Shown here: in pieces, positions 1 to 64,000 of the stretch
Position numbering within the stretch: the stretch's first letter is position 1
Layout: each line of letters begins with the position of its first letter
From: Alphaproteobacteria bacterium
GTDB taxonomy: Bacteria > Pseudomonadota > Alphaproteobacteria > DSM-16000 > Inquilinaceae
Direction of reading: 5' to 3'
DNA: 64,000 nucleotides
Assembly (NCBI GenBank): GCA_028281265.1
Contig: JANQKE010000131.1
Coordinates: 1-64,000 of the forward strand
Notes under the pieces: model-generated
The model's input: the letters and a program-made list of their open reading frames with translations, nothing else
Databases searched by the model: none
Told to the model about the DNA's origin: nothing
Position numbers and translations under genes: made by a program

Positions 1-52
1 ATATCTGCCGGCCTCCTTGCCCGGCAAATAGCCTGAATCACAAATCAACCGA

Positions 53-67
53 TTTGGGAATCCCAAA
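53..67. terminator. Short palindrome downstream of etfA
   Basis: TTTGGGA and TCCCAAA are separated by a single A, about 28 bases past the etfA stop (etfA is on the minus strand). A direct repeat of ACCGATT surrounds it. It could end etfBA transcription, but the stem is short and no T-run follows it, so this is a weak call. Confidence 0.25.
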
Positions 68-94
68 ACCGATTCAAACAAACTTCATCCCGAT

Positions 95-1036
95 CTAGAC
101 CGCGCTCTTCAGTTCGGACTCGAGCTCGGGCAGGAGCTTGAACAGGTCCCCGACCAGGCCGTAGTCGGCGACCTGGAAGATCGGAGCTTCCTCGTCCTTG
201 TTGATCGCGACGATGACCTTGCTGTCCTTCATTCCCGCCAGGTGCTGAATGGCCCCGGAAATCCCGACGGCGATGTAGAGTTCCGGCGCGACGACCTTAC
301 CCGTCTGGCCCACCTGATAGTCGTTCGGCACGAACCCGGCGTCGACCGCGGCCCGGCTGGCGCCGATCGCCGCCCCGAGCGTATCGGCGATACCGTCGAG
401 CAGGACGAAATTGTCGCCGGACTGCATGCCGCGACCGCCGGAGATCACCACCCGCGCGGAGGTCAGTTCGGGCCGCTCGGACGCCGACAGCTCCTCGCCC
501 ACGAAACGGGCCTTGTCGCTGCCCGCCCCCGGGCCGACCGCTTCGATCGCGGCCGATCTGCCTTCGGGGGCGACGGCATCGAACGCAGTGGCACGGACGG
601 TGACGACCTTCCTGGCGTCGGCGGACTTGACGGTAGCGATGGCATTGCCGGCGTAGATGGGCCGCTTGAAGGTCTCGCCGTCGACGATCGCGATGATGTC
701 GGAGATCTGCTGGACATCGAGCAGGGCCGCCACCCGCGGCATCAGGTTCTTGCCGAACGAGTCGGCGGACGCGAGCAGATAATCGTAGCCAGCCGCAAGA
801 TCGACCACCAGCGGGGTCACCGCCTCGGCCAAGCCATGGTCGAGCCCGGCATCGTCGGCCATCAGGACCTTCTCGACACCGGCGATCCTGGCCGCGGCGT
901 CGGCCGCCGGCCGGCAGCCGGAACCGGCGATCAGGATATGGATGTCGCCGCCCAGTTGCACCGCCGCTGCGACGGTGTTGAGGGTGGCGGGTCTGAGGGT
1001 GGCGTTGTCGTGTTCGGCAACGATCAGCGTAGCCAT
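95..1036 (-). CDS. etfA: Electron transfer flavoprotein alpha subunit
   Basis: The product is the alpha subunit of the cytoplasmic ETF heterodimer. ETF takes electrons from acyl-CoA dehydrogenases and passes them to ETF:quinone oxidoreductase. The 313-residue protein has the family's usual length. The N-terminal half is the ETF alpha/beta fold beginning MATLIVAEHDN. The C-terminal half carries the FAD-binding region, with the conserved stretch GISGAIQHLAGMKDSK followed by AINKDEEAPIFQVADYG. It lies 78 bases downstream of etfB on the same strand, the usual order in alphaproteobacteria, and the two are probably cotranscribed. Identification is secure. Confidence 0.97.
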   Translation of the reverse strand: MATLIVAEHDNATLRPATLNTVAAAVQLGGDIHILIAGSGCRPAADAAARIAGVEKVLMADDAGLDHGLAEAVTPLVVDLAAGYDYLLASADSFGKNLMPRVAALLDVQQISDIIAIVDGETFKRPIYAGNAIATVKSADARKVVTVRATAFDAVAPEGRSAAIEAVGPGAGSDKARFVGEELSASERPELTSARVVISGGRGMQSGDNFVLLDGIADTLGAAIGASRAAVDAGFVPNDYQVGQTGKVVAPELYIAVGISGAIQHLAGMKDSKVIVAINKDEEAPIFQVADYGLVGDLFKLLPELESELKSAV

Positions 1037-1114
1037 GGGGCCATCACTCCGGAAATCGCAACAAGGGGTACGGACAAGCCGGCGGCGTCTACACGACCGC
1101 GGGCACGGACGCCG

Positions 1115-1864
1115 TCAGATCACCCGGGCTTCGTTCTTCAACTTGTCGACCAGGGCCGCGACATCCGGCACCTTGATGCCGCCGGCGCGTTTGGGCGGTT
1201 CCTCGACCTTGAGGGTGGTCAGTCGTCGTTCCACCGCCACGCCCAGCTCTTCCGGTGTCCTGGTGTCCAGCGGCTTCTTCTTGGCTTTCATGATGTTGGG
1301 CAGCGAAGCGTATCGCGGCTCGTTCAGCCGCAGATCCGTGGTCACGATCGCCGGCAGGGTGAGTTGAACGGTCTGCAGGCCGCCATCGACTTCCCGGGTC
1401 ACGTCGACGGTGCCGTCGCCCGGCACGACCTTGGAGGCGAAGGTCCCCTGCGGCCATCCCAACAGGGCCGCCAGCATCTGGCCGGTCTGGTTGCTGTCGT
1501 CATCGATCGCCTGCTTGCCCAGGATGACGAGATCCGGGCTCTCCGCTTCAATGACGGCCTTGAGCAGCTTGGCGACCGACAGCGGCTGCAGTTCTTCGTC
1601 CGACTTCACCAGGATCGCCCGGTCGGCCCCCATGGCCAGCGCCGTGCGCAAGGTCTCCTGGCATTGCTGCACCCCGAGCGAGACCGCGACCACCTCGGTC
1701 GCCGTCCCGGCTTCCCGGAGCCGGATCGCCTCCTCCACCGCGATCTCGTCGAACGGGTTCATCGACATCTTGACATTGGCGAGTTCGACGCCGGTCTGGT
1801 CAGCCTTGACCCGGACCTTCACGTTGTAGTCGACGACCCGCTTGACGGCGACCAGGACCTTCAT
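1115..1864 (-). CDS. etfB: Electron transfer flavoprotein beta subunit
   Basis: The product is the beta subunit of ETF, which binds AMP and forms the docking side for acyl-CoA dehydrogenases. The 249-residue protein begins [20 protein letters not shown], the classic ETF-beta start, and contains the family segment [19 protein letters not shown] frame-matched Met lies 7 codons upstream, but a good Shine-Dalgarno (GGGGAGG) sits inside that extension about 9 bases before the chosen ATG, so I use the downstream start. It is first in the etfBA unit. A 24-bp perfect palindrome lies about 105 bases upstream and is probably its operator. Confidence 0.97.
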
Positions 1865-2274
1865 GGTGGCGATCCTCCCCCACACGCAACGGACAACAAA
1901 GGAGTGCCCCCCCGGCGCCGGTCAGGACCCTGCCGAACCGGCCGGACGAACGACACCCCGGAGGGTTAATTGACGTTTACGTAAACGTCAATCTACCTGC
2001 TTGCGCCACACGCTGCGGCGGCGCGGCGATACCGGGCCATAAAGCACCCGCACCCAAAGCGGAGCAAGGCCGCCGGACGCCCCGCCGCATTGCACGGTGC
2101 GGCCGTCCCGATCGCCCCCGTCGGCGGTGCCGGGCCCGGATGGCGAGGCGGGTCCGGCAGTTGCCTGTCGGGCCATGAGCATTGCCGATCACGGTGGGCG
2201 CGGCCGGGGATCCCTGCGGCCCGGTGCCACGGCACCTTGCGGTCCGAGCACGGGCACGCGGTGCCGGACGCTTT
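1865..2274. other. Intergenic region upstream of etfBA
   Basis: This is a 410-base gap between the etfB start and the 3' end of the PadR-like gene, both on the minus strand. It holds the palindrome at 1969-1992. The remaining ~280 bases are GC-rich and contain no reading frame with coding character. I see no RNA gene in it. Confidence 0.6.
1969..1992. promoter_or_regulatory. 24-bp perfect palindrome, LiuR-type operator upstream of etfB
   Basis: The site is ATTGACGTTTAC followed directly by its exact reverse complement. Its core TTGACGTTTACGT resembles the motif assigned by comparative genomics to LiuR, the MerR-family regulator of branched-chain amino-acid and acyl-CoA catabolism, which often controls etfBA. 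It lies about 105 bases upstream of the etfB ATG. The palindrome is seen directly. The assignment to LiuR is inference, since no liuR gene is in the window. Confidence 0.7.
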
Positions 2275-2826
2275 TCAGCCTTCGCCCCACTCCCGAGCCT
2301 TGCGGCGGAGCCACTCGACCCGGGCCGCCTGCTGCTGCTGGTAGAGGTCGAGCCATTCGGGCAACAGACCCGGCGCGGCGCGCTGGCCCTGGAACAAGGT
2401 CTTCAGCCGGGAGCCTTCACCCTCGAACTGTTCGATCAGCCGTTCCAGAAGCGCGCGGCGATCCGCCGGCGGCAGCAGATGGACGAACCGGAGCCGCAGC
2501 AGCATCAGCAGCCGGTTGAGGTCGGCCGTCGCCCCCCGGGCGGTCGACAGGATGAGCGAGCGCAACTCGTCGCGCCCCGCCTGGGTGATCGCCAACACGG
2601 CATTGTCGGCCATCGCCTCCCCCTCGACGGCCTCGACCAGCCCGTCGAACCGCAGCAACTCCAGCGAGGAGCTGGTCATCTGCGGGGTCGGGCCCAAGGC
2701 CTGGGCGGTAAAGCTGCGCACCTGGGCAGACAGGTCGGCATAGGCCTGGGCACCGTCCATCCACAGGGTCCCCAGGGCGCAGAGACGCAAAGCCTGATTG
2801 GGCAGAAAAGCGGGCCGAGACGGCAT
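2275..2826 (-). CDS. PadR-like winged-helix regulator
   Basis: This 183-residue protein has an N-terminal winged-helix-like region (about residues 8-75: LRLCALGTLWMDGAQAYADL, then LELLRFDGLVEA and LAITQAGRDEL). A C-terminal helical region follows (LLMLLRLRFVHLL, then LLERLIEQFEGE and a basic tail). This is the layout of PadR-type repressors: a DNA-binding wing plus a helical dimerisation segment. The frame stays open further upstream, but that part overlaps hemA and is not protein-like, so I start at MPSRPAFLPN. It lies 74 bases downstream of hemA and may be cotranscribed with it. The ligand and targets are unknown. Confidence 0.75.
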   Translation of the reverse strand: MPSRPAFLPNQALRLCALGTLWMDGAQAYADLSAQVRSFTAQALGPTPQMTSSSLELLRFDGLVEAVEGEAMADNAVLAITQAGRDELRSLILSTARGATADLNRLLMLLRLRFVHLLPPADRRALLERLIEQFEGEGSRLKTLFQGQRAAPGLLPEWLDLYQQQQAARVEWLRRKAREWGEG

Positions 2827-2900
2827 GGCGTGGCGGGATCCGGTCGTCGGGGCGGCAAGGCGGGCGGGCCGAGCCGCCCCCGCCCCTTGCCTATACCAGA

Positions 2901-4136
2901 TCAGACCGCCGATGGATCGGCCGATATCGCAAGCTCGGCAAACACCGACCGCAACGCCGCGACCAGGCGGTCCATCGCGACGTCGTCGTGCAGGGGCGTG
3001 GGCGTGATGCGCAGCCGCTCCGTCCCCCGCGGCACGGTCGGGTAGTTGATCGGCTGCACATAGATATTGTGCTCGGCGAGCAGCTTGTCGGAAGCCTGCT
3101 TGCACAGGCGCGGCTCGCCCACCAGCACCGGCACGATATGGCTTTCCGACGGCATCACCGGCACCCCGGCCTCGGTGAGCCGACGCTTGAGCGTCGCCGC
3201 CCGCTCCTGGTGGCGGTCGCGCTCGGCTTGCGAGGCTTTGAGATGCTCGACGCTGGCCAGCGCCCCGGCGCATACCGCCGGCGGCAACGCTGTGGTGAAG
3301 ATGAAGCTGGCGGCAAAGCTGCGCACCGTGTCGATCAGCGCCTCCGAGCCGGTGATGTAGCCACCCATGACGCCGAAGGCCTTGCCCAGGGTGCCCTCGA
3401 TCACCGTCAACCGGTGCATCACCCCGTCCCGTTCGGCGACACCGGCGCCGCGCGGACCGTACATGCCGACGGCATGGACTTCGTCCAGATAGGTCATGGC
3501 GTTGTAGCGGTCGGCGAGATCGCAGATCGCCCCGATCGGCGCGATATCGCCATCCATCGAGTAGACGGACTCGAAGGCGATCAGCTTGGGCCGGTCGAAG
3601 GGCTGCTCGGCCAGAAGCTGTTCGAGATGATCGAGATCGTTGTGCCGGAACACCCGCTTCTCCGCCCCGGAATGCCGGATGCCGGCGATCATCGAGGCGT
3701 GGTTCAAGGCATCGGAGAACACGATGCAGTCCGGCACCACCTTGGCGAGGGTCGACAGCGACGCTTCGTTGGAAATGAAGCCGGAGGTGAAGAGCAGAGC
3801 GGCCTCCTTGCCGTGCAGATCGGCCAGCGAGGCTTCCAGAGCGCTATGATAGATGTTGGTGCCGGAGATGTTACGGGTGCCACCGGCACCGGCACCGCAT
3901 CGGTCGATCGCCTCCTTCATCGCGGCCAGGACAGCCGGATGCTGGCCCATGCCGAGATAGTCGTTCGAGCACCATACCGTCACCGGCGGCGGGCCGTTGT
4001 CGCCCGCCAGGCCGTGATGGTGGGCGTCAGGGAACGCGCCCTGACGACGCTCGAGTTCCGCGAAGACGCGGTAGCGGCCTTCGACCTTCAGGCCCCGGAT
4101 GGCGTCCCGGAAACACCGTTCGTAATCCGTCGCCAT
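2901..4136 (-). CDS. hemA: 5-aminolevulinate synthase
   Basis: The enzyme condenses glycine and succinyl-CoA to 5-aminolevulinate, the first step of tetrapyrrole synthesis by the alphaproteobacterial (Shemin) route. It is PLP-dependent. Visible family features include [13 protein letters not shown] near the N-terminus, [48 protein letters not shown] and the PLP-lysine motif [15 protein letters not shown]. Near the end, [20 protein letters not shown] is also diagnostic. I start at [13 protein letters not shown] (411 residues), which matches the usual length. An in-frame Met 16 codons upstream (4184) has a somewhat better-spaced GAGAG and cannot be excluded. A Fnr-type box lies upstream. Confidence 0.96.
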
Positions 4137-4184
4137 GGCCTCCGCACGGGGGCCGGGGCGCGACTTCTGACCGTCGAAAGGCAT

Positions 4185-4577
4185 GGGCAGGATCTCTCAG
4201 AGCAGCGGGAACCGTCGTTGGCGAGAGCACGCTCGGAAACCCGATAAACACGGACGCGCCCGTCGAGACCGGACCGCAGATCGCAAGGCCCGGCACGATC
4301 AACCGTAAGAGCCCTCGTTGGGGCGACATTGATCAGCGTCAACGAGGTGGCGCAACCCGAACGCAATCGCAAGCCCGGACCGGCACATCGCACCGATCGG
4401 TCGCATTGCAGGGCCATAGACGCCAAACCGTCCAGATTTCCTTAACCACGACCACGACCGTTGACAGCCGGCCGGGGGTCCGCCTTGGTACCCGCAGCAT
4501 CGCCGGATTGCCGCCATAACACGGTAGGAACCGTCCCGGCCCGACGACGCCTCATCAGAATAGGGAGAACCATCATC
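4185..4577. other. Divergent promoter region between hemA and an ABC substrate-binding protein gene
   Basis: These 393 bases separate two divergent genes and contain no convincing reading frame. They hold a Fnr-like box (4329-4342). On the plus strand there is a perfect TTGACA (4461-4466) about 115 bases before the ABC receptor start, but no recognisable -10 hexamer follows at 17-18 bases, so a promoter there is only possible. Confidence 0.5.
4329..4342. promoter_or_regulatory. Fnr/FixK-type box upstream of hemA
   Basis: TTGATCAGCGTCAA matches the CRP/FNR-family consensus TTGAT-N4-RTCAA. Oxygen-responsive Fnr-type control of hemA is well established in Rhodobacter relatives. The site lies 145-190 bases upstream of hemA, depending on the start used. 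It could also act on the divergent ABC gene at 4578. Confidence 0.55.
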
Positions 4578-6167
4578 ATGCCGAAGACGACAGCGATCCT
4601 GGCCGGGGCCGCCGTGATCGCGCTGGCGGCCGGCGCCAGCTCCGCCGAGACCTTGCGTTTCGCCTTCCAGGCCGACGTCAACAGCCTGGATCCGCATTCG
4701 CTGAACGAAACCTTCACCCTGGGCTTTCAGGGCAACATCTACGAAGGGCTGATCGATCGGGACCAGACGCTCACCATCCAGCCCGGCCTGGCCGAAAGCT
4801 GGGAGATCCTGGAGCCGACCCGCTGGCGGTTCCACCTCCGCCAGGGCGTGACGTTCCACAACGGCAACCCGTTCAACGCCGACGACGTTCTCTTCAGCTA
4901 CGAGCGCGCGATCTCGGAAGCCTCGGACATGGTGACGAAGGTCGCCGGGATCGAGGAGGTCGTCCGGGTCGACGACTACACGGTCGACTTCGTCACCACG
5001 GCCCCGACCCTGATCCTGCCGGCGGAGTGGGACACCTGGTACATCATGGACCGGGAATGGTCGGAGGCGAACGACGCCGTCGCCGTCACCAACATCGCCG
5101 ATATCAACTCGACGAATTTCGCCAATCTCAACGCCAACGGCACCGGCCCGTTCATGGTGACCGAGCGCGTGCCCGACGTGCGCACGGTCGCGGTGCCGAA
5201 CCCGGACTACTGGCGGGACGTGCCGCACAACCTGACCGAGGTGATCTACACGCCCATCGCCTCGGCGCCGACCCGGATCGCGGCCCTTCTGACCGGCGAA
5301 GTCCACCTCGCCTATCCGATTCCGCTGCAGGACATCGATCGGGTCGACGCCAACGAGGGCACCATGGCCCTGACCGGGCCGGAACTGCGGACGATCTTCC
5401 TGGGTTTCGACCAGGCACGGGACGAGTTGCTCTACTCCTCGGTCGAGGGCGCCAACCCGTTCCGCGACATCCGCGTGCGCGCGGCGTTCAACCACGCGAT
5501 CAACCGCGACGCCATCGGCCAGGTGGTGATGCGCGGGGCCTCGACCCCGGCGGCATCGATGGTGGCACCGGGCATCAACGGCTTCCCGGACTTCCTGGAA
5601 CCTTACGCCTACGATCCGGACCGCGCCCGTGAGCTGCTGGCCGAAGCCGGCTATCCGGACGGTTTCGAGGTCAGGCTCAACTGCCCGAACGACCGCTACG
5701 TCAACGACGAAGCGACCTGTCAGGCGGTGGTCGCGATGCTCGGCCAGATCGGCGTTACCGTCACGCTGCAGGCGGATACGCGCTCGGTGTTCTTCGGCAC
5801 CATCCTGGCCCAGGGCGGCTACGATACCAGCTTCTACATGCTCGGTTGGACCCCGAGTTCGTTCGACAGCTACAATCCCCTGTTCAACCTGGTCTCGACC
5901 CGCGACCCGGAAACCGGCCGCGGCACCTTCAACGTGGGCGGCTATTCGAACGAGCGGATCGACGTGCTGACCGCACAGATCCTCGCAGAGACCGACGAGA
6001 CCACCCGCAACGCCCTGATCGCGGAAGCCTGGCAGATCCTGTACGACGACTACGGCTATCTGCCGCTGCACCAGCAGGGCCTGGCCTGGGGCGTCAGCGA
6101 AGATGCGAGCCTCGTCCAGCGCGCCGACAACGTCTTCGACTGGACCCTCGTCCGGATCGGCGGCTGA
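4578..6167 (+). CDS. ABC transporter substrate-binding protein, family 5 (first of two)
   Basis: This is a periplasmic receptor of the peptide/nickel/opine (SBP_bac_5) type. The 529-residue precursor begins MPKTTAILAGAAVIALAAGA, a clear Sec signal peptide probably cleaved before ETLRFAFQ. The mature part shows the family start DVNSLDPHSLNE and the segment RQGVTFHNGNPFNADDVLFS. I use this ATG because GGGAGA lies 11 bases before it and the signal peptide starts there; the frame is open further upstream without coding character. It is clearly related to the second receptor (7097-8683); both contain PNDRYVNDEA and GQIG near the same place. Tandem hairpins follow the gene, suggesting it can be a separate transcript. 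Confidence 0.92.
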   Translation: MPKTTAILAGAAVIALAAGASSAETLRFAFQADVNSLDPHSLNETFTLGFQGNIYEGLIDRDQTLTIQPGLAESWEILEPTRWRFHLRQGVTFHNGNPFNADDVLFSYERAISEASDMVTKVAGIEEVVRVDDYTVDFVTTAPTLILPAEWDTWYIMDREWSEANDAVAVTNIADINSTNFANLNANGTGPFMVTERVPDVRTVAVPNPDYWRDVPHNLTEVIYTPIASAPTRIAALLTGEVHLAYPIPLQDIDRVDANEGTMALTGPELRTIFLGFDQARDELLYSSVEGANPFRDIRVRAAFNHAINRDAIGQVVMRGASTPAASMVAPGINGFPDFLEPYAYDPDRARELLAEAGYPDGFEVRLNCPNDRYVNDEATCQAVVAMLGQIGVTVTLQADTRSVFFGTILAQGGYDTSFYMLGWTPSSFDSYNPLFNLVSTRDPETGRGTFNVGGYSNERIDVLTAQILAETDETTRNALIAEAWQILYDDYGYLPLHQQGLAWGVSEDASLVQRADNVFDWTLVRIGG

Positions 6168-6182
6168 GCACCGCCTCGAGGA

Positions 6183-6232
6183 GCGGGACCGGTTCGGAAC
6201 ACCGGTCCCGCACCACGGCGCCGGAGCGCCGT
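6183..6232 (+). terminator. Tandem hairpins after the first receptor gene
   Basis: A 10-bp perfect stem (GCGGGACCGG at 6183-6192 with CCGGTCCCGC at 6202-6211) is followed by a 7-bp stem (ACGGCGC, tetraloop CGGA, GCGCCGT, 6215-6232). They begin 15 bases after the stop codon. There is no T-run, so they may stabilise the upstream mRNA rather than end it. Confidence 0.5.
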
Positions 6233-6401
6233 CAGATCGCCATACTCGCCGAAGACGGCACGATCGCTCGCCGACCGTCGTTGTCGGAGAATGCCCCTGT
6301 GGTACGGCCTGATGAAGGAGAATACACCGTGGCATCTCACCGAACACCCGCGAGGCAAGCCGTGGCGTGACGCGGCCTAAGCCGGTCGCCTTCGGTGAGC
6401 C

Positions 6402-6800
6402 ATGCGGCTCTTCATTGACGAGTGCCTGATTGGCGAGTGCCTGTCGTCCGCTCTTGCACAAGAGTTCAACCGATCCGGGGTACAGTCGCAGCACATCCTC
6501 GTGACCATGGCGGTCCCGGGGGAACCCGACCACGCCGTGCTGAACGGCTGCATTCGCGAAGCCTCCGTCCTCGTCACCGAGAACGCGCAGGACTTTCGTG
6601 CCCGTGCCCTGGCAGGCGCCATCGACCTTCATCCCGGCTTGATCCTCTTGCCACCGGCGGGGCGGTGGCAATCGGCTTCCCTCCTCCAGGCCGTCATCAT
6701 TCATCTCGAGCGGCTGGGCGACCCCATGCGCGTCATGGTCGACCATGTTGCAGAGGTCGATCTGTCGGGCCGGGTCCGTCTCCATCCTCTGCCGAGGTGA
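6402..6800 (+). CDS. PIN-like DUF5615-type protein without an obvious antitoxin
   Basis: This 132-residue protein begins MRLFIDECLIGECLSSAL. Further along are ILVTMAVPGEPDHAVLNGCI and ASVLVTENAQDFRARAL. That is the spacing of the acidic residues in the DUF5615 PIN-like fold: an early IDE/IDN, a central PD, then LVTxxxDF. Such proteins are small putative nucleases, usually encoded beside a DUF433 antitoxin. I find no DUF433-like frame here; upstream are only the hairpins and a 29-codon frame (6291-6380) that I do not recognise. Its position between two duplicated transporter receptor genes suggests insertion. Function is inferred from the fold only. Confidence 0.75.
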   Translation: MRLFIDECLIGECLSSALAQEFNRSGVQSQHILVTMAVPGEPDHAVLNGCIREASVLVTENAQDFRARALAGAIDLHPGLILLPPAGRWQSASLLQAVIIHLERLGDPMRVMVDHVAEVDLSGRVRLHPLPR

Positions 6801-7096
6801 GGCCCCGCAGCATCGCGGCTCAAATCGTGGGCAGGTTGCCCATCGCGCGGTCGTGAACGCTTCCGGCTGCCGAAGGGTTGCGCAATTCCGGCCGAGCCAG
6901 CTTGACTGGCGACGGTACCTGCGGCATGGCATCGCGCTTGCTGACCAGATTGTTCGAAAGTCGCAGAACAATCGCACCGTCGGCGGTCCGCGCGGCAGAT
7001 TGCGCGCCGACGAGGTCCGATCGGTCGAGGTGCGGCCGGACCGGACCCGCAAACCAACAACGGCACCTCCTCCGAACAGGGATCGGGAGTTCGACG

Positions 7097-8683
7097 ATGA
7101 AACTGAAGGCTGTGTTGCTCGGGACGGCGATGGCCGTGACGGGCCTGACCATGGCGGCCCCCGCCGACGCCCAGGACGTGATCCGCTGGGCGAGCGCGAG
7201 CGATGCGCTGACCCTGGACCCGCACTCTCAGAACGAGGGGCCGACCAGCCAGATGCTCATTCAGATGTACGACTATCTGATCGAGCGGGACATCGGACTG
7301 GCGAAACGGCCGGCGCTGGCGACGAGCTGGGTCGCCATCGACGAGGACACCTGGGAACTCGAACTGCGCCAGGGCGTGACGTTCCACAACGGCGCCCCGT
7401 TCATGGCCAACGATGCCGTGTTCTCGCTGAACCGCGCGATGACCGAACCGTCGGACTTCCGGAACTACCTCTCTTCGGTCACGAGTGTCGAGGCGGTCGA
7501 CGACTACACCATTCACATCCACACCGATGGCCCCAACCCGATCCTGCCGGACTGGTTGACCGGCATCTTCATCATGGATGAGGAATGGGCGATCGAGAAC
7601 GGCGTCGAAACCGCCCAGGACTTCGCCGAGGGCGAGGAGAACTTCGCCGTCCGCAACGCCAACGGCACCGGGCCGTTCCGGCTGGAAAGCCGCCAGCCCG
7701 ACGTGCAGACCGTCCTGGTCCGCAACGAGACCTACTGGGGCGCCGATGCGTTCCCCAATGAAGTCGATACCATCATCTACACCCCCGTTGCCTCGGCCGC
7801 GACCCGCGTCGCGGCGCTGTTGTCCGGCGAAGTCGACTTCATCTCCGATCCACCGACCCAGGATCTCGGTCGGCTCGACGCCGATCCGGGCATCGACGTG
7901 GTCGACGTCAACCAGATCCGGACCATTTTCTTCGGCATGAACGTCGCGGCGGATGATCTGGAAAACGACACCGTCGACGGCGCCAACCCGTTCCAGGACA
8001 TCCGCGTGCGCGAGGCCCTCTATCGGGCGATCAACATCGATGCGATCCAGCAGGTGGTGATGCGGGGCCTGTCGGTGCCGGCCGGCATGATCACCTCCCC
8101 CGGTGTCAACGGCTACGCCACCGACCTCGACGAGCGGCTGCCGTTCGACCAGGACGGTGCCCGCGCCTTGTTGGCGGAAGCCGGCTATCCCGACGGTTTC
8201 GGGATCACCCTGCACTGCCCGAACGACCGCTACGTCAACGACGAGGCCATCTGCACGGCCGCCGCCGGCATGCTGGGACAGATCGGCATCGACGTGAACC
8301 TGATCAGCCAGCCGCGCTCGATCCACTTCGCCGAGCTGCAGCAGGGGATCCAGGACTTCTACATGCTCGGCTGGGGCGTGCCGACCTACGACAGCGAGTA
8401 TGTGTTCAACTTCCTGTACCACACCCCGGACGGCAACCGCGGCTCGTGGAACTTCACCGGCTTCTCGAACCCCGATGTGGACGCCAACATCGTCGCCATG
8501 GGCTCGGAGGTGGACCTTGCGGCTCGAGATGCGATCATCCGGGCAACCTGGGAGATGGTGATCCCGGAATACGCCTATATCCCGCTGCACCACCAGATCA
8601 TCTCCTGGGCGATGCGGGACGGCTTCGTCATCCCGATCCGGGCGAACGACCAGGTGCTGTTCAAGTACGCCACGTTCGAGTGA
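7097..8683 (+). CDS. ABC transporter substrate-binding protein, family 5 (second of two)
   Basis: This 528-residue periplasmic receptor is of the dipeptide/oligopeptide/nickel type. The signal peptide is MKLKAVLLGTAMAVTGLTMA, with cleavage probably after PADAQ, and GGGAG lies 8 bases before the ATG. Family landmarks are DALTLDPHSQNE and LRQGVTFHNGAPFMANDAVF. It shares conserved blocks with the first receptor throughout (HCPNDRYVNDEA, GQIGIDV, SGEVDFISDPP), so the pair arose by duplication, but the two differ enough that they may bind different ligands. It lies 164 bases before the permease genes, and the gap contains strong stem-loops. Confidence 0.92.
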   Translation: MKLKAVLLGTAMAVTGLTMAAPADAQDVIRWASASDALTLDPHSQNEGPTSQMLIQMYDYLIERDIGLAKRPALATSWVAIDEDTWELELRQGVTFHNGAPFMANDAVFSLNRAMTEPSDFRNYLSSVTSVEAVDDYTIHIHTDGPNPILPDWLTGIFIMDEEWAIENGVETAQDFAEGEENFAVRNANGTGPFRLESRQPDVQTVLVRNETYWGADAFPNEVDTIIYTPVASAATRVAALLSGEVDFISDPPTQDLGRLDADPGIDVVDVNQIRTIFFGMNVAADDLENDTVDGANPFQDIRVREALYRAINIDAIQQVVMRGLSVPAGMITSPGVNGYATDLDERLPFDQDGARALLAEAGYPDGFGITLHCPNDRYVNDEAICTAAAGMLGQIGIDVNLISQPRSIHFAELQQGIQDFYMLGWGVPTYDSEYVFNFLYHTPDGNRGSWNFTGFSNPDVDANIVAMGSEVDLAARDAIIRATWEMVIPEYAYIPLHHQIISWAMRDGFVIPIRANDQVLFKYATFE

Positions 8684-8691
8684 GGCTTTGC

Positions 8692-8771
8692 GGGCGCGTC
8701 CGGGCTTCCCCCGGGCGCGCCCGGCCCCAGTTTTTTCGGGCGGCTCCCGCACCCGCTGTCGGAGCCGCCCG
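8692..8771 (+). terminator. Two stem-loops between receptor and permease genes
   Basis: Stem 1 pairs GGGCGCGTCCGGG (8692-8704) with CCCGGGCGCGCCC (8710-8722) over a CTTCC loop, with one U-G pair in RNA. It is followed 8 bases later by six T (8731-8736). Stem 2 pairs CGGGCGGCTCC (8737-8747) with GGAGCCGCCCG (8761-8771). Such structures commonly cause partial termination or protect the receptor mRNA, so that the receptor outnumbers the membrane components. Confidence 0.55.
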
Positions 8772-8847
8772 GTGCTTTCGGGGATCGGGCACAAGCACCC
8801 CGTCCCCGACCCTTTCACCGTTCTGACCGGATCAACGGAACCGATCG

Positions 8848-9954
8848 ATGGCGGCCTTCATCGTCCGACGCCTCGTGCAGTCCATCATCGTGATGCTGGC
8901 CGTCGCGTTCGTGTCGTTCTCCCTGTTCACCTATGTCGGTGACCCGATCAACAACATGGTGGGCCAGGAAACCACCATGGAGCAGCGGGAGGAACTGCGC
9001 GAGCGCCTGGGCTTGAACGACCCGTTCCCGGTGCAGTTCGCCCGGTTCATCGGCAACGCGATCCAGGGCGAGTTCGGCATCTCCTACCGCATGGCCCGCC
9101 CGGTGGAGCAGATCATCGCCGAACGCCTGCCCGCGACCCTGGAGCTGGCCTTCGTCTCGGCGGTGTTCGCCCTGGTGGTCGGGATCGGGCTAGGCATCTA
9201 CACCGCCCTGGGGCGGGAGAGCGTCGCCGGCCGTCTGGTGCTGTCGGCGGCGTTCGTCGCCACCGCCGCGCTGTTCTCCTGGATCGGCGCCGCGATCGTC
9301 GCGGCGGTCATGCTCGCGGTCACCTTCCTGTACCGCGGCAAATGGGTCGGCAGCACGATCATGTCGCTGTCCCTGATCGGCGTCTCCCTGCCGACGTTCC
9401 TGATCGGCATCCTGCTGATCTACGTCTTCGCGGTGGAGCTCGGCTGGCTGCCCTCCTTCGGGCGGGGCGAGGTGGTGTCGATCGGCGGCTGGACGACCGG
9501 GTTCCTGACCCCGTCCGGCCTGCAGGCCCTGATCCTGCCCGGCATCACTCTGGGGCTCTTCCAGCTCACCCTGATCATGCGGCTGGTCCGCTCGGAAATG
9601 CTGGAGGTGTTGCGGACCGACTACATCAAGTTCGCCCGGGCCCGCGGGCTGACCAACCGGGCGATCAATTTCGGCCACGCGCTGAAGAACACGCTGGTGC
9701 CGGTGATCACCATCACCGGCCTGCAGCTGGGCTCGATCATCGCCTTTGCCATCATCACCGAGACGGTGTTCCAGTGGCCAGGCGTGGGGCTGCTCTTCAT
9801 CATCGCCGTGCAGTTCGTCGATATCCCGGTGATGTCGGCGTATCTGATGATGATCGCGTTCGTCTTCGTGGTGATCAACCTGGTGGTGGATCTGCTCTAC
9901 TACGCCGTCGACCCCCGGCTGCGGGTGGAGCGGGCCGGGGGTGGAGGCCATTGA
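8848..9954 (+). CDS. ABC transporter permease, DppB/OppB type
   Basis: This inner-membrane subunit of a peptide/nickel-family importer begins MAAFIVRRLVQSIIVMLAVA, the standard start of DppB proteins. It carries the binding-protein-dependent transport signature with the EAA loop around YIKFARARGLTNRAINFGHALKN. Its 368 residues exceed the usual 305-340. An extra hydrophobic stretch (VLSAAFVATAALFSWIGAAI then VAAVMLAVTFLYRG, about residues 131-166) accounts for the excess. It is translated with the genes that follow. Confidence 0.94.
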   Translation: MAAFIVRRLVQSIIVMLAVAFVSFSLFTYVGDPINNMVGQETTMEQREELRERLGLNDPFPVQFARFIGNAIQGEFGISYRMARPVEQIIAERLPATLELAFVSAVFALVVGIGLGIYTALGRESVAGRLVLSAAFVATAALFSWIGAAIVAAVMLAVTFLYRGKWVGSTIMSLSLIGVSLPTFLIGILLIYVFAVELGWLPSFGRGEVVSIGGWTTGFLTPSGLQALILPGITLGLFQLTLIMRLVRSEMLEVLRTDYIKFARARGLTNRAINFGHALKNTLVPVITITGLQLGSIIAFAIITETVFQWPGVGLLFIIAVQFVDIPVMSAYLMMIAFVFVVINLVVDLLYYAVDPRLRVERAGGGGH

Positions 9955-10039
9955 CCATGCGCATGCGTGAAGAGCGCCGCTCTCGCATCATCGACCTCCT
10001 GACCCGACGCTCGGGCCTTACCAGGACCGCGACCCGACC

Positions 10040-11032
10040 ATGACCGTGCAGGACACTGCCCCCGACATCGGCGACAGCCACCCGACCGTCGACCCCTCCG
10101 CCGTGCGCCAAGGCGGCAGGAGCTGGTGGCAGCGTGCGCTGGACAGCGACATCTTCTACAGCTATCGCCGCTCCCCGATCACGATCATCGCCTCCATCGT
10201 CACGCTGGCGTTCTTCGTCGGGGCCGTCTTCGCGCCGTGGATCGCCCCCTACGACCCGTTCAACCCGGCCAGCCTCAACCTGATGGACGGGCTGGTGCCG
10301 CCGATGTCGGAGTCGATGTTCACCGGCAACTACTTCTTTCTCGGCACCGACCAGCAGGGCCGGGACATCTTCTCGGCGATCCTGTTCGGCTCCCGGATCT
10401 CGCTGCTGGTCGCGTTCTCGGCGGTGCTGCTGTCGATGGTGCTCGGCGTGACCCTGGGGCTGGTCGCCGGCTATGTCGGCGGCTGGGTCGACAGCCTGAT
10501 CATGCGCATCGCCGACATTCAACTGAGCTTCCCCGGAATCCTGGTCGCCCTGCTGATCTTCGGCGTCGCCCGGGCCGTCCTGCCGCGGGACATGCAGGAC
10601 GACATGGCGATCTACGTCCTCATCCTGGCGATCGGCCTGTCGTTCTGGGTGCAGTACGCCCGCACCGTACGCGGCTCCACCATGGTCGAGAAGTCCAAGG
10701 AGTACGTCCAGGCGGCCCGGCTGATCGGCCTGCCGACCTGGGTGATCATGTTCCGCCACGTGCTGCCGAACGTGATGGGCCCGGTGCTGGTGATCGCCAC
10801 GATCTCCCTGGCGCTGGCGATCATCTCCGAGGCGACCCTGAGCTTCCTGGGCGTGGGCGTCCCGCCGACCCAGCCGTCGCTCGGAACGCTGATCAGGATC
10901 GGCAACGACTTCCTGTTCTCCGGGGAGTGGTGGATGACCCTGTTCCCGGGCATCGCCCTGGTCATGCTGGCGCTGTCGGTCAACCTCCTGGGCGACTGGC
11001 TGCGCGACGCCCTGAACCCCAAGCTGCGGTGA
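10040..11032 (+). CDS. ABC transporter permease, DppC/OppC type
   Basis: This is the second inner-membrane permease, 330 residues. After a cytoplasmic N-terminus of about 50 residues comes TM1 (ITIIASIVTLAFFVGAVFAP), followed by the family feature FLGTDQQGRDIFSAILFGSR. The EAA loop is near YVQAARLIGLPTWVIMFRHV. DppC proteins pair with DppB to form the channel. The gene starts 85 bases after dppB and its stop is 5 bases before the first ATPase start, so the block is an operon. Confidence 0.94.
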   Translation: MTVQDTAPDIGDSHPTVDPSAVRQGGRSWWQRALDSDIFYSYRRSPITIIASIVTLAFFVGAVFAPWIAPYDPFNPASLNLMDGLVPPMSESMFTGNYFFLGTDQQGRDIFSAILFGSRISLLVAFSAVLLSMVLGVTLGLVAGYVGGWVDSLIMRIADIQLSFPGILVALLIFGVARAVLPRDMQDDMAIYVLILAIGLSFWVQYARTVRGSTMVEKSKEYVQAARLIGLPTWVIMFRHVLPNVMGPVLVIATISLALAIISEATLSFLGVGVPPTQPSLGTLIRIGNDFLFSGEWWMTLFPGIALVMLALSVNLLGDWLRDALNPKLR

Positions 11033-11037
11033 CCGCC

Positions 11038-12051
11038 ATGGCCGATCCCTTGCTGAGCGTGCGCAATCTGCGCATCGAGTTTCCCACCCGCCGCGGCACC
11101 CTGGTGGCGGTCGACGACATCTCCTTCGACATCCATCAGGGCGAAGTGCTGGGCGTGGTCGGCGAGTCCGGCGCGGGCAAGTCCCTGACCGGGACGTCGA
11201 TCATCGGCCTGCTGGAGCCGCCCGGCCGCATCGCCGGCGGGGAGATCCGCTTGGAGGGCGAGCGGATCGACACCCTGTCCTACGAGAAGATGCGGCGGAT
11301 CCGCGGCAAGAAGATCGGGGCCATCTTCCAGGACCCGCTGACCAGCCTGAACCCGCTCTACACCGTCGGCCGACAGTTGGTGGAAACGATCCAGACCCAC
11401 ACCGACATGACGCCGACCAAGGCGCGGGAACGGGCGGTCGAGCTGCTGCACGAGGTCGGCATCCCGGCGGCCGACCGGCGGATCGACAGCTATCCGCACC
11501 AGTTCTCCGGCGGGATGCGGCAACGGGTGGTGATCGCGCTCGCCCTGTGCGCCAACCCCAAGCTGATCATCGCCGACGAGCCGACCACCGCGCTGGACGT
11601 ATCGATCCAGGCGCAGATCCTCGCCCTGATCAAGAAGCTGTGCCGGGAACACGGCACGGCCGTGATGCTGGTCACCCACGACATGGGGGTGATCGCCGAA
11701 ACCGCGCACCGGGTCGCGGTCATGTATGCGGGCCGGATCGCCGAACTCGGCCCGGTCCGCGACGTGATCAAGCATCCCAAGCATCCGTACACGGTCGGGC
11801 TCATGGGATCGATCCCGTCGATCGGGCACGATCTCGAGCGGTTGGCCCAGATCCAAGGCTCCATGCCGCGGCTGACCGACATCCCCCCGGGCTGCGCCTA
11901 CAACCCCCGTTGCCCCAAGGTGTTCGACCGCTGCTTCGTGGACCGGCCAGACCCCATCGATCTGGGCGACCACCTCGCCGCCTGCTGGTTGTACGACCGG
12001 GCGGATGCCGGCCTCGGTTCCGAACGCACGCCGGAGGCGATGACCGCATGA
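11038..12051 (+). CDS. ABC transporter ATP-binding protein, DppD/OppD type
   Basis: This 337-residue cytoplasmic ATPase has Walker A GESGAGKS, Q-loop IFQDPLTSLNP, signature QFSGGMRQRVVIA and Walker B KLIIADEPTTALDV, followed by the H-loop (VTHDM). The C-terminus has the oligopeptide/dipeptide extension with CAYNPRCPKVFDRC, a cysteine arrangement that in relatives can hold an iron-sulfur cluster. I start at MADPLLSVRNLRIEF, directly after the permease. The stop overlaps the next gene's ATG by 4 bases (ATGA), indicating translational coupling. Confidence 0.95.
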   Translation: MADPLLSVRNLRIEFPTRRGTLVAVDDISFDIHQGEVLGVVGESGAGKSLTGTSIIGLLEPPGRIAGGEIRLEGERIDTLSYEKMRRIRGKKIGAIFQDPLTSLNPLYTVGRQLVETIQTHTDMTPTKARERAVELLHEVGIPAADRRIDSYPHQFSGGMRQRVVIALALCANPKLIIADEPTTALDVSIQAQILALIKKLCREHGTAVMLVTHDMGVIAETAHRVAVMYAGRIAELGPVRDVIKHPKHPYTVGLMGSIPSIGHDLERLAQIQGSMPRLTDIPPGCAYNPRCPKVFDRCFVDRPDPIDLGDHLAACWLYDRADAGLGSERTPEAMTA

Positions 12052-13136
12052 CCGCCCAACCGATCGCCCGGCCCACCGCCGCGACCAGGCCGGACACCGA
12101 CCGTCCCCTGGTCCAGGTCGACGGTCTCGCGCGCTATTTCGACGTCTCCAAACCGTTCCTCAACCGGTTGTTCGAAGGAGACAAGCGGCAGATCCTGAAA
12201 GCCGTGGACGGGGTCAGCTTCGAGATCCCGCGCGGCCAGACCTTCAGTCTGGTCGGCGAGTCCGGATGCGGGAAGTCGACGATCGCGCGGACGGTGGTCG
12301 GGCTCTACCCGCCGAGCCGCGGCAAGGTGATGTTCGAAGGGGCCGAGATCAGCGCGCTCACCACGCGGCGGGCGATGCTGCCCTACCGCAACCGGATCCA
12401 GATGATCTTCCAGGACCCCTATGCCAGCCTCAACCCGCGCTGGCGCGTGCGGGACATCATCGCCGAGCCGCTCACCGCACACCACAACGTCACGGACACC
12501 GGCGCCATCGACCGGAGGGTCGGGGAACTCCTGAGCCTGGTCAACCTGTCGCCCAAGGACGGGGCCAAGTTCCCGCATGAGTTCTCCGGCGGGCAGCGGC
12601 AACGGATCTCGATCGCCCGGGCCCTGGCCTCGCAGCCGGACTTCCTGGTCTGCGACGAGCCGACATCGGCGCTGGACGTCTCGGTCCAGGCCCAGATCCT
12701 GAACCTGATGAAGGACCTGCAGACGCAGTTCGGTCTGACCTATCTGTTCATCAGCCACAATCTCCAGGTCGTCTATCATGTCTCCGACAGGGTCGGTGTC
12801 ATGTATCTCGGCCGGCTGGTGGAGTGGTCCGACAAGAAGACCCTGTTCACCCATCCGCGGCACCCCTACACCCGCATGCTGTTGGACACGATCCCGGATC
12901 TCGACATGACGGGACGGGAACGCCAACCGGTGGCCGGTGAGGTGCCCAACCCGATAAACCCGCCATCGGGGTGTCCGTTCCATCCCCGGTGCCCGCATGC
13001 CGAAGATCGGTGCCGGGCCGAACTGCCGACGGCCAAGCCGAGCCCCGAAGGCTCCATGGTCGCCTGCCACGCGGTCGAAGAAGGGCGCCTGCCGGCCGAA
13101 CCGCGCCAGGTCGCACCGGCGGTGGCCACCGCGTGA
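12048..13136 (+). CDS. ABC transporter ATP-binding protein, DppF/OppF type
   Basis: This is the second ATPase, 362 residues. It has Walker A GESGCGKST, the Q-loop in QMIFQDPYASLNPRWRV, signature EFSGGQRQRISIARALA and Walker B FLVCDEPTSALDVSVQAQIL. The C-terminal extension contains PSGCPFHPRCPHAEDRC. It begins with the residues YFDVSKPFLNRLF typical of OppF/DppF and closes the transporter operon. The substrate is unknown: peptides, nickel chelates, opines and glutathione are all handled by this family. Confidence 0.95.
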   Translation: MTAQPIARPTAATRPDTDRPLVQVDGLARYFDVSKPFLNRLFEGDKRQILKAVDGVSFEIPRGQTFSLVGESGCGKSTIARTVVGLYPPSRGKVMFEGAEISALTTRRAMLPYRNRIQMIFQDPYASLNPRWRVRDIIAEPLTAHHNVTDTGAIDRRVGELLSLVNLSPKDGAKFPHEFSGGQRQRISIARALASQPDFLVCDEPTSALDVSVQAQILNLMKDLQTQFGLTYLFISHNLQVVYHVSDRVGVMYLGRLVEWSDKKTLFTHPRHPYTRMLLDTIPDLDMTGRERQPVAGEVPNPINPPSGCPFHPRCPHAEDRCRAELPTAKPSPEGSMVACHAVEEGRLPAEPRQVAPAVATA

Positions 13137-13255
13137 CCGTGCGGGGCCGCTTTCGCAAGCCCGGCTTCAGGTGACCGCAAAGCCGCTTGATCCACCGCAA
13201 ATGCCCCTCCCCGGGGTAACGCCTATAGTCGGCGCCCGGAGCGGGATGGCGTTGG

Positions 13256-13279
13256 GCGCGATCGCGTTTACGATCGCGC
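13256..13279. terminator. Palindromic hairpin downstream of the ABC operon
   Basis: GCGCGATCG and CGATCGCGC form a 9-bp perfect stem around the loop CGTTTA, about 120 bases after the last ATPase gene. There is no T-run. It may be a terminator or a regulatory site for the stress-protein gene that follows. Confidence 0.35.
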
Positions 13280-13426
13280 GTGGCGTCCGAACCCCGCTCC
13301 GACTCTTGCTCCAGGCTTGCCCGGCGGCGCCGGCCGGCGCGCGGCGTCCGGTACCCGATCGTCTCAAGCGGACCGACATCGCCGTCGGCACGGGCCTGGT
13401 ACCGATTTGCGGAAGGACAGACCGGC

Positions 13427-14266
13427 ATGGCTTCGTTCGCCGACATTCTCGTGGCCGTCGACACGGGCCCGACCACCGCCACCCGCCTCGACGTCGCCCT
13501 GGCGCTGGCGCAGCGGCACGATGCCCATGTGACCGGCCTGCACGCGCTGCGCCCCATCGCGGTGCCCGGCTACATCGCCGCCCAGATCCCGGACTCCGCG
13601 CAGCAGGTCCGCGACGCCGCCGATCGCAGCACCGTCGCCGCTGCGAAGTCGGCCTTCGACTCGGCGATCGCCCGATCCGGCTTCCCCAGCGACCGAACCG
13701 AGTGGCGATCGGTCAAGAGCGATCCGACCCGGGCGGTGGCCGAACACGGCCGCTACGCCGATCTGCTGGTGATCGGTCAGACCGCCCCCGATCGATCCAA
13801 CCCCCTCGATCAGCCGGAACCCGACGAGTTGATCGTCGGCGGCGGCCGGCCGGTGCTGATGGTGCCCCATTCCTACCGGCCCGATGGGCCCGTCGGTCGT
13901 CACGTCCTGTTGGCCTGGAACGGCAGCCGCGAAGCCGCGCGCGCGGTGTCGGATGCGATGCCGCTGCTGGTCGGAGCGACCAAGGTCAGCATCCTGTCGG
14001 TCAACCCGCCGGGCCTCGTCGATCGGGACCCCGGGGCCGACATCGCCCTGCACCTGTCCCGCCATGGGGTGAAGGCGGAAGCCGCCCACATCCTGGACCA
14101 CGAACTCGATCCGTCGGATGTGCTGCTGAACCGGGCCGTCGATCTCGGCTGCGACGTAATGGTGATGGGCGGCTACGGCACCCCGCGCCTGCGGGAGATG
14201 GTGCTCGGCGGGGTCACCCGGGACATCCTGCGCCACATGACCCTGCCGGTGCTGATGAGCCATTGA
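13427..14266 (+). CDS. Universal stress protein, tandem UspA domains
   Basis: This 279-residue cytoplasmic protein has two Usp folds. Domain 1 starts MASFADILVAVDTGPTTATR and ends near PVLMVPHSYRP. Domain 2 starts HVLLAWNGSREAARAVSDAM and ends GGYGTPRLREMVLGGVTRD, which contains the ATP-binding glycine pattern G-x2-G-x9-G. The same pattern is degraded in domain 1. GGAAGGA lies 10 bases before the ATG and sets the start. The family binds ATP or adenosine and supports stress survival. It is monocistronic. Confidence 0.9.
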   Translation: MASFADILVAVDTGPTTATRLDVALALAQRHDAHVTGLHALRPIAVPGYIAAQIPDSAQQVRDAADRSTVAAAKSAFDSAIARSGFPSDRTEWRSVKSDPTRAVAEHGRYADLLVIGQTAPDRSNPLDQPEPDELIVGGGRPVLMVPHSYRPDGPVGRHVLLAWNGSREAARAVSDAMPLLVGATKVSILSVNPPGLVDRDPGADIALHLSRHGVKAEAAHILDHELDPSDVLLNRAVDLGCDVMVMGGYGTPRLREMVLGGVTRDILRHMTLPVLMSH

Positions 14267-14305
14267 CCGGCACGCGCCCGAGCCGCTCACCGGCAGGCGG
14301 GCGGC

Positions 14306-14518
14306 TCATCCGGCATCCAGTTCCCGCAGGCGTGCCCGGTACTCGGTTTCGGTGATCAGACCGCGGTCGCGCATGACCTTGAGGGCGAACCGGTCCCGGT
14401 CCGCGTCGGCCCCCTCATCCCCGGACTCGCTGTCGGCCAGGCCCGAGGATGCAGCCGGGGTCGTGAACGGTCGTTTCTTGCCGGTCTCGAAGAACGGGTT
14501 CGAGGGGCCCGATTTCAT
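14306..14518 (-). CDS. Small SHOCT-like protein
   Basis: This 70-residue protein starts MKSGPSNPFFETGKKRPF. Its last ~28 residues (ALKVMRDRGLITETEYRARL) match the short C-terminal SHOCT motif, in which a helix is followed by a G-(L/I)-(I/L)-T-x2-E-(Y/F) turn and a second helix. The middle is acidic and probably disordered. GAAGGA lies 9 bases upstream of the ATG. The function of this family is not known; the motif is thought to mediate oligomerisation. It is convergent with the universal stress protein gene. Confidence 0.65.
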   Translation of the reverse strand: MKSGPSNPFFETGKKRPFTTPAASSGLADSESGDEGADADRDRFALKVMRDRGLITETEYRARLRELDAG

Positions 14519-14889
14519 GACGCACTGTCCTTCACCGCCTCGTCTGCAGCCAAGGTAGGATAGAGCAATGGCGGACCGGCCTGCAATCCGGCCATGGGTC
14601 CTCCGGCGGATGCAACCGACCGCCGGCCGGATCGGCCAGGCGGAAGTCGTTGCCCGTTTCCGCAAAGACGGCAGTGCAACACGGCTACTTGACTGATTCA
14701 AAAATACATCGAACCGATTGCCCCGCAGCGCAATATTCGCTCAATGCCGTGTCTTGCACATTCCTTGACTCTAATTGGTTATGCCCCTTAGTGTTTCTTC
14801 TGCTTCACGACAACGAAAGTGATCGAGAGGCCGCTGCGCAACAATAACCAGCATAGCCGCAGCCAACACGCGATACGGGGAGGAATAGG
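14519..14889. other. Intergenic region upstream of the sugar dehydrogenase
   Basis: This 371-base gap lies between divergent genes. The right half (about 14690-14830) is noticeably AT-richer than its surroundings. It contains TTGACT (14765-14770), which could serve as a -35 element for the dehydrogenase operon, but the expected -10 position (TTAGTG) is poor. No reading frame with coding character was seen. Confidence 0.45.
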
Positions 14890-16143
14890 ATGAAGATGCG
14901 GGGACCGCTGACCGCACTGGCTTTGGTCATGGCCGGACCGGCCGTGGGGCAGGCGCAGATGGACGGGCTGGAGCGCCTGTCGCAATTCCAGACCACCGGC
15001 GTGACCGAGATGCGGGAGGTCGACCAGACCGGCAGCCGGGCCGATAGCCTGCGGGCCAATCTCGACCTGATCCGGATGCCCGACGGGTTTCACATCGATC
15101 TCTACGCCCTGGTGCCGGATGCCCGCCACATGGCGGTCGCCCCGCAGGGCACGGTGACCTTCGTCGGCACCCGGAAGACCGAGGTCTGGTCGGTCGTCGA
15201 CCGGGACCGGGACCGGATCGCTGATCAGGTGATGGAGTTCGCTCCGGCCATCAGCTTCGACGTACCGAACGGTCCGTGTTTCTCCAACGACGGATTCCTG
15301 TTCATCGCCGAACGCAACCGGGTCCTGGTCTTCCCGGCGGCCGAGTTCTTTTTCGAAGGCCCCGACGTCGCGGCGTTCAACGTCATCCCGCAAGGGGAGC
15401 TGATCCCGGTCGAGGAGGAGTCGTTCAACCACACCGCCCGGGTGTGCGACATCGGCCCCGACGGCAAGCTCTACATCTCCCTCGGCCAGCCCTACAACGT
15501 CCATCCGCCCGAGAAGGTCGCGCTTTACGACGAGGTCGGCATCGGCGGGATGATCCGCCTGAACACCGACGGCACCGAACGGGAAGTCTACACCTACGGC
15601 ATCCGCAACTCCGTCGGGCACGACTTCAACCCCGCCAATGATGAGTTGTGGTTCACGGACAACCAGGTCGACGGGATGGGGGATCTGATCCCGCCGGGCG
15701 AGCTGAACCGGCAAACCGCGATGGGACAGCATTTCGGCTTTCCGTGGTACGGGGGCGGCGACACCCGCACGAACGAGTACCTCGATTCCGAACCGCCGGA
15801 AGGGGTGATCTTCCCGGAAGTCGATATGGACGCCCATGCCGCGGATCTCGGCATGCACTTCTACACCGGCACCATGCTGCCGGAGTACTATCGTGGCGGG
15901 ATCTTCAACGCGCAGCACGGGTCCTGGAACCGGACCACGCCGATCGGCGCCCGGGTGATGTTCACCGAGGTGCTCGACGATGGGTCGGCCGGCGAAACCA
16001 TGGTCTTTGCCGAAGGCTGGCTGGACGACGAGACCGGCGAGTACTGGGGCCGACCGGTGGACGTCGTCCAGTTGCGCGACGGGTCGCTTCTGGTCTCGGA
16101 CGATTTCGCCGGTGCGATCTACCGTATCTGGTACGAAGGCTGA
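14890..16143 (+). CDS. PQQ-dependent sugar dehydrogenase (GSDH/sorbosone dehydrogenase family)
   Basis: This 417-residue secreted beta-propeller enzyme begins MKMRGPLTALALVMAGPAVG, a signal peptide likely cleaved near GQAQ. The mature chain has GSDH-family landmarks: RMPDGFHIDLYA, GTVTFVGTRKTEVWSV, FNHTARVCDIGPDGKLYISL, YGIRNSVGHDFNPAN, LWFTDNQVDGMGD and GQHFGFPWY. Relatives oxidise aldoses or sorbosone in the periplasm, with PQQ as cofactor and electrons passed to cytochromes. It carries a good Shine-Dalgarno (GGGGAGGA). A c-type cytochrome follows 151 bases downstream, a likely electron acceptor. The substrate is not determined. Confidence 0.88.
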   Translation: MKMRGPLTALALVMAGPAVGQAQMDGLERLSQFQTTGVTEMREVDQTGSRADSLRANLDLIRMPDGFHIDLYALVPDARHMAVAPQGTVTFVGTRKTEVWSVVDRDRDRIADQVMEFAPAISFDVPNGPCFSNDGFLFIAERNRVLVFPAAEFFFEGPDVAAFNVIPQGELIPVEEESFNHTARVCDIGPDGKLYISLGQPYNVHPPEKVALYDEVGIGGMIRLNTDGTEREVYTYGIRNSVGHDFNPANDELWFTDNQVDGMGDLIPPGELNRQTAMGQHFGFPWYGGGDTRTNEYLDSEPPEGVIFPEVDMDAHAADLGMHFYTGTMLPEYYRGGIFNAQHGSWNRTTPIGARVMFTEVLDDGSAGETMVFAEGWLDDETGEYWGRPVDVVQLRDGSLLVSDDFAGAIYRIWYEG

Positions 16144-16294
16144 TCCAGTGCCCGGGGCGACGTATCCGGCACGGCACGCCGGCGCCGCCCCGGCCCTCCC
16201 GGTGCGGCGTCCGCGGCGCCGGGAAGGACCGGGCCCCGGGCTCGCTTCCGATACGGTCTTCCGGCGGCCACCCCGGCAAGGGAGAAACGGGGCC

Positions 16295-16621
16295 TTGCGT
16301 GCGATTGCATTGATTGCGGTGGGTCTGGCCCTGGCCGGCCCCGCACCGGTCCTTGCCCAGGATCCGGCGGCGGACCGGTCGACCGCCCGCCAATGTGCGG
16401 GCTGTCACGGTATCGACGGCATCGCCCGTCGTCCCGACGTCCCGCATATCGCCGGCGAGAGCCCGATCTACCTGCGCGCGCAGATGGAGGCTTTCCGACG
16501 GGGCAGCCGCCACCACGCGCAGATGACATTGATCGCCCGCGGCCTTTCGGAGTCGACGATCGAGGCCGTCATCCGCTGGTACTCCTCGATCGAAGTCTCG
16601 GCAACGGTGCCGGAAAGCTGA
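16295..16621 (+). CDS. Class I c-type cytochrome (c553/c4-like), TTG start
   Basis: This 108-residue periplasmic monohaem cytochrome has the signal peptide MRAIALIAVGLALAGPAPVL (TTG start), then the haem site CAGCH at residues 34-38 and a probable Met ligand in SRHHAQM. The segment PHIAGESPIYLRAQMEAFRR is typical of the c4/c553 family. The start is set by GGGAGA about 9 bases before the TTG and by the signal peptide; no ATG is available. It would carry electrons from the upstream sugar dehydrogenase to a terminal oxidase. Confidence 0.88.
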   Translation: MRAIALIAVGLALAGPAPVLAQDPAADRSTARQCAGCHGIDGIARRPDVPHIAGESPIYLRAQMEAFRRGSRHHAQMTLIARGLSESTIEAVIRWYSSIEVSATVPES

Positions 16622-16681
16622 CCGCGACCGCCGTCCAAGCCCCGCAGCCGCGCCTTGGAGAAAGATCACATGAGGGTGCCT

Positions 16682-16749
16682 CCACCACCCGCCTGTCTGA
16701 ATCTTGCTCTCAAAGGCGAGTATCAGAGCGTCAGACAGGCCAGGTGGTG
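16682..16749. repeat. Large imperfect inverted repeat
   Basis: CCACCAC and GCCTGTCTGA (16682-16700) pair with TCAGACAGGC and GGTGGTG (16731-16749), with a two-base internal loop. Inside, GCTCT pairs with AGAGC. It lies between the cytochrome and SCO genes and could fold into one long hairpin. No T-run follows. It is similar in style, not in sequence, to the other palindromic elements of this window. Confidence 0.6.
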
Positions 16750-16859
16750 CAATGCCTGAACGGCGACGCCGGCGCGACGATGCGGCGCTTGCGTTGGGAG
16801 GTGCCATCGCCCCATCAAGGGGTCGATGTCAACCTGCCTCGACAGACGGGTAACCAACG

Positions 16860-17498
16860 ATGAACCGCCGTATGCTGAACGTCCTGCTCGGGGCGGCCCT
16901 GGGGGTGATTGCCGTGGCCGGCTATGTCGCCTGGACCAGCTATTCGCAAAGCAGTCAGACGGCGCGACCCGCGCCGCCGGGCGTGCCCGCCTTCGCCAAG
17001 GCGGACGTCGGAGGTCCCTTCGAGGTCGTGGACCATGGCGGCAGGACGGTGACCCATGAGGATTTCATGGGACAGTTCACGGTCTACTACTTCGGTTTTA
17101 CCTTCTGTCCCGATGTTTGCCCGACCGAACTGTCGGTGATCGCGTCGGCCGTCGATCTGCTGGGAGATGCCGGGGCGCAGGTGCAGCCGGTGTTCGTTAC
17201 CATCGATCCCGAACGTGACACCCCGGACATGATGGCGGATTATGTCGACCTGTTCCATCCGCGCATGATCGGTCTGACCGGCAGTATGGAGCAAATATCC
17301 GAGATGGCGAATGCTTTTCGAGTATACTACCAGAAGGTAGAGGATGACGACTTTCAGTATTATCTAATGGATCATAGCTCGTTCATCTACGTGATGGACC
17401 CGAACGGTGAGAACGCGGCCTTGATCCCGCCGGGGACGACGCCGGATCAACTGGCCGCCTTCATCCGATCGCAACTGGACGCCCGCGGCACAGGTTGA
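16860..17498 (+). CDS. SCO1/SenC/PrrC family copper chaperone
   Basis: This 212-residue protein has an N-terminal membrane anchor (VLLGAALGVIAVAGYVAW) and a periplasmic thioredoxin-like domain. The copper site is complete: CPDVC with Cys83 and Cys87, and His172 in LMDHSSFIYVMD. Also visible are GGRTVTHEDFMGQFTVYYFG and FVTIDPERDTP. SCO proteins deliver copper to the CuA site of cytochrome c oxidase or act as thiol reductases for it. Being next to a cytochrome c gene is consistent with this. Confidence 0.93.
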   Translation: MNRRMLNVLLGAALGVIAVAGYVAWTSYSQSSQTARPAPPGVPAFAKADVGGPFEVVDHGGRTVTHEDFMGQFTVYYFGFTFCPDVCPTELSVIASAVDLLGDAGAQVQPVFVTIDPERDTPDMMADYVDLFHPRMIGLTGSMEQISEMANAFRVYYQKVEDDDFQYYLMDHSSFIYVMDPNGENAALIPPGTTPDQLAAFIRSQLDARGTG

Positions 17499-17552
17499 TA
17501 TCCGAACATACCCAAGCGTGTATCACCGAAGCCTGCTCCATCGAAAAACCCT

Positions 17553-18665
17553 ATGCATAACTGTGATATCTGCGTCATCGGCGGCGGGATTGCCGGGATC
17601 TCCGCAGCGGCCGAAATGGCTGCAACGGTCACCGTGGTGGTGTGCGAGGCCGAAGACCAGCCCGGGTACCACGCCACCGGCCGGTCGGCCGCCCGCTTTG
17701 CGCAGAACTACGGCCCGCCGGTGATCCGGGCGCTTTCGGCTGCCAGCCGGTCACACTTCGAACACCCGCCGGCGGGGTTCACCGACGTCCCTCTGCTGCT
17801 GCCCGGCGGTGAGATCTTCGCCGCCGGACCCGGGCAAGAGACGGCACTGGCCGAAATCCTGGCGATGGGTGGCGACTCCCTGAGACCACTATCCGCTCAG
17901 GAAATGGTCGATCTGCAACCCTTGCTGCGCCGCAACGCGGTGATCGGCGGGGCCTTTGAAGCCGGCGGCGATCTCGACGTCCATGCGGTTCTGGAGGGGT
18001 ACCGTCGCCGGCTCCTCGCACGGGGGGGCCGCATTCTGACCGGTGCCCGGGTGACCGCCCTGTCCGGCCGCGAGGGTGGCTGGACCGTGGACACGGCAGC
18101 CGGCGTGGTACAGGCGGCCCATATCGTCAACGCAGCCGGTGCGTGGGGCGACAGGATCGCCGAGCTGGCCGGGGCGACCCCGCTGGGGCTGGTCCCCAAG
18201 CGGCGGACGGCGCTGACCCTCGACCTGCCCGACCGGCCGGTCGACCCGGCCTGGCCCATGGTGGTGGATGCCGAAGAACGGATCTACTTCAAGCCCGAGG
18301 CGGGCCGCCTGCTGGTCTCTCCGGCCGACGAAACGCCCTCGCCGCCCTGTGACGCGCAGCCGGAGGAGTTGGATATAGCCATCGCGATCGACCGGCTGGA
18401 GGCGCTGACCACCGTCAAAGCCCACCGGATCATCCAGAAATGGGCCGGCTTGCGCACTTTCCTGCCCGACAAGGCACCGGCCGTCGGCCCCGATCCCGAG
18501 ATCGAAGGCTTCTACTGGCTCGTCGGCCAAGGTGGCTACGGCATCCAGACGGCACCCGCCATGGCCCGCGTCGCCGCCGCCATGGTCCTGGACCAGGCGG
18601 TCGAGCCGGTGCTCGATCCTTGGATCCCCGCCTTGGCACCGTCCCGCTTCCGCACCGACACGTAA
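17553..18665 (+). CDS. FAD-dependent oxidoreductase (DAO family, D-arginine dehydrogenase-like)
   Basis: This 370-residue flavoprotein starts at MHNCDICVIGGGIAGISAAA, with the dinucleotide-binding GGGIAG motif at once. It continues with the family stretch GYHATGRSAARFAQNYGP and a C-terminal FAD contact, WLVGQGGYGIQTAPAMAR. Relatives include D-amino-acid/D-arginine dehydrogenases and glycine oxidase-like enzymes. It starts 54 bases after the SCO gene and may share its transcript. The substrate cannot be read from sequence. Confidence 0.85.
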   Translation: MHNCDICVIGGGIAGISAAAEMAATVTVVVCEAEDQPGYHATGRSAARFAQNYGPPVIRALSAASRSHFEHPPAGFTDVPLLLPGGEIFAAGPGQETALAEILAMGGDSLRPLSAQEMVDLQPLLRRNAVIGGAFEAGGDLDVHAVLEGYRRRLLARGGRILTGARVTALSGREGGWTVDTAAGVVQAAHIVNAAGAWGDRIAELAGATPLGLVPKRRTALTLDLPDRPVDPAWPMVVDAEERIYFKPEAGRLLVSPADETPSPPCDAQPEELDIAIAIDRLEALTTVKAHRIIQKWAGLRTFLPDKAPAVGPDPEIEGFYWLVGQGGYGIQTAPAMARVAAAMVLDQAVEPVLDPWIPALAPSRFRTDT

Positions 18666-18737
18666 CACCAAACCGGCATGCCGTCCCGAGCACGACGGGC
18701 CGGCGCCGCCCTCTCCAACAGACTGTCCGGACCGTTC

Positions 18738-19175
18738 ATGGCCCTTCGAGCATCGCTGACCCTGCCCATCGCGCTCGTTCTGTCGGCATGCCAGTTCGGG
18801 GCCGCATCGGGACCGCCCTCCCATACCGTGGCGCAAGGGGTGACGGGGCTGAGCGAAAGCCAGTTGACCGCCTGTGCCGGCCAACCCGACCGCGTGCAGG
18901 ACACCGCCGGCGCCCGCACCCTCATCTATGAGAGCACCACGCCGAGGGCCTATCCTGAAGAGGCGCGCCTGGGGGTCCGGCAACAGAGCCTGGGTGGCGA
19001 TCTGGCCCGCGATTCCTACCGCTCCGGCTATTGTCAGGCGGAGGTGACGGTGCGCGACGGCCGTGTCCTCGCGGTCGTCTATCGCGGCAGCAGTTCGTGG
19101 CGCACAGGCTACGAAGCCTGCAGCGCAAGGCTGGCCAACTGCCTGGCGCGAACGGACTTGCGCGATCAACGGTAG
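18738..19175 (+). CDS. Predicted lipoprotein of unknown function
   Basis: This 145-residue protein starts at MALRASLTLPIALVLSACQF, a short lipoprotein signal with lipobox LSAC (Cys18). The mature part has three further Cys pairs or singles (LTACAGQP, YEACSARLANC, SGYCQAEVTV), and the segment LTACAGQPDRVQDTAGARTL is SmpA/OmlA-like in style. An in-frame Met 20 codons upstream lacks signal-peptide character. It follows the FAD oxidoreductase by 72 bases. No specific function is proposed. Confidence 0.75.
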   Translation: MALRASLTLPIALVLSACQFGAASGPPSHTVAQGVTGLSESQLTACAGQPDRVQDTAGARTLIYESTTPRAYPEEARLGVRQQSLGGDLARDSYRSGYCQAEVTVRDGRVLAVVYRGSSSWRTGYEACSARLANCLARTDLRDQR

Positions 19176-19183
19176 GCTTGGGT

Positions 19184-19253
19184 GGAGCGTAAGCGAAACC
19201 CAGCTACGTCTGATCGGCTCCGCCGGATAGGGGCTGGGGTTCGCTTGCGCTCC
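19184..19253. terminator. 21-bp inverted repeat between convergent genes
   Basis: GGAGCGTAAGCGAAACCCAGC-type arms (19184-19204 and 19233-19253) pair at 19 of 21 positions around a 28-base loop. The element sits between the lipoprotein gene (plus) and the methylmalonyl-CoA mutase gene (minus), a good place for a two-way terminator. The arm sequence is of the kind seen as dispersed repeats in many environmental bacteria. Confidence 0.5.
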
Positions 19254-19277
19254 GGGGCCTTGCGCTGCCGCAACGGC

Positions 19278-21437
19278 CTATGCGGCCGCCTGCCGCGCAC
19301 GGGCTTGCGCGATCAGGTCCAGGATTTCCGCTGCAGCCTTGGGGATGTTGGTGCCGGGGCCGTAGATGGCAGATGCGCCGGCGTGCAGCAGCACCTCGTA
19401 GTCTTGCGGCGGGATGACACCGCCGCACACCACCAGCACGTCCTCCGCCCCTTCCGCCCGCAGCGCTTCGACCAGGGCCGGCACGAGGGTGCGGTGGCCG
19501 GCAGCTTGGCTCGACACACCGACCACATGGACATCGTTCTCGATCGCCTGCCGGGCCGCCTCCTCCGGCGTCTGGAACAGCGGGCCGATATCGACATCGA
19601 AGCCGATATCGGCGAAGGCGGTGGCGATCACCTTGGCGCCGCGGTCGTGGCCGTCCTGGCCCATCTTGACCACCAGCATGCGCGGCCGGCGGCCTTCGGA
19701 CTCGGCAAAGGCGTCCACATTGGCCTGGATGCGCCGGAAGCCTTCATCGCCCGTATAGGCCGCGCCGTAGACCCCGCTGACCGAGCGGATCACCGCGCGA
19801 TGGCGGGTGTAGACCGCCTCCAGCGCGTCGGAGATCTCTCCCACGGTCGCCCGCGCCCGCGCGGCCTCCACCGCCAGCGTCAGCAGGTTGCCGGTGCCGC
19901 CCCGAGCGGCCTGGGTCATCGCCTGAAGCGCTTTGGTGACCGCCCGATCGTCCCGGGACTCCCGCACCGCTTTCAGCCGGGCAACCTGCCGCTCCCGAAC
20001 GGCGGTGTTGTCGATATCGAGCACGTCGACGGTCTCCGGGGCGTCCGGGCGGTACTTGTTGACCCCGACGATGACCTCGTCGCCGCGGTCGATCCGGGCC
20101 TGGCGCCGGGTGGCCGACTCCTCGATCCGCAGCTTCGGCAGCCCCTGGTTCACCGCCTTGGTCATGCCGCCGAGAGCCTCGACCTCGACGATCAAGGTGC
20201 GGGCCGCGTCGACCAGTTCCTGGGTCAGCGCCTCGACGTAATAGGACCCGCCCAGCGGATCGACCACCTTCGGGATCCCGGTCTCCTCGGCGATGATCAG
20301 CTGGGTGTTGCGGGCGATCCGGGCGGAGAACGGGGTCGGCAGGCCCAGCGCCTCGTCAAAGGCGTTGGTGTGCAGGCTTTGGGTTCCGCCCAAGACGGCG
20401 GCCATCGCCTCGACCGTGGTGCGGACGACGTTGTTGTACGGATCCTGCTCGGTCAGCGACACGCCCGACGTCTGGCAATGGGTGCGCAGCATCAACGACT
20501 TGGGATCCCGGGGTGCGAACTCCTCGGCCATCAGTTCGGCCCACAGCGTGCGGGCGGCGCGCAGCTTGGCGACCTCCATGAAGAAGTTCATGCCGATGGC
20601 GAAGAAGAAGCTCAGCCGCGGCGCGAAGGCGTCGACATCGAGCCCCTTGGACACGGCCGCGCGGACGTATTCCAGGCCGTCGGCCAGGGTGAAGGCGAGT
20701 TCCTGCACCGCCGTCGCCCCGGCTTCCTGCATGTGATAGCCGGAAATCGAAATCGAGTTGTACCGCGGCATGTGCTTGGCGGTGTGCTCGATGATGTCGG
20801 CGACGATCCGCATCGACGGTTCCGGGGGATAGATATAGGTGTTGCGGACCATGAACTCCTTGAGGATGTCGTTCTGAATCGTGCCGGAGAGCCGGTCCTG
20901 GCCTACCCCCTGCTCTTCGGCGGCGACGATGTACATGGCCAGCACCGGCAGGACGGCACCGTTCATGGTCATCGACACCGACATCCTGCCGAGCGGAATG
21001 CCGTCGAACAGGATCTTCATATCCTCGACGCTGTCGATCGCCACGCCGGCCTTGCCGACATCGCCGACCACTCGCGGGTGGTCGCTGTCATAGCCGCGAT
21101 GGGTGGCGAGATCGAAGGCGACCGACAGACCCATCTGCCCGGCGGCCAGGTTGGCCCGGTAGAAGGCGTTCGATTCCTCGGCCGTGGAGAAGCCGGCATA
21201 CTGCCGAATGGTCCAGGGGCGGTTGGCGTACATGCTGCCGCGCACCCCGCGGGTGAACGGGGCGAAGCCGGGCAGCGCCTGCACGGCGCCGGCCGGCAGG
21301 TCCGCGGCCAGATAGAGAGGCTTGACGGCGATCCCCTCGGCCGTGTGCCAGGTCAGGTCCTCGGCCGTGCGACCGCGCAACTCCTTTTCGACCAGCGCGG
21401 TCCATTCGGCATTGGTCTTGGGCGTGAACTCGCTCAT
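19278..21437 (-). CDS. Methylmalonyl-CoA mutase, large subunit type
   Basis: The enzyme interconverts methylmalonyl-CoA and succinyl-CoA using adenosylcobalamin, the last step of propionyl-CoA breakdown. It has 719 residues, the usual size. The N-terminal TIM-barrel substrate domain shows [38 protein letters not shown] and [19 protein letters not shown]. The C-terminal ~130 residues are the B12 domain, with [19 protein letters not shown] (cobalamin-ligating His in DGHDRG) and [15 protein letters not shown]. No small subunit or MeaB-like chaperone is adjacent. No cobalamin riboswitch is seen upstream. Confidence 0.96.
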
Positions 21438-21488
21438 GGCACTCCCCCCCTTGCTGGTGCCGGAGCCGATCGGTCCGTCGGCATCACC

Positions 21489-21560
21489 CTAGATCACCCT
21501 GCGTCCAGAGGGAATCGTCTGAACGCAGGTAAGCTGATCGACTTCAAGGAAGCAGAGCAG
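21489..21560 (+). repeat. CTAG-bounded palindromic repeat, half copy
   Basis: It begins CTAGATCACCCTGCGTCC and contains hairpin 1 (CCTGCGTCC with GAACGCAGG) and the linker TGATCGACTTCAAGGA. It matches the first ~60 bases of the full copies at 22845-22947 (inverted) and 53755-53857; the second hairpin is missing. It lies just downstream of the isovaleryl-CoA dehydrogenase gene. Confidence 0.8.
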
Positions 21561-21617
21561 CGCCGGTGTGGACAATCCGACCAACGGCCCCCCGATCTCC
21601 TGCGCCGCGCCGGCCGG

Positions 21618-22790
21618 TCACGCGGTTTCCCTGAACAGCTCGCGGCCGATCAGCATCCGGCGGATCTCCGAGGTGCCCGCACCGATCTCATAGAGCTTGG
21701 CATCCCGCAGCAATCGGCCCGTCGGGTACTCGTTGATGTAACCGTTGCCGCCGAGGCACTGGATTGCCTCCAGCGCCATCCAGGTCGCCTTCTCGGCCGC
21801 GTACAGGATCGCCCCGGCGGCGTCCTTGCGGGTCACCTCCCCCCGATCGCAGGCCTTGCCGACCGCATACACATACGCCTTGCAGGCGTTCATGGTGACG
21901 TACATGTCCGCGAGCTTGCCCTGCATGAGCTGGAACTCGCCGATCGCCTGGCCGAACTGCTCCCGTTGATGCACGTACGGCATCACCACGTCCATACAGG
22001 CCTGCATGATGCCCAAGGGCCCGGCGGCCAGGACGGCGCGCTCGTAGTCGAGCCCGCTCATCAGCACGCGGACGCCGCCGTTGAGCTGGCCGAGGATGTT
22101 CTCTTCGGGCACCTCGCAGTCCTGGAAGACCAGCTCACCGGTGTGGGAGCCGCGCATGCCCAGCTTGTCGAGCTTCTGGGCGACCGAGAAGCCGGGCATG
22201 CCCTTCTCGATCAGGAAGGCGGTGATGCCGCGAGGGCCGGCGGCCGGGTCGGTCTTGGCGTACACCACCAGCACATCGGCGTCCGGGCCGTTGGTGATCC
22301 ACATCTTCGCACCGTTGAGGACGAAGCGGTCGCCTTTCCTGTCGGCCCGCAGCTTCATCGACACCACGTCGGAGCCGGCGCCGGGTTCGGACATCGCCAG
22401 CGCGCCGACATACGCACCGGAGATCAGCTTTGGCAGATAGCGCTGCTTCTGCCCGGCATCGCCGTTGAGGTTGATCTGATTGACGCACAGGTTGGAGTGC
22501 GCCCCATAGGACAGTCCGACCGAGGCCGAGGCGCGGGAAATCTCTTCGACCGCAACCATGTGCTCGAGATAGCCCATCGCCGCGCCGCCATAGGTTTCCG
22601 GCACCGTAATGCCCAGAAGACCCAGCTCCCCCATCTTGCCCCACAGGTCCATCGGGAACTGATCGGTCCGGTCGATCGCCTCGGCCCGGGGGGCGATCTC
22701 GTCGGCAGCGAAGCTCATCACCTGGTCGCGCAGCAGATCGGCGGTCTCGCCGAGATCAAAGCCCATCGAGGGCAACGCGTTGGGGATCAT
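21618..22790 (-). CDS. ivd: Isovaleryl-CoA dehydrogenase
   Basis: This 390-residue FAD acyl-CoA dehydrogenase oxidises isovaleryl-CoA to 3-methylcrotonyl-CoA in leucine breakdown and passes electrons to ETF. The isovaleryl-specific features are [12 protein letters not shown] and the catalytic Glu in [16 protein letters not shown]; in most other acyl-CoA dehydrogenases the base lies elsewhere, near the C-terminus. Also present are the signature [11 protein letters not shown] and [24 protein letters not shown] lies 9-13 bases before the ATG. The usual liu partners (methylcrotonyl-CoA carboxylase, HMG-CoA lyase) are not nearby. Inverted repeat copies flank the gene. Confidence 0.94.
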
Positions 22791-23140
22791 GGTCTTACGG
22801 GCCTCCCTTCCCGTCGCAAACGATCGACGGTCCCGTGCGGCCAGCTAGAGCATCCTGGGTCCGAACGAACGCAGGATGCTCTAACTCTTTGAAGTCGATC
22901 ACCTTACCTGCGTTCAGACGAGTCCCTTTGAACGCAGGTTGATCTAGCGGAACCGAACCGGGCTTCCGGATACCACGGTCGACGGCCTGCGCAATCATAT
23001 TACCGCGGCATGGCAGCGCAGCGACGCGCATCGTATCCCGCCCATGCCCGTGCCGGCGTTGTGGCCGGCCGTGCCGCTGGCTACGGTCACGCACCGGTTG
23101 ACTGCGTTCGCCCTTCCCCCCGGCCTCGAGGACTTCGCCC
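22791..23140. other. Intergenic region between ivd and trpB
   Basis: This 350-base gap lies between divergent genes. It contains the full-length repeat at 22845-22947. The remainder, mostly 22950-23140, shows no coding character, no transcription-attenuator leader peptide rich in Trp and no other structure I can support. Confidence 0.55.
22845..22947 (-). repeat. CTAG-bounded two-hairpin repeat, full copy
   Basis: This is a 103-base element with CTAG at both ends. Read on the minus strand it has hairpin 1 (ACCTGCGTTCA with TGAACGCAGGT), the linker AGGTGATCGACTTCAAAGAG and hairpin 2 (AGAGCATCCTG with CAGGATGCTCT). It is the same length as the copy at 53755-53857, and by manual alignment about 84% identical to it, with paired changes in the stems. 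It lies upstream of ivd and inverted relative to the half copy at 21489. Confidence 0.85.
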
Positions 23141-24397
23141 ATGACCGCCGCACTCCAGACCGATCCGCGCCCCAACAGCTACCGCACCGGCCCGGACGAG
23201 AACGGCCATTTCGGCATGTTCGGCGGCCGCTACGTGGCCGAGACCCTGATGCCGCTGATCCTGGAGGTGGAAAAGGCCTATGTCGCGGCCAAGAAAAACC
23301 CGGCCTTCGAGGCCGAACTGCGCTACTATCTGACCCACTATATCGGCAGACCCAGTCCTCTATACTTTGCCGAGCGGATGACCCAACATTTCCGCACGCA
23401 CGCCCCCGCCGGTTTCGGGCCGAAAATATACTTCAAGCGGGATGAGCTCAACCACACCGGGGCGCACAAGATCAACAACTGCATGGGCCAGATCCTCTTG
23501 GCCAAGCAGATGGGCAAGACCCGCATCATCGCCGAGACCGGGGCCGGGCAGCACGGCGTGGCGACCGCCACGGTGTGCGCGCTGTTCGGGCTGCCCTGCA
23601 CCGTCTACATGGGCGAGACCGACATGGAACGGCAGAAGCCCAACGTCTTCCGCATGCGCCTGCTGGGCGCCGATGTGGTGCCGGTCACCTCGGGCAGCCG
23701 CACCCTCAAGGACGCGATGAACGAAGCGCTGCGGGACTGGGTCACCAATGTCCAGGACACGTTCTACATCATCGGCACGGTCGCCGGCCCGCACCCTTAT
23801 CCGGAGATGGTGCGCGACTTCCAGTCGGTGATCGGCCATGAGGTACGGGACCAGATGATGGCGGCCGAGGCGCGGCTGCCGGACACGCTGGTCGCCTGCA
23901 TCGGCGGCGGCTCGAACGCCATGGGCCTGTTCCACCCCTTCCTGGACGACCCCGACGTGGAGATCATCGGCGTCGAAGCCGGCGGCGACGGGGTGGAGAC
24001 CGAGCGCCACGCCGCCAGCCTGACCGGGGGCCGACCCGGCGTGCTGCACGGCAACCGCACCTATCTCCTGCAGGACGGTGACGGCCAGATCACCGAGGCG
24101 CATTCGATCTCCGCCGGGCTCGACTACCCCGGCATCGGGCCCGAGCACGCCTGGCTGCACGACACGGGGCGGGTGCAGTATGTCAGCGCCACCGACAAGG
24201 AAGCGCTGGCGGCGTTCCAGCTCTGCTCCAAGCTCGAAGGCATCCTGCCGGCGCTCGAGCCCTCCCACGCGCTGTCCCATGTCGGCAAGATCGCGGCGCG
24301 CTACCCCGAAGACCATCTCCTGGTGGTCAATGTCTGCGGCCGCGGCGACAAGGACATCTTCACCATCGCCGAAGCGCTCGACGCCGATATCGGCTGA
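23141..24397 (+). CDS. trpB: Tryptophan synthase beta chain
   Basis: The product joins indole (from TrpA) to serine to make tryptophan and is PLP-dependent. It has 418 residues. The N-terminal signature is [16 protein letters not shown], the PLP lysine is Lys110 in [10 protein letters not shown], and [11 protein letters not shown] marks the phosphate-binding loop. Also present are [17 protein letters not shown] and [12 protein letters not shown]. It is a class 1 TrpB. trpF and trpA, usual neighbours in this group, are not adjacent: ivd lies upstream and an efflux pump downstream, so the trp operon is split here. Confidence 0.97.
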
Positions 24398-24447
24398 TCC
24401 CGGTTTGCGCCGAGGTCGGTTCCTCATCAAACCGTCCTCGCATTCGA

Positions 24448-24479
24448 GCGCGATTGCGAGGCTTTCCTCGCAATCGCGC
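24448..24479. terminator. 14-bp perfect hairpin between trpB and the efflux pump gene
   Basis: GCGCGATTGCGAGG pairs perfectly with CCTCGCAATCGCGC over a CTTT loop. The flanking genes converge, so it probably serves both as a terminator, although neither side has a clear T-run. Confidence 0.65.
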
Positions 24480-24533
24480 GGGCGCGCTTGCCCCGTCGCG
24501 GTGAGCCTTGCGCATCGCACGCTGGTTCAGGGT

Positions 24534-27500
24534 TCACGGCGTGGTCGCCAGACGCGCCGTCGGGCCGCCGACCGCCGCCGGATCGTTGGCGGCCCGATCG
24601 GCCCGGCGTGTGCGGCGGGACGGTCCGGGCCGCATCAACAGGGCGAACATCGGCGGGGTGAAGTAGAACGACACCACCGTCGACAGGAGCACCCCGCCGG
24701 CGATCGCCATCGCGAAGGGCGGCCAGAAGCCGCCCCCGCCCAGAATGAGCGGGATGAAACCGCCGGCGGTGGTCAGCGTGGTGGAGACGATGTGCCGGGC
24801 CGATCGGCTGACCACCCGGCGCATCGCGTCGAGATCGCCGGCCATCGCGCGATCGTCGGCTTGCAGGGCGGTCAGGATGATGATGGCGGCATTGATCGAT
24901 ACGCCGATCGAACCGATCGCTCCGATCAGGGCCTGGATCCCGAACGGATAGCCGAACACCGCCAAGGCCAACAGGCTCAGCCCGAAGGCCAGACCCGCGA
25001 CCAGCGTCGTGATCAGCGACAGCCGATACGACCCGAAGGTCAGGAAGATCGTCACCACCGTCAGCGTCACCACGAACCCGGCCGTGCCGACCAGATTGCC
25101 GGTGGTTTCCGCCCTTGCGTCGGCGTCGCCGCCGATCTCCAACCGGTAGCCGGGCGGCAGGGGCAGCGGCTCGCCGGCCAGCAGCATCTCGACCTGGCGC
25201 AACGCCTCCTCCGGCAGCACGCCCCGATCGATGAAGCCCTGGACCGTGTTGACCCGCTCGCCGTTGCGGCGGGCGATCGGGCTGTCCGCCGGCACCAGCG
25301 CGACGTCGCCCAACGCGGTCAGCGGAATGCCGGGAAAGCCGCCATGGGCGGCGATCTCCGCGGCATCGGGCGGCATGATCATCAGCCCGCGGATCGCTGC
25401 CACGCTGTCCCGCCCGGCCGTGCCGAGCCGGACGCGGACCGGCAACTCCTCCGTCCCCTCGATCAAGGAGCCGCCGACCGCGCCATTGAGGGCGGCCTCC
25501 ATCTGCCGGGCGACATCGGCCAGCGCCAGGCCGGCGAGGCGCACCTTGTCCTCATCGAGCGTGAAGACCAGCTTGGGCGCGCCGCCGACGAGGTCGGCGG
25601 TGGCATGCGTCACCTCCGGCACCCGGGTCAGGAGCCGGCGGGCCCGATCACCGAGGTCGCGCAGCACGGCGATGTCGGGACCGACCAGCCGAAGCTCCAC
25701 CGGGGCATCGACCGGCGGACCCTGCTTGAGCCCCCGCACCAGCACCTGGGTTTGCGGGAACGCGGCATCGAGGTCGGCCTGCAGCCGTGGGATCAGCCGC
25801 TCGGTGGCCGCCGGCGACGTGCTGGTGACCAACGCTTCGGCAAACCCGGGCACCCCGTCCCGGCCGCCGACCATGTTGTAGTAGAAGGCGGGGGCGCTCT
25901 CCCCGATGACCCAGTGCAGGCTCGCGACTTCCGGTTCGGCCCGCACCCGCGCCCCGATCGACAGGGCGATCGCCTCGGTCTGCCGGATCGACGTGCCGCC
26001 GGGGACCATCAACTGGAGGTAGAACTGGTCCCGGTCGACACCGGGAAAGAACTGTGCCGTCAAGGTCGGCAGGGCGGCGAAGCCCGTCACCGGCAGCACC
26101 AGCGCGCCGACGATCGCCAGCCCCTTGTGCCGGAGCGCGAGGTCGAGGGAACGATCGAACGCCCGGGCCAGCGGCGGGATCGTCACCCCGTCGCGCCAGC
26201 CCGCCCGGCCGGGCGGACCCGCCTGCAACAGCCGGCCGGCCAGAGCCGGGGTGACGGTCAACGCCAGGATCAGGGACACGGTGAGCATGATGATCACCGA
26301 CAGCGCGATCGACCCGACGAAATCGCCCGCAGGCCCGGGCAGCAGGGCCATCGGCAGGAAGGCCAGGACCGTCGTTACGGTCGACGCCGACAGCGGCACC
26401 GCCAGCCGCGATACCGAGGCCGCCACGGCGGCCGGTGCCGCCGTGCCCGCGGCCAGCCGCCGCTTGACGTCGTCGGACATCACGATCGCCGCGTCGACCA
26501 GCAGGCCCAGGGCGACGATCAGCCCGGTCACCGACATCTGCTGGATCGGCAGGCCGATCGCCTGCATCACCGTGATCGCCGACAGCGTGGCGAGCGGCAG
26601 GACGGCAGCCACCACCGTCGCCGCCCTCCAGCCCAAGGTGACGAACAGCACGCCGATCACCAGGGCCACCCCGATCGCCAGGTTCAGGCCCAGGGACCGG
26701 AAACGGCGCTCCACATAGACGCTCTGGTCGAACAGCAACCGATGCTGGACCCCGACCGGCAGCTCGGCCTCGAAATGGGCCAAGGCGGCACGGGCGGCAC
26801 CGGTCCAGGTATCGACCTGGCGGTCGTTCTCCATCCGGGCGGCGACCAGGACCGCCGGCCGCCCATCGACGTAGGCCAAGGCGGCCGGCGGGTCGCTTAC
26901 CGTCCGTTCAACCCTGGCGACATCGCCGAGCCGCACCGTTTGACCCGTCCCACCGGCGCCGATCGGGATCATACGGATCCGTTGGACGGTTTGGATCTCA
27001 CCGGAGAGTTCGACCAGGATGTCGAGGGTGCTGCCTCGAACGGCCCCCGCCGGGACCTTCACGTCGGCCCGGGCGACGGCAGCCGCCACTTGGTCGAAGC
27101 GAAGCCCCAGGGCCGCCAGCCGGTCCGGGTCGATGGTGACGCGCACTTCCTCGGTCTGCGCGCCGTAGAGACGAACGATATCCGTGTTCGGAAGCCGACG
27201 CAGCCGGTCCTGCAGCCGCTCGGCAAAGCGGCGCTGGATAGCGGGGCTGTCCGGGACACCGTCGGCGAGCGTGACCGCACTGATCAGCGTGAACGCGCCG
27301 GTCAGATCGGTGTCGAGTTCGGGGTCGGGCACGCCGGACGGCAAGGACCGGCGCGCATCGGCCAGGGCGTCCCGCACCTCCGTCCAGACCTGTTCGATCC
27401 GATCGGGATCGATATCCAAGACCAGCTCCAGGGAGATCACGGAAACGCCACTGCGTGACACCGAACCGATCTCGTCGATCTCGGTGATCTCGCGCAACTC

Positions 27501-27701
27501 CTGTTCGATCGGCTCGGTCACCAGCGCCTCGACCCGGGCCGGCTCCGCCCCGGGGAACGGGGTGACGATGGTGGCGAACAGGTTGGTGATGGTGGGGTCT
27601 TCCTGCCGGCCGATACCGGTGCCGGCCGTCGCCGCCAAGGCCAGGATCACCCCCAGGACCAGGAACAGCAGCCGCGGGCTGCGGTAGAGCAGCGTGCCCA
27701 T
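24534..27701 (-). CDS. RND-family efflux transporter, inner-membrane subunit
   Basis: This 1055-residue proton-driven exporter is of the AcrB/MexF-type superfamily. It starts MGTLLYRSPRLLFLVLGVIL (TM1). Two large periplasmic loops follow TM1 and TM7, and the TM4 proton-relay region reads GLIVALGLLVDAAIVMSDDV. The second half repeats the fold, ending with LALAVFGYPFGIQALIGAIG. It overlaps the adaptor stop by one base (TGATG), so the two are translationally coupled. No outer-membrane channel gene lies nearby, so a TolC-like protein must be encoded elsewhere. The export substrate is unknown. Confidence 0.93.
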   Translation of the reverse strand: MGTLLYRSPRLLFLVLGVILALAATAGTGIGRQEDPTITNLFATIVTPFPGAEPARVEALVTEPIEQELREITEIDEIGSVSRSGVSVISLELVLDIDPDRIEQVWTEVRDALADARRSLPSGVPDPELDTDLTGAFTLISAVTLADGVPDSPAIQRRFAERLQDRLRRLPNTDIVRLYGAQTEEVRVTIDPDRLAALGLRFDQVAAAVARADVKVPAGAVRGSTLDILVELSGEIQTVQRIRMIPIGAGGTGQTVRLGDVARVERTVSDPPAALAYVDGRPAVLVAARMENDRQVDTWTGAARAALAHFEAELPVGVQHRLLFDQSVYVERRFRSLGLNLAIGVALVIGVLFVTLGWRAATVVAAVLPLATLSAITVMQAIGLPIQQMSVTGLIVALGLLVDAAIVMSDDVKRRLAAGTAAPAAVAASVSRLAVPLSASTVTTVLAFLPMALLPGPAGDFVGSIALSVIIMLTVSLILALTVTPALAGRLLQAGPPGRAGWRDGVTIPPLARAFDRSLDLALRHKGLAIVGALVLPVTGFAALPTLTAQFFPGVDRDQFYLQLMVPGGTSIRQTEAIALSIGARVRAEPEVASLHWVIGESAPAFYYNMVGGRDGVPGFAEALVTSTSPAATERLIPRLQADLDAAFPQTQVLVRGLKQGPPVDAPVELRLVGPDIAVLRDLGDRARRLLTRVPEVTHATADLVGGAPKLVFTLDEDKVRLAGLALADVARQMEAALNGAVGGSLIEGTEELPVRVRLGTAGRDSVAAIRGLMIMPPDAAEIAAHGGFPGIPLTALGDVALVPADSPIARRNGERVNTVQGFIDRGVLPEEALRQVEMLLAGEPLPLPPGYRLEIGGDADARAETTGNLVGTAGFVVTLTVVTIFLTFGSYRLSLITTLVAGLAFGLSLLALAVFGYPFGIQALIGAIGSIGVSINAAIIILTALQADDRAMAGDLDAMRRVVSRSARHIVSTTLTTAGGFIPLILGGGGFWPPFAMAIAGGVLLSTVVSFYFTPPMFALLMRPGPSRRTRRADRAANDPAAVGGPTARLATTP

Positions 27702-28846
27702 CAGCCCGGCTCCCGCCGCTCGGCGGCGCTCGAAACCGCCACACGCTGGCCCGGTACGACCCGGTGCGGGCCGGCGTCGATCAGCCGATCCCCGTCCCGC
27801 AGGGTCCCGCGGACAAACACCCGATCCCCTTGGACGTGCAGGATCTCGACCACCGCCCGGTCGACCGCCGCGCCCCCGTCGTCCGCCGGACCGGCCAGCA
27901 GAACCGTCCACAGACCGCGATCCCCCTCGGACAGGCTTTCGACCGGCACCCACGCGCCGCGCTGGTCGATGCGGCGGGTGAGTTCCAGCGCCACCGTGTC
28001 GCCGAACGCGGCCGGCGGCGGTCCGGCCAGGTCGATCAGCACGGTCGTGGTCCGCGTGGCGGTGCTGAGATCGGGTCGGACGGCGGCGATGGTTCCGTCA
28101 ACCGTCTGCCCGGCGGCCGCGTGGACGGTCACGGCCTGACCGGCCGACAGGCTCAACGAGGCCTCCGGCGCGATGCCGATGCGGGCCTGCGGCCGGTCGG
28201 TCTCCAGCACGTCCAGCACGCCGGTACCGGCCGACACGACCATCCCGGGATCCACCAGCCGGGCGCCGACGGTGCCGGCGAACGGCGCCAACAGGGCCGA
28301 TTTCTCGAGGTCGAGGTCGATCCGCCGCAGGGCGGCGTCGATCCCGGCCAGCTCCGCCGCCGCCACGTCGGCGCTCAACCGGGCCTCATCGAAGCGCTGG
28401 GTGGAAGTATGGCCCTGGCCGGCAAGGGTGCGCTGGCGATCGGCGGTCAGCCGCGCCAGTTCGAGCGCGGCCGCGGCCCGGGCCCGCTGCGCGACCAGCC
28501 TGTCCCGCTCGGCCCGGAGAAGGGCACCGTCCAGCAGGGCCAGGACCGTGCCGGCGTCGATCCGGTCCCCCTCCTCCACCATCACATCGGTGACGAGTCC
28601 GCCACGCTCGAAACCGAGGGTCGCCTGCCGGGCGGGCTCGAGCCGGCCGACGAACCGGTCGGTGACCGTATAGTGGTCGTCCCAGGTCACGATGCGGACG
28701 CTGACGGGCAAGGGGTCGTCCGTCTGCTGCGCACCGAGATCGCCGCCCCCGCCGCCGACCCGCAGGATCGATGAGCCGCCGATCACCACTGCCGCGAACA
28801 GCCCCAGAACCATCGCTCGCCCCACCAGGCTCCCCCTTCGACGCAC
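27701..28846 (-). CDS. RND efflux adaptor (membrane fusion protein)
   Basis: This 381-residue periplasmic adaptor is anchored by an N-terminal hydrophobic segment (MVLGLFAAVVIGGSSILRVG). It has the order lipoyl half (RQATLGFERGGLVTDVMVEE), coiled-coil hairpin (LVAQRARAAAALELARLTAD), second lipoyl half (LLAPFAGTVGARLVDPGMVV) and beta-barrel (FGDTVALELTRR). It links the RND pump to an outer-membrane channel. A predicted MarR operator lies 57 bases upstream of the start. A Met 11 codons downstream is an alternative start. Confidence 0.92.
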   Translation of the reverse strand: MRRRGSLVGRAMVLGLFAAVVIGGSSILRVGGGGGDLGAQQTDDPLPVSVRIVTWDDHYTVTDRFVGRLEPARQATLGFERGGLVTDVMVEEGDRIDAGTVLALLDGALLRAERDRLVAQRARAAAALELARLTADRQRTLAGQGHTSTQRFDEARLSADVAAAELAGIDAALRRIDLDLEKSALLAPFAGTVGARLVDPGMVVSAGTGVLDVLETDRPQARIGIAPEASLSLSAGQAVTVHAAAGQTVDGTIAAVRPDLSTATRTTTVLIDLAGPPPAAFGDTVALELTRRIDQRGAWVPVESLSEGDRGLWTVLLAGPADDGGAAVDRAVVEILHVQGDRVFVRGTLRDGDRLIDAGPHRVVPGQRVAVSSAAERREPG

Positions 28847-28902
28847 CGCCCGTCTCTCCCCGCTCGTGAACCGACTATCCGCGATCGCCGCTCAAGGACC
28901 AT

Positions 28903-28922
28903 ATACGTGTAAATACACTTAT
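28903..28922 (-). promoter_or_regulatory. Predicted MarR operator upstream of the efflux operon
   Basis: On the minus strand this reads ATAAGTGTATTTACACGTAT, an almost perfect 20-bp palindrome around GTGTA-TT-TACAC. The same design recurs at 29405-29424 before the marR-family gene. Both fit the 16-20-bp inverted repeats bound by MarR dimers. Confidence 0.65.
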
Positions 28923-28957
28923 CTGGATCAAGGCCGATCGCGGCGGCAGGCCGTTCC

Positions 28958-29395
28958 TCAGCCGGAAAGCCGTTGGAGCCGGTCTCGAAGATGCCCCCAG
29001 TCCGGCGGCCCCAGCCGGCCAAGGCTGTCCTGCTGGGCGGCCTCCCACAACGGCAACCCTTCGACCAGCAGGTCGCGCCCCCGCCGTGTGATCTCCAGAA
29101 CCCGCATCCTGCGATCCTCCGAATGCTTCGAGGACGCGACCAGCCCCTTCCGCTCGAGGGGCTTCAAATCCCGTGTCAGGGTCGTTCGATCCATGCCCAA
29201 GGCGGTGGCCAGCACCCCCAGCGGGACCGCCCGGCCATCGTTGAGAGCCGCCAGGATCGTGAACTGGCCGGCACTCAGCCCCAGCGGCCTGAGCCTCTGC
29301 TCATATCGGCGCGTCACCGCCCGAGCCGCGCGCCGCATCGCATGGCACACGCACCGCGCCTCGTAGTCCTCGGGTGTGGGCAGGTGATCGTTCAT
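28958..29395 (-). CDS. MarR-family transcriptional regulator
   Basis: This 145-residue winged-helix repressor has a central HTH (QFTILAALNDGRAVPLGVLA then TALGMDRTTLTRDLKPLERK) and the wing (SEDRRMRVLEITRRGRDLL). MarR proteins release DNA on binding phenolic or lipophilic ligands or on oxidation of Cys. Here two Cys lie at residues 15 and 17 (ARCVCHAM), a possible redox or metal switch. It lies immediately upstream of the efflux genes on the same strand and very probably represses both itself and the pump through the two similar operators. Confidence 0.9.
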   Translation of the reverse strand: MNDHLPTPEDYEARCVCHAMRRAARAVTRRYEQRLRPLGLSAGQFTILAALNDGRAVPLGVLATALGMDRTTLTRDLKPLERKGLVASSKHSEDRRMRVLEITRRGRDLLVEGLPLWEAAQQDSLGRLGPPDWGHLRDRLQRLSG

Positions 29396-29404
29396 GGCGG
29401 AGAG

Positions 29405-29424
29405 ATAGGTGTATGAGCACCTAT
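29405..29424. promoter_or_regulatory. Predicted MarR autoregulatory operator
   Basis: ATAGGTG and CACCTAT form perfect 7-bp arms around TATGAG. The 20-mer is 10 bases before the marR-family ATG, so a bound repressor would block ribosome or polymerase access. It shares the pattern ATARGTGTAT...CAC.TAT with the site at 28903-28922. Confidence 0.65.
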
Positions 29425-29625
29425 TGGCAAGCGGCCCAGCATATCAGCGCTGTCGCTCCCCTCTCGGGGCCGAAGGCCATGCATGGCTCCGGCCCGCCAT
29501 CTTGGTTGCTCCGAGCGGCTCGGCAGGCCTCTCCAGCCCCCCACGCCGACACGACGTAGTACCGGCGGTAGCAACCGCCACGGCTTGGGAGAACGGGCGC
29601 ACGCCCCCAACGGCCCGGCGCACCC

Positions 29626-30198
29626 TCAGCGGTCCATGCCATGATACTCCGGGTTCGGCATCATATCGACGCCGCTGGCCACCCGGTTGGACATGTTGAA
29701 GAAACCGATGACGTCACAGAGGTCGAAGATCTCCTCCTCCCCCAAGCCCACCGACCGCAGCGCGTCCCGGTCGGCATCGGCGACTTCGGCCGGCTTGGTG
29801 GTCAGCTTCCAGGCGAAGTCGAGCATCGCCCGGTGCCGGTCGCTCAGCGGGGCGACCCGATAGTTCATCACCAGCATCTCCCCAAGCTGTGGGTCGCCGG
29901 AGAGCTGGCGCACCGCCTGACCGTGCGCGACCAGGCAATAGTAGCAGCGATTGGCCGCCGAAACGGTGACGGCCACCATCTCCCGCTCCAGCTTCGACAG
30001 TCCGCTGTCGGCCAGCATCAGGTCGTTATAGAGCGAGATGAAGTTGCGCAGCTTGTTCGGCCGCATGCCGTAGGCGGTGATGACGTTGGGCACCAGGCCG
30101 AGCTTTTCCTGACAGACCCGGCGATACTTCTGCAGGTCTTCGGGCAACGTATCCGGCTCGGGGACCGGCAAGACCATCACATGATCGGGCTGAGGCAT
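29626..30198 (-). CDS. Peroxidase-related AhpD-like protein (carboxymuconolactone decarboxylase family)
   Basis: This 190-residue all-helical protein of the AhpD/CMD superfamily has the redox motif in SAANRCYYCLVAHGQAVR, a CxxC followed by His, as in AhpD alkylhydroperoxidases. The N-terminus (EDLQKYRRVCQEKLGLVPNV) matches the uncharacterised peroxidase-related subfamily. The start MPQPDHVMV is chosen because GGAAGGA lies about 12 bases upstream; the longer frame adds 22 residues without conservation. It is presumed to reduce peroxides with a lipoyl or thioredoxin partner. Confidence 0.87.
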   Translation of the reverse strand: MPQPDHVMVLPVPEPDTLPEDLQKYRRVCQEKLGLVPNVITAYGMRPNKLRNFISLYNDLMLADSGLSKLEREMVAVTVSAANRCYYCLVAHGQAVRQLSGDPQLGEMLVMNYRVAPLSDRHRAMLDFAWKLTTKPAEVADADRDALRSVGLGEEEIFDLCDVIGFFNMSNRVASGVDMMPNPEYHGMDR

Positions 30199-30380
30199 TC
30201 GTCCGTCGTCCTTCCTACCGACAGCGCAACGAGAAACCCTATCGTCCCGCGATTGGACGGTCATCGCAAGCGACGGACACCGAGAGGCGCTGCGGGGTCT
30301 CCGACGCGGATTGGTTGACAGGGCATGGCCGTCGCCCTACCCGCGCGGGGTATGCTCCCGACGCTGCCCGGCATGCTCGC

Positions 30381-31814
30381 ATGGACATAGTCCTCTACCT
30401 TTGGCGGCTGTTGATCACCGGTATCGTCCCGGTTGCCATAATCTATGTCGGTTTATGGTCGTTGGCCTGGGCGCTGGTCGAACGCCGGCTCACGGACCGG
30501 CGAATGCGGGCTTTCCAGCGTAGAGTGTTGTCCGTTCGCGATGACGGCGCGCGCTTCGCCGCAACCGTGACGGCGCTTGGACTCGTTGCGCAACGGGCGG
30601 CAGCGGGTTCCCCGCGATCCCAAACGCATGGCAGCTTCAGATCCACGACGATCGGACAGATCATTCCGGGCCAACTGGCTCTGAGCATTCTTGTGATAAT
30701 GGCATACACCGTCTTCGCCAACTTTGAGCAGGCAGGCCTCCTGGCACCCAATACATTGGGCTTGCGAGAGTCAAGCCAAAGGAGCGACTCAGCCTTTGCC
30801 ATTCTGTACTATTCTGGAATCATAGTCATGTGGACGATGCTTGTTCTCAAAATTTTTGATGCAAAATTTACCATTGTATTTACTGTTTTATACTCTCTTA
30901 TTCTCTATTCTACTGCGATTGACTCTGCCATTACTATAATATATATTACTTTCTTGATGGCAATATCAAGACATACTCTTGCTGCACTATCATTTTGCAT
31001 CATCATGCTCATCGCAGAGATCGATACAGCAATAGGAGAGTCTATTCACTATTCAACATACCCGATCTTGCTGGCATTCGCGGCGAGCGGTCTTGCATAC
31101 ATCCTGCTTGAATACAAATCCAAGCCTGTTGTTCCCTACGATATGATAACGTTCGGTCTTACAGGGCTAATGCTGGCAATGATCGGTTTGACGTTCGTAC
31201 TCATCCCAGACGGTACGGCGATGGTGAATTCGGCACCGGTAAGCAATTTGTACTTCTTGATCGCGCTTCCTCTCATCGCATGCCTGGTTTGCCCACTCAT
31301 CTATAAGGCGTACCGTACGATTGTCCTGCCGATGATCCGGAGGTCGCAGCCATTGATTGCGGTGATCACCGCTGTATGGCTCAGCCTTGCCGGAACCTTG
31401 TCGATCGCTTTGCTGTGGCTGGCGTTCGTTGGTCTGACCCGGGCACAGGACGGCGTCCATCTGCTGGAGTTGACGGTTATGAGGAGCCTGACGCCGGGAC
31501 ACCATGCATTGGCGACGAGCATTGTCGGGCCGATGATTGTCTTGGCTTTTCTGCCTTGCGTCTGCTTGGCGCTGTGTTGGTGCTTCTCAGCAAGGCCGGT
31601 TCGGGATCAAGCCAGGCGCTGGCTGGCCTACCGGCTCAGGACCCATTCGCCGTCGGACCCGCAATTTCGAAAGACCACGGCCAAGATCATCGGCCACGGT
31701 CTGGCGCTGGCGGTCCTCGTCGGTCTGGCCATGATTGCCGGTCTTGTCGCTGCGATCAGCGATGCACTTCTCGCCTCGATCGTTCCTTTTGGACGCGTGC
31801 TCGCGATCATGTGA
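30381..31814 (+). CDS. Orphan multipass membrane protein with AT-rich core
   Basis: This 477-residue protein starts MDIVLYLWRLLITGIVPVAI. I count about 11-12 hydrophobic segments, including ILYYSGIIVMWTMLVLKIFD, ALSFCIIMLIAEI and SGLAYILLEY. The N-terminal loop (about residues 33-85) is basic and cytoplasmic-like. I recognise no family. DNA from about 30,690 to 31,200 is distinctly AT-rich and uses codons rare in the neighbours (ATA, TTA, AAT), whereas both ends return to the genomic style. It stands alone between an AhpD-like gene and a pirin gene. Recent transfer is likely; function is unknown. Confidence 0.75.
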   Translation: MDIVLYLWRLLITGIVPVAIIYVGLWSLAWALVERRLTDRRMRAFQRRVLSVRDDGARFAATVTALGLVAQRAAAGSPRSQTHGSFRSTTIGQIIPGQLALSILVIMAYTVFANFEQAGLLAPNTLGLRESSQRSDSAFAILYYSGIIVMWTMLVLKIFDAKFTIVFTVLYSLILYSTAIDSAITIIYITFLMAISRHTLAALSFCIIMLIAEIDTAIGESIHYSTYPILLAFAASGLAYILLEYKSKPVVPYDMITFGLTGLMLAMIGLTFVLIPDGTAMVNSAPVSNLYFLIALPLIACLVCPLIYKAYRTIVLPMIRRSQPLIAVITAVWLSLAGTLSIALLWLAFVGLTRAQDGVHLLELTVMRSLTPGHHALATSIVGPMIVLAFLPCVCLALCWCFSARPVRDQARRWLAYRLRTHSPSDPQFRKTTAKIIGHGLALAVLVGLAMIAGLVAAISDALLASIVPFGRVLAIM

Positions 31815-31846
31815 GGGCGTTGCGATAACAAGCGGATCCGGCCGGA

Positions 31847-32764
31847 TCATCGCTCCGGCAGGGGGATGAACTCGGTTTCGCCGGGGACGGCGGTGAAGCG
31901 GCCGGCCTGCCAGTCGGCCTTGGCATCCTCGATCCGCGCTTGCGACGAGGAGACGAAGTTCCACCAGATGTAGCGCGGGCCGTCCATCGGTTCCCCGCCG
32001 AACAGCATCACATGGCTGTCCGCAAGCGCGGTGACGGTGATCGGATCCCCCGGATGCAGCACCAGCAGCTCCCCGGCCGGGTGCTCGGTGCCGGCGATCT
32101 CCACAGCGCCCGCGACGATGTAGAGCGCCCGCTCCTCGAATTCGGGGTCGACCGGCAGTCTGGTGCCGGCCGCCAAGCGGATGTCGGCGTACACGCAGTC
32201 CGACGCCGTCGCGACCGGCGACGTCGCACCGAACGCGCTGCCCGTGATCACCCGGACCGTCTTGCCCTCCCCCGCAACGACAGGCAGCGTGTCGGCCGGA
32301 TGGTGGAAGAAGGCGGGATCGGTTTCCTCCACCGCCTTGGGCAGCGCCACCCAGGCCTGGATGCCGAACAGCCGCTGGCCGGTCGCCCGCGCCTCCGGTC
32401 CGGTCCGCTCGGAATGGGCGATCCCCTTGCCGGCGGTCATCCAGTTGACCGCCCCCGGCTCGATCGGCTGGACCGATCCGAGGCTGTCCCGGTGCAGGAT
32501 CGAGCCTTCGAACAGATAGGTGACGGTCGACAACCCGATATGCGGGTGCGGGCGGACATCGATCCCCTCCCCGGTGATGAACTCCGCCGGGCCCATCTGA
32601 TCGAAGAAGATGAACGGGCCGACCAGCTTGCGCCGGGGCGACGGCAACGCTCGGCGCACTTCGAACCCGCCGATGTCCCGCGCGCGCGGGACGATCAACA
32701 GATCGATGGGACTGTGCTCCTCACGGCCGTCACAGCGCGGGTCTTCGGTCGGCAGCCAGCTCAT
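31847..32764 (-). CDS. Pirin family protein (first of two)
   Basis: This 305-residue double-cupin protein has the metal-binding cupin motif in [20 protein letters not shown], followed by HRDSLG and [12 protein letters not shown], the pirin signature. Pirins bind iron; some have quercetinase activity, others affect transcription or metabolism. The start [11 protein letters not shown] overlaps the end of the histidine-kinase gene by 35 bases, so it is probably cotranscribed with the two-component genes. A second, smaller pirin is at 49036. Confidence 0.9.
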
Positions 32765-34181
32765 GACGATCGTCCTTCGGGCGAGGGTGGTCGGCCGGCG
32801 TGCGGGCCGGGAAGTCCAGCGTAACGATAAGGCCCGGTGCGGCATCGTCCAGGGTCAGGGTCGCATCGTGCAGGCCCGCCACCGCCGCCACCAGGCTGAG
32901 GCCGAGCCCGGCCCCCGGCGCCGCATCCGCGGACACGAGCCGTACGAACCGTTCCAGCACCCGGGCACGCTGATCGGCGGGAATGCCCGGACCGCTGTCC
33001 GCCACGGTCAGCCGCACCCGCGACCCCGTCCGGTGCAGCCGCAAACGGACGCCCCCGCCGGGCGGGGTGAACTTGATGGCGTTGTCCAGCAGGTTGCCGA
33101 CCGCCTGGGTCACCATAGCGGCGTTGCCGTCGACCATCGCGGGGCCGCCGGCGGCCGGTTCGACCGACAGCGTCAGCCCTGCCTCTTCCGCCGCCGCCCC
33201 GTACAGCTCCCCGAGGTCATTCACCAGATCGGTCAGGTCGACAGGGGCGAACGTCTCGCGCGCGGCCCCGCTCTCGGCCAGGGCGATCGCCAGCAGCGCC
33301 TCGAACGTCGCGAGCAGCTTGTCGGTCTCCGCCGTCGCACCGGCGATCGCTTCCCGATAGCCGTCGGGCGACCGGTCCTTCAGCAGCGTCACTTCCAGAC
33401 GTGTCCTGAGGCGGTTGAGCGGGCTGCGCAACTCATGGGCGACCGTACCGGTGACCTGCCGCATCCCCGCGACCAGCCGGTCGATACGGTCGAGCGCGGC
33501 GTTGAGGTTGGCGGCCATCCGGTCGAACTCGTCGCCCCGGGCCCCGACCGGGACTCGCCGGCTCATATCGCCGTCCAGGATCGCCCGGGCGGACCGGTTG
33601 ACCGCTTCAAGCCGGGCGGAGATGCGGCGGCTCAACACCAGCCCGCCGGCCGCGCCCAGCACGATCGTCATGACCAGCGTCACCGCCAGCGCGTCGGTGA
33701 CGCTGTGCTGGAACCGGGTGATCGCGCTGTTGTCGCGGCCGACCAGCAGATGCAATCCGCCGGGCAAGGTGAACACCCGGGCCCGGAACGGCCGCGCGCC
33801 TTTGTCGGGGGCCTCGAGCGTCGCGGCGGTGAAATCGACCCATCCGTCGACCCCATCGGCCGGACGGGGCCAGTTGGTCAGATTGCCTGCCAGCGGGCGC
33901 AGGTCGCGGCCGGCGAGCAGATAGACGCTTTCCCGCACCGCACCATCGTTCGAGCGCCGCTCGATGACCGCCAGGAGTCCGGGCAGCCCGCGTTGCCGGT
34001 ACTGCTCGGCCAGCCCCTGGACCTCGGCCTCGATGGCGTCTTCGGTCTGTTCCCCGATCAGATCGGCCGTGGTGAAAGCCAACACCACCAGCACCGCCGC
34101 CACCGACGCGCAGAACACCACCATATAGCCCAAGGCATAGCGCAGCACGATGCTGCGGCGCAGGTCACCGGTCCAGGCCAT
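32730..34181 (-). CDS. Sensor histidine kinase
   Basis: This 483-residue inner-membrane kinase has TM1 at [20 protein letters not shown], a periplasmic sensor of about 115 residues and TM2 at [20 protein letters not shown]. Then come HAMP, HisKA with the phosphorylated His249 in [15 protein letters not shown], and the HATPase with N box [16 protein letters not shown]1 DSGPGIP and G2 GAGLGLSLV. It overlaps the response-regulator gene by 17 bases, with which it forms a pair. An in-frame Met 9 codons upstream is possible. The signal sensed is unknown, but the divergent degP suggests envelope stress. Confidence 0.92.
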
Positions 34182-34854
34182 GGGCCGTTCCCAGACGATA
34201 GCCGGCACCGCGCACGGTGTGGAGCAAGGGCGGATCGAACCCTTTGTCGATCTTCTGCCGCAGCCGGCTGATCTGCACGTCGATCACGGCCGTCTGCGGA
34301 TCGAAATGGTAGCCCCACACCTGCTCCAGCAGCATCGTCCGGGTGACCACCTGACCGGCATGGCGCAGCAGCAACTCCAGGATCTGGAACTCCCGCGGTT
34401 TCAGGTCGATCGTCCGACCGGCCCGGGTGACGCTCCGCGCCATCCGGTCGAGCTTGAGGTCGGCCACGGTGAGAACCGGCTCCTGCGGCTGCGCACCGCC
34501 GCGCCGGGCGAGGCTTTCCAGCCGGGCCAGCAACTCGGCGAACGCGAAGGGTTTGACCAGATAGTCGTCCCCGCCGGCGCGCAGGCCCTTGACCCGATCG
34601 TCGACCGTCCCCAACGCGCTGAGGATCAGCACCGGCAGCCGGTTGCCCGCCTCTCGCAAGGCCGCGACGACCGCCAGCCCGTCGAGATCGGGCAGCATGC
34701 GGTCGACGATCGCCGCGTCGTAGGATTCGGACGTCGCCAGGTGCAACCCGTCGACGCCGCGGGCCGCATGGTCGGCGGTGTGGCCGGACTCCCGCAGGCC
34801 GCGGGCCAGATAGGCAGCCGCTTCGGCGTCGTCTTCGATGATCAACAGGCGCAT
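34165..34854 (-). CDS. OmpR/PhoB-type response regulator
   Basis: This 229-residue protein has a receiver domain starting MRLLIIEDDAEAA, phospho-acceptor Asp51 in AAIVDRMLPDLDG and the conserved Lys in LVKPFAFAEL. The C-terminal winged-helix DNA-binding domain shows LKPREFQILELLLRHAGQVV and HTVRGAGYRLG. It is partnered with the kinase gene that overlaps its end. Its gene diverges from degP across a 191-base promoter region, a likely target. Confidence 0.94.
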   Translation of the reverse strand: MRLLIIEDDAEAAAYLARGLRESGHTADHAARGVDGLHLATSESYDAAIVDRMLPDLDGLAVVAALREAGNRLPVLILSALGTVDDRVKGLRAGGDDYLVKPFAFAELLARLESLARRGGAQPQEPVLTVADLKLDRMARSVTRAGRTIDLKPREFQILELLLRHAGQVVTRTMLLEQVWGYHFDPQTAVIDVQISRLRQKIDKGFDPPLLHTVRGAGYRLGTAHGLDR

Positions 34855-35045
34855 CGGGGTAGCAGCGGATCGGCGGGGTAAAGGCTCCAGAGGACGCGAC
34901 CGGGCTTTGCGCGCCTGCCCGCCGTGGCGCAAGCGGAACCGACCAAACCTTGCACAGATGTAAGGATATGGACGGCGTGGTGACAGGGACGGTCGGCTAC
35001 AGCGACGCCATATCGAACCCAGGATCGTTCTTGGAGATCTCAGCC

Positions 35046-36560
35046 ATGCGGAGCTCACCCATCGTGTCCACCCTTCTGCCCCGCCGCCGGACCCGTCGGG
35101 CCCTGGCGGTCGTGCTGTTGGCCGGCTCCGCCCTGGTCGGCGCCACGGCCCTGACCGGCGCCACGGCCCTGGTCGATGCCCAATCGCCCGCCCCCGCCAA
35201 CGCGGCGATCCAAGGCACCGCCGGCCCGCAGAGCTTCGCCGACGTGGTTCAGGCCGTCTCCCCGGCAGTGGTCAACATCGCCGTCACCCGCACGCGGGAA
35301 ATCGGCGCACCCGATGGCTCCGAGGCCATCCCGCCGCAGTTCCGCAACGGGCCGTTCCAGGAGTTCTTCCGGCGCCATTTCGGCCCCGAAGCGATGCCGC
35401 CCCGGCGCGCCCCGCAGGAGCGGCAGGGGGCCGGGTCTGGGTTCGTCGTCGATCCGGACGGCTACATCGTGACCAACCATCACGTCATTGCCGGTGCCGA
35501 CTCGATCACCGTGACCTTGCAGGACGGCCGGGTCCTGGATGCGCGGCTGGTCGGCACCGATCCGCGCACCGACCTTGCCCTGATCCGGGTCGAGGCGGAT
35601 GCGGCGCTGCCGTTCGTCGCCTTCGGCTCGTCCGAGGATACGCGGATCGGCGACTGGGTCATCGCGGTCGGCAACCCGTTCGGACTCGGCGGTACCGTGA
35701 CGGCGGGCATTCTGTCGGCCCGCGGGCGCGACCTCAACGCCGGGCCGTTCGACGACTTCCTGCAGATCGACGCACCGATCAACCGCGGCAACTCCGGCGG
35801 TCCGACCTTCAACGCCGATGGAGAGGTCATCGGCGTGAACTCGGCCATCTACTCGCCCAATGGCGGCAGCGTCGGCATCGGCTTTGCGATTCCGTCGGAG
35901 ATCGCCGAGCCGGTCATCAGCCAGTTGCGCACCGACGGCACCGTGACCCGCGGCTGGATCGGCGTCCAGATCCAGACGATCACGCCGACCATCGCGCAGA
36001 GTCTGGGGCTCGAACAGGCCGAGGGTGCGCTGGTGGCCGATGTCGTCGCCGGCGGGCCGGCCGAGGCCGCAGGCCTTGCGGTCGGCGACATCATCCTTCG
36101 TTTCGGCGGGCAAGCGGTGACGGAGATGCGCGATCTGCCCCGGATCGTCGCCGGGTTCGGCGACGGTGATCGGGCGGAGGTCGACCTGCTGCGCAACGGA
36201 CGGCAGCAGACCGTCGACCTGACCGTGGGCACCCAGCCACGCGGTCCGGATGTCGCATCCGCCCAGACCGAGAGCGAGCCGGCCGACCCCGCACCGCCGG
36301 TCCTCGGCCTCGAGCTCCGGCCCGCCCCGGACGGCAACGGGATCATCGTCGCGGCGGTCGACCCGGCCGGTCCCGCCGCCCAAGCCGGACTGCGGGTCGG
36401 CGACCGCATCACCCAGGCCGGGCAGGAGCCGATCACCACCCCGGCCGATCTTGCGGCCAGCGTTCAGGCGGCCGAACAGGCCGAGCGGCCGGCGATCCTG
36501 GTACTCGTCGAGCGCGAGGGACGCCGGCAGTTCATCGCCGTGCCGTTTGCACAGGCGTAA
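35046..36560 (+). CDS. DegP/HtrA-type periplasmic serine protease
   Basis: This 504-residue Do-like protease/chaperone has a signal or anchor segment RRALAVVLLAGSALVGATAL. The trypsin-like domain has the full triad: His146 (TNHHVIAG), Asp176 (TDLALIRV) and Ser250 (NRGNSGGPTFN). Two PDZ domains follow (GWIGVQIQTITPTIAQSLGL, and LGLELRPAPDGNGII to RVGDRITQAG). It degrades or refolds damaged envelope proteins. The start at MRSSPIVSTLLP is set by GGAGA 8-12 bases upstream. It is divergent from a two-component system and convergent with rpoH. Confidence 0.94.
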   Translation: MRSSPIVSTLLPRRRTRRALAVVLLAGSALVGATALTGATALVDAQSPAPANAAIQGTAGPQSFADVVQAVSPAVVNIAVTRTREIGAPDGSEAIPPQFRNGPFQEFFRRHFGPEAMPPRRAPQERQGAGSGFVVDPDGYIVTNHHVIAGADSITVTLQDGRVLDARLVGTDPRTDLALIRVEADAALPFVAFGSSEDTRIGDWVIAVGNPFGLGGTVTAGILSARGRDLNAGPFDDFLQIDAPINRGNSGGPTFNADGEVIGVNSAIYSPNGGSVGIGFAIPSEIAEPVISQLRTDGTVTRGWIGVQIQTITPTIAQSLGLEQAEGALVADVVAGGPAEAAGLAVGDIILRFGGQAVTEMRDLPRIVAGFGDGDRAEVDLLRNGRQQTVDLTVGTQPRGPDVASAQTESEPADPAPPVLGLELRPAPDGNGIIVAAVDPAGPAAQAGLRVGDRITQAGQEPITTPADLAASVQAAEQAERPAILVLVEREGRRQFIAVPFAQA

Positions 36561-36635
36561 TCATCCGTCCAGCGCCGTGACCACGCCATCCCCGGTCCGA
36601 AGTCCACCCCATCCGACACCGGCCGGCAAAGAAGA

Positions 36636-36664
36636 AGCGGCGCCTCCGGGGGAGAGGCGCCGCT
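36636..36664 (-). terminator. Rho-independent terminator for rpoH (convergent with degP)
   Basis: AGCGGCGCCTC pairs perfectly with GAGGCGCCGCT around a 7-base loop. Read on the minus strand, the stem is followed by TTCTTCTTT, so it terminates rpoH transcripts; on the plus strand no T-run follows. It lies about 120 bases after the rpoH stop. Confidence 0.75.
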
Positions 36665-36785
36665 ATGGATCGGCTCGCTCGGGGTATGAGCCAGGGTGAG
36701 CGAACCGGCCGGCCCGGCCGGCAAAAAGGGCGCGATGCCGCACCGGACCCGATTGCGTCTCATACGCGACCGGACACGAGCCGGA

Positions 36786-37670
36786 TCACGCTTCCAGGAG
36801 GAGTTCCCGCGGGCTGTCGACCCGTTTGGAGATCGAGGCCCGCAGCTTCTGAAGCGCGCGGTGTTCAAGCTGCCGCACCCGTTCCTTGGAGACGCCGAGC
36901 TGCTGCCCCAACTCTTCCAAGGTCGCACCTTCATCGGTCAGTCGGCGCTGTCGGATGATGGTCTGTTCGCGCGGGCTGAGCTCCCCGATCGCCTCGGCCA
37001 ACCAGCGGGACCGGCTCGCACCGTCCCGCATACCGGTGACGACGTCTTCCGGCGAGGGCCGCTCATCGGCCAGGAAGTCCTGCCAGTTGTCCTCGCTCGC
37101 CTCGGTGATCGGAGCGTTCAGCGATTGATCGCTGGCCGCCATCCGCATTTCCATGGCTTCGACATCGGTGGTGTTGACCCGCAACTGGTCAGCGACCCAT
37201 TGCCGACCCTCGACCGACATCTGGCTGGCCGATGCATCCTGTATCTTGGCGCGTAGCCGGCGGAGATTGAAGAACAGGGCCTTCTGCGCCGCGGTCGTAC
37301 CGGTGCGGACGATCGACCAGTTGCGCAGGATGAAGTCCTGCATCGCCGAGCGGATCCACCAGGCGGCATAGGTCGAGAAGCGAACATCCCGCTCCGGCTC
37401 GAACCGCGCGGCGGCCTGCATCAGACCGACATTGCCTTCCTGCACGAGGTCGCCCATCGGCAAGCCGTAGTTGCGGAAGCGGGAGGCGGTGCTGATCACC
37501 AAACGGGTGTAGGCCCGCACCAGCTCGTGAAGTGCGGCCTCGTCCTCATGCTCCCGCCAACGCCGGGCCAGATCGAACTCATGGTCCCGGGTCAGCAACG
37601 GCTCCTTCATGGATGCCTTGATGAAGTTCAGGTTCGCGCGCTGGGTTTGAGGGTCGTCGATGTGCGGCAT
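36786..37670 (-). CDS. rpoH: RNA polymerase sigma-32 type factor RpoH
   Basis: This 294-residue heat-shock sigma factor shows region 2 features: LVQEGNVGLMQAAARFEPER and FSTYAAWWIRSAMQDFILRN. The RpoH box around TAAQKALFFNLRRLR is diagnostic of sigma-32 proteins. Region 4 has an HTH in TLEELGQQLGVSKERVRQLE. It directs transcription of chaperone and protease genes. It converges with degP, a gene class it often controls in relatives. Many alphaproteobacteria have more than one rpoH; which paralogue this is cannot be told. Confidence 0.93.
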   Translation of the reverse strand: MPHIDDPQTQRANLNFIKASMKEPLLTRDHEFDLARRWREHEDEAALHELVRAYTRLVISTASRFRNYGLPMGDLVQEGNVGLMQAAARFEPERDVRFSTYAAWWIRSAMQDFILRNWSIVRTGTTAAQKALFFNLRRLRAKIQDASASQMSVEGRQWVADQLRVNTTDVEAMEMRMAASDQSLNAPITEASEDNWQDFLADERPSPEDVVTGMRDGASRSRWLAEAIGELSPREQTIIRQRRLTDEGATLEELGQQLGVSKERVRQLEHRALQKLRASISKRVDSPRELLLEA

Positions 37671-38003
37671 GAATCACTCCGTCATCGGCGAACCGAGGGG
37701 GGGCGGCCCGCAGGGTGGTGGGATAAAGCGGCTTACGGCGCCAATGCCCCTACGGATCACTAGGGCATGTGCTTTTTCGGACTCTGTCTTTGATCTGCCG
37801 CATGGAAGCGGGGTTGCCGGCGATGGCCGGGGTCACCACTGTCGACGGTCGTCCACACGCAGCCGAACGCCCGGCACCCGGCTGCGCGCCCCGCTGATCA
37901 CCAAGGCAACCTGCGCCGGAAACGGCGCCGATACGACGCTCTCGCTTGTTGGAATCGATCACCTTTCCGTGTTGCGACGGATTTGCGCGAAACACGGAAA
38001 GAT
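37671..38003. other. rpoH upstream region
   Basis: These 333 bases lie upstream of rpoH. The right third is occupied by a palindromic repeat (37905-38007). A plus-strand frame (37660-38007) is open but has no coding character. Sigma-factor promoter elements could not be assigned with confidence. Confidence 0.45.
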
Positions 38004-38007
38004 CTAG
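37905..38007 (-). repeat. CTAG-bounded repeat, variant stems
   Basis: Read on the minus strand it begins CTAGATC. An 11-bp hairpin follows (CTTTCCGTGTT with AACACGGAAAG), then the conserved linker AGGTGATCGATTCCAAC and a second hairpin GCGCCG-TTTC-CGGCGC. The linker and ends match the 103-base repeats at 22845 and 53755, but the stem sequences are different. The left boundary is approximate. It shares its CTAG with the element at 38004-38266. Confidence 0.65.
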
Positions 38008-38266
38008 AGCGTTTTCAGGGAATACCGGGCCGATCTGCCGAGGGGGATGGGCCCTGATGCCAGGAGGGAGGGGGAAGGACATGCCGGGGCATAGTCGACG
38101 ACGAGCGACGCCGCAGCAGGGCCCATCCGCCCGGCCCTTCGGGTTGGCGTGTGCCGGCCGCCCGCTGCGTTGCGCCGCTGGCCCGATGGCGCGGCGCGAC
38201 CCGCCTCCACGGATCGATCCGGCACGCGCCAACAGATCGATCCGGTATTCCCTGAAAACGCTCTAG
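38004..38266. repeat. 263-bp element with 34-bp terminal inverted repeats (MITE-like)
   Basis: The left end CTAGAGCGTTTTCAGGGAAT and the right end (mirror image) are inverted copies 34 bases long with 2 mismatches (38004-38037 and 38233-38266). Inside are GC-rich segments found again elsewhere: 38126-38160 matches 41250-41284 inverted, and 38189-38266 matches 60851-60925. There is no coding frame inside. The right end supplies the stop codon of the neighbouring gene. No clear target-site duplication was seen. Confidence 0.75.
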
Positions 38267-39090
38267 GCCGTGATCAGGTCCAGGATCTCCCCTCCAGGCG
38301 CGAACCGGCCTGCGGCGATCTGTCCCCCACGACCGGCGCCGGCGTCCAGGGTCACCGTGATCCGGTTGGTCTGAAGACCCCCGCCATCCGGGTCCAACCC
38401 GCGGACGATTCGGGTATAGCCTTCGTAAGGGCCATCGATCCGGGCAAAGCCGCCACCCGCCCACCAGAAGCTGTCTCCTTGCGTTGCCAGCGGCCGGTCC
38501 GGCTCCAGCCCCGCGCTGACGCACAGGACGGCGCCCGCCCCGCCCTGCGGGTCAGCGGCCGGCTCGGAGAACGCGGCCCGGCGGAGCGCACTGAACAGAT
38601 GGTTGTGGCTCTCCGCACGGCGGATGGCGTCGCGCAGGCGGTTGGTCCAGCGGGTCAGCTGCACCGCCCCGTCCCGTGCCGACACCAGCCCTTCCTGCGG
38701 ATCCCCGCCATAGGCCTGGAGGGTGGCATCGACCCCTTGGGCCAGCATCCAGCCCAGGACCTCCCGCGGGTTGGGGGCGAACTGTAGTTGCAGCAGTTTC
38801 TGCCACATCTCCTCCTGGGCGCCGCGGAGATAGACGACATCGCTCGCCAGCATGCCCGGGATCGACAGGATGTGCCGGCGAAAGGACAGGATCTCCGACA
38901 CCGTCTCGAGGATGCGGGGGCCGTGCCCGATGAAGTTGCCAAGATAGACGAGGCGGTCGCCGGGATCGAAACTGCTGGCGATATGATCATGCACCGGGAT
39001 CAGATGGTCGACGTCGCCGTGGATCGCCCCGATCGCCCAGATCGTCCGCGGCCGGCCCAGCACAGCGAATTTGTGGTTGTCGAGCGTCAC
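38263..39090 (-). CDS. Phosphatase-fold protein lacking metal ligands (pseudophosphatase)
   Basis: This ~275-residue protein follows the PPP metallophosphoesterase layout, but its motifs are altered. IWAIGAIHGDVDHL replaces GDxHG (Asp to Ala). GDRLVYLGNFIGHGP replaces GDxxD/VDRG (Asp to Asn and more). YLRGAQEEMW replaces RGNHE (Asn and His lost). The fold is probably kept while catalysis is lost. I use a GTG start (VTLDNHKFAVLGRP); the frame is open to an ATG at 39234, but that extension overlaps a divergent promoter and is not protein-like. The stop codon TAG lies in the end of a repeat. The role is unknown, possibly regulatory. Confidence 0.7.
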   Translation of the reverse strand: MTLDNHKFAVLGRPRTIWAIGAIHGDVDHLIPVHDHIASSFDPGDRLVYLGNFIGHGPRILETVSEILSFRRHILSIPGMLASDVVYLRGAQEEMWQKLLQLQFAPNPREVLGWMLAQGVDATLQAYGGDPQEGLVSARDGAVQLTRWTNRLRDAIRRAESHNHLFSALRRAAFSEPAADPQGGAGAVLCVSAGLEPDRPLATQGDSFWWAGGGFARIDGPYEGYTRIVRGLDPDGGGLQTNRITVTLDAGAGRGGQIAAGRFAPGGEILDLITA

Positions 39091-39265
39091 GACACCCGTT
39101 GGCCCATCTGTCTCCGAATCGCCGGACGCAAGAGTGCACCTGCCCGGCCGGCCCTGACCACCCCCCAAAGCAGAGGCATCGCGGCGGCCCGAACCGGTGC
39201 GACGGGCAGACGAGCCGTGGCGGCCGTTTGCCAATCGTTAGGAGATCGCTGCCAAGACCGTCACC

Positions 39266-39514
39266 ATGCGCGACTGGATCCTCCCCCTGCCGATCATCGG
39301 CTTCGCCGCCGCCCTGGTCCTGTCGGGCTGCGCGGGCGGCGCACAAAGCCCTTTCCCCCGTCTGGGCTTGAGCGGAACGACCTTGGAGACCCACGTGCAG
39401 GGGCGATCCCCCATCTACTGCTACCGCACGCTGGCCGACCCGGACTGCTATGCCTACCCGCGTCCGGAACTGGCTCACCGGCTGATCAGCGGGTATCCGC
39501 CGGCCGCGGACTGA
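39266..39514 (+). CDS. Small predicted lipoprotein
   Basis: This 82-residue protein has a lipoprotein signal peptide MRDWILPLPIIGFAAALVLS and lipobox LSGC. The mature part is short, with a pair of Cys in SPIYCYRTLADPDCYAYPRP and no recognised domain. It is likely anchored in the outer or inner membrane. It is divergent from the phosphatase-like gene. Confidence 0.75.
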   Translation: MRDWILPLPIIGFAAALVLSGCAGGAQSPFPRLGLSGTTLETHVQGRSPIYCYRTLADPDCYAYPRPELAHRLISGYPPAAD

Positions 39515-39713
39515 GCGGATCGCCAGCACAGCACCGGTTTGGCGAAACTGTCCGCAGTCTGCTGTCGGCTCTGTACTTTAGCCCCTATCCAAACGGATAC
39601 ACGCAAGGACTCAATGGGTTTTCGGCTTGTTGTCGCCGAAGTTTTCCGCTAACTTTGCCGCAATTTTGAGCACGCTTGCGTAATATGCCTTTTTTAGCCA
39701 AGAGGAGGGTGTC

Positions 39714-41054
39714 ATGGTCGCCCCCGTCGTCACCACCAGCGCCTACTCGATCGCCCGCGGCGACATCACGACTCTCGGCGGCTTGACCGTGGTCGACCCG
39801 GACACGCTGGACATCAACCTCGAATACACGCTGCAGGCGATGCCGCTGACGGGACATCTGTTCCTCAACGGCACGTTGCTGAACCTGGGCGATACGTTCA
39901 CGCAAGACGATGTCGCCAACAGCCGGGTGACGTTCGAGCACAACGGCGCGCCCGAATCGGACGAAGATATCCAGCTGACCCTGTCGGACGGCACGACGAC
40001 GGTGCCGGTCTCCTACACGCTGACGCCCGGCGGGTTCAACGAGAGCTTCACCGGCACCGCAGATGCCGACAACTTCGTCGCCACCACCCCGCCGGCCCTG
40101 GCCCAAGGGTTGGCCGGCAACGACAATCTGATCGGCGGCAACGGCTCGGACACGCTACTGGGCGGCGACGGTATCGATCAGCTCGTGGGCAATGGCGGCA
40201 TCGACTACCTCAAGGGCGGCGCCGGCAACGATATGGCGTTCGGGGGCGCCGGCAATGACCGGCTGCTCGGCAATGGCGGGAACGACCTGCTGGTCGGCGA
40301 CGGCGGCGACGACCGCATCGGCGGCGGATCGGGCCGCGATCAGATCCACGGCAACGACGGGGACGACCGCCTGTTCGGCGGGGCCGGCGACGATACCATC
40401 ACCGGCGACAACGACGACGACTTGCTGATGGGTCAGGGCGGTGACGACAAGCTCTATGGCGGATCGGGCACCGATGACCTGCGCGGCGGCAGCGGCGAGG
40501 ACGAGCTGTACGGCGATCAAGGCAACGACACGCTCGACGGCGGCGCCCAGAACGACAAGCTCTACGGCGGAGACGGCAACGACCTGCTGATCGGCGGCGC
40601 CGGCCGGGACGAGTTGTACGGCGACCAGGGCAATGACGAGCTGCGCGGCGGGTCCGGCAACGACACCCTGTACGGGGGCGACGGCGAGGACATCCTGATC
40701 GGCTGGACCGGCAGCGATGTCCTGCACGGCAATCTCGGCAACGACACCCTGGATGGTGGAACCGGCTGGAACACCCTGTATGGGGACCAGGGCGACGACA
40801 CGTTCGTCTTCAAGCGCGGCGGCGCCCCGATCACGGAAACCACCATCAAGGACTTCAACAACGATTGGGAAAACGACCGGATCGATCTGACCGGCTTCGG
40901 CTGGACCCAGATCGATGAATACAGCGACCTGATCGACAAGTACACGGTAACCATCGCCCCGGGTGATGTGACCATCGACTTCGGCAACGGCGACACGCTG
41001 ATCATCCAGGGCAGTTTCACCACCCTGACCGACAGCGACTTCATCTTTAGCTGA
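39714..41054 (+). CDS. RTX-type calcium-binding secreted protein
   Basis: This 446-residue protein has no Sec signal. Residues 1-105 resemble a cadherin-like CSPG4-type repeat (LEYTLQAMPLTGHLFLNGTL, RVTFEHNGAPESDEDIQLTL). Residues about 135-365 hold some two dozen RTX nonapeptides (GGxGxDxLx), for example GGAGDDTITGDNDDDLLMGQ, which fold into a calcium beta-roll. The C-terminal ~80 residues (ending LTDSDFIFS) fit an uncleaved type I secretion signal. AGAGGAGGG lies about 9 bases before the ATG. No type I secretion genes are next to it and no enzymatic domain is visible, so it may be a surface or matrix protein rather than a toxin. Confidence 0.9.
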   Translation: MVAPVVTTSAYSIARGDITTLGGLTVVDPDTLDINLEYTLQAMPLTGHLFLNGTLLNLGDTFTQDDVANSRVTFEHNGAPESDEDIQLTLSDGTTTVPVSYTLTPGGFNESFTGTADADNFVATTPPALAQGLAGNDNLIGGNGSDTLLGGDGIDQLVGNGGIDYLKGGAGNDMAFGGAGNDRLLGNGGNDLLVGDGGDDRIGGGSGRDQIHGNDGDDRLFGGAGDDTITGDNDDDLLMGQGGDDKLYGGSGTDDLRGGSGEDELYGDQGNDTLDGGAQNDKLYGGDGNDLLIGGAGRDELYGDQGNDELRGGSGNDTLYGGDGEDILIGWTGSDVLHGNLGNDTLDGGTGWNTLYGDQGDDTFVFKRGGAPITETTIKDFNNDWENDRIDLTGFGWTQIDEYSDLIDKYTVTIAPGDVTIDFGNGDTLIIQGSFTTLTDSDFIFS

Positions 41055-41074
41055 CCAGCCGGTCTCCCCGGACC

Positions 41075-41106
41075 GATCGGGTGGGTGGCAACCATACCAC
41101 CCGATC
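41075..41106 (+). terminator. 10-bp hairpin after the RTX gene
   Basis: GATCGGGTGG pairs perfectly with CCACCCGATC across a 12-base loop, 21 bases after the RTX stop codon. No T-run follows. It probably ends or protects the RTX transcript. Confidence 0.5.
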
Positions 41107-41248
41107 CCGGTGCTCGGGCGATGCCCTTTCCGCGATCATCCGGCAGCGGACCGCGACCGTCCGGCCCCGGCCCCACGATGCGTATCCGCACCGGTCCGGA
41201 CGGCCCTCCGGCACCGGTGTAAAGAAGGGGCCGCCGGCACAACGGTGC

Positions 41249-41322
41249 AGGCGGCCAGCACACGCCAACCCGAAAGGGCCGGGGCGGATCATCCTCACCC
41301 GGCAGTCCCTGAAACGCTCTAC
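41249..41322 (+). repeat. Partial copy of the 38004 element
   Basis: It contains GCACACGCCAACCCGAAAGG (inverted match to 38126-38160) followed by the terminal segment CAGTCCCTGAAACGCTCTA. The last bases form the stop codon of the peroxiredoxin gene on the minus strand, just as the intact element does for the gene at 38263. Confidence 0.7.
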
Positions 41323-41801
41323 AGCGCCGCGAGGACGCTTTCGGCCGAACTGACGGTGACACCCCGTTCCGGCTCCACCGCCACATGGGTGGCGACCCCG
41401 TCCTTGGCCACGATGGCGAAGCGCTGGGACCGGTAGCCCAGGCCCACGCCGCTGGCGTCCATGCCGAGATCGAGGGCCTTGGTGAACTCCCCGTTGCCGT
41501 CCGGCAGCAGGGTCATGTAGTCGGCCGCTCCCAGCTGCTCCCCCCAGGCCTTCATGACGAACGGATCGTTGACCGCCATACAGACGATCTCCTCCACCCC
41601 CTTGGCCTTGAGGGCGGCGGCGTGCTGGACGAAACTGGGCAGGTGATGATCCGAACAGGTCGGGGTGAACGCCCCCGGCACCGCGAACAGCGCCACCGTC
41701 TTGCCGGCGAACAGCGTGCCGGTGCTGACGTCTTCCATGCCGCCGTCGCCCAGGCGCTTGAGGGTCACGTCGGGGATCTTGTCGCCCACTTGGATGGCCA
41801 T
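41319..41801 (-). CDS. Peroxiredoxin, Prx5 type
   Basis: This 160-residue cytoplasmic peroxidase has the peroxidatic Cys49 in the Prx5 motif VPGAFTPTCSDHHLPSF. It reduces hydrogen peroxide and alkyl hydroperoxides, usually with glutathione/glutaredoxin or thioredoxin. Later family features are VNDPFVMKAWGEQL and GLGYRSQRFAIVAKDG. I use MAIQVGDKIPD; a GTG three codons upstream is possible. The stop TAG overlaps a repeat end. It leads a redox-themed run of genes that includes trxB. Confidence 0.93.
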   Translation of the reverse strand: MAIQVGDKIPDVTLKRLGDGGMEDVSTGTLFAGKTVALFAVPGAFTPTCSDHHLPSFVQHAAALKAKGVEEIVCMAVNDPFVMKAWGEQLGAADYMTLLPDGNGEFTKALDLGMDASGVGLGYRSQRFAIVAKDGVATHVAVEPERGVTVSSAESVLAAL

Positions 41802-41888
41802 GGCCTCCACACTCCGCTTGTCGATAGTCGATCGGACCGCCCGCTCAACGGGCCGTCACCTGCCATATAGACCGGCAGAACGCCCGCG

Positions 41889-44120
41889 TCAGGCCCCCGG
41901 CGCCCCGCCGGCCCGGGCGATCGCGTCGAGCACGATCGGTGCGGTCAGCAGTTCGGGAAGCGCAATGCCCTCGGGCGCACCGGGGCCGTAGACGATGTTG
42001 AACGGAATGCCGTAGCGGCCGTGGCGCTGCAGATAATCGGCAATCACCGGGTCGGGGGAGGTCCAATCGGCCTGCATCGCCGTGAGGTCGGGCTCGGCCA
42101 GCCGGTCCAGCACCGGAAGCCGGTCCAGCACCAGGGTCTTGTTGATCGTGCAGGTGATGCACCAATCCGCGGTCACATCGACGAACACGGTCCGGCCGGC
42201 CGCGACGGCCGCCGGGATCGCGGCTTCATCGAACGGCTGCCAACGGGCGGCAGCGGTTCCGGCCGCCGGGGCCCAGAAGGCATTGGGGTCCTGTCGGGTC
42301 GACACCATCGCCGGGACGGCAAATGCGGCGATCACCAAGACGCCGGCCACCGCGGAGCTGGTCAGCCTGGCCGGCCGCGGCAGCAGGGTCCGGCCCCACA
42401 AGACCGCGGCCAAAGCGACCATCGTCAGCGCGACGATCCCCGCTACGGGAGCGGAGGTCTGCGCGGCCATCACCGACAGCAGCCACACGGCCGTTCCGAC
42501 CAGGGCCGCACTCATCAACCGCTTCAGCCAAACCATCCACGGTCCGGGCCTGGGCAGCCGCCGGGCCAGGCCGGGGACGGCGGCGATCAGCAGATAGGGG
42601 GTCGCCATGCCGATGCCCAGCATCGCGAACACCGCCAGGATCACCGGGGACGGGGCCGACAGGGCGAAAGCCACCGCGGTGCCCAGGAACGGCGCACTGC
42701 AGGGGGTCGCAAGCAAGGTAGCAAACGCACCGGTGCCGAAATGGCTCCAGAAGCTCTCCCGCTCCCCCCCGGCAACACCCGCCATGACCGCATTCAGCCG
42801 CGTCGGTAGCTGGATCTCGAACCACCCCAGCAGGTTGCAGGCGAACACCGTCAGCACCAGCACCATGAACACCAGGAACAGCGGCTGCTGGAACTGCATC
42901 CCCCAGCCGACCGCCCCGCCCGCCGCGCGGACGGCGATCGCCCCGGCAGCCAGCACCAGGAAGCTCGCGATCACCCCGATCGCCGTCGCCAGGAAGCCGA
43001 ACCGGATCGCCTGCCGGCTCTTGCCGCCGGCCTCGACCACCGACACCGCCTTGATCGACAGGACCGGCAGCACGCACGGCATCAGGTTCAGGATCAACCC
43101 GCCCAGAAACGCGATGCCGAAAACGGAAACCAGGGCGGCCGCGGTCATCGGCACCGTCTCGGCGGACGGGTTCGGGGCCGCTGCCGCTCCCGCCGACACG
43201 CCGTCCCAAAGCCCGCCCGGATCCGGGCCAACCGCCAACCGGGTCTCGACGGTGCGCGGGCCGTCGACCAGGGTCAGCGTCACATCGACGCCGGCGAGCG
43301 TCGGCCCGGTCTCGCCGAGGGGGTTCTGGACCATCGGCAGACGCGCGACCATGGACCGGCCGTCGGGCGTGTAGCGCGTCTGCGGTGCCGCGAAGGCCCA
43401 GCCATCCCCCGCCTCCACGAACACGTCCGGCTCGGCGAACGGTTCCCGGGCCTCGCCACGGACCAGCAGCGCGTCGCCCGTTTCCGCCCAGACGAGGTCG
43501 GTCAGCGTGATGCCGGCCGCCTCCCCCTCCCCCGGGACCCGGTTTTCGAACCGGTCGATCAGGAAGGCACCTTCGGCGTTCGGCATCGCCGTCCCGGATG
43601 GCAGATCCAGGGCGAGGTCCATCAGCACCGGCACGCAGATATCGGCGCAGACCAGCACGTCGGCCGTGCCGCGCAGCGCCAGCGTCCGACCGGGGGTCGC
43701 CGGCGTCAGCGTGATGGGAAAGACCACCTCGGTTTCGTAGCCATAGGTCTCCAGCCCGAAAAGCTGGAACCGGTGCGGCGCCGGCCAGGCGAAGTGGCTG
43801 TCGGCGAGGTTGATCGAGGCCGCGAAGTCTATGCGCGGCGGCAGCCCCGCATCGCCGGGGGAGCGCCAATAGGTCTTCCAGCCGTCCGGCAAGCGCAGAT
43901 GCAAGCCCGCGGGGATGTCTTCGAGGTCGCCGACCCGGTCGACGGCGGCAATCAGCCGCGCTTCCATCGCCGTGCCGGGCACGATCGGTGCCGACACCCA
44001 CTCCCCGAGGCCCTGCGCGCGGCCGCTGTCGGAGCCGGCAAGCCCGGCCAGACAAGCCGCCACCAGCGCGAACGCCAGACGGAGGGGGATCATCATGGAC
44101 AAGGACAGGGGAAAGGTCAC
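41889..44120 (-). CDS. DsbD/ScsB-like thiol:disulfide interchange protein
   Basis: This 743-residue membrane protein carries electrons from cytoplasmic thioredoxin to the periplasm. It has a signal peptide ([18 protein letters not shown]) and an N-terminal periplasmic DsbD-alpha-like domain with CADICVPV. A central domain of about eight TM helices includes [20 protein letters not shown] and [15 protein letters not shown], the membrane cysteines. The C-terminal thioredoxin domain has WCITC (Cys654, Cys657). The N-terminal domain, with copper-tolerance ScsB relatives, suggests a role in metal or oxidative stress. The start could be 8-9 codons further in. Confidence 0.9.
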
Positions 44121-44339
44121 AGGGTGCTTCCGTCAGACGTCGACCACTCCAATATAAGCGACCCAGGGGCTAGCGACCGGCTCACATTCGCGTCAAGATC
44201 ACGCATCTTCCCGCGGCTGCTGGGCAGCCGAGGCCTGCACCCGAGAACGGAGGCCGGGCAAGACCGGAGCCGGAGACCGGCACTCCGGCGACACTCCACC
44301 GCAACTGTCCCCACCGTCAGGCACCGAACCCAGCTCCGC

Positions 44340-44948
44340 ATGGACGAACCGATGGATCCCAACAGCAGCACCCTCTTGGAGAACTCGAGCGACGGGTACC
44401 TCACCGGCCAGCTGCTGATCGCGATGCCGGGCATGGGCGATCCGAGGTTCCAGAAGGCCGTGATCTACGTCTGCGCGCACAGCGACCAGGGAGCCATGGG
44501 GCTGGTCGTGAACAAGCCGATGCCGTCGATCGACTTCGCGGAACTGCTGGAACAGCTCGATGTGGAGCACGAAGGCGCGGCGGTGGCGGATCTGAAGGTC
44601 CATTTCGGTGGCCCGGTTGAATCCGGCCGAGGCTTCGTGCTGCACTCCACCGACTTCGTCGACGAAGGCACCATGCTGGTGGATCAGGAGGTCGGTCTGA
44701 CCGCTACCCTCGACATCCTCCGGGCGATCGCCAGCGGGAAGGGTCCCGACCGCCATATCCTGGCCCTGGGCTATGCCGGCTGGGGACCGGGGCAGTTGGA
44801 TACCGAGATCACCGACAATGGCTGGCTGTTCGCCCCGGCCGACCAGGCCATCCTGTTCGATCCGGACATGTCGACCAAGTGGGAACGGGCGATCTCCAAG
44901 CTGGGGATCAACCCGGCCATGCTGTCCGCCGAAGCCGGCCACGCGTAG
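44340..44948 (+). CDS. YqgE/AlgH family protein (UPF0301)
   Basis: This 202-residue cytoplasmic protein of conserved but unclear function has the family markers [50 protein letters not shown] and [15 protein letters not shown]. Start: two in-frame ATGs four codons apart; I use the first. It is divergent from the DsbD-like gene across a 219-base gap in which I find no clear sites. A perfect 38-bp palindrome follows it. Confidence 0.88.
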
Positions 44949-44967
44949 CCAGAGCATCGGGCATCGC

Positions 44968-45023
44968 CTAGAGCGAGCTTCAGACGTCACGGGCGATCGC
45001 CCATGACGTCTGAAGCCCGCTCT
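44968..45023. repeat. Long palindromic element with CTAG end
   Basis: The core is a 38-base palindrome: CTTCAGACGTCA, C, GGGCGATCGCCC, A, TGACGTCTGAAG (44978-45015), perfect apart from a C/A pair. Outer arms AGAGCG and CGCTCT extend it. It begins CTAGAGCG, like the other repeats. It may terminate the yqgE transcript. Confidence 0.7.
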
Positions 45024-45087
45024 GACTCTCATCTTGCTCCAGGGTCGGGCGCATCGCCCTCCTGCCCCGTCCGACCGGTCGTTTCCC

Positions 45088-46296
45088 ATGTCCGCCACCT
45101 CCACCGGGGCCGCGCCGAGCCCGGCCCTGTTGCGTCCGCGCCTGGCCGTGACGACCGTGTTCCTGGTCCATGGTCTCTACGTCGCGGCCTGGGTTCCGCA
45201 GATCCCGATGATCAAGGCCAATCTGGGGCTGGATGAAGGCCGGCTGAGTCTGGCGCTGCTGATGATCGCGATCGGCGCGCTGGCGGCGATGCCGCTCACC
45301 GGCCGGCTGGTCACCCGGTTCGGATCCCGCGCGATCACGCTGCTGGGCACCGTGCTGATGGGTATCGCCTTCATGCTGCCGGTGTTCATGCCGAGCTACA
45401 CGGCCTTGTTGCTGTGGTTGTTGGTCGCCGGGATGGGCATCGGCATGATGGACGTGGCGATGAACGCCAACGGTGTGGAGGTGGAGAAACACTTCGACCG
45501 CTCGATCCTGTCGTCGTTGCACGGGTTCTACAGCGTCGGCGGTCTGGTCGGATCGCTGGCGATCGCGACGGCCTTGAGGTCCGGCCTGAGCCTGGAAGCG
45601 GTCGTGGCCGCGGGCGTCAGCACCTGCATCGCGGTCGGTGTGCTGGCCGGCTGGTTTCTGTTCCGAACCGACGCCAGGGCCGAAGAACCGCCGACCGCCG
45701 CCGAGCGGGCTGAAACGGCCAAGCCCCGCCGATGGCGTCGACCGACCGGGATGATCCTGCTGCTCGGGATCATCGGCACGCTGGCCTACCTGACCGAAGG
45801 GGCGGTGGTCGATTGGGGCGGGGTGTTCAGCCTGGGTCCGATCGGGGCGGATCTGGCAGATGCCGGATTGGCCTATGCCGCGTTCTCCGCGGCCATGGCG
45901 ATTACCCGGCTGATCGGCGATCGGTTGCAGGATCGGGTCGGCCGCCGGCGCCTGCTGGTCCTGGGCAGCGCGCTGGCGACGGCCGGGTTCCTGGGCTTCA
46001 CCCTGGCCCCGAATCTGCCGGCGCTGATGCTGGCAAGCTTCGTGATCGGCATCGGCCTGGCCAATGTGGTGCCGATCATGTTCGCGCTGGCCGGCCGGCA
46101 GCCCGACACCCCGTCGGCCGACGGGGTCGCCATGGTCGCAGCACTGGCCTACACCGGGTTTCTCATCGGCCCGCCGGCGATCGGATGGCTCGCCACCCAT
46201 ACCGATCTGCGGATGGCGTTCCTGGCCGTCACCGCCCTGGCCCTGGTGATGACGGTCCTGGCGCTGTTCGCCATCAAGCGCCGGCCCCAGGCCTGA
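45088..46296 (+). CDS. MFS transporter
   Basis: This 402-residue protein has about 12 TM helices and starts MSATSTGAAPSPALLRPRLA. Family points are the loop 2-3 GRLVTRFGSRA, the middle cytoplasmic loop rich in Arg (AKPRRWRRPTG) and GDRLQDRVGRRRLLVLGSAL. The sequence MMDVAMNANGVEVEK in TM5 is characteristic of the YbjJ-like group. The substrate is unknown. It ends only 8 bases from the convergent trxB stop. Confidence 0.88.
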   Translation: MSATSTGAAPSPALLRPRLAVTTVFLVHGLYVAAWVPQIPMIKANLGLDEGRLSLALLMIAIGALAAMPLTGRLVTRFGSRAITLLGTVLMGIAFMLPVFMPSYTALLLWLLVAGMGIGMMDVAMNANGVEVEKHFDRSILSSLHGFYSVGGLVGSLAIATALRSGLSLEAVVAAGVSTCIAVGVLAGWFLFRTDARAEEPPTAAERAETAKPRRWRRPTGMILLLGIIGTLAYLTEGAVVDWGGVFSLGPIGADLADAGLAYAAFSAAMAITRLIGDRLQDRVGRRRLLVLGSALATAGFLGFTLAPNLPALMLASFVIGIGLANVVPIMFALAGRQPDTPSADGVAMVAALAYTGFLIGPPAIGWLATHTDLRMAFLAVTALALVMTVLALFAIKRRPQA

Positions 46297-46304
46297 CCGG
46301 CCCG

Positions 46305-47288
46305 CTACGCCGCCGCTTCGCGCCCGGCGATCCGCGGGGTGTGATCCAGGGCTGCCCGCTCGGCAACGAACTTCTCGGCTTCCAGCGCGGCCATGCAGCC
46401 CATCCCGGCCGCGGTGACGGCCTGGCGATAGATCTTGTCCTTGACGTCCCCGGCGGCGAACACCCCGGGGACGCTGGTGGCGGTGCTGTCCGGTGCGGTC
46501 AGGATGTAGCCCGCGGCGTCCATATCGACCTTGCCCTTGAAAAGGGCCGTCGCCGGATCGTGGCCGATCGCCACGAACATGCCGTCGACCGCGACGTCCC
46601 GGGCCTCCCCGGTCTTCGTGTCGACCAGCCGCAGGCCGGTTACGCCGCTGTCGTCGCCCAGCACCGCGTCGACCGTATGATCCCAGACGATCGAGATCTT
46701 GGGATGCTTGAACACCCGATCCTGCAGGATCTTCTCCGCCCGCAGCTTGTCCCGGCGGTGGACCAGGGTGACGTGGTCGACGATGTTGGCGAGGTAGAGG
46801 GCCTCCTCGGCAGCCGAGTTGCCGCCCCCGATCACCGCCACGCGGCGGCCCCGGAAGAAGAAGCCGTCGCAGGTCGCACAAGCCGAAACGCCCTTGCCGT
46901 TGAAAGCCTGTTCGCTCTCCAGCCCCAGCCAGCGGGCCTGCGCCCCGGTGGCGATGATCACCGCATCGGCCTCGAAGACGTCGCCGCTATCCGCGGTAGC
47001 GGTGAACGGGCGGCGCTCGAAATCGACCTCGGTGATCAGATCGAACACCATCTCGGTGCCGACATGCTCGGCCTGCTTCATCATCTGTTCCATCAGCCAG
47101 GGGCCCTGGATCACGTCGGCGAAGCCGGGATAATTCTCCACATCGGTGGTGATGGTGAGCTGGCCGCCGGGCTGCAGCCCCTGCACCAGCGTCGTCTCCA
47201 GCCCCGCCCGCGCGGCATAGATGGCCGCCGTGTAGCCGGCCGGGCCGGAGCCGATGATCAGAACCTGGGTGCGGTGGCGGGTGGACAT
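46305..47288 (-). CDS. trxB: Thioredoxin-disulfide reductase
   Basis: This 327-residue NADPH-dependent flavoenzyme keeps thioredoxin reduced. The FAD motif is IIGSGPAGYTAAIYAARAG, the redox-active pair is Cys137 and Cys140 in SACATCDG, the NADPH motif is VIGGGNSAAEEAL, and the C-terminal FAD contact is VFAAGDVKDKIYRQAVTAAG. The start MSTRHRTQVLI is the standard one; the longer frame is not conserved. Its product would supply electrons for the DsbD-like and peroxiredoxin proteins encoded next door. Confidence 0.96.
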   Translation of the reverse strand: MSTRHRTQVLIIGSGPAGYTAAIYAARAGLETTLVQGLQPGGQLTITTDVENYPGFADVIQGPWLMEQMMKQAEHVGTEMVFDLITEVDFERRPFTATADSGDVFEADAVIIATGAQARWLGLESEQAFNGKGVSACATCDGFFFRGRRVAVIGGGNSAAEEALYLANIVDHVTLVHRRDKLRAEKILQDRVFKHPKISIVWDHTVDAVLGDDSGVTGLRLVDTKTGEARDVAVDGMFVAIGHDPATALFKGKVDMDAAGYILTAPDSTATSVPGVFAAGDVKDKIYRQAVTAAGMGCMAALEAEKFVAERAALDHTPRIAGREAAA

Positions 47289-47406
47289 CGGATCGCTCCT
47301 GATCGAAGGGCCGGCAGCCGCGGCCCGAAGGACTCTGCTTGCCGTCCAACCTAGGCAACCCGCCGGGACCGAACAAGCGAGCGCCGGCTGCACCCCAGAC
47401 AGCCGG

Positions 47407-48768
47407 TCAGCGGTCCTTCCGGTCGCCCGACCGCCCGGGCCGGCCCCGCCGCATGGCCGAACGGGCGAGGGTCATCAGAGCCGGGGAGGTCCGCAACAGG
47501 GCGACGAACCGGGACCGCCGTTCCACGGGCCGCTCCGCCCGGCGGGTCATCCGGTACAGCACGAAGACGATGAACGCCGAATGCACCACCGCGGTGTAGC
47601 CGAAGAAGGCCGGCGGACCGTAGAGATCGAGCGCGATCGCGGAGACCAGCGGGCCGATGATCGCCCCCAGCGCGTAGAACAGGGTGATGCCGGCGGCGAC
47701 GTCGACGAATTGGCCCGGCTTGGCGAAATCGTTGGCATGCGCGGCCGACAGCGAATAGAGCGGCAAGGCGAAGCCGCCGAACAGGAACGACCCGACGAAG
47801 GCCAAAGCGACCGCCTCGCCGGCCGTGGCCGAGAGCAGCACCCCGGCTCCGACCGCGCCCCCGGTCGTGGCGATCAGGGTCGACCGGCGGCCGGCCACGT
47901 CCGACAACCAGCCCAGCGGATACTGCAGGACCGCACCGCCGATGATGCCGAGGCTCATGAACACCGCGACCTCGCCGATATCGAATCCGGACGCGTTGGC
48001 GAACAGCGGGCCGTTGGTGCGGAAGGCGGCGTTGGTCAACCCGATCGTGAAGCACCCGATAGCGGCCACCGGCGACAGCCGCCACAGGAACTTCGGATCG
48101 AAATCGGCGTTCGCCGGCGATCTGGGACCCGGCTGACCGGACAGGCTGACCGGCACCACGGCCAGACACATCATCACCGCCACCAGGGCGAACAGCGTGA
48201 ACCCGTCGGTACCGACAACCGGCAGCAGGAACTGCACGGCCGTCACCACGACCAGATCGAGGATACGATAGACCGCCAGCACCCGACCCCGGCGGCCGTT
48301 GGGGGCCTGGTCGTTCAGCCAGCTCTCGATCACCATAGCGAGACCGCAGAACGCGATCCCCATGACGAACCGGGAGGCCGCCCACACCCACGGGTCGATC
48401 ATCAGCACCAGCACGATGCTGGCCGCCGCGGAGAGCGCGGCGAAGGCGGCAAACACGCGGATATGGCCGGCAAGGCGGATCAGCCGGGCCGTGTAGACGA
48501 CCCCCAGCAGGAAGCCCAGGAAATAGGCCGCCCCGACCAGGCCGATCACGGTGTCGCCGAAGCCTTCGGCCGACGCCCTGAGGGCCGCCAACGTCCCCAG
48601 CAGCCCGTTGCCCGCGAGCAGGAAGGCCGCCGACACATAGAGCGGCAGGATGGAGGCGAAGGGCACGGAGAGGGACCGGGTGTGGCAAGCGGGTGACACC
48701 GATGTCACGCCGGTTCCGTCCGCACCGGTAGGGGGGCAATCCGCAACGCACCCCGGGACCGACGGCAT
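47407..48768 (-). CDS. MFS transporter, YcaD-like
   Basis: The first TM is SILPLYVSAAFLLAGNGLLG, and there are about 12 in all. Conserved points are FGDTVIGLVGAAYFLGFLLG, WVWAASRFVMGIAFCGLAMV, IESWLNDQAP and PLGWLSDVAGRR, a pattern of the YcaD/nitrate-like MFS subgroup. The 453-residue frame begins MPSVPGCVADC, but the first ~35 residues are not membrane-like, and a GTG just before PFASILPLY (48666) may be the true start. The substrate is unknown. Confidence 0.85.
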   Translation of the reverse strand: MPSVPGCVADCPPTGADGTGVTSVSPACHTRSLSVPFASILPLYVSAAFLLAGNGLLGTLAALRASAEGFGDTVIGLVGAAYFLGFLLGVVYTARLIRLAGHIRVFAAFAALSAAASIVLVLMIDPWVWAASRFVMGIAFCGLAMVIESWLNDQAPNGRRGRVLAVYRILDLVVVTAVQFLLPVVGTDGFTLFALVAVMMCLAVVPVSLSGQPGPRSPANADFDPKFLWRLSPVAAIGCFTIGLTNAAFRTNGPLFANASGFDIGEVAVFMSLGIIGGAVLQYPLGWLSDVAGRRSTLIATTGGAVGAGVLLSATAGEAVALAFVGSFLFGGFALPLYSLSAAHANDFAKPGQFVDVAAGITLFYALGAIIGPLVSAIALDLYGPPAFFGYTAVVHSAFIVFVLYRMTRRAERPVERRSRFVALLRTSPALMTLARSAMRRGRPGRSGDRKDR

Positions 48769-48841
48769 GGCTACCGGGGTCGGCGCGGATCTGGACGTGG
48801 TCTTTCAACACGGTGTCGCCCAGCGCGACGGCCCGGCCGGG

Positions 48842-48873
48842 CAGATCCATCCGGTCGTCCCTGAAACCACTCC
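48842..48873 (+). repeat. Solo end of the 38004-type element
   Basis: CAGATCCATCCGGTCGTCCC followed by TGAAACCACTCC matches the right terminal inverted repeat of the 38004-38266 element with several changes. It lies in the divergent gap between the MFS gene and the second pirin gene. Confidence 0.55.
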
Positions 48874-49035
48874 GACTGTCCCGTCGCGGAAACGGTCCGG
48901 TGACGTTGCGTAATATTGTTACGCCACCGGGGTTCGACCATCTCCATCGCGACAGCGCGCGGCGGCCGCCGGCTCCGGGAACAAGCCCGGCCCGTTCGGC
49001 CCCCCACGCGCCCCTCGCGACAGGAGATCACGACC

Positions 49036-49743
49036 ATGATGGCCATTCGCCGTTCCGAAGAGCGGGGACCGACCCGCATCGGCTGGCTCGACAGCCGGCA
49101 CAGCTTCTCCTTCGGCCAGTATCACGATCCGCGGTTCATGGGGTTCCGGGCGCTGCGGGTGATCAACGAGGATCGGGTGACCGGCGGTGCCGGCTTCGGT
49201 GAGCATCCGCACCGGGACATGGAGATCATCTCCTATGTGCTGTCCGGCGCGCTGGAGCATCGCGACAGCATGGGCAACGGCGCGGTGATCCGTCCCGGCG
49301 ATGTCCAGATCATGAGCGCGGGGACCGGGGTCCGGCACTCGGAGTTCAATCACGCCGCCGCCGATCCCGTCCACTTCCTGCAGATCTGGATTGTCCCGGA
49401 CCGGGCCGGCCATACCCCGAGCTACCAGCAGCAGGCGTTCACCGAGGACGACAAGCGCGGGCGGCTGCGGCTGGTCGGCTCCCCGGACGGGCGCGACGGC
49501 TCGGTCCTGATCCATCAGGATGTCGACCTCCACGCCGCCATCCTGCCGGAAGGGGTGACCGTGACCCACAGCCCGGCCCAAGGCCGGCATGTCTGGGTCC
49601 AGGTCGCCCGCGGCACCGTCGAGGTCAACGGCCAGCTCCTCAACGCCGGTGACGGCGCGGCCCTGAGCGACGAGGACACGGTTGCGCTGACCGGCAAGAG
49701 CAACGCCGCCGACACGGAGGTCCTGGTGTTCGACTTGGCCTGA
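49036..49743 (+). CDS. Pirin family protein, YhhW-like (second of two)
   Basis: This 235-residue cupin protein has the pirin core FGEHPHRDMEIISYVLSGAL, HRDSMGNG and MSAGTGVRHSEFNH, with the metal-binding His residues present. E. coli YhhW of the same size has quercetin dioxygenase activity. The start at MMAIRRSEERGP is set by AGGAGA 9-14 bases upstream. It is distinct from the larger pirin at 31847. An 11-bp hairpin follows the gene. Confidence 0.9.
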   Translation: MMAIRRSEERGPTRIGWLDSRHSFSFGQYHDPRFMGFRALRVINEDRVTGGAGFGEHPHRDMEIISYVLSGALEHRDSMGNGAVIRPGDVQIMSAGTGVRHSEFNHAAADPVHFLQIWIVPDRAGHTPSYQQQAFTEDDKRGRLRLVGSPDGRDGSVLIHQDVDLHAAILPEGVTVTHSPAQGRHVWVQVARGTVEVNGQLLNAGDGAALSDEDTVALTGKSNAADTEVLVFDLA

Positions 49744-49750
49744 TGCCCGG

Positions 49751-49781
49751 GGCCGGCGGGGACCATCCGCCCCCGCCGGCC
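49751..49781 (+). terminator. 11-bp hairpin after the second pirin gene
   Basis: GGCCGGCGGGG pairs perfectly with CCCCGCCGGCC around a 9-base loop, 7 bases after the stop codon. No T-run is present. Confidence 0.5.
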
Positions 49782-49904
49782 GTGCCCGGCAGGCGCAAGC
49801 GGGTGGGGCTCGCGGGGCAGCCTCATCCGCTCCGGCCGGCCGGCCTGGACATCCGCCGGCCCGGCTGAGGGCGGCCTCCGAGCGGGCGATAGCGGGGACG
49901 GCGG

Positions 49905-50537
49905 TCACGACCGGTCCAGGGTCTCCAGGGTCCGCTCGAGGGCGCCGAGCCGGTCTTGACCCCAGAACAGCTCCCCGGTTTCCAGCGCCCAGGTCGGCGC
50001 GCCGAACACACCTGCGGCCAAGCCGACCCGATTGTGCGCGTCCTGCTGCGCGGCCACCGCCTCGCCGTCGATCGCAGTGAGGATCGCCTCGGCATCGTAG
50101 CCCAGCCCGGTCGCGATCTGGCCCAGGGTGGTCCGATCGGCGATATCCCGCTCCTCCACCCAGACCGCCCGCATGATCCGGAAGGCGAACTCCAGCGCGT
50201 CCCCGCCGGCCCGATCGACCGCGATGATCGCCCCCCGGGCCATGGTGTCGTCGACCGGGAAGTGTTTCGGCTCGAGATTGGCGGGCAGCGCGCGTTCCGC
50301 CCGGATCCGCCTGAGTTCCATCATCCGGTAGGCCTTGCGGGCGGCCGAGCGCTGCAGCAGGGGCACGAACCCGTTCGGGGCGAAGACGATCCGCGCATCG
50401 ACCGGGCGTACCCGCACGGTCAGCCCCCGCCGTCGGGCCAGGCGGCCGAAGGCCTGGTGGCCGAAATAGGCGAACGGCGAGGCGGGAACGAAATAGTAGT
50501 CGACGGTGGGAGGCATCGGCGGGCTCCGGAAGGGCAT
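49905..50537 (-). CDS. DsbA-family / 2-hydroxychromene-2-carboxylate isomerase-like protein
   Basis: This 210-residue protein of the kappa-class GST/DsbA fold starts with YYFVPASPFAYFGHQAF, where the Ser in SPFAY is the glutathione-activating residue. AGVFGAPTWALETGELFWGQ near the C-terminus is the cis-Pro loop. Characterised relatives isomerise 2-hydroxychromene-2-carboxylate in naphthalene breakdown, but most members act on unknown substrates. No aromatic-degradation genes are adjacent. A Met 7 codons in (MPPTVDYYF) is an equally likely start. Confidence 0.85.
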   Translation of the reverse strand: MPFRSPPMPPTVDYYFVPASPFAYFGHQAFGRLARRRGLTVRVRPVDARIVFAPNGFVPLLQRSAARKAYRMMELRRIRAERALPANLEPKHFPVDDTMARGAIIAVDRAGGDALEFAFRIMRAVWVEERDIADRTTLGQIATGLGYDAEAILTAIDGEAVAAQQDAHNRVGLAAGVFGAPTWALETGELFWGQDRLGALERTLETLDRS

Positions 50538-50688
50538 GCGGGAACGGATCGGACCAAGGTACGACGAGCCAGGCTCATCGCGACGGGGCGAGCGCGTCCG
50601 CGCGGCCGGGCCTTCCGCGAGACAAGCCTCGTGGGAGGCTTGATCACCAGGACGACGACAGATGAGGTCATCTCAGCACAAACCGGTA

Positions 50689-51366
50689 TCAGTCGTCCGG
50701 CAGTTCGGACCACAGCGGCCACAGGATCGGCACGTCTTCATCGATCTCGGCGAAGCGGCCGACCGGCTCATCGAAGAAATTGTCGGCAAGGTCGTCGTTG
50801 ACCTGGCTGACCTCCCCGACCAGGACCTTCCCGGTACCGACCTTTCCGTAGAAGCGGTGGCTGATCCCGCGGTCGAGGGTGATGCTCTCCCCGGCGCGCA
50901 CGGTCACCGGCTCCCCCGGGGCGAGGGTGCGGGGAATGCCGTCGGTGCGCACCGTGACCGGGGCGGTGCGGTTCAGCGCGCCATTGGGGGTGGTGTGGAA
51001 CAGCTCCAGCACCAGGTCCCCCCCGCCGCGGACGATGATGTCCTCCAGCTTCACCTTGTGGAAGTGGAACGGACATTCCTGGCCCTCGCGGATCACCATG
51101 ATCTTCTCGGCGTAGGGCACGGTGTCCGGGTCGGACTGCTTGCCGTTGCGCAGGCAGAACAGGATCAGCCCGCGCCGGGCGAAGTCCCCGCCGCCGTAGT
51201 CGGTGATGTCCCAGCCCATCTGCCGGTCGCGCACGAACCGCCGGGTCTCCGGCTCCTGCGCCCAGCGCTCGGGCCCCCAATAGGCCCAAGGCGGCAGGCG
51301 GAACCGATGGTCCCGGAAGAAGGCTGCGGTGTCCCGCATCAGCGCATTGATCTCGCTGCGCTTCAT
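50689..51366 (-). CDS. D-lyxose/D-mannose isomerase-like cupin protein
   Basis: This 225-residue cupin of the D-lyxose isomerase family interconverts D-lyxose with D-xylulose and D-mannose with D-fructose. The metal site is in ECPFHFHKVKLEDIIVRGGG (His, His, Glu), with a later His in LDRGISHRFYG. The N-terminus MKRSEINALMRDTAAFF is typical. It lies 41 bases after an SDR dehydrogenase gene on the same strand, forming a small probable sugar-conversion operon. The exact sugar is uncertain. Confidence 0.85.
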   Translation of the reverse strand: MKRSEINALMRDTAAFFRDHRFRLPPWAYWGPERWAQEPETRRFVRDRQMGWDITDYGGGDFARRGLILFCLRNGKQSDPDTVPYAEKIMVIREGQECPFHFHKVKLEDIIVRGGGDLVLELFHTTPNGALNRTAPVTVRTDGIPRTLAPGEPVTVRAGESITLDRGISHRFYGKVGTGKVLVGEVSQVNDDLADNFFDEPVGRFAEIDEDVPILWPLWSELPDD

Positions 51367-51406
51367 CACGCGATATCCTCGATTGCAGGGCCTCGGTCGC
51401 CGGCGG

Positions 51407-52204
51407 TCAGGCGAACTTCGCCGTGATCCCGCCATCGACCAGCAGATCGGCGCCGGTGACGTATTTGGCCTCGTCCGAGACGAGATACAGGGCCGCATAG
51501 GCGACGTCCCAGGCATCGCCCATATGGCCCATGGGACACTGCGCGTCCCGTTCGGCCAGCATCGCCCCGGTGTCGGGGCCGTAGTGCTTCTTCAGCGGCT
51601 CGACGATCATCGGCGTGTTCATCAGCCCCGGCAGGATGCTGTTGGCCCGGATCCCGTGCGGCGCGTGCTCGACCGCCAGGGTCCGGATGAACTGGATCAC
51701 GGCCGCCTTGCTGGCGGAGTAGGAGGCATAGGGAACGCCGGTGTAGCGGATGCCGGCGATCGAGGCGACGGCGGCGATCGCCCCTCGGCGCTGGGCCCGC
51801 ATGGTCGGCAGCACCGCCTGACAGGCGCGCAGCAGCCCGGTCAGGTTGACGTCGATGACGTGCTGGAAACTCTCGACCGTGGTCTCGGCCGGCCCGCCGA
51901 CATCGAGAATGCCGACATTGTAGTGCAGGATGTCGATCCGGCCGGTCCAGTCCCGGGCGGCGGCGGCCGTCCTGGCCATGTCGTCGAGCCGGGAAACGTC
52001 GGCCTCGATCGCCAGGGCCTGGTGGCCTTCGTCGCTGATCGTCTCGGCCGTCTCGATCGCCGCCGCGGCCACCCGGTCGACGCAGACGACCGACGCCCCT
52101 TCCCGGGCGAACAGCACCGCGGCGGCCTTGCCGTTGCCCCAGCCCGGTCCGCTCGACCCGGCTCCGACGACGATCGCGGTCTTGCCCGTCAGGCGTCCGG
52201 CCAT
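51407..52204 (-). CDS. SDR family oxidoreductase
   Basis: This 265-residue short-chain dehydrogenase has the cofactor-binding segment IVVGAGSSGPGWGNGKAAAV (a longer glycine-rich loop than usual), then HYNVGILDVGG and the catalytic Ser and Tyr-x3-Lys in VASIAGIRYTGVPYASYSAS. The end VTGADLLVDGGITAKF is standard for the family. It is probably first in an operon with the sugar isomerase gene downstream. NAD(P) preference and substrate are not determined. Confidence 0.9.
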   Translation of the reverse strand: MAGRLTGKTAIVVGAGSSGPGWGNGKAAAVLFAREGASVVCVDRVAAAAIETAETISDEGHQALAIEADVSRLDDMARTAAAARDWTGRIDILHYNVGILDVGGPAETTVESFQHVIDVNLTGLLRACQAVLPTMRAQRRGAIAAVASIAGIRYTGVPYASYSASKAAVIQFIRTLAVEHAPHGIRANSILPGLMNTPMIVEPLKKHYGPDTGAMLAERDAQCPMGHMGDAWDVAYAALYLVSDEAKYVTGADLLVDGGITAKFA

Positions 52205-52346
52205 GGCCCATCCCCCCCTGTTGCCGTATTGGCCGTGGCCGCAGCGCCCCGGCGGGGGAATCCTAAACCGGCTCTTGACGCCGGTCGATGCCGATCGATG
52301 CGGCCCGGCTCCCTGGTGCCACGGCCGACGGATGGCGCGGTGTCGA

Positions 52347-53261
52347 TCAGAAGGCGTAGCCGACGAACAGGATGCCCGCGATCTGGTCTGCCGAGCCGGC
52401 CTGGTCGACGATCGGGCTGTCCGCGGCGTCGCCGAGCAGCCGAGTATAGCTCAATCGGGTCCCGATGGAGATCCGATCGGTCACCAGATAGGTGCCGCCG
52501 GCCGACAGACCGACATCCTTGATGCCGCCGCTCGGGTCGAACGCAGTATAGCCGGACCGCGCCGCCTGGGCGGCATCGACCCCGAAAAGGGACTGCATAT
52601 AGGAGTCGTCCGCATAGGTGGCGGAGGCCATGGCGGTCAGCCGGATCCGGCGGTCGACGGGTACCGCAATGCCGATCTCCCCCTCGGCCAGCAGCCCGTC
52701 ATGTCCGCCGGCCACATCCTGCACGACGGTCAAACCGGCGGTGAAGATGTCGACCTGGCCCCGGACGAAGCCGCCCAACTCGACCGACCCGTCGACGTCG
52801 CCGAGGCCGCGCAAGGCACCGTTGTCGCTCTCGTCGCGACCGAAATCGTAGCGTGCGATCGCCCCGACCGTGACCCTGTCGTCGGCGAAGCGGGTCCGGA
52901 CGCCCGCACTCAGACCGTCGACGAACAGGGTGTCCCGCCAGTCGGCACGGATGACCGGCAACGGCCGGATTTCCCAGTCATCGGATCCCTCGTAGTCCGG
53001 CACCAGCCCGGCGCCGGCACCGAGCGTGAGCGACCAGTCCCGATCGGCCGGCTGGGCGGCGGCGACCCCCGGCAGGGCGGCCAGGGCGATCGCGACCAGC
53101 GATCCGAACAGCGACCTGCGTCGAGGTGACCCGACCTGCCGTGGCTCCCCGTTCAGGCGCCACACGGGCTTGGCCTGGCAAAAGCCCGGGCGCGCGGACC
53201 CGCTTGCCGCGTCGCGATGGGGCACGCTCATCGCAGCGTGGTGTGAGGTGGCGTTGATCAT
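52347..53261 (-). CDS. MipA/OmpV family outer-membrane protein
   Basis: This 304-residue protein has a long N-terminal region, then a signal peptide core RRRSLFGSLVAIALAALPGV with likely cleavage after VAAAQ. The mature part has LTLGAGAGLVPDYEGSDDWE and IRPLPVIRADWRDTLFVDGL, the signature of MipA/OmpV barrels, and ends in Phe (LFVGYAF), as outer-membrane proteins do. The family includes a murein-hydrolase scaffold (MipA) and porin-like proteins. The start is uncertain: MINATSHH (used), a Met 10 codons later or a Met 30 codons earlier (53351). Confidence 0.88.
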   Translation of the reverse strand: MINATSHHAAMSVPHRDAASGSARPGFCQAKPVWRLNGEPRQVGSPRRRSLFGSLVAIALAALPGVAAAQPADRDWSLTLGAGAGLVPDYEGSDDWEIRPLPVIRADWRDTLFVDGLSAGVRTRFADDRVTVGAIARYDFGRDESDNGALRGLGDVDGSVELGGFVRGQVDIFTAGLTVVQDVAGGHDGLLAEGEIGIAVPVDRRIRLTAMASATYADDSYMQSLFGVDAAQAARSGYTAFDPSGGIKDVGLSAGGTYLVTDRISIGTRLSYTRLLGDAADSPIVDQAGSADQIAGILFVGYAF

Positions 53262-53443
53262 GGGGCTTACCGGGGATGGAGGGAGGCGCGGGGCTGGACG
53301 CCACCGGCTCGAAACGGGATGCACCCGTTTGATAGGGACGTGACGGGACACCGACTGTGAAGCGTATCACACAGGCGGCATACAACCTTACCGTGCCGGC
53401 CCGGGACCGGGGCGCCGATCCGACCGGTCGCCCGGAACGACCA

Positions 53444-53470
53444 AAGGGGCCGCGGAGACCGCGACCCCTT
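53444..53470 (-). terminator. Strand-specific terminator of the 25-codon gene
   Basis: Read on the minus strand, AAGGGGTCGCGG pairs with CCGCGGCCCCTT over a TCT loop, giving a 12-bp stem that includes one U-G pair. On the plus strand the same position is a C-A mismatch, so the structure is better for minus-strand RNA. It lies about 55 bases after the small gene's stop; the bases after it (TGGTCGTT) are moderately T-rich. Confidence 0.65.
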
Positions 53471-53525
53471 CTTCGAGATCGGAAAACGGAACCGGTCTCG
53501 ACGTGTCCGGCCTTGGCAGATGCCG

Positions 53526-53603
53526 TCAGCGCGCGCAGCGCGCCTCGGAGGCTCCGACCAGACCGCACGGACCCGTGCCGCTCCCAATGATCTCGTCAGA
53601 CAT
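53526..53603 (-). CDS. Hidden 25-residue peptide gene with an ideal ribosome-binding site
   Basis: This short frame begins MSDEIIGSGTGPCG and has Cys at residues 13 and 23, ending in Arg. It is too short for normal gene finding. Three things support it: a 14-base perfect anti-16S Shine-Dalgarno placed one base before the ATG (53605-53618), a proper stop, and a hairpin terminator that works better on this strand (53444-53470). I do not recognise the peptide. It might be a regulatory leader, a small membrane-free protein or a modified-peptide precursor, but no modifying enzyme is nearby. The gene lies between the MipA-like gene and murJ. Confidence 0.6.
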   Translation of the reverse strand: MSDEIIGSGTGPCGLVGASEARCAR

Positions 53604-53604
53604 C

Positions 53605-53618
53605 GGATCACCTCCTTT
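53605..53618 (-). promoter_or_regulatory. Full-length Shine-Dalgarno sequence
   Basis: AAAGGAGGTGATCC on the minus strand is complementary over all 14 bases to the 3' end of 16S rRNA, much longer than the 4-7 bases seen before other genes here. GGAGG is 8 bases from the ATG, the optimal distance. Confidence 0.7.
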
Positions 53619-53754
53619 CCGTTGTTGCCAGGGACCGGCACGCTGCCATGGGGTGCTCCGGCGGTAAAGCGGATTCTCGCCCGTCCGAACGGCCTCGCCC
53701 GGGCCGCGCCGACAAGGGGCCTACAATTCGCCGGACGGCGGCCGCCAACAGCGG

Positions 53755-53857
53755 CTAGATCAACCTGCACTCAGATGGACTCATCCGAGCGCGGGTACGG
53801 TGATCGACCTCAAAGAGTGAGAACATCCTGCCTCCGTTCGGACACAGGATGTTCTAG
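53755..53857 (+). repeat. CTAG-bounded two-hairpin repeat, full copy
   Basis: It starts CTAGATCAACCTGCACTC and ends CAGGATGTTCTAG, 103 bases in all. Hairpin 1 is CCTGCACTC with GAGCGCGGG. The linker is CGGTGATCGACCTCAAAGAG. Hairpin 2 is GAACATCCTG with CAGGATGTTC. Against the copy at 22845-22947 the outer pair of hairpin 2 changes from G-C to A-T on both sides, keeping the pairing. It ends 43 bases before the murJ ATG. Confidence 0.85.
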
Positions 53858-53900
53858 GCTTGCCGGCATCGCGACTCGTTCTCTCGTCCAAGGGTGTTCG

Positions 53901-55484
53901 ATGGGTCTGACCCGCGCCCTCGCCACGGTCGGCGGGCTCACCTTGCTCAGCCGGGTGGCGGGCTTCGTCCGGGATATCCTGATGGCGGCGATCCTCGGTG
54001 CGGGGCCGATCGCCGATGCCTTCTTCGTCGCGCTGAAGCTGCCGAACCTGTTCCGGCGGCTGACGGCGGAGGGCGCGTTCAGCGTCTCCTTCGTACCGTT
54101 GTTCTCCGAAGCGCTGGAACGGCGGGGCCGGCCGACCGCGTTGCGGTTCGCCGAGGACGCGCTGGCGGTGATGCTGGCGGTGCTCGCCCCGGTCACGCTG
54201 CTGGCGGTCCTGGCGATGCCGGGGCTGGTCGGGGTGATCGCACCGGGTTTCCTGGACGATCCCGTCCGGTTCGCCGCGGCGGTCGACTTCGCCCGGATCA
54301 CCTTTCCGTATCTGATGCTGATGTCGGTGACGGCCCTCTTGGGGGGCGTCCTCAACGCGCTGGACCGGTTCGCCCCGTTCGCCGCCGCCCCGATCCTGTT
54401 CAACCTGTGCCTGATCGCAAGCCTGCTCCTGCTCGCCCCGCACACGGCCGATGCCGGCTGGGCGGTCAGCTACGGGGTGGCGGCGGCCGGGGTCGTGCAA
54501 CTGCTGTGGCTGGCCTGGTCGCTACGGCGGGCGGGGGTCAGCCTGCGCCTGCCGGCGCCGAGCCTGTCCCCGCGGATCAGGCGGTTGTTCCGCCTGATGG
54601 GGCCGGGGGCGATCGGCGCCGGGGTCATGCAGATCAACCTGTTCATCGATGTGCTGATCGCCTCGCTGCTGCCGGCCGGGGCGATCAGCTATCTCTACTA
54701 TGCCGACCGGCTCAACCAGCTCCCCCTGGGGGTGATCGGGATCGCCATCGGCACCGCCCTGTTGCCCCTGCTGAGCCGGCAACTCGCCGTCGACGCCCGG
54801 GACGACGGCGACAAGGCCCGAGCCCTGGCGACCCAGAACCGGGCGCTGGAACTGGGTCTGCTGTTGGCGGTGCCGTGCGCGGCGGGACTGATCGCGCTGG
54901 CCGAGCCGATCATCGCCGTTCTGTTCGAACGCGGCGCGTTCGACGCCACCACCACGCACGCCGTCGCAGCGGCCCTGATGGCCTATGCGGTCGGCATCCC
55001 CGGCTACATCGTGGTCAAAGTGTTGTCGACCGCGTTTCACGCCCGCCAGGACACCGCGACCCCGGTCAAGATCGCGATCGTCTGCACCGTCCTGAACACT
55101 CTCGGCAGCCTCGGCCTCAGCCAGGTGATCGGCCATGTCGGCATCGCCTTGTCGACCGGGCTGACGGCCTGGCTCAACGCGATCCTGCTGTACCGGGCGC
55201 TGGCCCGGACCGGGGACATCGCCGTCGGCCGCCGCACCGTGCGGCGGGTCCTGGGGTCGCTGGCGGCGGCAGCACTGATGGCAGCCGCCCTGACGGCCGC
55301 CGACGGTCTGGGCTGGCTGGCCGGTGCCGGAGCGGCCGGGCCGACCGAAAGCCTGACCCTGGCCGCCGCCGTCGCGGCCGGGGCGGCGATCTACGCAGGC
55401 CTGGCGGTACCGCTCACGGGCCTGCGGCCGGCCGATCTCGGCCAGACATTGCGGCGGCGCCGCGGCCGGGCCGAGACGGACTGA
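53901..55484 (+). CDS. murJ: Lipid II flippase MurJ (MviN)
   Basis: This 527-residue MOP-superfamily membrane protein with about 14 TM helices flips lipid II, the peptidoglycan precursor, across the inner membrane. It starts MGLTRALATVGGLTLLSRVA, followed by GFVRDILMAAILGAGPIADA and FRRLTAEGAFSVSFVPLF, the MurJ signature. LPLGVIGIAIGTALLPLLSR marks TM8 and its loop. The frame stays open 127 codons upstream, but that part covers the repeat and the antisense small gene and is not coding. AAGGG lies 7 bases before the ATG. The gene should be essential. Confidence 0.95.
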   Translation: MGLTRALATVGGLTLLSRVAGFVRDILMAAILGAGPIADAFFVALKLPNLFRRLTAEGAFSVSFVPLFSEALERRGRPTALRFAEDALAVMLAVLAPVTLLAVLAMPGLVGVIAPGFLDDPVRFAAAVDFARITFPYLMLMSVTALLGGVLNALDRFAPFAAAPILFNLCLIASLLLLAPHTADAGWAVSYGVAAAGVVQLLWLAWSLRRAGVSLRLPAPSLSPRIRRLFRLMGPGAIGAGVMQINLFIDVLIASLLPAGAISYLYYADRLNQLPLGVIGIAIGTALLPLLSRQLAVDARDDGDKARALATQNRALELGLLLAVPCAAGLIALAEPIIAVLFERGAFDATTTHAVAAALMAYAVGIPGYIVVKVLSTAFHARQDTATPVKIAIVCTVLNTLGSLGLSQVIGHVGIALSTGLTAWLNAILLYRALARTGDIAVGRRTVRRVLGSLAAAALMAAALTAADGLGWLAGAGAAGPTESLTLAAAVAAGAAIYAGLAVPLTGLRPADLGQTLRRRRGRAETD

Positions 55485-55585
55485 ATGCTCAGTCCCGAGC
55501 GATCTGCCAGGATCGCGGCGACGCATCCGCACAACCGTGCCGACGGCACCCGCGGCCGGCCCGGCATGCGCTCCACCCGTACCGT

Positions 55586-56317
55586 TCAGGCACGGTTCGG
55601 GTCCGCGGCCGGCGGATCGGGTTCGGACGGCAGTTCGGAAACGATGGCGCGGAGACCGTCCAGGGTGGCCTTGTAATGGGCCTCCAGAAAGGCTGCTGCC
55701 TGGTCGATATCCCGGTCGAGCACCGCGTCGAGGATCGCCTGGTGCTCCTCCGCCGCGTCGCCGCGGCGAGCCCAGTTGTAGCTGACCGACAGGTTCCGGT
55801 AGCGGACCGACTGATCCATCATCTTGGCGCAGAACTCCAGCAGCCAGCTCGAGCCACAGCGCGACAGCAGCGTCATATGGAAGTCGTTGTGGCGCAACTG
55901 CCAGGTCGGGTCCTGAACCAGCTTGTCCTTGCGGGCGACCGCCCGCTGGGCGCGGACCAGGCGGTGGTGGGCGAGGATGACCTCCTCCTCCCAGCGCTCG
56001 TCACCTCGGGCCATGGATTCCCGCAAGGCCAGGGTCTCCAGCCAGATCCGGGTCTGCACCAGCTCTTCGAGGTCGCGGATCGACATCGCCTTGACGAAGA
56101 AGCCGCGCTGGCTGCGACGCTCGACCCAGCCTTCGGCCGACAGCCGGTTCAGGGCCTCGCGCACCGGGTTCACACCGATGCCGTACCGCTCCGAGATCGT
56201 TTCGATCTGCAGCTTCTCCCCCGGCACCAGGGAAGCGTTCATGATGTCTGTCTTGATCGCGTTATGGGCGAGTTCCGAAAGGTTCTGGCCCTGGGCCCGC
56301 ATGGGGGTCGACATCAT
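55586..56317 (-). CDS. GntR-family regulator with FCD domain
   Basis: This 243-residue repressor has an N-terminal winged HTH (IETISERYGIGVNPVREALN then RLSAEGWVERRSQRGFFVKA) and a C-terminal FCD ligand-binding domain with acidic and His metal-ligand candidates (RHNDFHMTLLSRCGSSW, AAEEHQAILDAVLDRD, EAHYKATLDG). FCD-type GntR proteins usually sense organic acids of the pathway they control. It lies 163 bases after the ABC permease gene on the same strand. The near-perfect palindrome at 59301-59335 is a probable target. Confidence 0.9.
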   Translation of the reverse strand: MMSTPMRAQGQNLSELAHNAIKTDIMNASLVPGEKLQIETISERYGIGVNPVREALNRLSAEGWVERRSQRGFFVKAMSIRDLEELVQTRIWLETLALRESMARGDERWEEEVILAHHRLVRAQRAVARKDKLVQDPTWQLRHNDFHMTLLSRCGSSWLLEFCAKMMDQSVRYRNLSVSYNWARRGDAAEEHQAILDAVLDRDIDQAAAFLEAHYKATLDGLRAIVSELPSEPDPPAADPNRA

Positions 56318-56480
56318 CGCCGGATTCCAGCCTGTGGTTTCGTCGGGGCGGCGCCGGCCGGCAGCCTGAACACAAACGGCCGACGCGATGACCGCGCCGG
56401 TCGGCCGCCGCGGCCCCGGCAGGGTCGGATGGCCACCCCTGCGGGGTCCGGCCGATCCCGGGCGGCTCGGCCGGTCCCGG

Positions 56481-57359
56481 TCAGCCGATCCCCCCCGGTT
56501 TGTCCGATTTGTTCCAGAAGACAAAGGTCCGTTGCAGCCACACCACGATCAGGTACAGCGTCAGCCCCAGGAAGCTGAGATAGATGATCAGCGAGAACAC
56601 CCGCGGCGTGTCGAGCTGGGAAGCCGATACCCGGATCAGCGCCCCCACGCCGCGGCCGCCGCCCAGGAACTCGCCGGTGATGGCACCGGCCATCACGCCG
56701 ACCGCGGCGATCTTCAGCCCGGTGAAGAAATAGGGCAGGCCCGTCGGGAGCTTGAGCCGGATCAGGGTCTGCAACCGGCTCGCCCCCATGGACTTGAACA
56801 GGTGGCGTTCGTTCTCCGACGCGGCGTACAGGCCGGCCGCGGTCGACACCACGATCGGGAAGGTGGCGATGAAAGCCGCCAGCGCGACCTTGGAGCCGAT
56901 GTCGAACCCTAGCCAGGCGATGAACAGCGGCGCGAACGCCACCTTCGGCATGGTGTCGATGGCCACCAGATAGGGCATCACCGCCCGTTCGCCGAACTTG
57001 GTCTCGCCGACCAGCACACCCAGCGAGAAGCCGATGCCGATGGCGATCGCAAAACCGTAGAGTACGGTCAGGGTGGTGGTGATCATGGCGTCGAGCACAT
57101 AGCCGCCCGACAGCATGTTGCCGCCGACGAAGACCAGATCGTCCCAGGTCTCCCCCGGGGTCGGCAGGATGATCGGGGAGACGATGTTGAGCGCGGTCAC
57201 CCCGTACCACAGGCCGACGATCGCCACGAACAGCCCGGTCATCGCCACCCAGCGGGGGATCCGGTCGATCAGCGGCTCGTGTTCCTGCCAGACGGTGTCC
57301 GGCAGATCCTGGCCAGCCGCCGGGGCCTCGGTGACCGTGTGGTAGGTGGTCGGCGTCAT
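56481..57359 (-). CDS. ABC transporter permease, NitT/TauT (SsuC) type
   Basis: This 292-residue inner-membrane permease has about six TM helices (AMTGLFVAIVGLWYGVTALN is the first) and an EAA loop near HLFKSMGASRLQTLIRLKLP. Also visible are LPTPGETWDDL and GGGRGVGALI, as in TauC/SsuC. It imports small anions such as sulfonates, nitrate or pyrimidine precursors. Its ATG overlaps the ATPase stop by one base (TGATG), so the two are translationally coupled. Confidence 0.93.
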   Translation of the reverse strand: MTPTTYHTVTEAPAAGQDLPDTVWQEHEPLIDRIPRWVAMTGLFVAIVGLWYGVTALNIVSPIILPTPGETWDDLVFVGGNMLSGGYVLDAMITTTLTVLYGFAIAIGIGFSLGVLVGETKFGERAVMPYLVAIDTMPKVAFAPLFIAWLGFDIGSKVALAAFIATFPIVVSTAAGLYAASENERHLFKSMGASRLQTLIRLKLPTGLPYFFTGLKIAAVGVMAGAITGEFLGGGRGVGALIRVSASQLDTPRVFSLIIYLSFLGLTLYLIVVWLQRTFVFWNKSDKPGGIG

Positions 57360-58171
57360 CAGATGAACCTCTCCCGGTCGAGCTTCTCCCGGATATGGCT
57401 GACGATCTCCCCGAACCGCTTGGTGTTGATGAGATCGAGGGTGCGCGGCCGGGGCAGGTCGATCTCGATAATCTCGGCGATGTGCCCGGGATTGGCCTGC
57501 ATGATGTAGATCTTGTCCGACAGGATCACCGCTTCGGGAATGGAGTGGGTCACCAGGAACGCCGTCGCCCGCCGTTCCATGCAGATCCGCTGCAGCTCCA
57601 TGTTCATGAAGTCACGGGTCAACTCGTCGAGTGCCGAGAACGGCTCGTCGAGCAGCAGCACGGCCGGATCGGTGATCAGCATCCGGCAGATCGCGGCCCG
57701 CTGGGCCATGCCGCCGGACAGCTCGCTGGGGTAGGTGTCGACCGCCTTGCCCAGGCCCACGAGTTCCAGGATCTGCCGCGCCCGTCCCCGCGCCCGCTTG
57801 GCCGCGGCCCGGCCTTCGCGGATCTCGATCGGCAGGACGATGTTCTCCAGCGTCGTCTTCCACGGCAGCAGCGTGGCCTGTTGGAACATCATGCCGATAT
57901 CCGGGCGCGGCCCCATCACCGGCGTTTCGTTCAGCACCACCCGCCCCCGGGTCGGGGGCAGCAGCCCCGCCATGATCTTCAGCAAGGTCGACTTGCCACA
58001 GCCCGACGCACCGATGACGGAGGCGAACTCGCCCTCGCGCAGCACCAGGTTGACATTGTCCAGCGCGGTGAAGGCATTGCGCGGATAGACCTTCGACAGA
58101 CGCGCGACCTCGTAGACCGGCCGATGCCCGGCCGGTCCGCTTTCGGCGACCATGGCGGGGGCGACCGTCAC
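57359..58171 (-). CDS. ABC transporter ATP-binding protein, NitT/TauT (SsuB) type
   Basis: This 270-residue ATPase has Walker A GASGCGKST, Q-loop MMFQQATLLPW, signature ELSGGMAQRAAICRML and Walker B VLLLDEPFSALDEL, then the H-loop VTHSIPEA. I start at GTG 58171, where GTGA overlaps the binding-protein stop by four bases; the in-frame ATG six codons later (58153) is the alternative. It powers the permease encoded next. Confidence 0.94.
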   Translation of the reverse strand: MTVAPAMVAESGPAGHRPVYEVARLSKVYPRNAFTALDNVNLVLREGEFASVIGASGCGKSTLLKIMAGLLPPTRGRVVLNETPVMGPRPDIGMMFQQATLLPWKTTLENIVLPIEIREGRAAAKRARGRARQILELVGLGKAVDTYPSELSGGMAQRAAICRMLITDPAVLLLDEPFSALDELTRDFMNMELQRICMERRATAFLVTHSIPEAVILSDKIYIMQANPGHIAEIIEIDLPRPRTLDLINTKRFGEIVSHIREKLDRERFI

Positions 58172-59202
58172 GGGGTGTTCCAGACCGCGATGCGGGCGTT
58201 CGAATAGGCGGCTTCGAGATCCGCCAGCGGCGCCTCCAGCACACCCCCGTCCTGCAGGCTTTGGTGCCACGCCTCCCAGTGCTCGGGCGGCTGGTAGCCG
58301 AAGCCGTACTCGATGAAGGTATCGGTCGGCGTCATCCGCTCGATCACCGCGGTCAGCAGGGCGGCGGCGAAGTCACGGTCCTCGCCTTCCTGCGGGTTGC
58401 CGGCCGCCATATGATCGAGCGCGGCTTCGGCATTGGCCGGGTCGGACATGAACCGCATGCCACGCACCAAGGCGCGGCCGAAGCCGTCGATCACCTCGGG
58501 GTTCTCGGCGATGTAGCTTTCGAGCGCGGCATAGCCGTTGCCGAAGAAGCCGAGATACTCTTCCGGGGTGATCTCGACCAGTTCGAGCCCGCGGGACGCC
58601 AGGATCGCCGCGTCGCTCACCGCCCCGGCATAGGCCTCGACCTCGCCGCGCAGGAACGCCACCGCCGCGGTGCCGCCGTCGCCGACCGGCAGGAACGTGT
58701 AGTCCTCCCCTTGCGTCATCCCGGCATCGGTCAGGATCGCTTGGGTGAAGGAGACTTCCGCCCCGTCGGCGGTGCCCACGCCGATCACGTGACCTTGGAG
58801 ATCGGTCGGCACCCGGTAGTCGGAATCGGCCCGCACGAGCAGCCCGAAGACGCTCTTCGGATAGAGATTGTACAGGAACACCACATCCAGACCGCGGGCC
58901 CGTGCCGCCAGCACCGGGCCCGGGCCGGGCGCGCCGATCTGCGCCTGACCGGCCGACATCGCCTGCAGCACCTGGGAAGAGCCGTCGACCGCCTCGACCC
59001 GCAGTTCCAGCCCTTCGTCGGCGAAGTAGCCCTCCCCGATGGCCGCCCACATCGGCCCCCAGGTGATGGCCGACGGGTTCGGCACCGCCACGGTGATCTG
59101 GGTCTGGGCCGCCGCCGGCCCGATCATCGCCAGCGCGACGAGGGCGGCACCCCCCGCCATCGCCCGCATTGCAATGCGCCCTGTGTTGTTCGGCGTCGTC
59201 AT
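58168..59202 (-). CDS. ABC transporter substrate-binding protein, NitT/TauT type
   Basis: This 344-residue periplasmic receptor has a signal peptide MTTPNNTGRIAMRAMAGGAA followed by LVALAMIGPAAAQ. The mature start TQITVAVPNPSAITWGPMWA, then GEGYFADEGLELRVEAVDGS and QVLQAMSAGQAQIGAPGPGP, is the THI5/NMT1-SsuA-like fold. The start is supported by GGGAGGT 7 bases upstream. It is first in an operon with the ATPase and permease and is divergent from a catabolic gene set that may use the imported compound. Confidence 0.93.
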   Translation of the reverse strand: MTTPNNTGRIAMRAMAGGAALVALAMIGPAAAQTQITVAVPNPSAITWGPMWAAIGEGYFADEGLELRVEAVDGSSQVLQAMSAGQAQIGAPGPGPVLAARARGLDVVFLYNLYPKSVFGLLVRADSDYRVPTDLQGHVIGVGTADGAEVSFTQAILTDAGMTQGEDYTFLPVGDGGTAAVAFLRGEVEAYAGAVSDAAILASRGLELVEITPEEYLGFFGNGYAALESYIAENPEVIDGFGRALVRGMRFMSDPANAEAALDHMAAGNPQEGEDRDFAAALLTAVIERMTPTDTFIEYGFGYQPPEHWEAWHQSLQDGGVLEAPLADLEAAYSNARIAVWNTP

Positions 59203-59470
59203 GGATGTGACCTCCCTCTGGTCTGTCGCCACGGATGAGGTCCGGAAGGCCGCAGACCATCTTATCGCGGCTGATGGCGGCACCCGGACACGGCAACAGG
59301 ATATATGATTGTGAGGAGTTGTCACGATCATATATGAAAGGATTATCGCCACGACGCCTTAGCTGGGCATTCTATCTGATTAACTTATTGTTTTAATTAT
59401 ATATTTTTCCTCTGTTCGATCGGACAAGAAATATATATTCTGTCGATCTCGTTCAGCCAAGGAATCCCCA
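59203..59470. other. Divergent regulatory region of the NitT/TauT and FAH operons
   Basis: These 268 bases lie between divergent operons. The right half (about 59,345-59,445) is strikingly AT-rich for this genome. Besides the palindrome at 59301-59335 there is a weaker symmetric stretch around 59423-59444 (GACAAGAA to TTCTGTC, about 16 of 22 bases symmetric). No reading frame. Confidence 0.6.
59301..59335. promoter_or_regulatory. Near-perfect 14+7+14 palindrome, probable GntR operator
   Basis: ATATATGATTGTGA and TCACGATCATATAT are inverted copies with one mismatch, separated by 7 bases. The site is 99 bases from the binding-protein start and 136 bases from the FAH-family start. A dimeric repressor such as the GntR protein encoded at 55586-56317 could control both operons from here. 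The palindrome is observed; the regulator is inferred. Confidence 0.65.
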
Positions 59471-60169
59471 ATGACCCGTTTCGCCTTCGATCCCCCCGCC
59501 ACGGCTTGCCTGCCCATCACCGGATCGGACGATATGTTTCCGGTCCGCCGGATCTACTGCATCGGCAAGAACTACGTCGCCCATATCCACGAGATGAACG
59601 CCGACGAGCGGGACCCGCCGGTGATCTTCATGAAGCCGGCCGACGCGCTGGTGCCGGGCGGCGGGACGATCCCCTATCCGGTGTTCACCGAGAACCTGCA
59701 CTACGAAGGCGAACTGGTGGTGGCCCTGAAGTCCGGCGGCTACGACATCGCGGAGGCCGACGCCGAGAGCCACATCTTCGGCTACGCGGTCGGGCTCGAC
59801 ATGACCCGCCGCGACCACCAGGCCGCGGCCTTGGCCAAGGGCCTGCCGTGGGAGGTGACCAAGGCCTTCGACCAGTCGGCCCCGGTCGGCCCGATCACCC
59901 GGGTCGAGGATGTCGGCCACGTCACCGACGCCGGCATCCGGCTGTCGGTCAACGGCGAGACCCGCCAGGACGCCAACATCAACCTGATGATCTGGAACAC
60001 CAAGGAGATCATCGCCCGGCTGTCGCAGCAGCATCGGCTGACCGCCGGGGACATCATCATGACCGGCACCCCGGCCGGGGTCGGCGCGGTGGTCACCGGC
60101 GACGTCATCGACCTCGGCGTCGACGGCCTGGCGCCCTTGCACGTCGCGATCGGTGCCCGCGCGGCATGA
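59471..60169 (+). CDS. Fumarylacetoacetate hydrolase family protein, fumarylpyruvate-hydrolase-like
   Basis: This 232-residue metal-dependent hydrolase of acylpyruvates has FPVRRIYCIGKNYVAHIHEM, IFMKPADALVPGGGTIPYPV and the metal-binding pair HYEGELVVALKSGGYD. Further on are YAVGLDMTRRDHQ and IIMTGTPAGVGAV. The N-terminal pattern is closest to fumarylpyruvate hydrolases of the gentisate pathway, but other FAH members act as oxaloacetate tautomerases or decarboxylases. AAGGA lies 9 bases before the ATG. Its stop overlaps the next gene's ATG (ATGA). Confidence 0.9.
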   Translation: MTRFAFDPPATACLPITGSDDMFPVRRIYCIGKNYVAHIHEMNADERDPPVIFMKPADALVPGGGTIPYPVFTENLHYEGELVVALKSGGYDIAEADAESHIFGYAVGLDMTRRDHQAAALAKGLPWEVTKAFDQSAPVGPITRVEDVGHVTDAGIRLSVNGETRQDANINLMIWNTKEIIARLSQQHRLTAGDIIMTGTPAGVGAVVTGDVIDLGVDGLAPLHVAIGARAA

Positions 60170-60822
60170 CCGGCGGGGTGACCGACGGCCGGCCGCCAGC
60201 CGGTGCCGATACCGATGACGGGCCGTGGCGGACCTTGGCGGATCTCGGCACGGCCACCTTGGGGGAAGTCGCACCGGCGGTGCGGATCCTCGACCCCGGC
60301 TTGCGGCCGATCCGACCCGGGCAGGCCTTTGCCGGCCCGGCGGCGACCGTCCGCTGCCCCCCGGGCGACAATCTCGCCCTGCATCGGGCCATCGCCCGGC
60401 TGTCTCGGGACGCGGTGCTGGTGGTCGACTATGGCGGCAGCCTGCAGACCGGCCCGTTCGGGGAGATCCTGGCGGTAGCCTGCCAGACCCGCGGCGGGCG
60501 GGGATTGGTGATCGATGGCGCGGTGCGGGACACCGCCGCCATCGTCGCGCTGGGGTTTCCCGTCATGGCCCGCGGCCGGGCGATCCCCGGCACCGTCAAG
60601 CGGGACCGGGGGGAGCTGGACGAACCGGTCACCGTGGGCGGCGTCCCGATCCGGCCCGGCGACCTGATCGTCGCCGACGACGACGCGGTCATCGCCCTGC
60701 CCGCCGACGGCATCGACGCCGTGATCGACCGGGCGCAGACCCGGCAGGCGGCCGAGCGAGACGCCCTGAACCAGATCCGCCAAGGCCGAACCACGCTTGA
60801 GGTCTTCGGGCTGACGGACTGA
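60166..60822 (+). CDS. RraA-like protein (HMG aldolase/oxaloacetate decarboxylase family)
   Basis: This 218-residue protein has the RraA fold: CPPGDNLALHRAIARLSRDA, then IDGAVRDTAAIVALGFPVMA, with the Arg-Asp pair that binds pyruvate and magnesium in class II pyruvate aldolases. Then comes VRPGD-like IRPGDLIVADDDAVIALP. True RNase E inhibitors of this fold look alike, but the overlap with the FAH gene (4 bases) points to catabolism: retro-aldol or decarboxylation of a 2-keto acid. The substrate is unknown. Confidence 0.87.
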   Translation: MTGGVTDGRPPAGADTDDGPWRTLADLGTATLGEVAPAVRILDPGLRPIRPGQAFAGPAATVRCPPGDNLALHRAIARLSRDAVLVVDYGGSLQTGPFGEILAVACQTRGGRGLVIDGAVRDTAAIVALGFPVMARGRAIPGTVKRDRGELDEPVTVGGVPIRPGDLIVADDDAVIALPADGIDAVIDRAQTRQAAERDALNQIRQGRTTLEVFGLTD

Positions 60823-60850
60823 GCGGGTTCAGCCATGGCACCGCATCGCG

Positions 60851-60925
60851 TAGCGCGGCGCGCCTTCGCGGATCGATCCGGCACCCGCCGACTGATCCAC
60901 CCGGTCGTCCCTGAGAACGCTTTAG
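60851..60925 (+). repeat. Partial copy of the 38004-type element
   Basis: It shares TAGCGCGGCGCG, GGATCGATCCGGCAC and the terminal TCCCTGAGAACGCTTTAG with 38189-38266. The last bases run into AGGAGC, the ribosome-binding site of the next gene (ATG at 60936). Confidence 0.7.
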
Positions 60926-60935
60926 GAGCACCGCC

Positions 60936-61832
60936 ATGACCGCACCCGCCATCGCCGTCCTCGGCACCGGCCGCATGGGCACGGCCTTTGCCCGCCGGCT
61001 GGTCGAGACGGGCCACACCGTCCTGGTGTGGAACCGGACCCAAGCCGGCACCCAATCCGCCGTCGAGGCCGGGGCCACACCCGTTGCGACGCTCGCCGAC
61101 GCGGTCGCCCGAGCCGATACCCTGGTGACCTCGCTGACCGATGCCGCAGCGCTCGACGCGGTCTATCGCGGTCCGGACGGCCTGATCGCGGCCGGGATCA
61201 CGGGCCGGCTGTGCATCGAGATGAGCACCGTGCTGCCCACCGACCAGCAGGCGCTGGCCCAGGCCGCGACGGAAGCCGGCGCGGACTATGTCGAATGCCC
61301 GGTCGGCGGGACCGTCGGCCCCGCCCTCAAAGGCGCGCTGCTCGGCCTGGCCGGTGGGGAGCCGAGTGCCTTCGCCCGGGCCGAACCGATCCTGCGCTGC
61401 CTGTGCAAGCGGGTCGACCAGCTGGGGCCGGTCGGCACCGGCTCGGCGATGAAGCTGGCCGTCAATCTGCCGCTGGCGCTCTATTGGCACGCACTGGGGG
61501 AGGCGCGCCGCCTGGTCTCCGGCTTCGCCGTCGACGGCGAGACCTTCGCCGGCGTGCTGGCCGACAGCTCAGCCGGCCCGACCGTGCTGCGCAACCGCAT
61601 GGCGGTGGTCGCTGCGACCCTGGACGGCGAGGACCAGCCCGGCACGTTCGACATCGACGGCCTGACCAAGGACCTCGCCCTCGCCCTCGAATGGGCCGAG
61701 CGGACCGGCACGACCCTGCCGCTGGCCGAGCGGGCCTTGACCAGCTACCGGGCCGCCGCCGACACCGGCCTGGGGCGTTGCGACGGCGCGAGCCTGGCCC
61801 GGTTCCTGGCCGCGGGCGATGATGTCCGGTAG
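60936..61832 (+). CDS. NAD(P)-binding beta-hydroxyacid dehydrogenase, 3-hydroxyisobutyrate dehydrogenase-like
   Basis: This 298-residue protein has the Rossmann motif AVLGTGRMGTAFARRLVETG, substrate-binding YVECPVGGTVGPALKGALLG and the catalytic Lys in GTGSAMKLAVNLPLALYW. Family members oxidise 3-hydroxyisobutyrate, tartronate semialdehyde or similar beta-hydroxyacids. It follows the RraA-like gene by 113 bases, with a repeat in between, and likely acts in the same pathway. Confidence 0.9.
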   Translation: MTAPAIAVLGTGRMGTAFARRLVETGHTVLVWNRTQAGTQSAVEAGATPVATLADAVARADTLVTSLTDAAALDAVYRGPDGLIAAGITGRLCIEMSTVLPTDQQALAQAATEAGADYVECPVGGTVGPALKGALLGLAGGEPSAFARAEPILRCLCKRVDQLGPVGTGSAMKLAVNLPLALYWHALGEARRLVSGFAVDGETFAGVLADSSAGPTVLRNRMAVVAATLDGEDQPGTFDIDGLTKDLALALEWAERTGTTLPLAERALTSYRAAADTGLGRCDGASLARFLAAGDDVR

Positions 61833-61958
61833 CGGCCGCCGAGCGGTGCGAAGCGGCACCCCGGACCGGGCCGGTTCTGCGCGATCGGGCCGACCGCGGC
61901 CGTACCGCCGGATCCGGCGGTACGGGACGCACAACCGCGGCGGAAGGACCGGACGGCG

Positions 61959-62786
61959 ATGAGCGTGCCGATCGACCTTGCGGTGCTGCTGCCGATCGTG
62001 GCGGCGCTGTTGGCCGCCGGGGCGGCGATCGGCGTGCTGGCCGGGCTGTTCGGCGTCGGCGGCGGGGCGATCAGCGTGCCGGTGTTCTTCGAGGTCTACG
62101 GCCTGCTCGGCATGGCAGACGAGGTGCGCATGCCACTGGCGGTCGGCACCTCGCTGGCGATGATCCTGCCGACCGCGATCGCCTCCACCCGCGCCCATGC
62201 GCGCCGCGGCGGCGTCGACTTCGATCTCCTCAAGCTGTGGGCGCTGCCGGTGTTGGTCGGCGTGGTGATCGGCGCCGCTTTGGCGCGCGGGGCGACCGCG
62301 GCCCTCTACCAGACCGTGTTCGTCTGCGTGGCGACGGTGATGGCGGCGAAACTGCTGCTGGGCAATGCCGCCTGGAAGGTGCGGGACAGCCTGCCGGGGC
62401 CGATCCTGACCGGTGTCTACGGCGGTATCGTGGGGTTCCTGTCGTTCCTGATGGGGATCGGCGGCGGCGCGATCTCCACCCTGATCCTGACCTTGCACGG
62501 CCGGCCGATCCATGCGGCGGTGGCGACGTCGGCCGGGGTCGGGGTGCTGATCGCGGTGCCGGGCATGATCGGCTACATCCTGGCCGGCTGGGGCAAACCC
62601 GGCCTGCCGGGCGACGCGGTCGGCTATGTCTCCGCGCTCACGCTCGTGGTGACGGTGCCGGTGGCGATGGCCTGCACCCGCCTGGGCGTCCGCCTCGCCC
62701 ACGCCCTGTCCCGGACTGTGCTCAGCCGGCTGTTCGGCCTGTTCCTGCTGGTAGCCTGCCTGCGCTTCCTGGCCGAACTGCTCTGA
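61959..62786 (+). CDS. TSUP/TauE-SafE family sulfite or organic anion exporter
   Basis: This 275-residue membrane protein has about eight TM helices and the TSUP repeats AGLFGVGGGAISVPVFF and FLSFLMGIGGGAISTLILTL, one per half. TSUP proteins export sulfite or sulfoacetate, or move other anions. GGAAGGA lies 10-16 bases before the ATG. Its place next to a NitT/TauT importer makes sulfonate catabolism conceivable, though no desulfonating enzyme is in view. Confidence 0.92.
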   Translation: MSVPIDLAVLLPIVAALLAAGAAIGVLAGLFGVGGGAISVPVFFEVYGLLGMADEVRMPLAVGTSLAMILPTAIASTRAHARRGGVDFDLLKLWALPVLVGVVIGAALARGATAALYQTVFVCVATVMAAKLLLGNAAWKVRDSLPGPILTGVYGGIVGFLSFLMGIGGGAISTLILTLHGRPIHAAVATSAGVGVLIAVPGMIGYILAGWGKPGLPGDAVGYVSALTLVVTVPVAMACTRLGVRLAHALSRTVLSRLFGLFLLVACLRFLAELL

Positions 62787-63249
62787 AGCCAGTGCGGACC
62801 GTGCCGGATTGCACCACCAAGCCACCAAGCGCCCCCAGCGGTTCGGTGCTGCGGCGCACCGTCCGGGATTTGGTTTCACCACCAAGGTCACCAAGACTGT
62901 CGCTTCAATACGGTGATTTCACCACGAAGACCACGAAGAGGCACGACGGCGTTCGGGACGCGGAACGCAGGTCTTCGAGACCGCCAACCGCCGGTGAGCG
63001 ATTCTCCCCGACGCGCGAAGCGCGTCAGAAAGACCGACGCCGGCTCGGCCGATGCGGACCGACTTGCGCCGGTCTCCAGAACTTCTTCGTGCCTCTTCGT
63101 GGTCTTCGTGGTGAAATCGACGGTGCACCGCAGCACCGAACCGCTTGGGGCGCTTGGTGGCTTGGTGGTGAACCCCATACGCGGCAGGCCACGACGTAGC
63201 AGACGTCACCGTACCTGCTCTTCATAGTGTGATCGGAGGCACCCTGCCG
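62787..63249. other. Intergenic region dominated by a nested inverted repeat
   Basis: This 463-base gap lies between the TSUP and GNAT genes. It is almost filled by the inverted repeat at 62812-63170. Several frames on both strands are open through it (for example peptides with FTTKTTKRH), but these are translations of the repeat, not genes. Confidence 0.7.
62812..63170. repeat. Nested inverted repeat of the CACCACGAAG type
   Basis: The outer arms of 52 bases (62812-62863 and 63119-63170) differ at 2 positions. The inner arms of 32 bases (62915-62946 and 63087-63118) are identical; they read GATTTCACCACGAAGACCAC on the left. A third related block, TTTCACCACCAAGGTCACCA, lies between them on the left only. 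The centre holds a small hairpin GACGCGC-GAA-GCGCGTC (63010-63026). The full structure could form a cruciform or long RNA hairpin. Confidence 0.85.
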
Positions 63250-63852
63250 ATGGCGGATATCACGATCGAGCGGCTCGACGCGCCGGGGGCGACCGACTGT
63301 CTGCCCGATCTGGCAGCGTTGCTGCGGGCCTGCGTGACCGCAGGCGGGGCGGTCAGCTTCGTCCTGCCGTTTTCGCTCGAGGACAGCGCGGCGTTCTGGC
63401 GCCATCAGGTGTTGCCGGGCGTGGCCGCGGGCACCCGGATCCTGCTGGTGGCCCGGACCCATGATCGGGTCGCCGGCAGCGTGCAGTTGGAGTGCGGGCT
63501 GCCGCCCAACCAACCCCATCGCGCCGAAGTCACCAAGCTGCTCGTGCACCCCGACGACCGGCGACGCGGGATCGCCCGGCTACTCATGCGGGCACTGGAA
63601 CAGCAGGCCCAGCAGCGGCACCGCAGCCTGATCACCCTGGACACGCGCACCGGGGATCATGCGGAACGGCTCTACGCCGATTTGGGGTATCGGGCCGCCG
63701 GGGTGATCCCCGGCTTCGCCCGCGACCCCGACGGCGACCGGCTGCACGGCACGACCTACATGTACAAGCTGATCGGCCCCTCGGAGCCGGGCGGCCCCGC
63801 ACGGGACGACCCTTCGCCCGGCCGGGCCGACCCGCAGCCGGCCAGCGGCTGA
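63250..63852 (+). CDS. GNAT family N-acetyltransferase
   Basis: This 200-residue acetyltransferase begins MADITIERLDAPGATDC. The acetyl-CoA site is in VTKLLVHPDDRRRGIARLLM, the R/Q-x2-G-x-G/A pattern (RRRGIA), followed by LYADLGYRAAGVIPGFARDP and TTYMYKLI. The C-terminal ~25 residues are Pro/Gly-rich and likely disordered. A GTG 7 codons upstream overlaps the GGAGG motif, so I take the ATG that this Shine-Dalgarno serves. The substrate is unknown. Confidence 0.88.
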   Translation: MADITIERLDAPGATDCLPDLAALLRACVTAGGAVSFVLPFSLEDSAAFWRHQVLPGVAAGTRILLVARTHDRVAGSVQLECGLPPNQPHRAEVTKLLVHPDDRRRGIARLLMRALEQQAQQRHRSLITLDTRTGDHAERLYADLGYRAAGVIPGFARDPDGDRLHGTTYMYKLIGPSEPGGPARDDPSPGRADPQPASG

Positions 63853-63887
63853 CTATCCTTCGTTTTGAATGAGCCACTTACAACACA

Positions 63888-63955
63888 GGATGATCGGCTC
63901 CAAGACGTGAGAGCCCCTCCTCCGCGCCGTTTCCGGCGCAGGGCGCAAGGGCGCA
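63888..63955 (+). repeat. Diverged member of the palindromic repeat family
   Basis: It contains GGATGATCGGCTCCAAGACG, GAGAGC and the hairpin GCGCCGTTTCCGGCGCAGG. The last 19 bases are identical to part of the variant at 37905-38007 (opposite strand). The boundaries are approximate. Confidence 0.5.
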
Positions 63956-64000
63956 TCAGGCACGCTTGAGCGCCGCGGTCACCACACCGGCCCCGATCAG
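63956..64000 (-). CDS. 3' end of a gene running off the window
   Basis: On the minus strand the last codons read LIGAGVVTAALKRA followed by a stop (TGA at 63956-63958). The composition looks coding, but 14 residues are too few for identification; they could be the end of a membrane helix. Confidence 0.4.
   Translation of the reverse strand: MIGAGVVTAALKRA

Follow-up and report, generated by a model that had tools for sequence, protein, structure and literature searches.

In a 64,000-nucleotide stretch of an alphaproteobacterial contig (hereafter the window), the intergenic space between mipA and murJ holds a minus-strand reading frame of 25 codons, preceded by a Shine-Dalgarno (SD) sequence that matches the 3′ end of 16S rRNA over 14 bases. 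A critical issue is what such a site serves: the peptide, the control of a neighbouring gene, or the RNA itself. A sequence-only reading had described the frame, the site and a hairpin behind it, and had taken the site to imply very strong translation of a tiny product. Our analysis leads us to think it probable that the locus is a small mRNA with an extended SD – of the rreB/rreR type of alphaproteobacteria – and to propose that the ribosome-bound RNA, and not the peptide, is the functional entity.

Anatomy of the minus-strand small gene

Read along the minus strand, the leader element CAACAACGG (53619-53627) immediately precedes the full-length SD AAAGGAGGTGATCC (53618-53605), behind which come a single G and the ATG (53603-53601). 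AAAGGAGGTGATCC is reverse-complementary to the 3′ end of 16S rRNA, which in family members L180-L182 reads GGATCACCTCCTTTCT; the 4.33 Mb assembly contains no 16S copy, and the comparison uses the 16S of family members. On that footing – family 16S standing in for the assembly's own – the G preceding the 14-mer extends the duplex to 15 contiguous Watson-Crick pairs (GAAAGGAGGTGATCC:GGATCACCTCCTTTC), and the base beyond these may form a G-U wobble. The ORF (53603-53526) ends in TGA and encodes MSDEIIGSGTGPCGLVGASEARCAR, a product with two Cys. In the predicted fold the SD core is mostly open, unlike that of the nearest relative, locus L168, where it is buried. The sequence-only reading had placed both the site and the frame correctly.

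Such complementarity to 16S invites the suspicion that the 14-mer is a chance match or a piece of an rRNA gene. Base composition (window GC 67.9%) gives an expectation of 0.012 perfect 14-mers per genome, and of 0.0003 once an ATG one to three bases behind is included; AAAGGAGGTGATCC is the sole match with at most one mismatch in the assembly. The low expectation with the ATG in place, together with the conserved counterparts in relatives that carry both an ORF and a terminator, leaves coincidence or remnant status with next to no credibility. A 16S remnant is in fact refuted: homology to 16S does not extend past the edges of the 14-mer, and a search of the window against Rfam gave no rRNA.

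About 55 nt behind the ORF stop begins a terminator-like hairpin, AAGGGGTCGCGG-TCT-CCGCGGCCCCTT (53470-53444). As had been noticed from the letters, it pairs better as minus-strand RNA: its fold energy is -27.2 kcal/mol on the minus strand versus -20.4 kcal/mol on the plus, the asymmetry being that of a U-G pair versus C-A. The hairpin aligns with a canonical terminator in L168, which has CCCCTTTTT at the place where the window has a poor U-tract (UUUGGUCGUU); the 3′ block and the U-tract of the window are degenerate, and a consensus terminator scan did not call the hairpin. Upstream of the small gene a sigma-70 consensus scan found no match; a possible, weak -35 element (CTTTAC, 53664-53669, minus strand) recurs at approximately the same distance in L168. 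From these features we predict that the small gene is its own transcription unit, equipped with a terminator and independent of its neighbours, the promoter being weakly indicated. A self-contained minus-strand gene with an exceptional ribosome site and a terminator of its own, as first proposed, stands up to this scrutiny.

Comparison with relatives points in the same direction. The murJ neighbourhood in 16 family genomes and in 80 named loci contained no counterpart of the element, and in those relatives that possess the element it is located elsewhere than murJ. The conserved mipA/murJ neighbourhood that had been envisaged was not found: the element shifts relative to murJ and is therefore an independent unit. 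A leader peptide or attenuator for the downstream mipA (52347 to about 53261) would sit as the small gene does, on the same strand and with the hairpin between ORF and mipA. We nonetheless hold such a role to be very unlikely: the units of relatives adjoin genes that are unrelated from one relative to the next and often convergent, with no linkage emerging; the ORF has no run of a single amino acid; and no alternative antiterminator was seen. Like attenuator leader peptides of the peTrpL type (PMC7298713), the unit in the window has a short ORF with a terminator-like hairpin behind it; unlike them it stands alone, with neither a regulated operon downstream nor a codon run.

On the other side of the small gene, between it and murJ (ATG 53901), the murJ leader contains a perfect inverted repeat (AGAACATCCTG...CAGGATGTTCT, 53820-53855), which is present in a single copy in the genome and may be an operator or a hairpin.

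Counterparts across the alphaproteobacteria

In L168, CAACAACGGAAAGGAGGTGATCC is identical to the window, the leader element included. Behind it stands a 26-codon ORF, MSSEMSRIRTRLCGFVAALGQPLAQR – the positional counterpart of the window ORF, with CGxV common to the two peptides – and then CCGATCTCACGGAAAGGGGCCCCGCGGGGCCCCTTTTT, where the window reads CCGATCTCGAAGAAGGGGTCGCGGTCTCCGCGGCCCCTTT. Sought by way of the RNA site and not of the peptide, the frame is conserved in the nearest relative, and the lack of conservation that the sequence-only reading had named as its refutation is not observed.

More widely, 43 of 385 alphaproteobacterial genomes contain the pattern AAAGGAGGTGATCN(1-4)ATG, and none contains the reversed-pattern control. 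Reading of 30 pattern loci revealed, in 28, an ORF of 20-56 aa (mostly 20-32) commonly starting MS[SNHD]; a CAAC element before the SD is common to the pattern loci, as is a terminator 40-100 nt behind the stop. CAAC or AAC is found in nearly all members of the class, whose ORFs, mostly of 14-36 codons, lie directly behind the SD. Profile R1, which represents the 5′ 45 nt of the element, matched the window at E 1e-9, the window being one of its 22 training sequences; it also matched nine of the 16 other family members, with E values of about 1e-10 to 1e-9, the eight untrained relatives L168-L175 among them at about 1e-10. In a sample of the phylum, R1 at E≤1e-3 matched 38 of 63 alphaproteobacteria versus 3 of 136 other proteobacteria, two of these three being ordinary sites before 2-oxoacid oxidoreductase-like genes (identified by eye); roughly 40% of the sampled alphaproteobacteria gave no match to the profile. 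Among the named members are Parvibaculum, Skermanella, Azospirillum, Rhodopila and strain BAL199.

A gammaproteobacterial version of the site, TAAGGAGGTGATC, which suits a 16S that ends in UUA, was found in 4 of 274 genomes, of which at most a few are member-like. Behind TAAGGAGGTGATC in the non-alphaproteobacterial loci L262 (genome G408) and L264 (genome G886) are ORFs of 18 and 22 codons, and L262 additionally has a CAAC element and a terminator; the two are possible rare members outside the alphaproteobacteria. A larger protein may also be found with the same ribosome site: in L135, L226 and L229 (Skermanella, Azospirillum and another genome) a signal-peptide-like ORF of 56-59 aa (MSHGA..VVAALFG..) sits behind a perfect or near-perfect copy of it.

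Elements of this kind have a published counterpart. Hahn and colleagues reportedly described rreB and rreR ('ribosome-regulated expression') as small mRNAs with an extended SD, rreB belonging to the Bradyrhizobiaceae and rreR to the Rhodobacter/Roseobacter lineage, with related sites said to occur in Caulobacterales, Rhizobiales, Rhodobacterales and Rhodospirillales. Our screen brought up two sets of ORFs that start with GTG: one family (L202, L206) has an ORF of 14 codons, VSYLKRCHLAGIAR, and another (L201, L207, L210, L211, L220, L221, L235-L261) has ORFs of 18 codons. We take these sizes to be those of rreB and rreR respectively; in the 18-codon set a conserved anti-SD block precedes the terminator. 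The window element, to judge from its sequence, fits as a further member of this class. It resembles rreB and rreR in being a putative stand-alone small mRNA with an SD that matches most or all of the 16S tail, a very short ORF and a terminator; it differs in having ATG rather than GTG, 25 codons, a different peptide, and 15 Watson-Crick pairs plus a possible G-U where those RNAs have 17 nt. It differs further from the rreR-like RNAs in that its 3′ part is without their conserved anti-SD block. In the screen of Hahn and colleagues the threshold for an extended SD was reportedly at least 16 nt, and the 15 Watson-Crick pairs of the window fall one short. The earlier verdict of no recognisable family is correct as regards Pfam, NCBIfam and Rfam, none of which gave a match for the window peptide or RNA, but the published rreB/rreR class appears to accommodate the element. 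That work is reference 65 of PMC7298713 (Hahn et al. 2017, RNA Biol 14:1353-1363).

Constraint on the peptide and on the RNA

The view that the peptide is the functional product – a signal, the precursor of a modified peptide or a small stress protein, highly translated from a strong site – can draw on a frame that is open and of constant length within genera, on the two Cys, and on the recurrence of CGxV in the nearest relative. Against it, a tblastn search with the 25 residues in the window's own genome and 96 related genomes returned nothing beyond fortuitous matches that lie in longer or unrelated frames, and family models likewise found no homologue. Codon differences over 16 groups comprised 103 synonymous versus 354 nonsynonymous; in the set of 29 rreR-like 18-codon ORFs, the three codon positions had 2219/2553/2372 differences, with a synonymous fraction of 0.193 versus 0.203 expected from independent columns. 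Substitutions are equal over the three codon positions, and the peptide is therefore not visibly selected. In genus g3 of the family the third position is mildly over-represented among the differences (21/24/41), a point in favour of the peptide, and constraint is therefore possible in some lineages.

Neither a conserved core nor linked maturation or export genes of the sort that accompany a modified or signalling peptide were found, and no receptor genes adjoin the unit. The very strong translation that had been deduced from the site also fares poorly: translation of the rreB mRNA is reported to be weak. An SD that is too long inhibits translation, and IF3 discriminates against such SDs (PMC4611024). 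The hormone, modified peptide or stress miniprotein suggested by the sequence-only reading is at odds with the missing homologue and with the equal drift at three codon positions, and we consider a functional peptide unlikely. What is kept is an open frame of fixed length. Judged by its peptide and synteny alone, the small gene would resemble an orphan; the conserved features are the site, the CAAC leader, the terminator and a long-range helix, and not the peptide.

The helix joins codons 3-5 to a block directly before the terminator stem: in the window CGAGATC (ORF nt 9-15, 53589-53595) pairs with GATCTCG (53474-53480, both minus strand), and in L168 GTGAGAT pairs with ATCTCAC. The pair at ORF nt 9 is U-A in L168 versus C-G in the window, a compensatory change in which the 3′ arm makes good the altered codon 3. 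The same helix is found in L148 (ATGAGATT:AATCTCAT), in L162 (GTGATT:AATCAC), in L195 (CATGAAT:ATTCATG) and in VSHC-type members (CATTGTC:GACAATG and CATTGTT:AACAATG), its arms covarying across families. With one row per family and the purine tract behind each 3′ block as anchor (the registers of the window and L195 being set by hand), 80 of 85 cells were paired, versus 59.3 ± 3.3 with blocks swapped (0/10000). Against a control of shuffled 3′ blocks the signal peaked at codons 3-6 (mean z -1.18 ± 0.20), the window itself reaching z -2.0 to -2.7. Plain arm-swapping without a composition control was dropped as misleading: the control arm scored too, and the shuffled-arm and anchored tests were therefore used in its place.

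Pairing of the pre-terminator block with the SD itself was a further candidate; its signal was weak on the whole (mean z -1.0, and p 0.16 for the window), and it was replaced by the pairing with codons 3-5. Internal anti-SD sequences are nonetheless a feature of several relatives. A [C/T]CTCC block (CTAACCGACCCCACCTCC and similar) lies 49-76 nt behind the stop in 28 of 29 rreR-like RNAs, L163 has an isolated strong anti-SD mimic, GGATCACCTCC, and in L199 the mimic CACCTTCCT matches a variant SD, AAGGAAGGTG. L168, too, has a strong counterpart. The corresponding CCTCC of the window (53547-53551, minus strand) is a possible but weak internal anti-SD, its duplex with the SD being no better than shuffles (p 0.16).

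A proposed ribosome-bound RNA

How might such an RNA work? The transcript, predicted to be about 190 nt long, would consist of a ribosome site that pairs with the whole single-stranded 16S tail, the 25-codon ORF and the terminator. A 30S subunit would be expected to dock tightly at this site and to clear it slowly, and a ribosome entering the ORF would open the long-range helix, so that the folding of the RNA, its lifetime and its occupancy by ribosomes would depend on one another. In relatives with an internal anti-SD the ribosome would compete with it. The rreB mRNA reportedly co-sediments with 30S subunits, and conversion of its start codon to a stop reportedly stabilises it. We propose that the ribosome-bound RNA would act by sensing or titrating free 30S subunits or the anti-SD.

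A related possibility is that the extended SD gates translation on the state of the ribosome – subunits without bS21, for example, or with an exposed anti-SD – and that the ORF or the RNA reports that state. Complementarity to essentially the whole 16S tail, kept across the class, would suit a reader of this kind. We know of no tiny ORF or closing helix in the flavobacterial rpsU mRNA, which offers the precedent. The likeness lies in an unusually extended SD and in regulation by ribosome state, rpsU being translated efficiently only by ribosomes that lack bS21; the difference is that rpsU encodes a ribosomal protein, bS21 itself, and belongs to another phylum (PMC10931766). The unit in the window is without a downstream ribosomal gene, and we regard gating by ribosome state as rather unlikely, although it overlaps with the explanation that we favour and differs from it in the trigger.

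Returning to the ribosome-bound RNA, a broader proposal can be made, albeit tentatively, and we consider it possible but short of probable: that the class constitutes an alphaproteobacteria-wide riboregulator, in which a passing ribosome opens the conserved helix and the RNA gauges or buffers the pool of free 30S subunits, the ORF being disposable and the sequence of the peptide irrelevant. For the class, the helix may be a new feature, and so may the lack of constraint on the peptide. Although about 60% of the sampled complete alphaproteobacterial genomes (38/63) have a member, neither Rfam nor the protein family libraries contain the class. The present comparison adds to it a closing helix that covaries, an anti-SD block inside the RNAs of one lineage, and evidence for an ORF that is kept in length but not in peptide. 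Why cells retain an mRNA whose ribosome site is too strong can now be tested directly.
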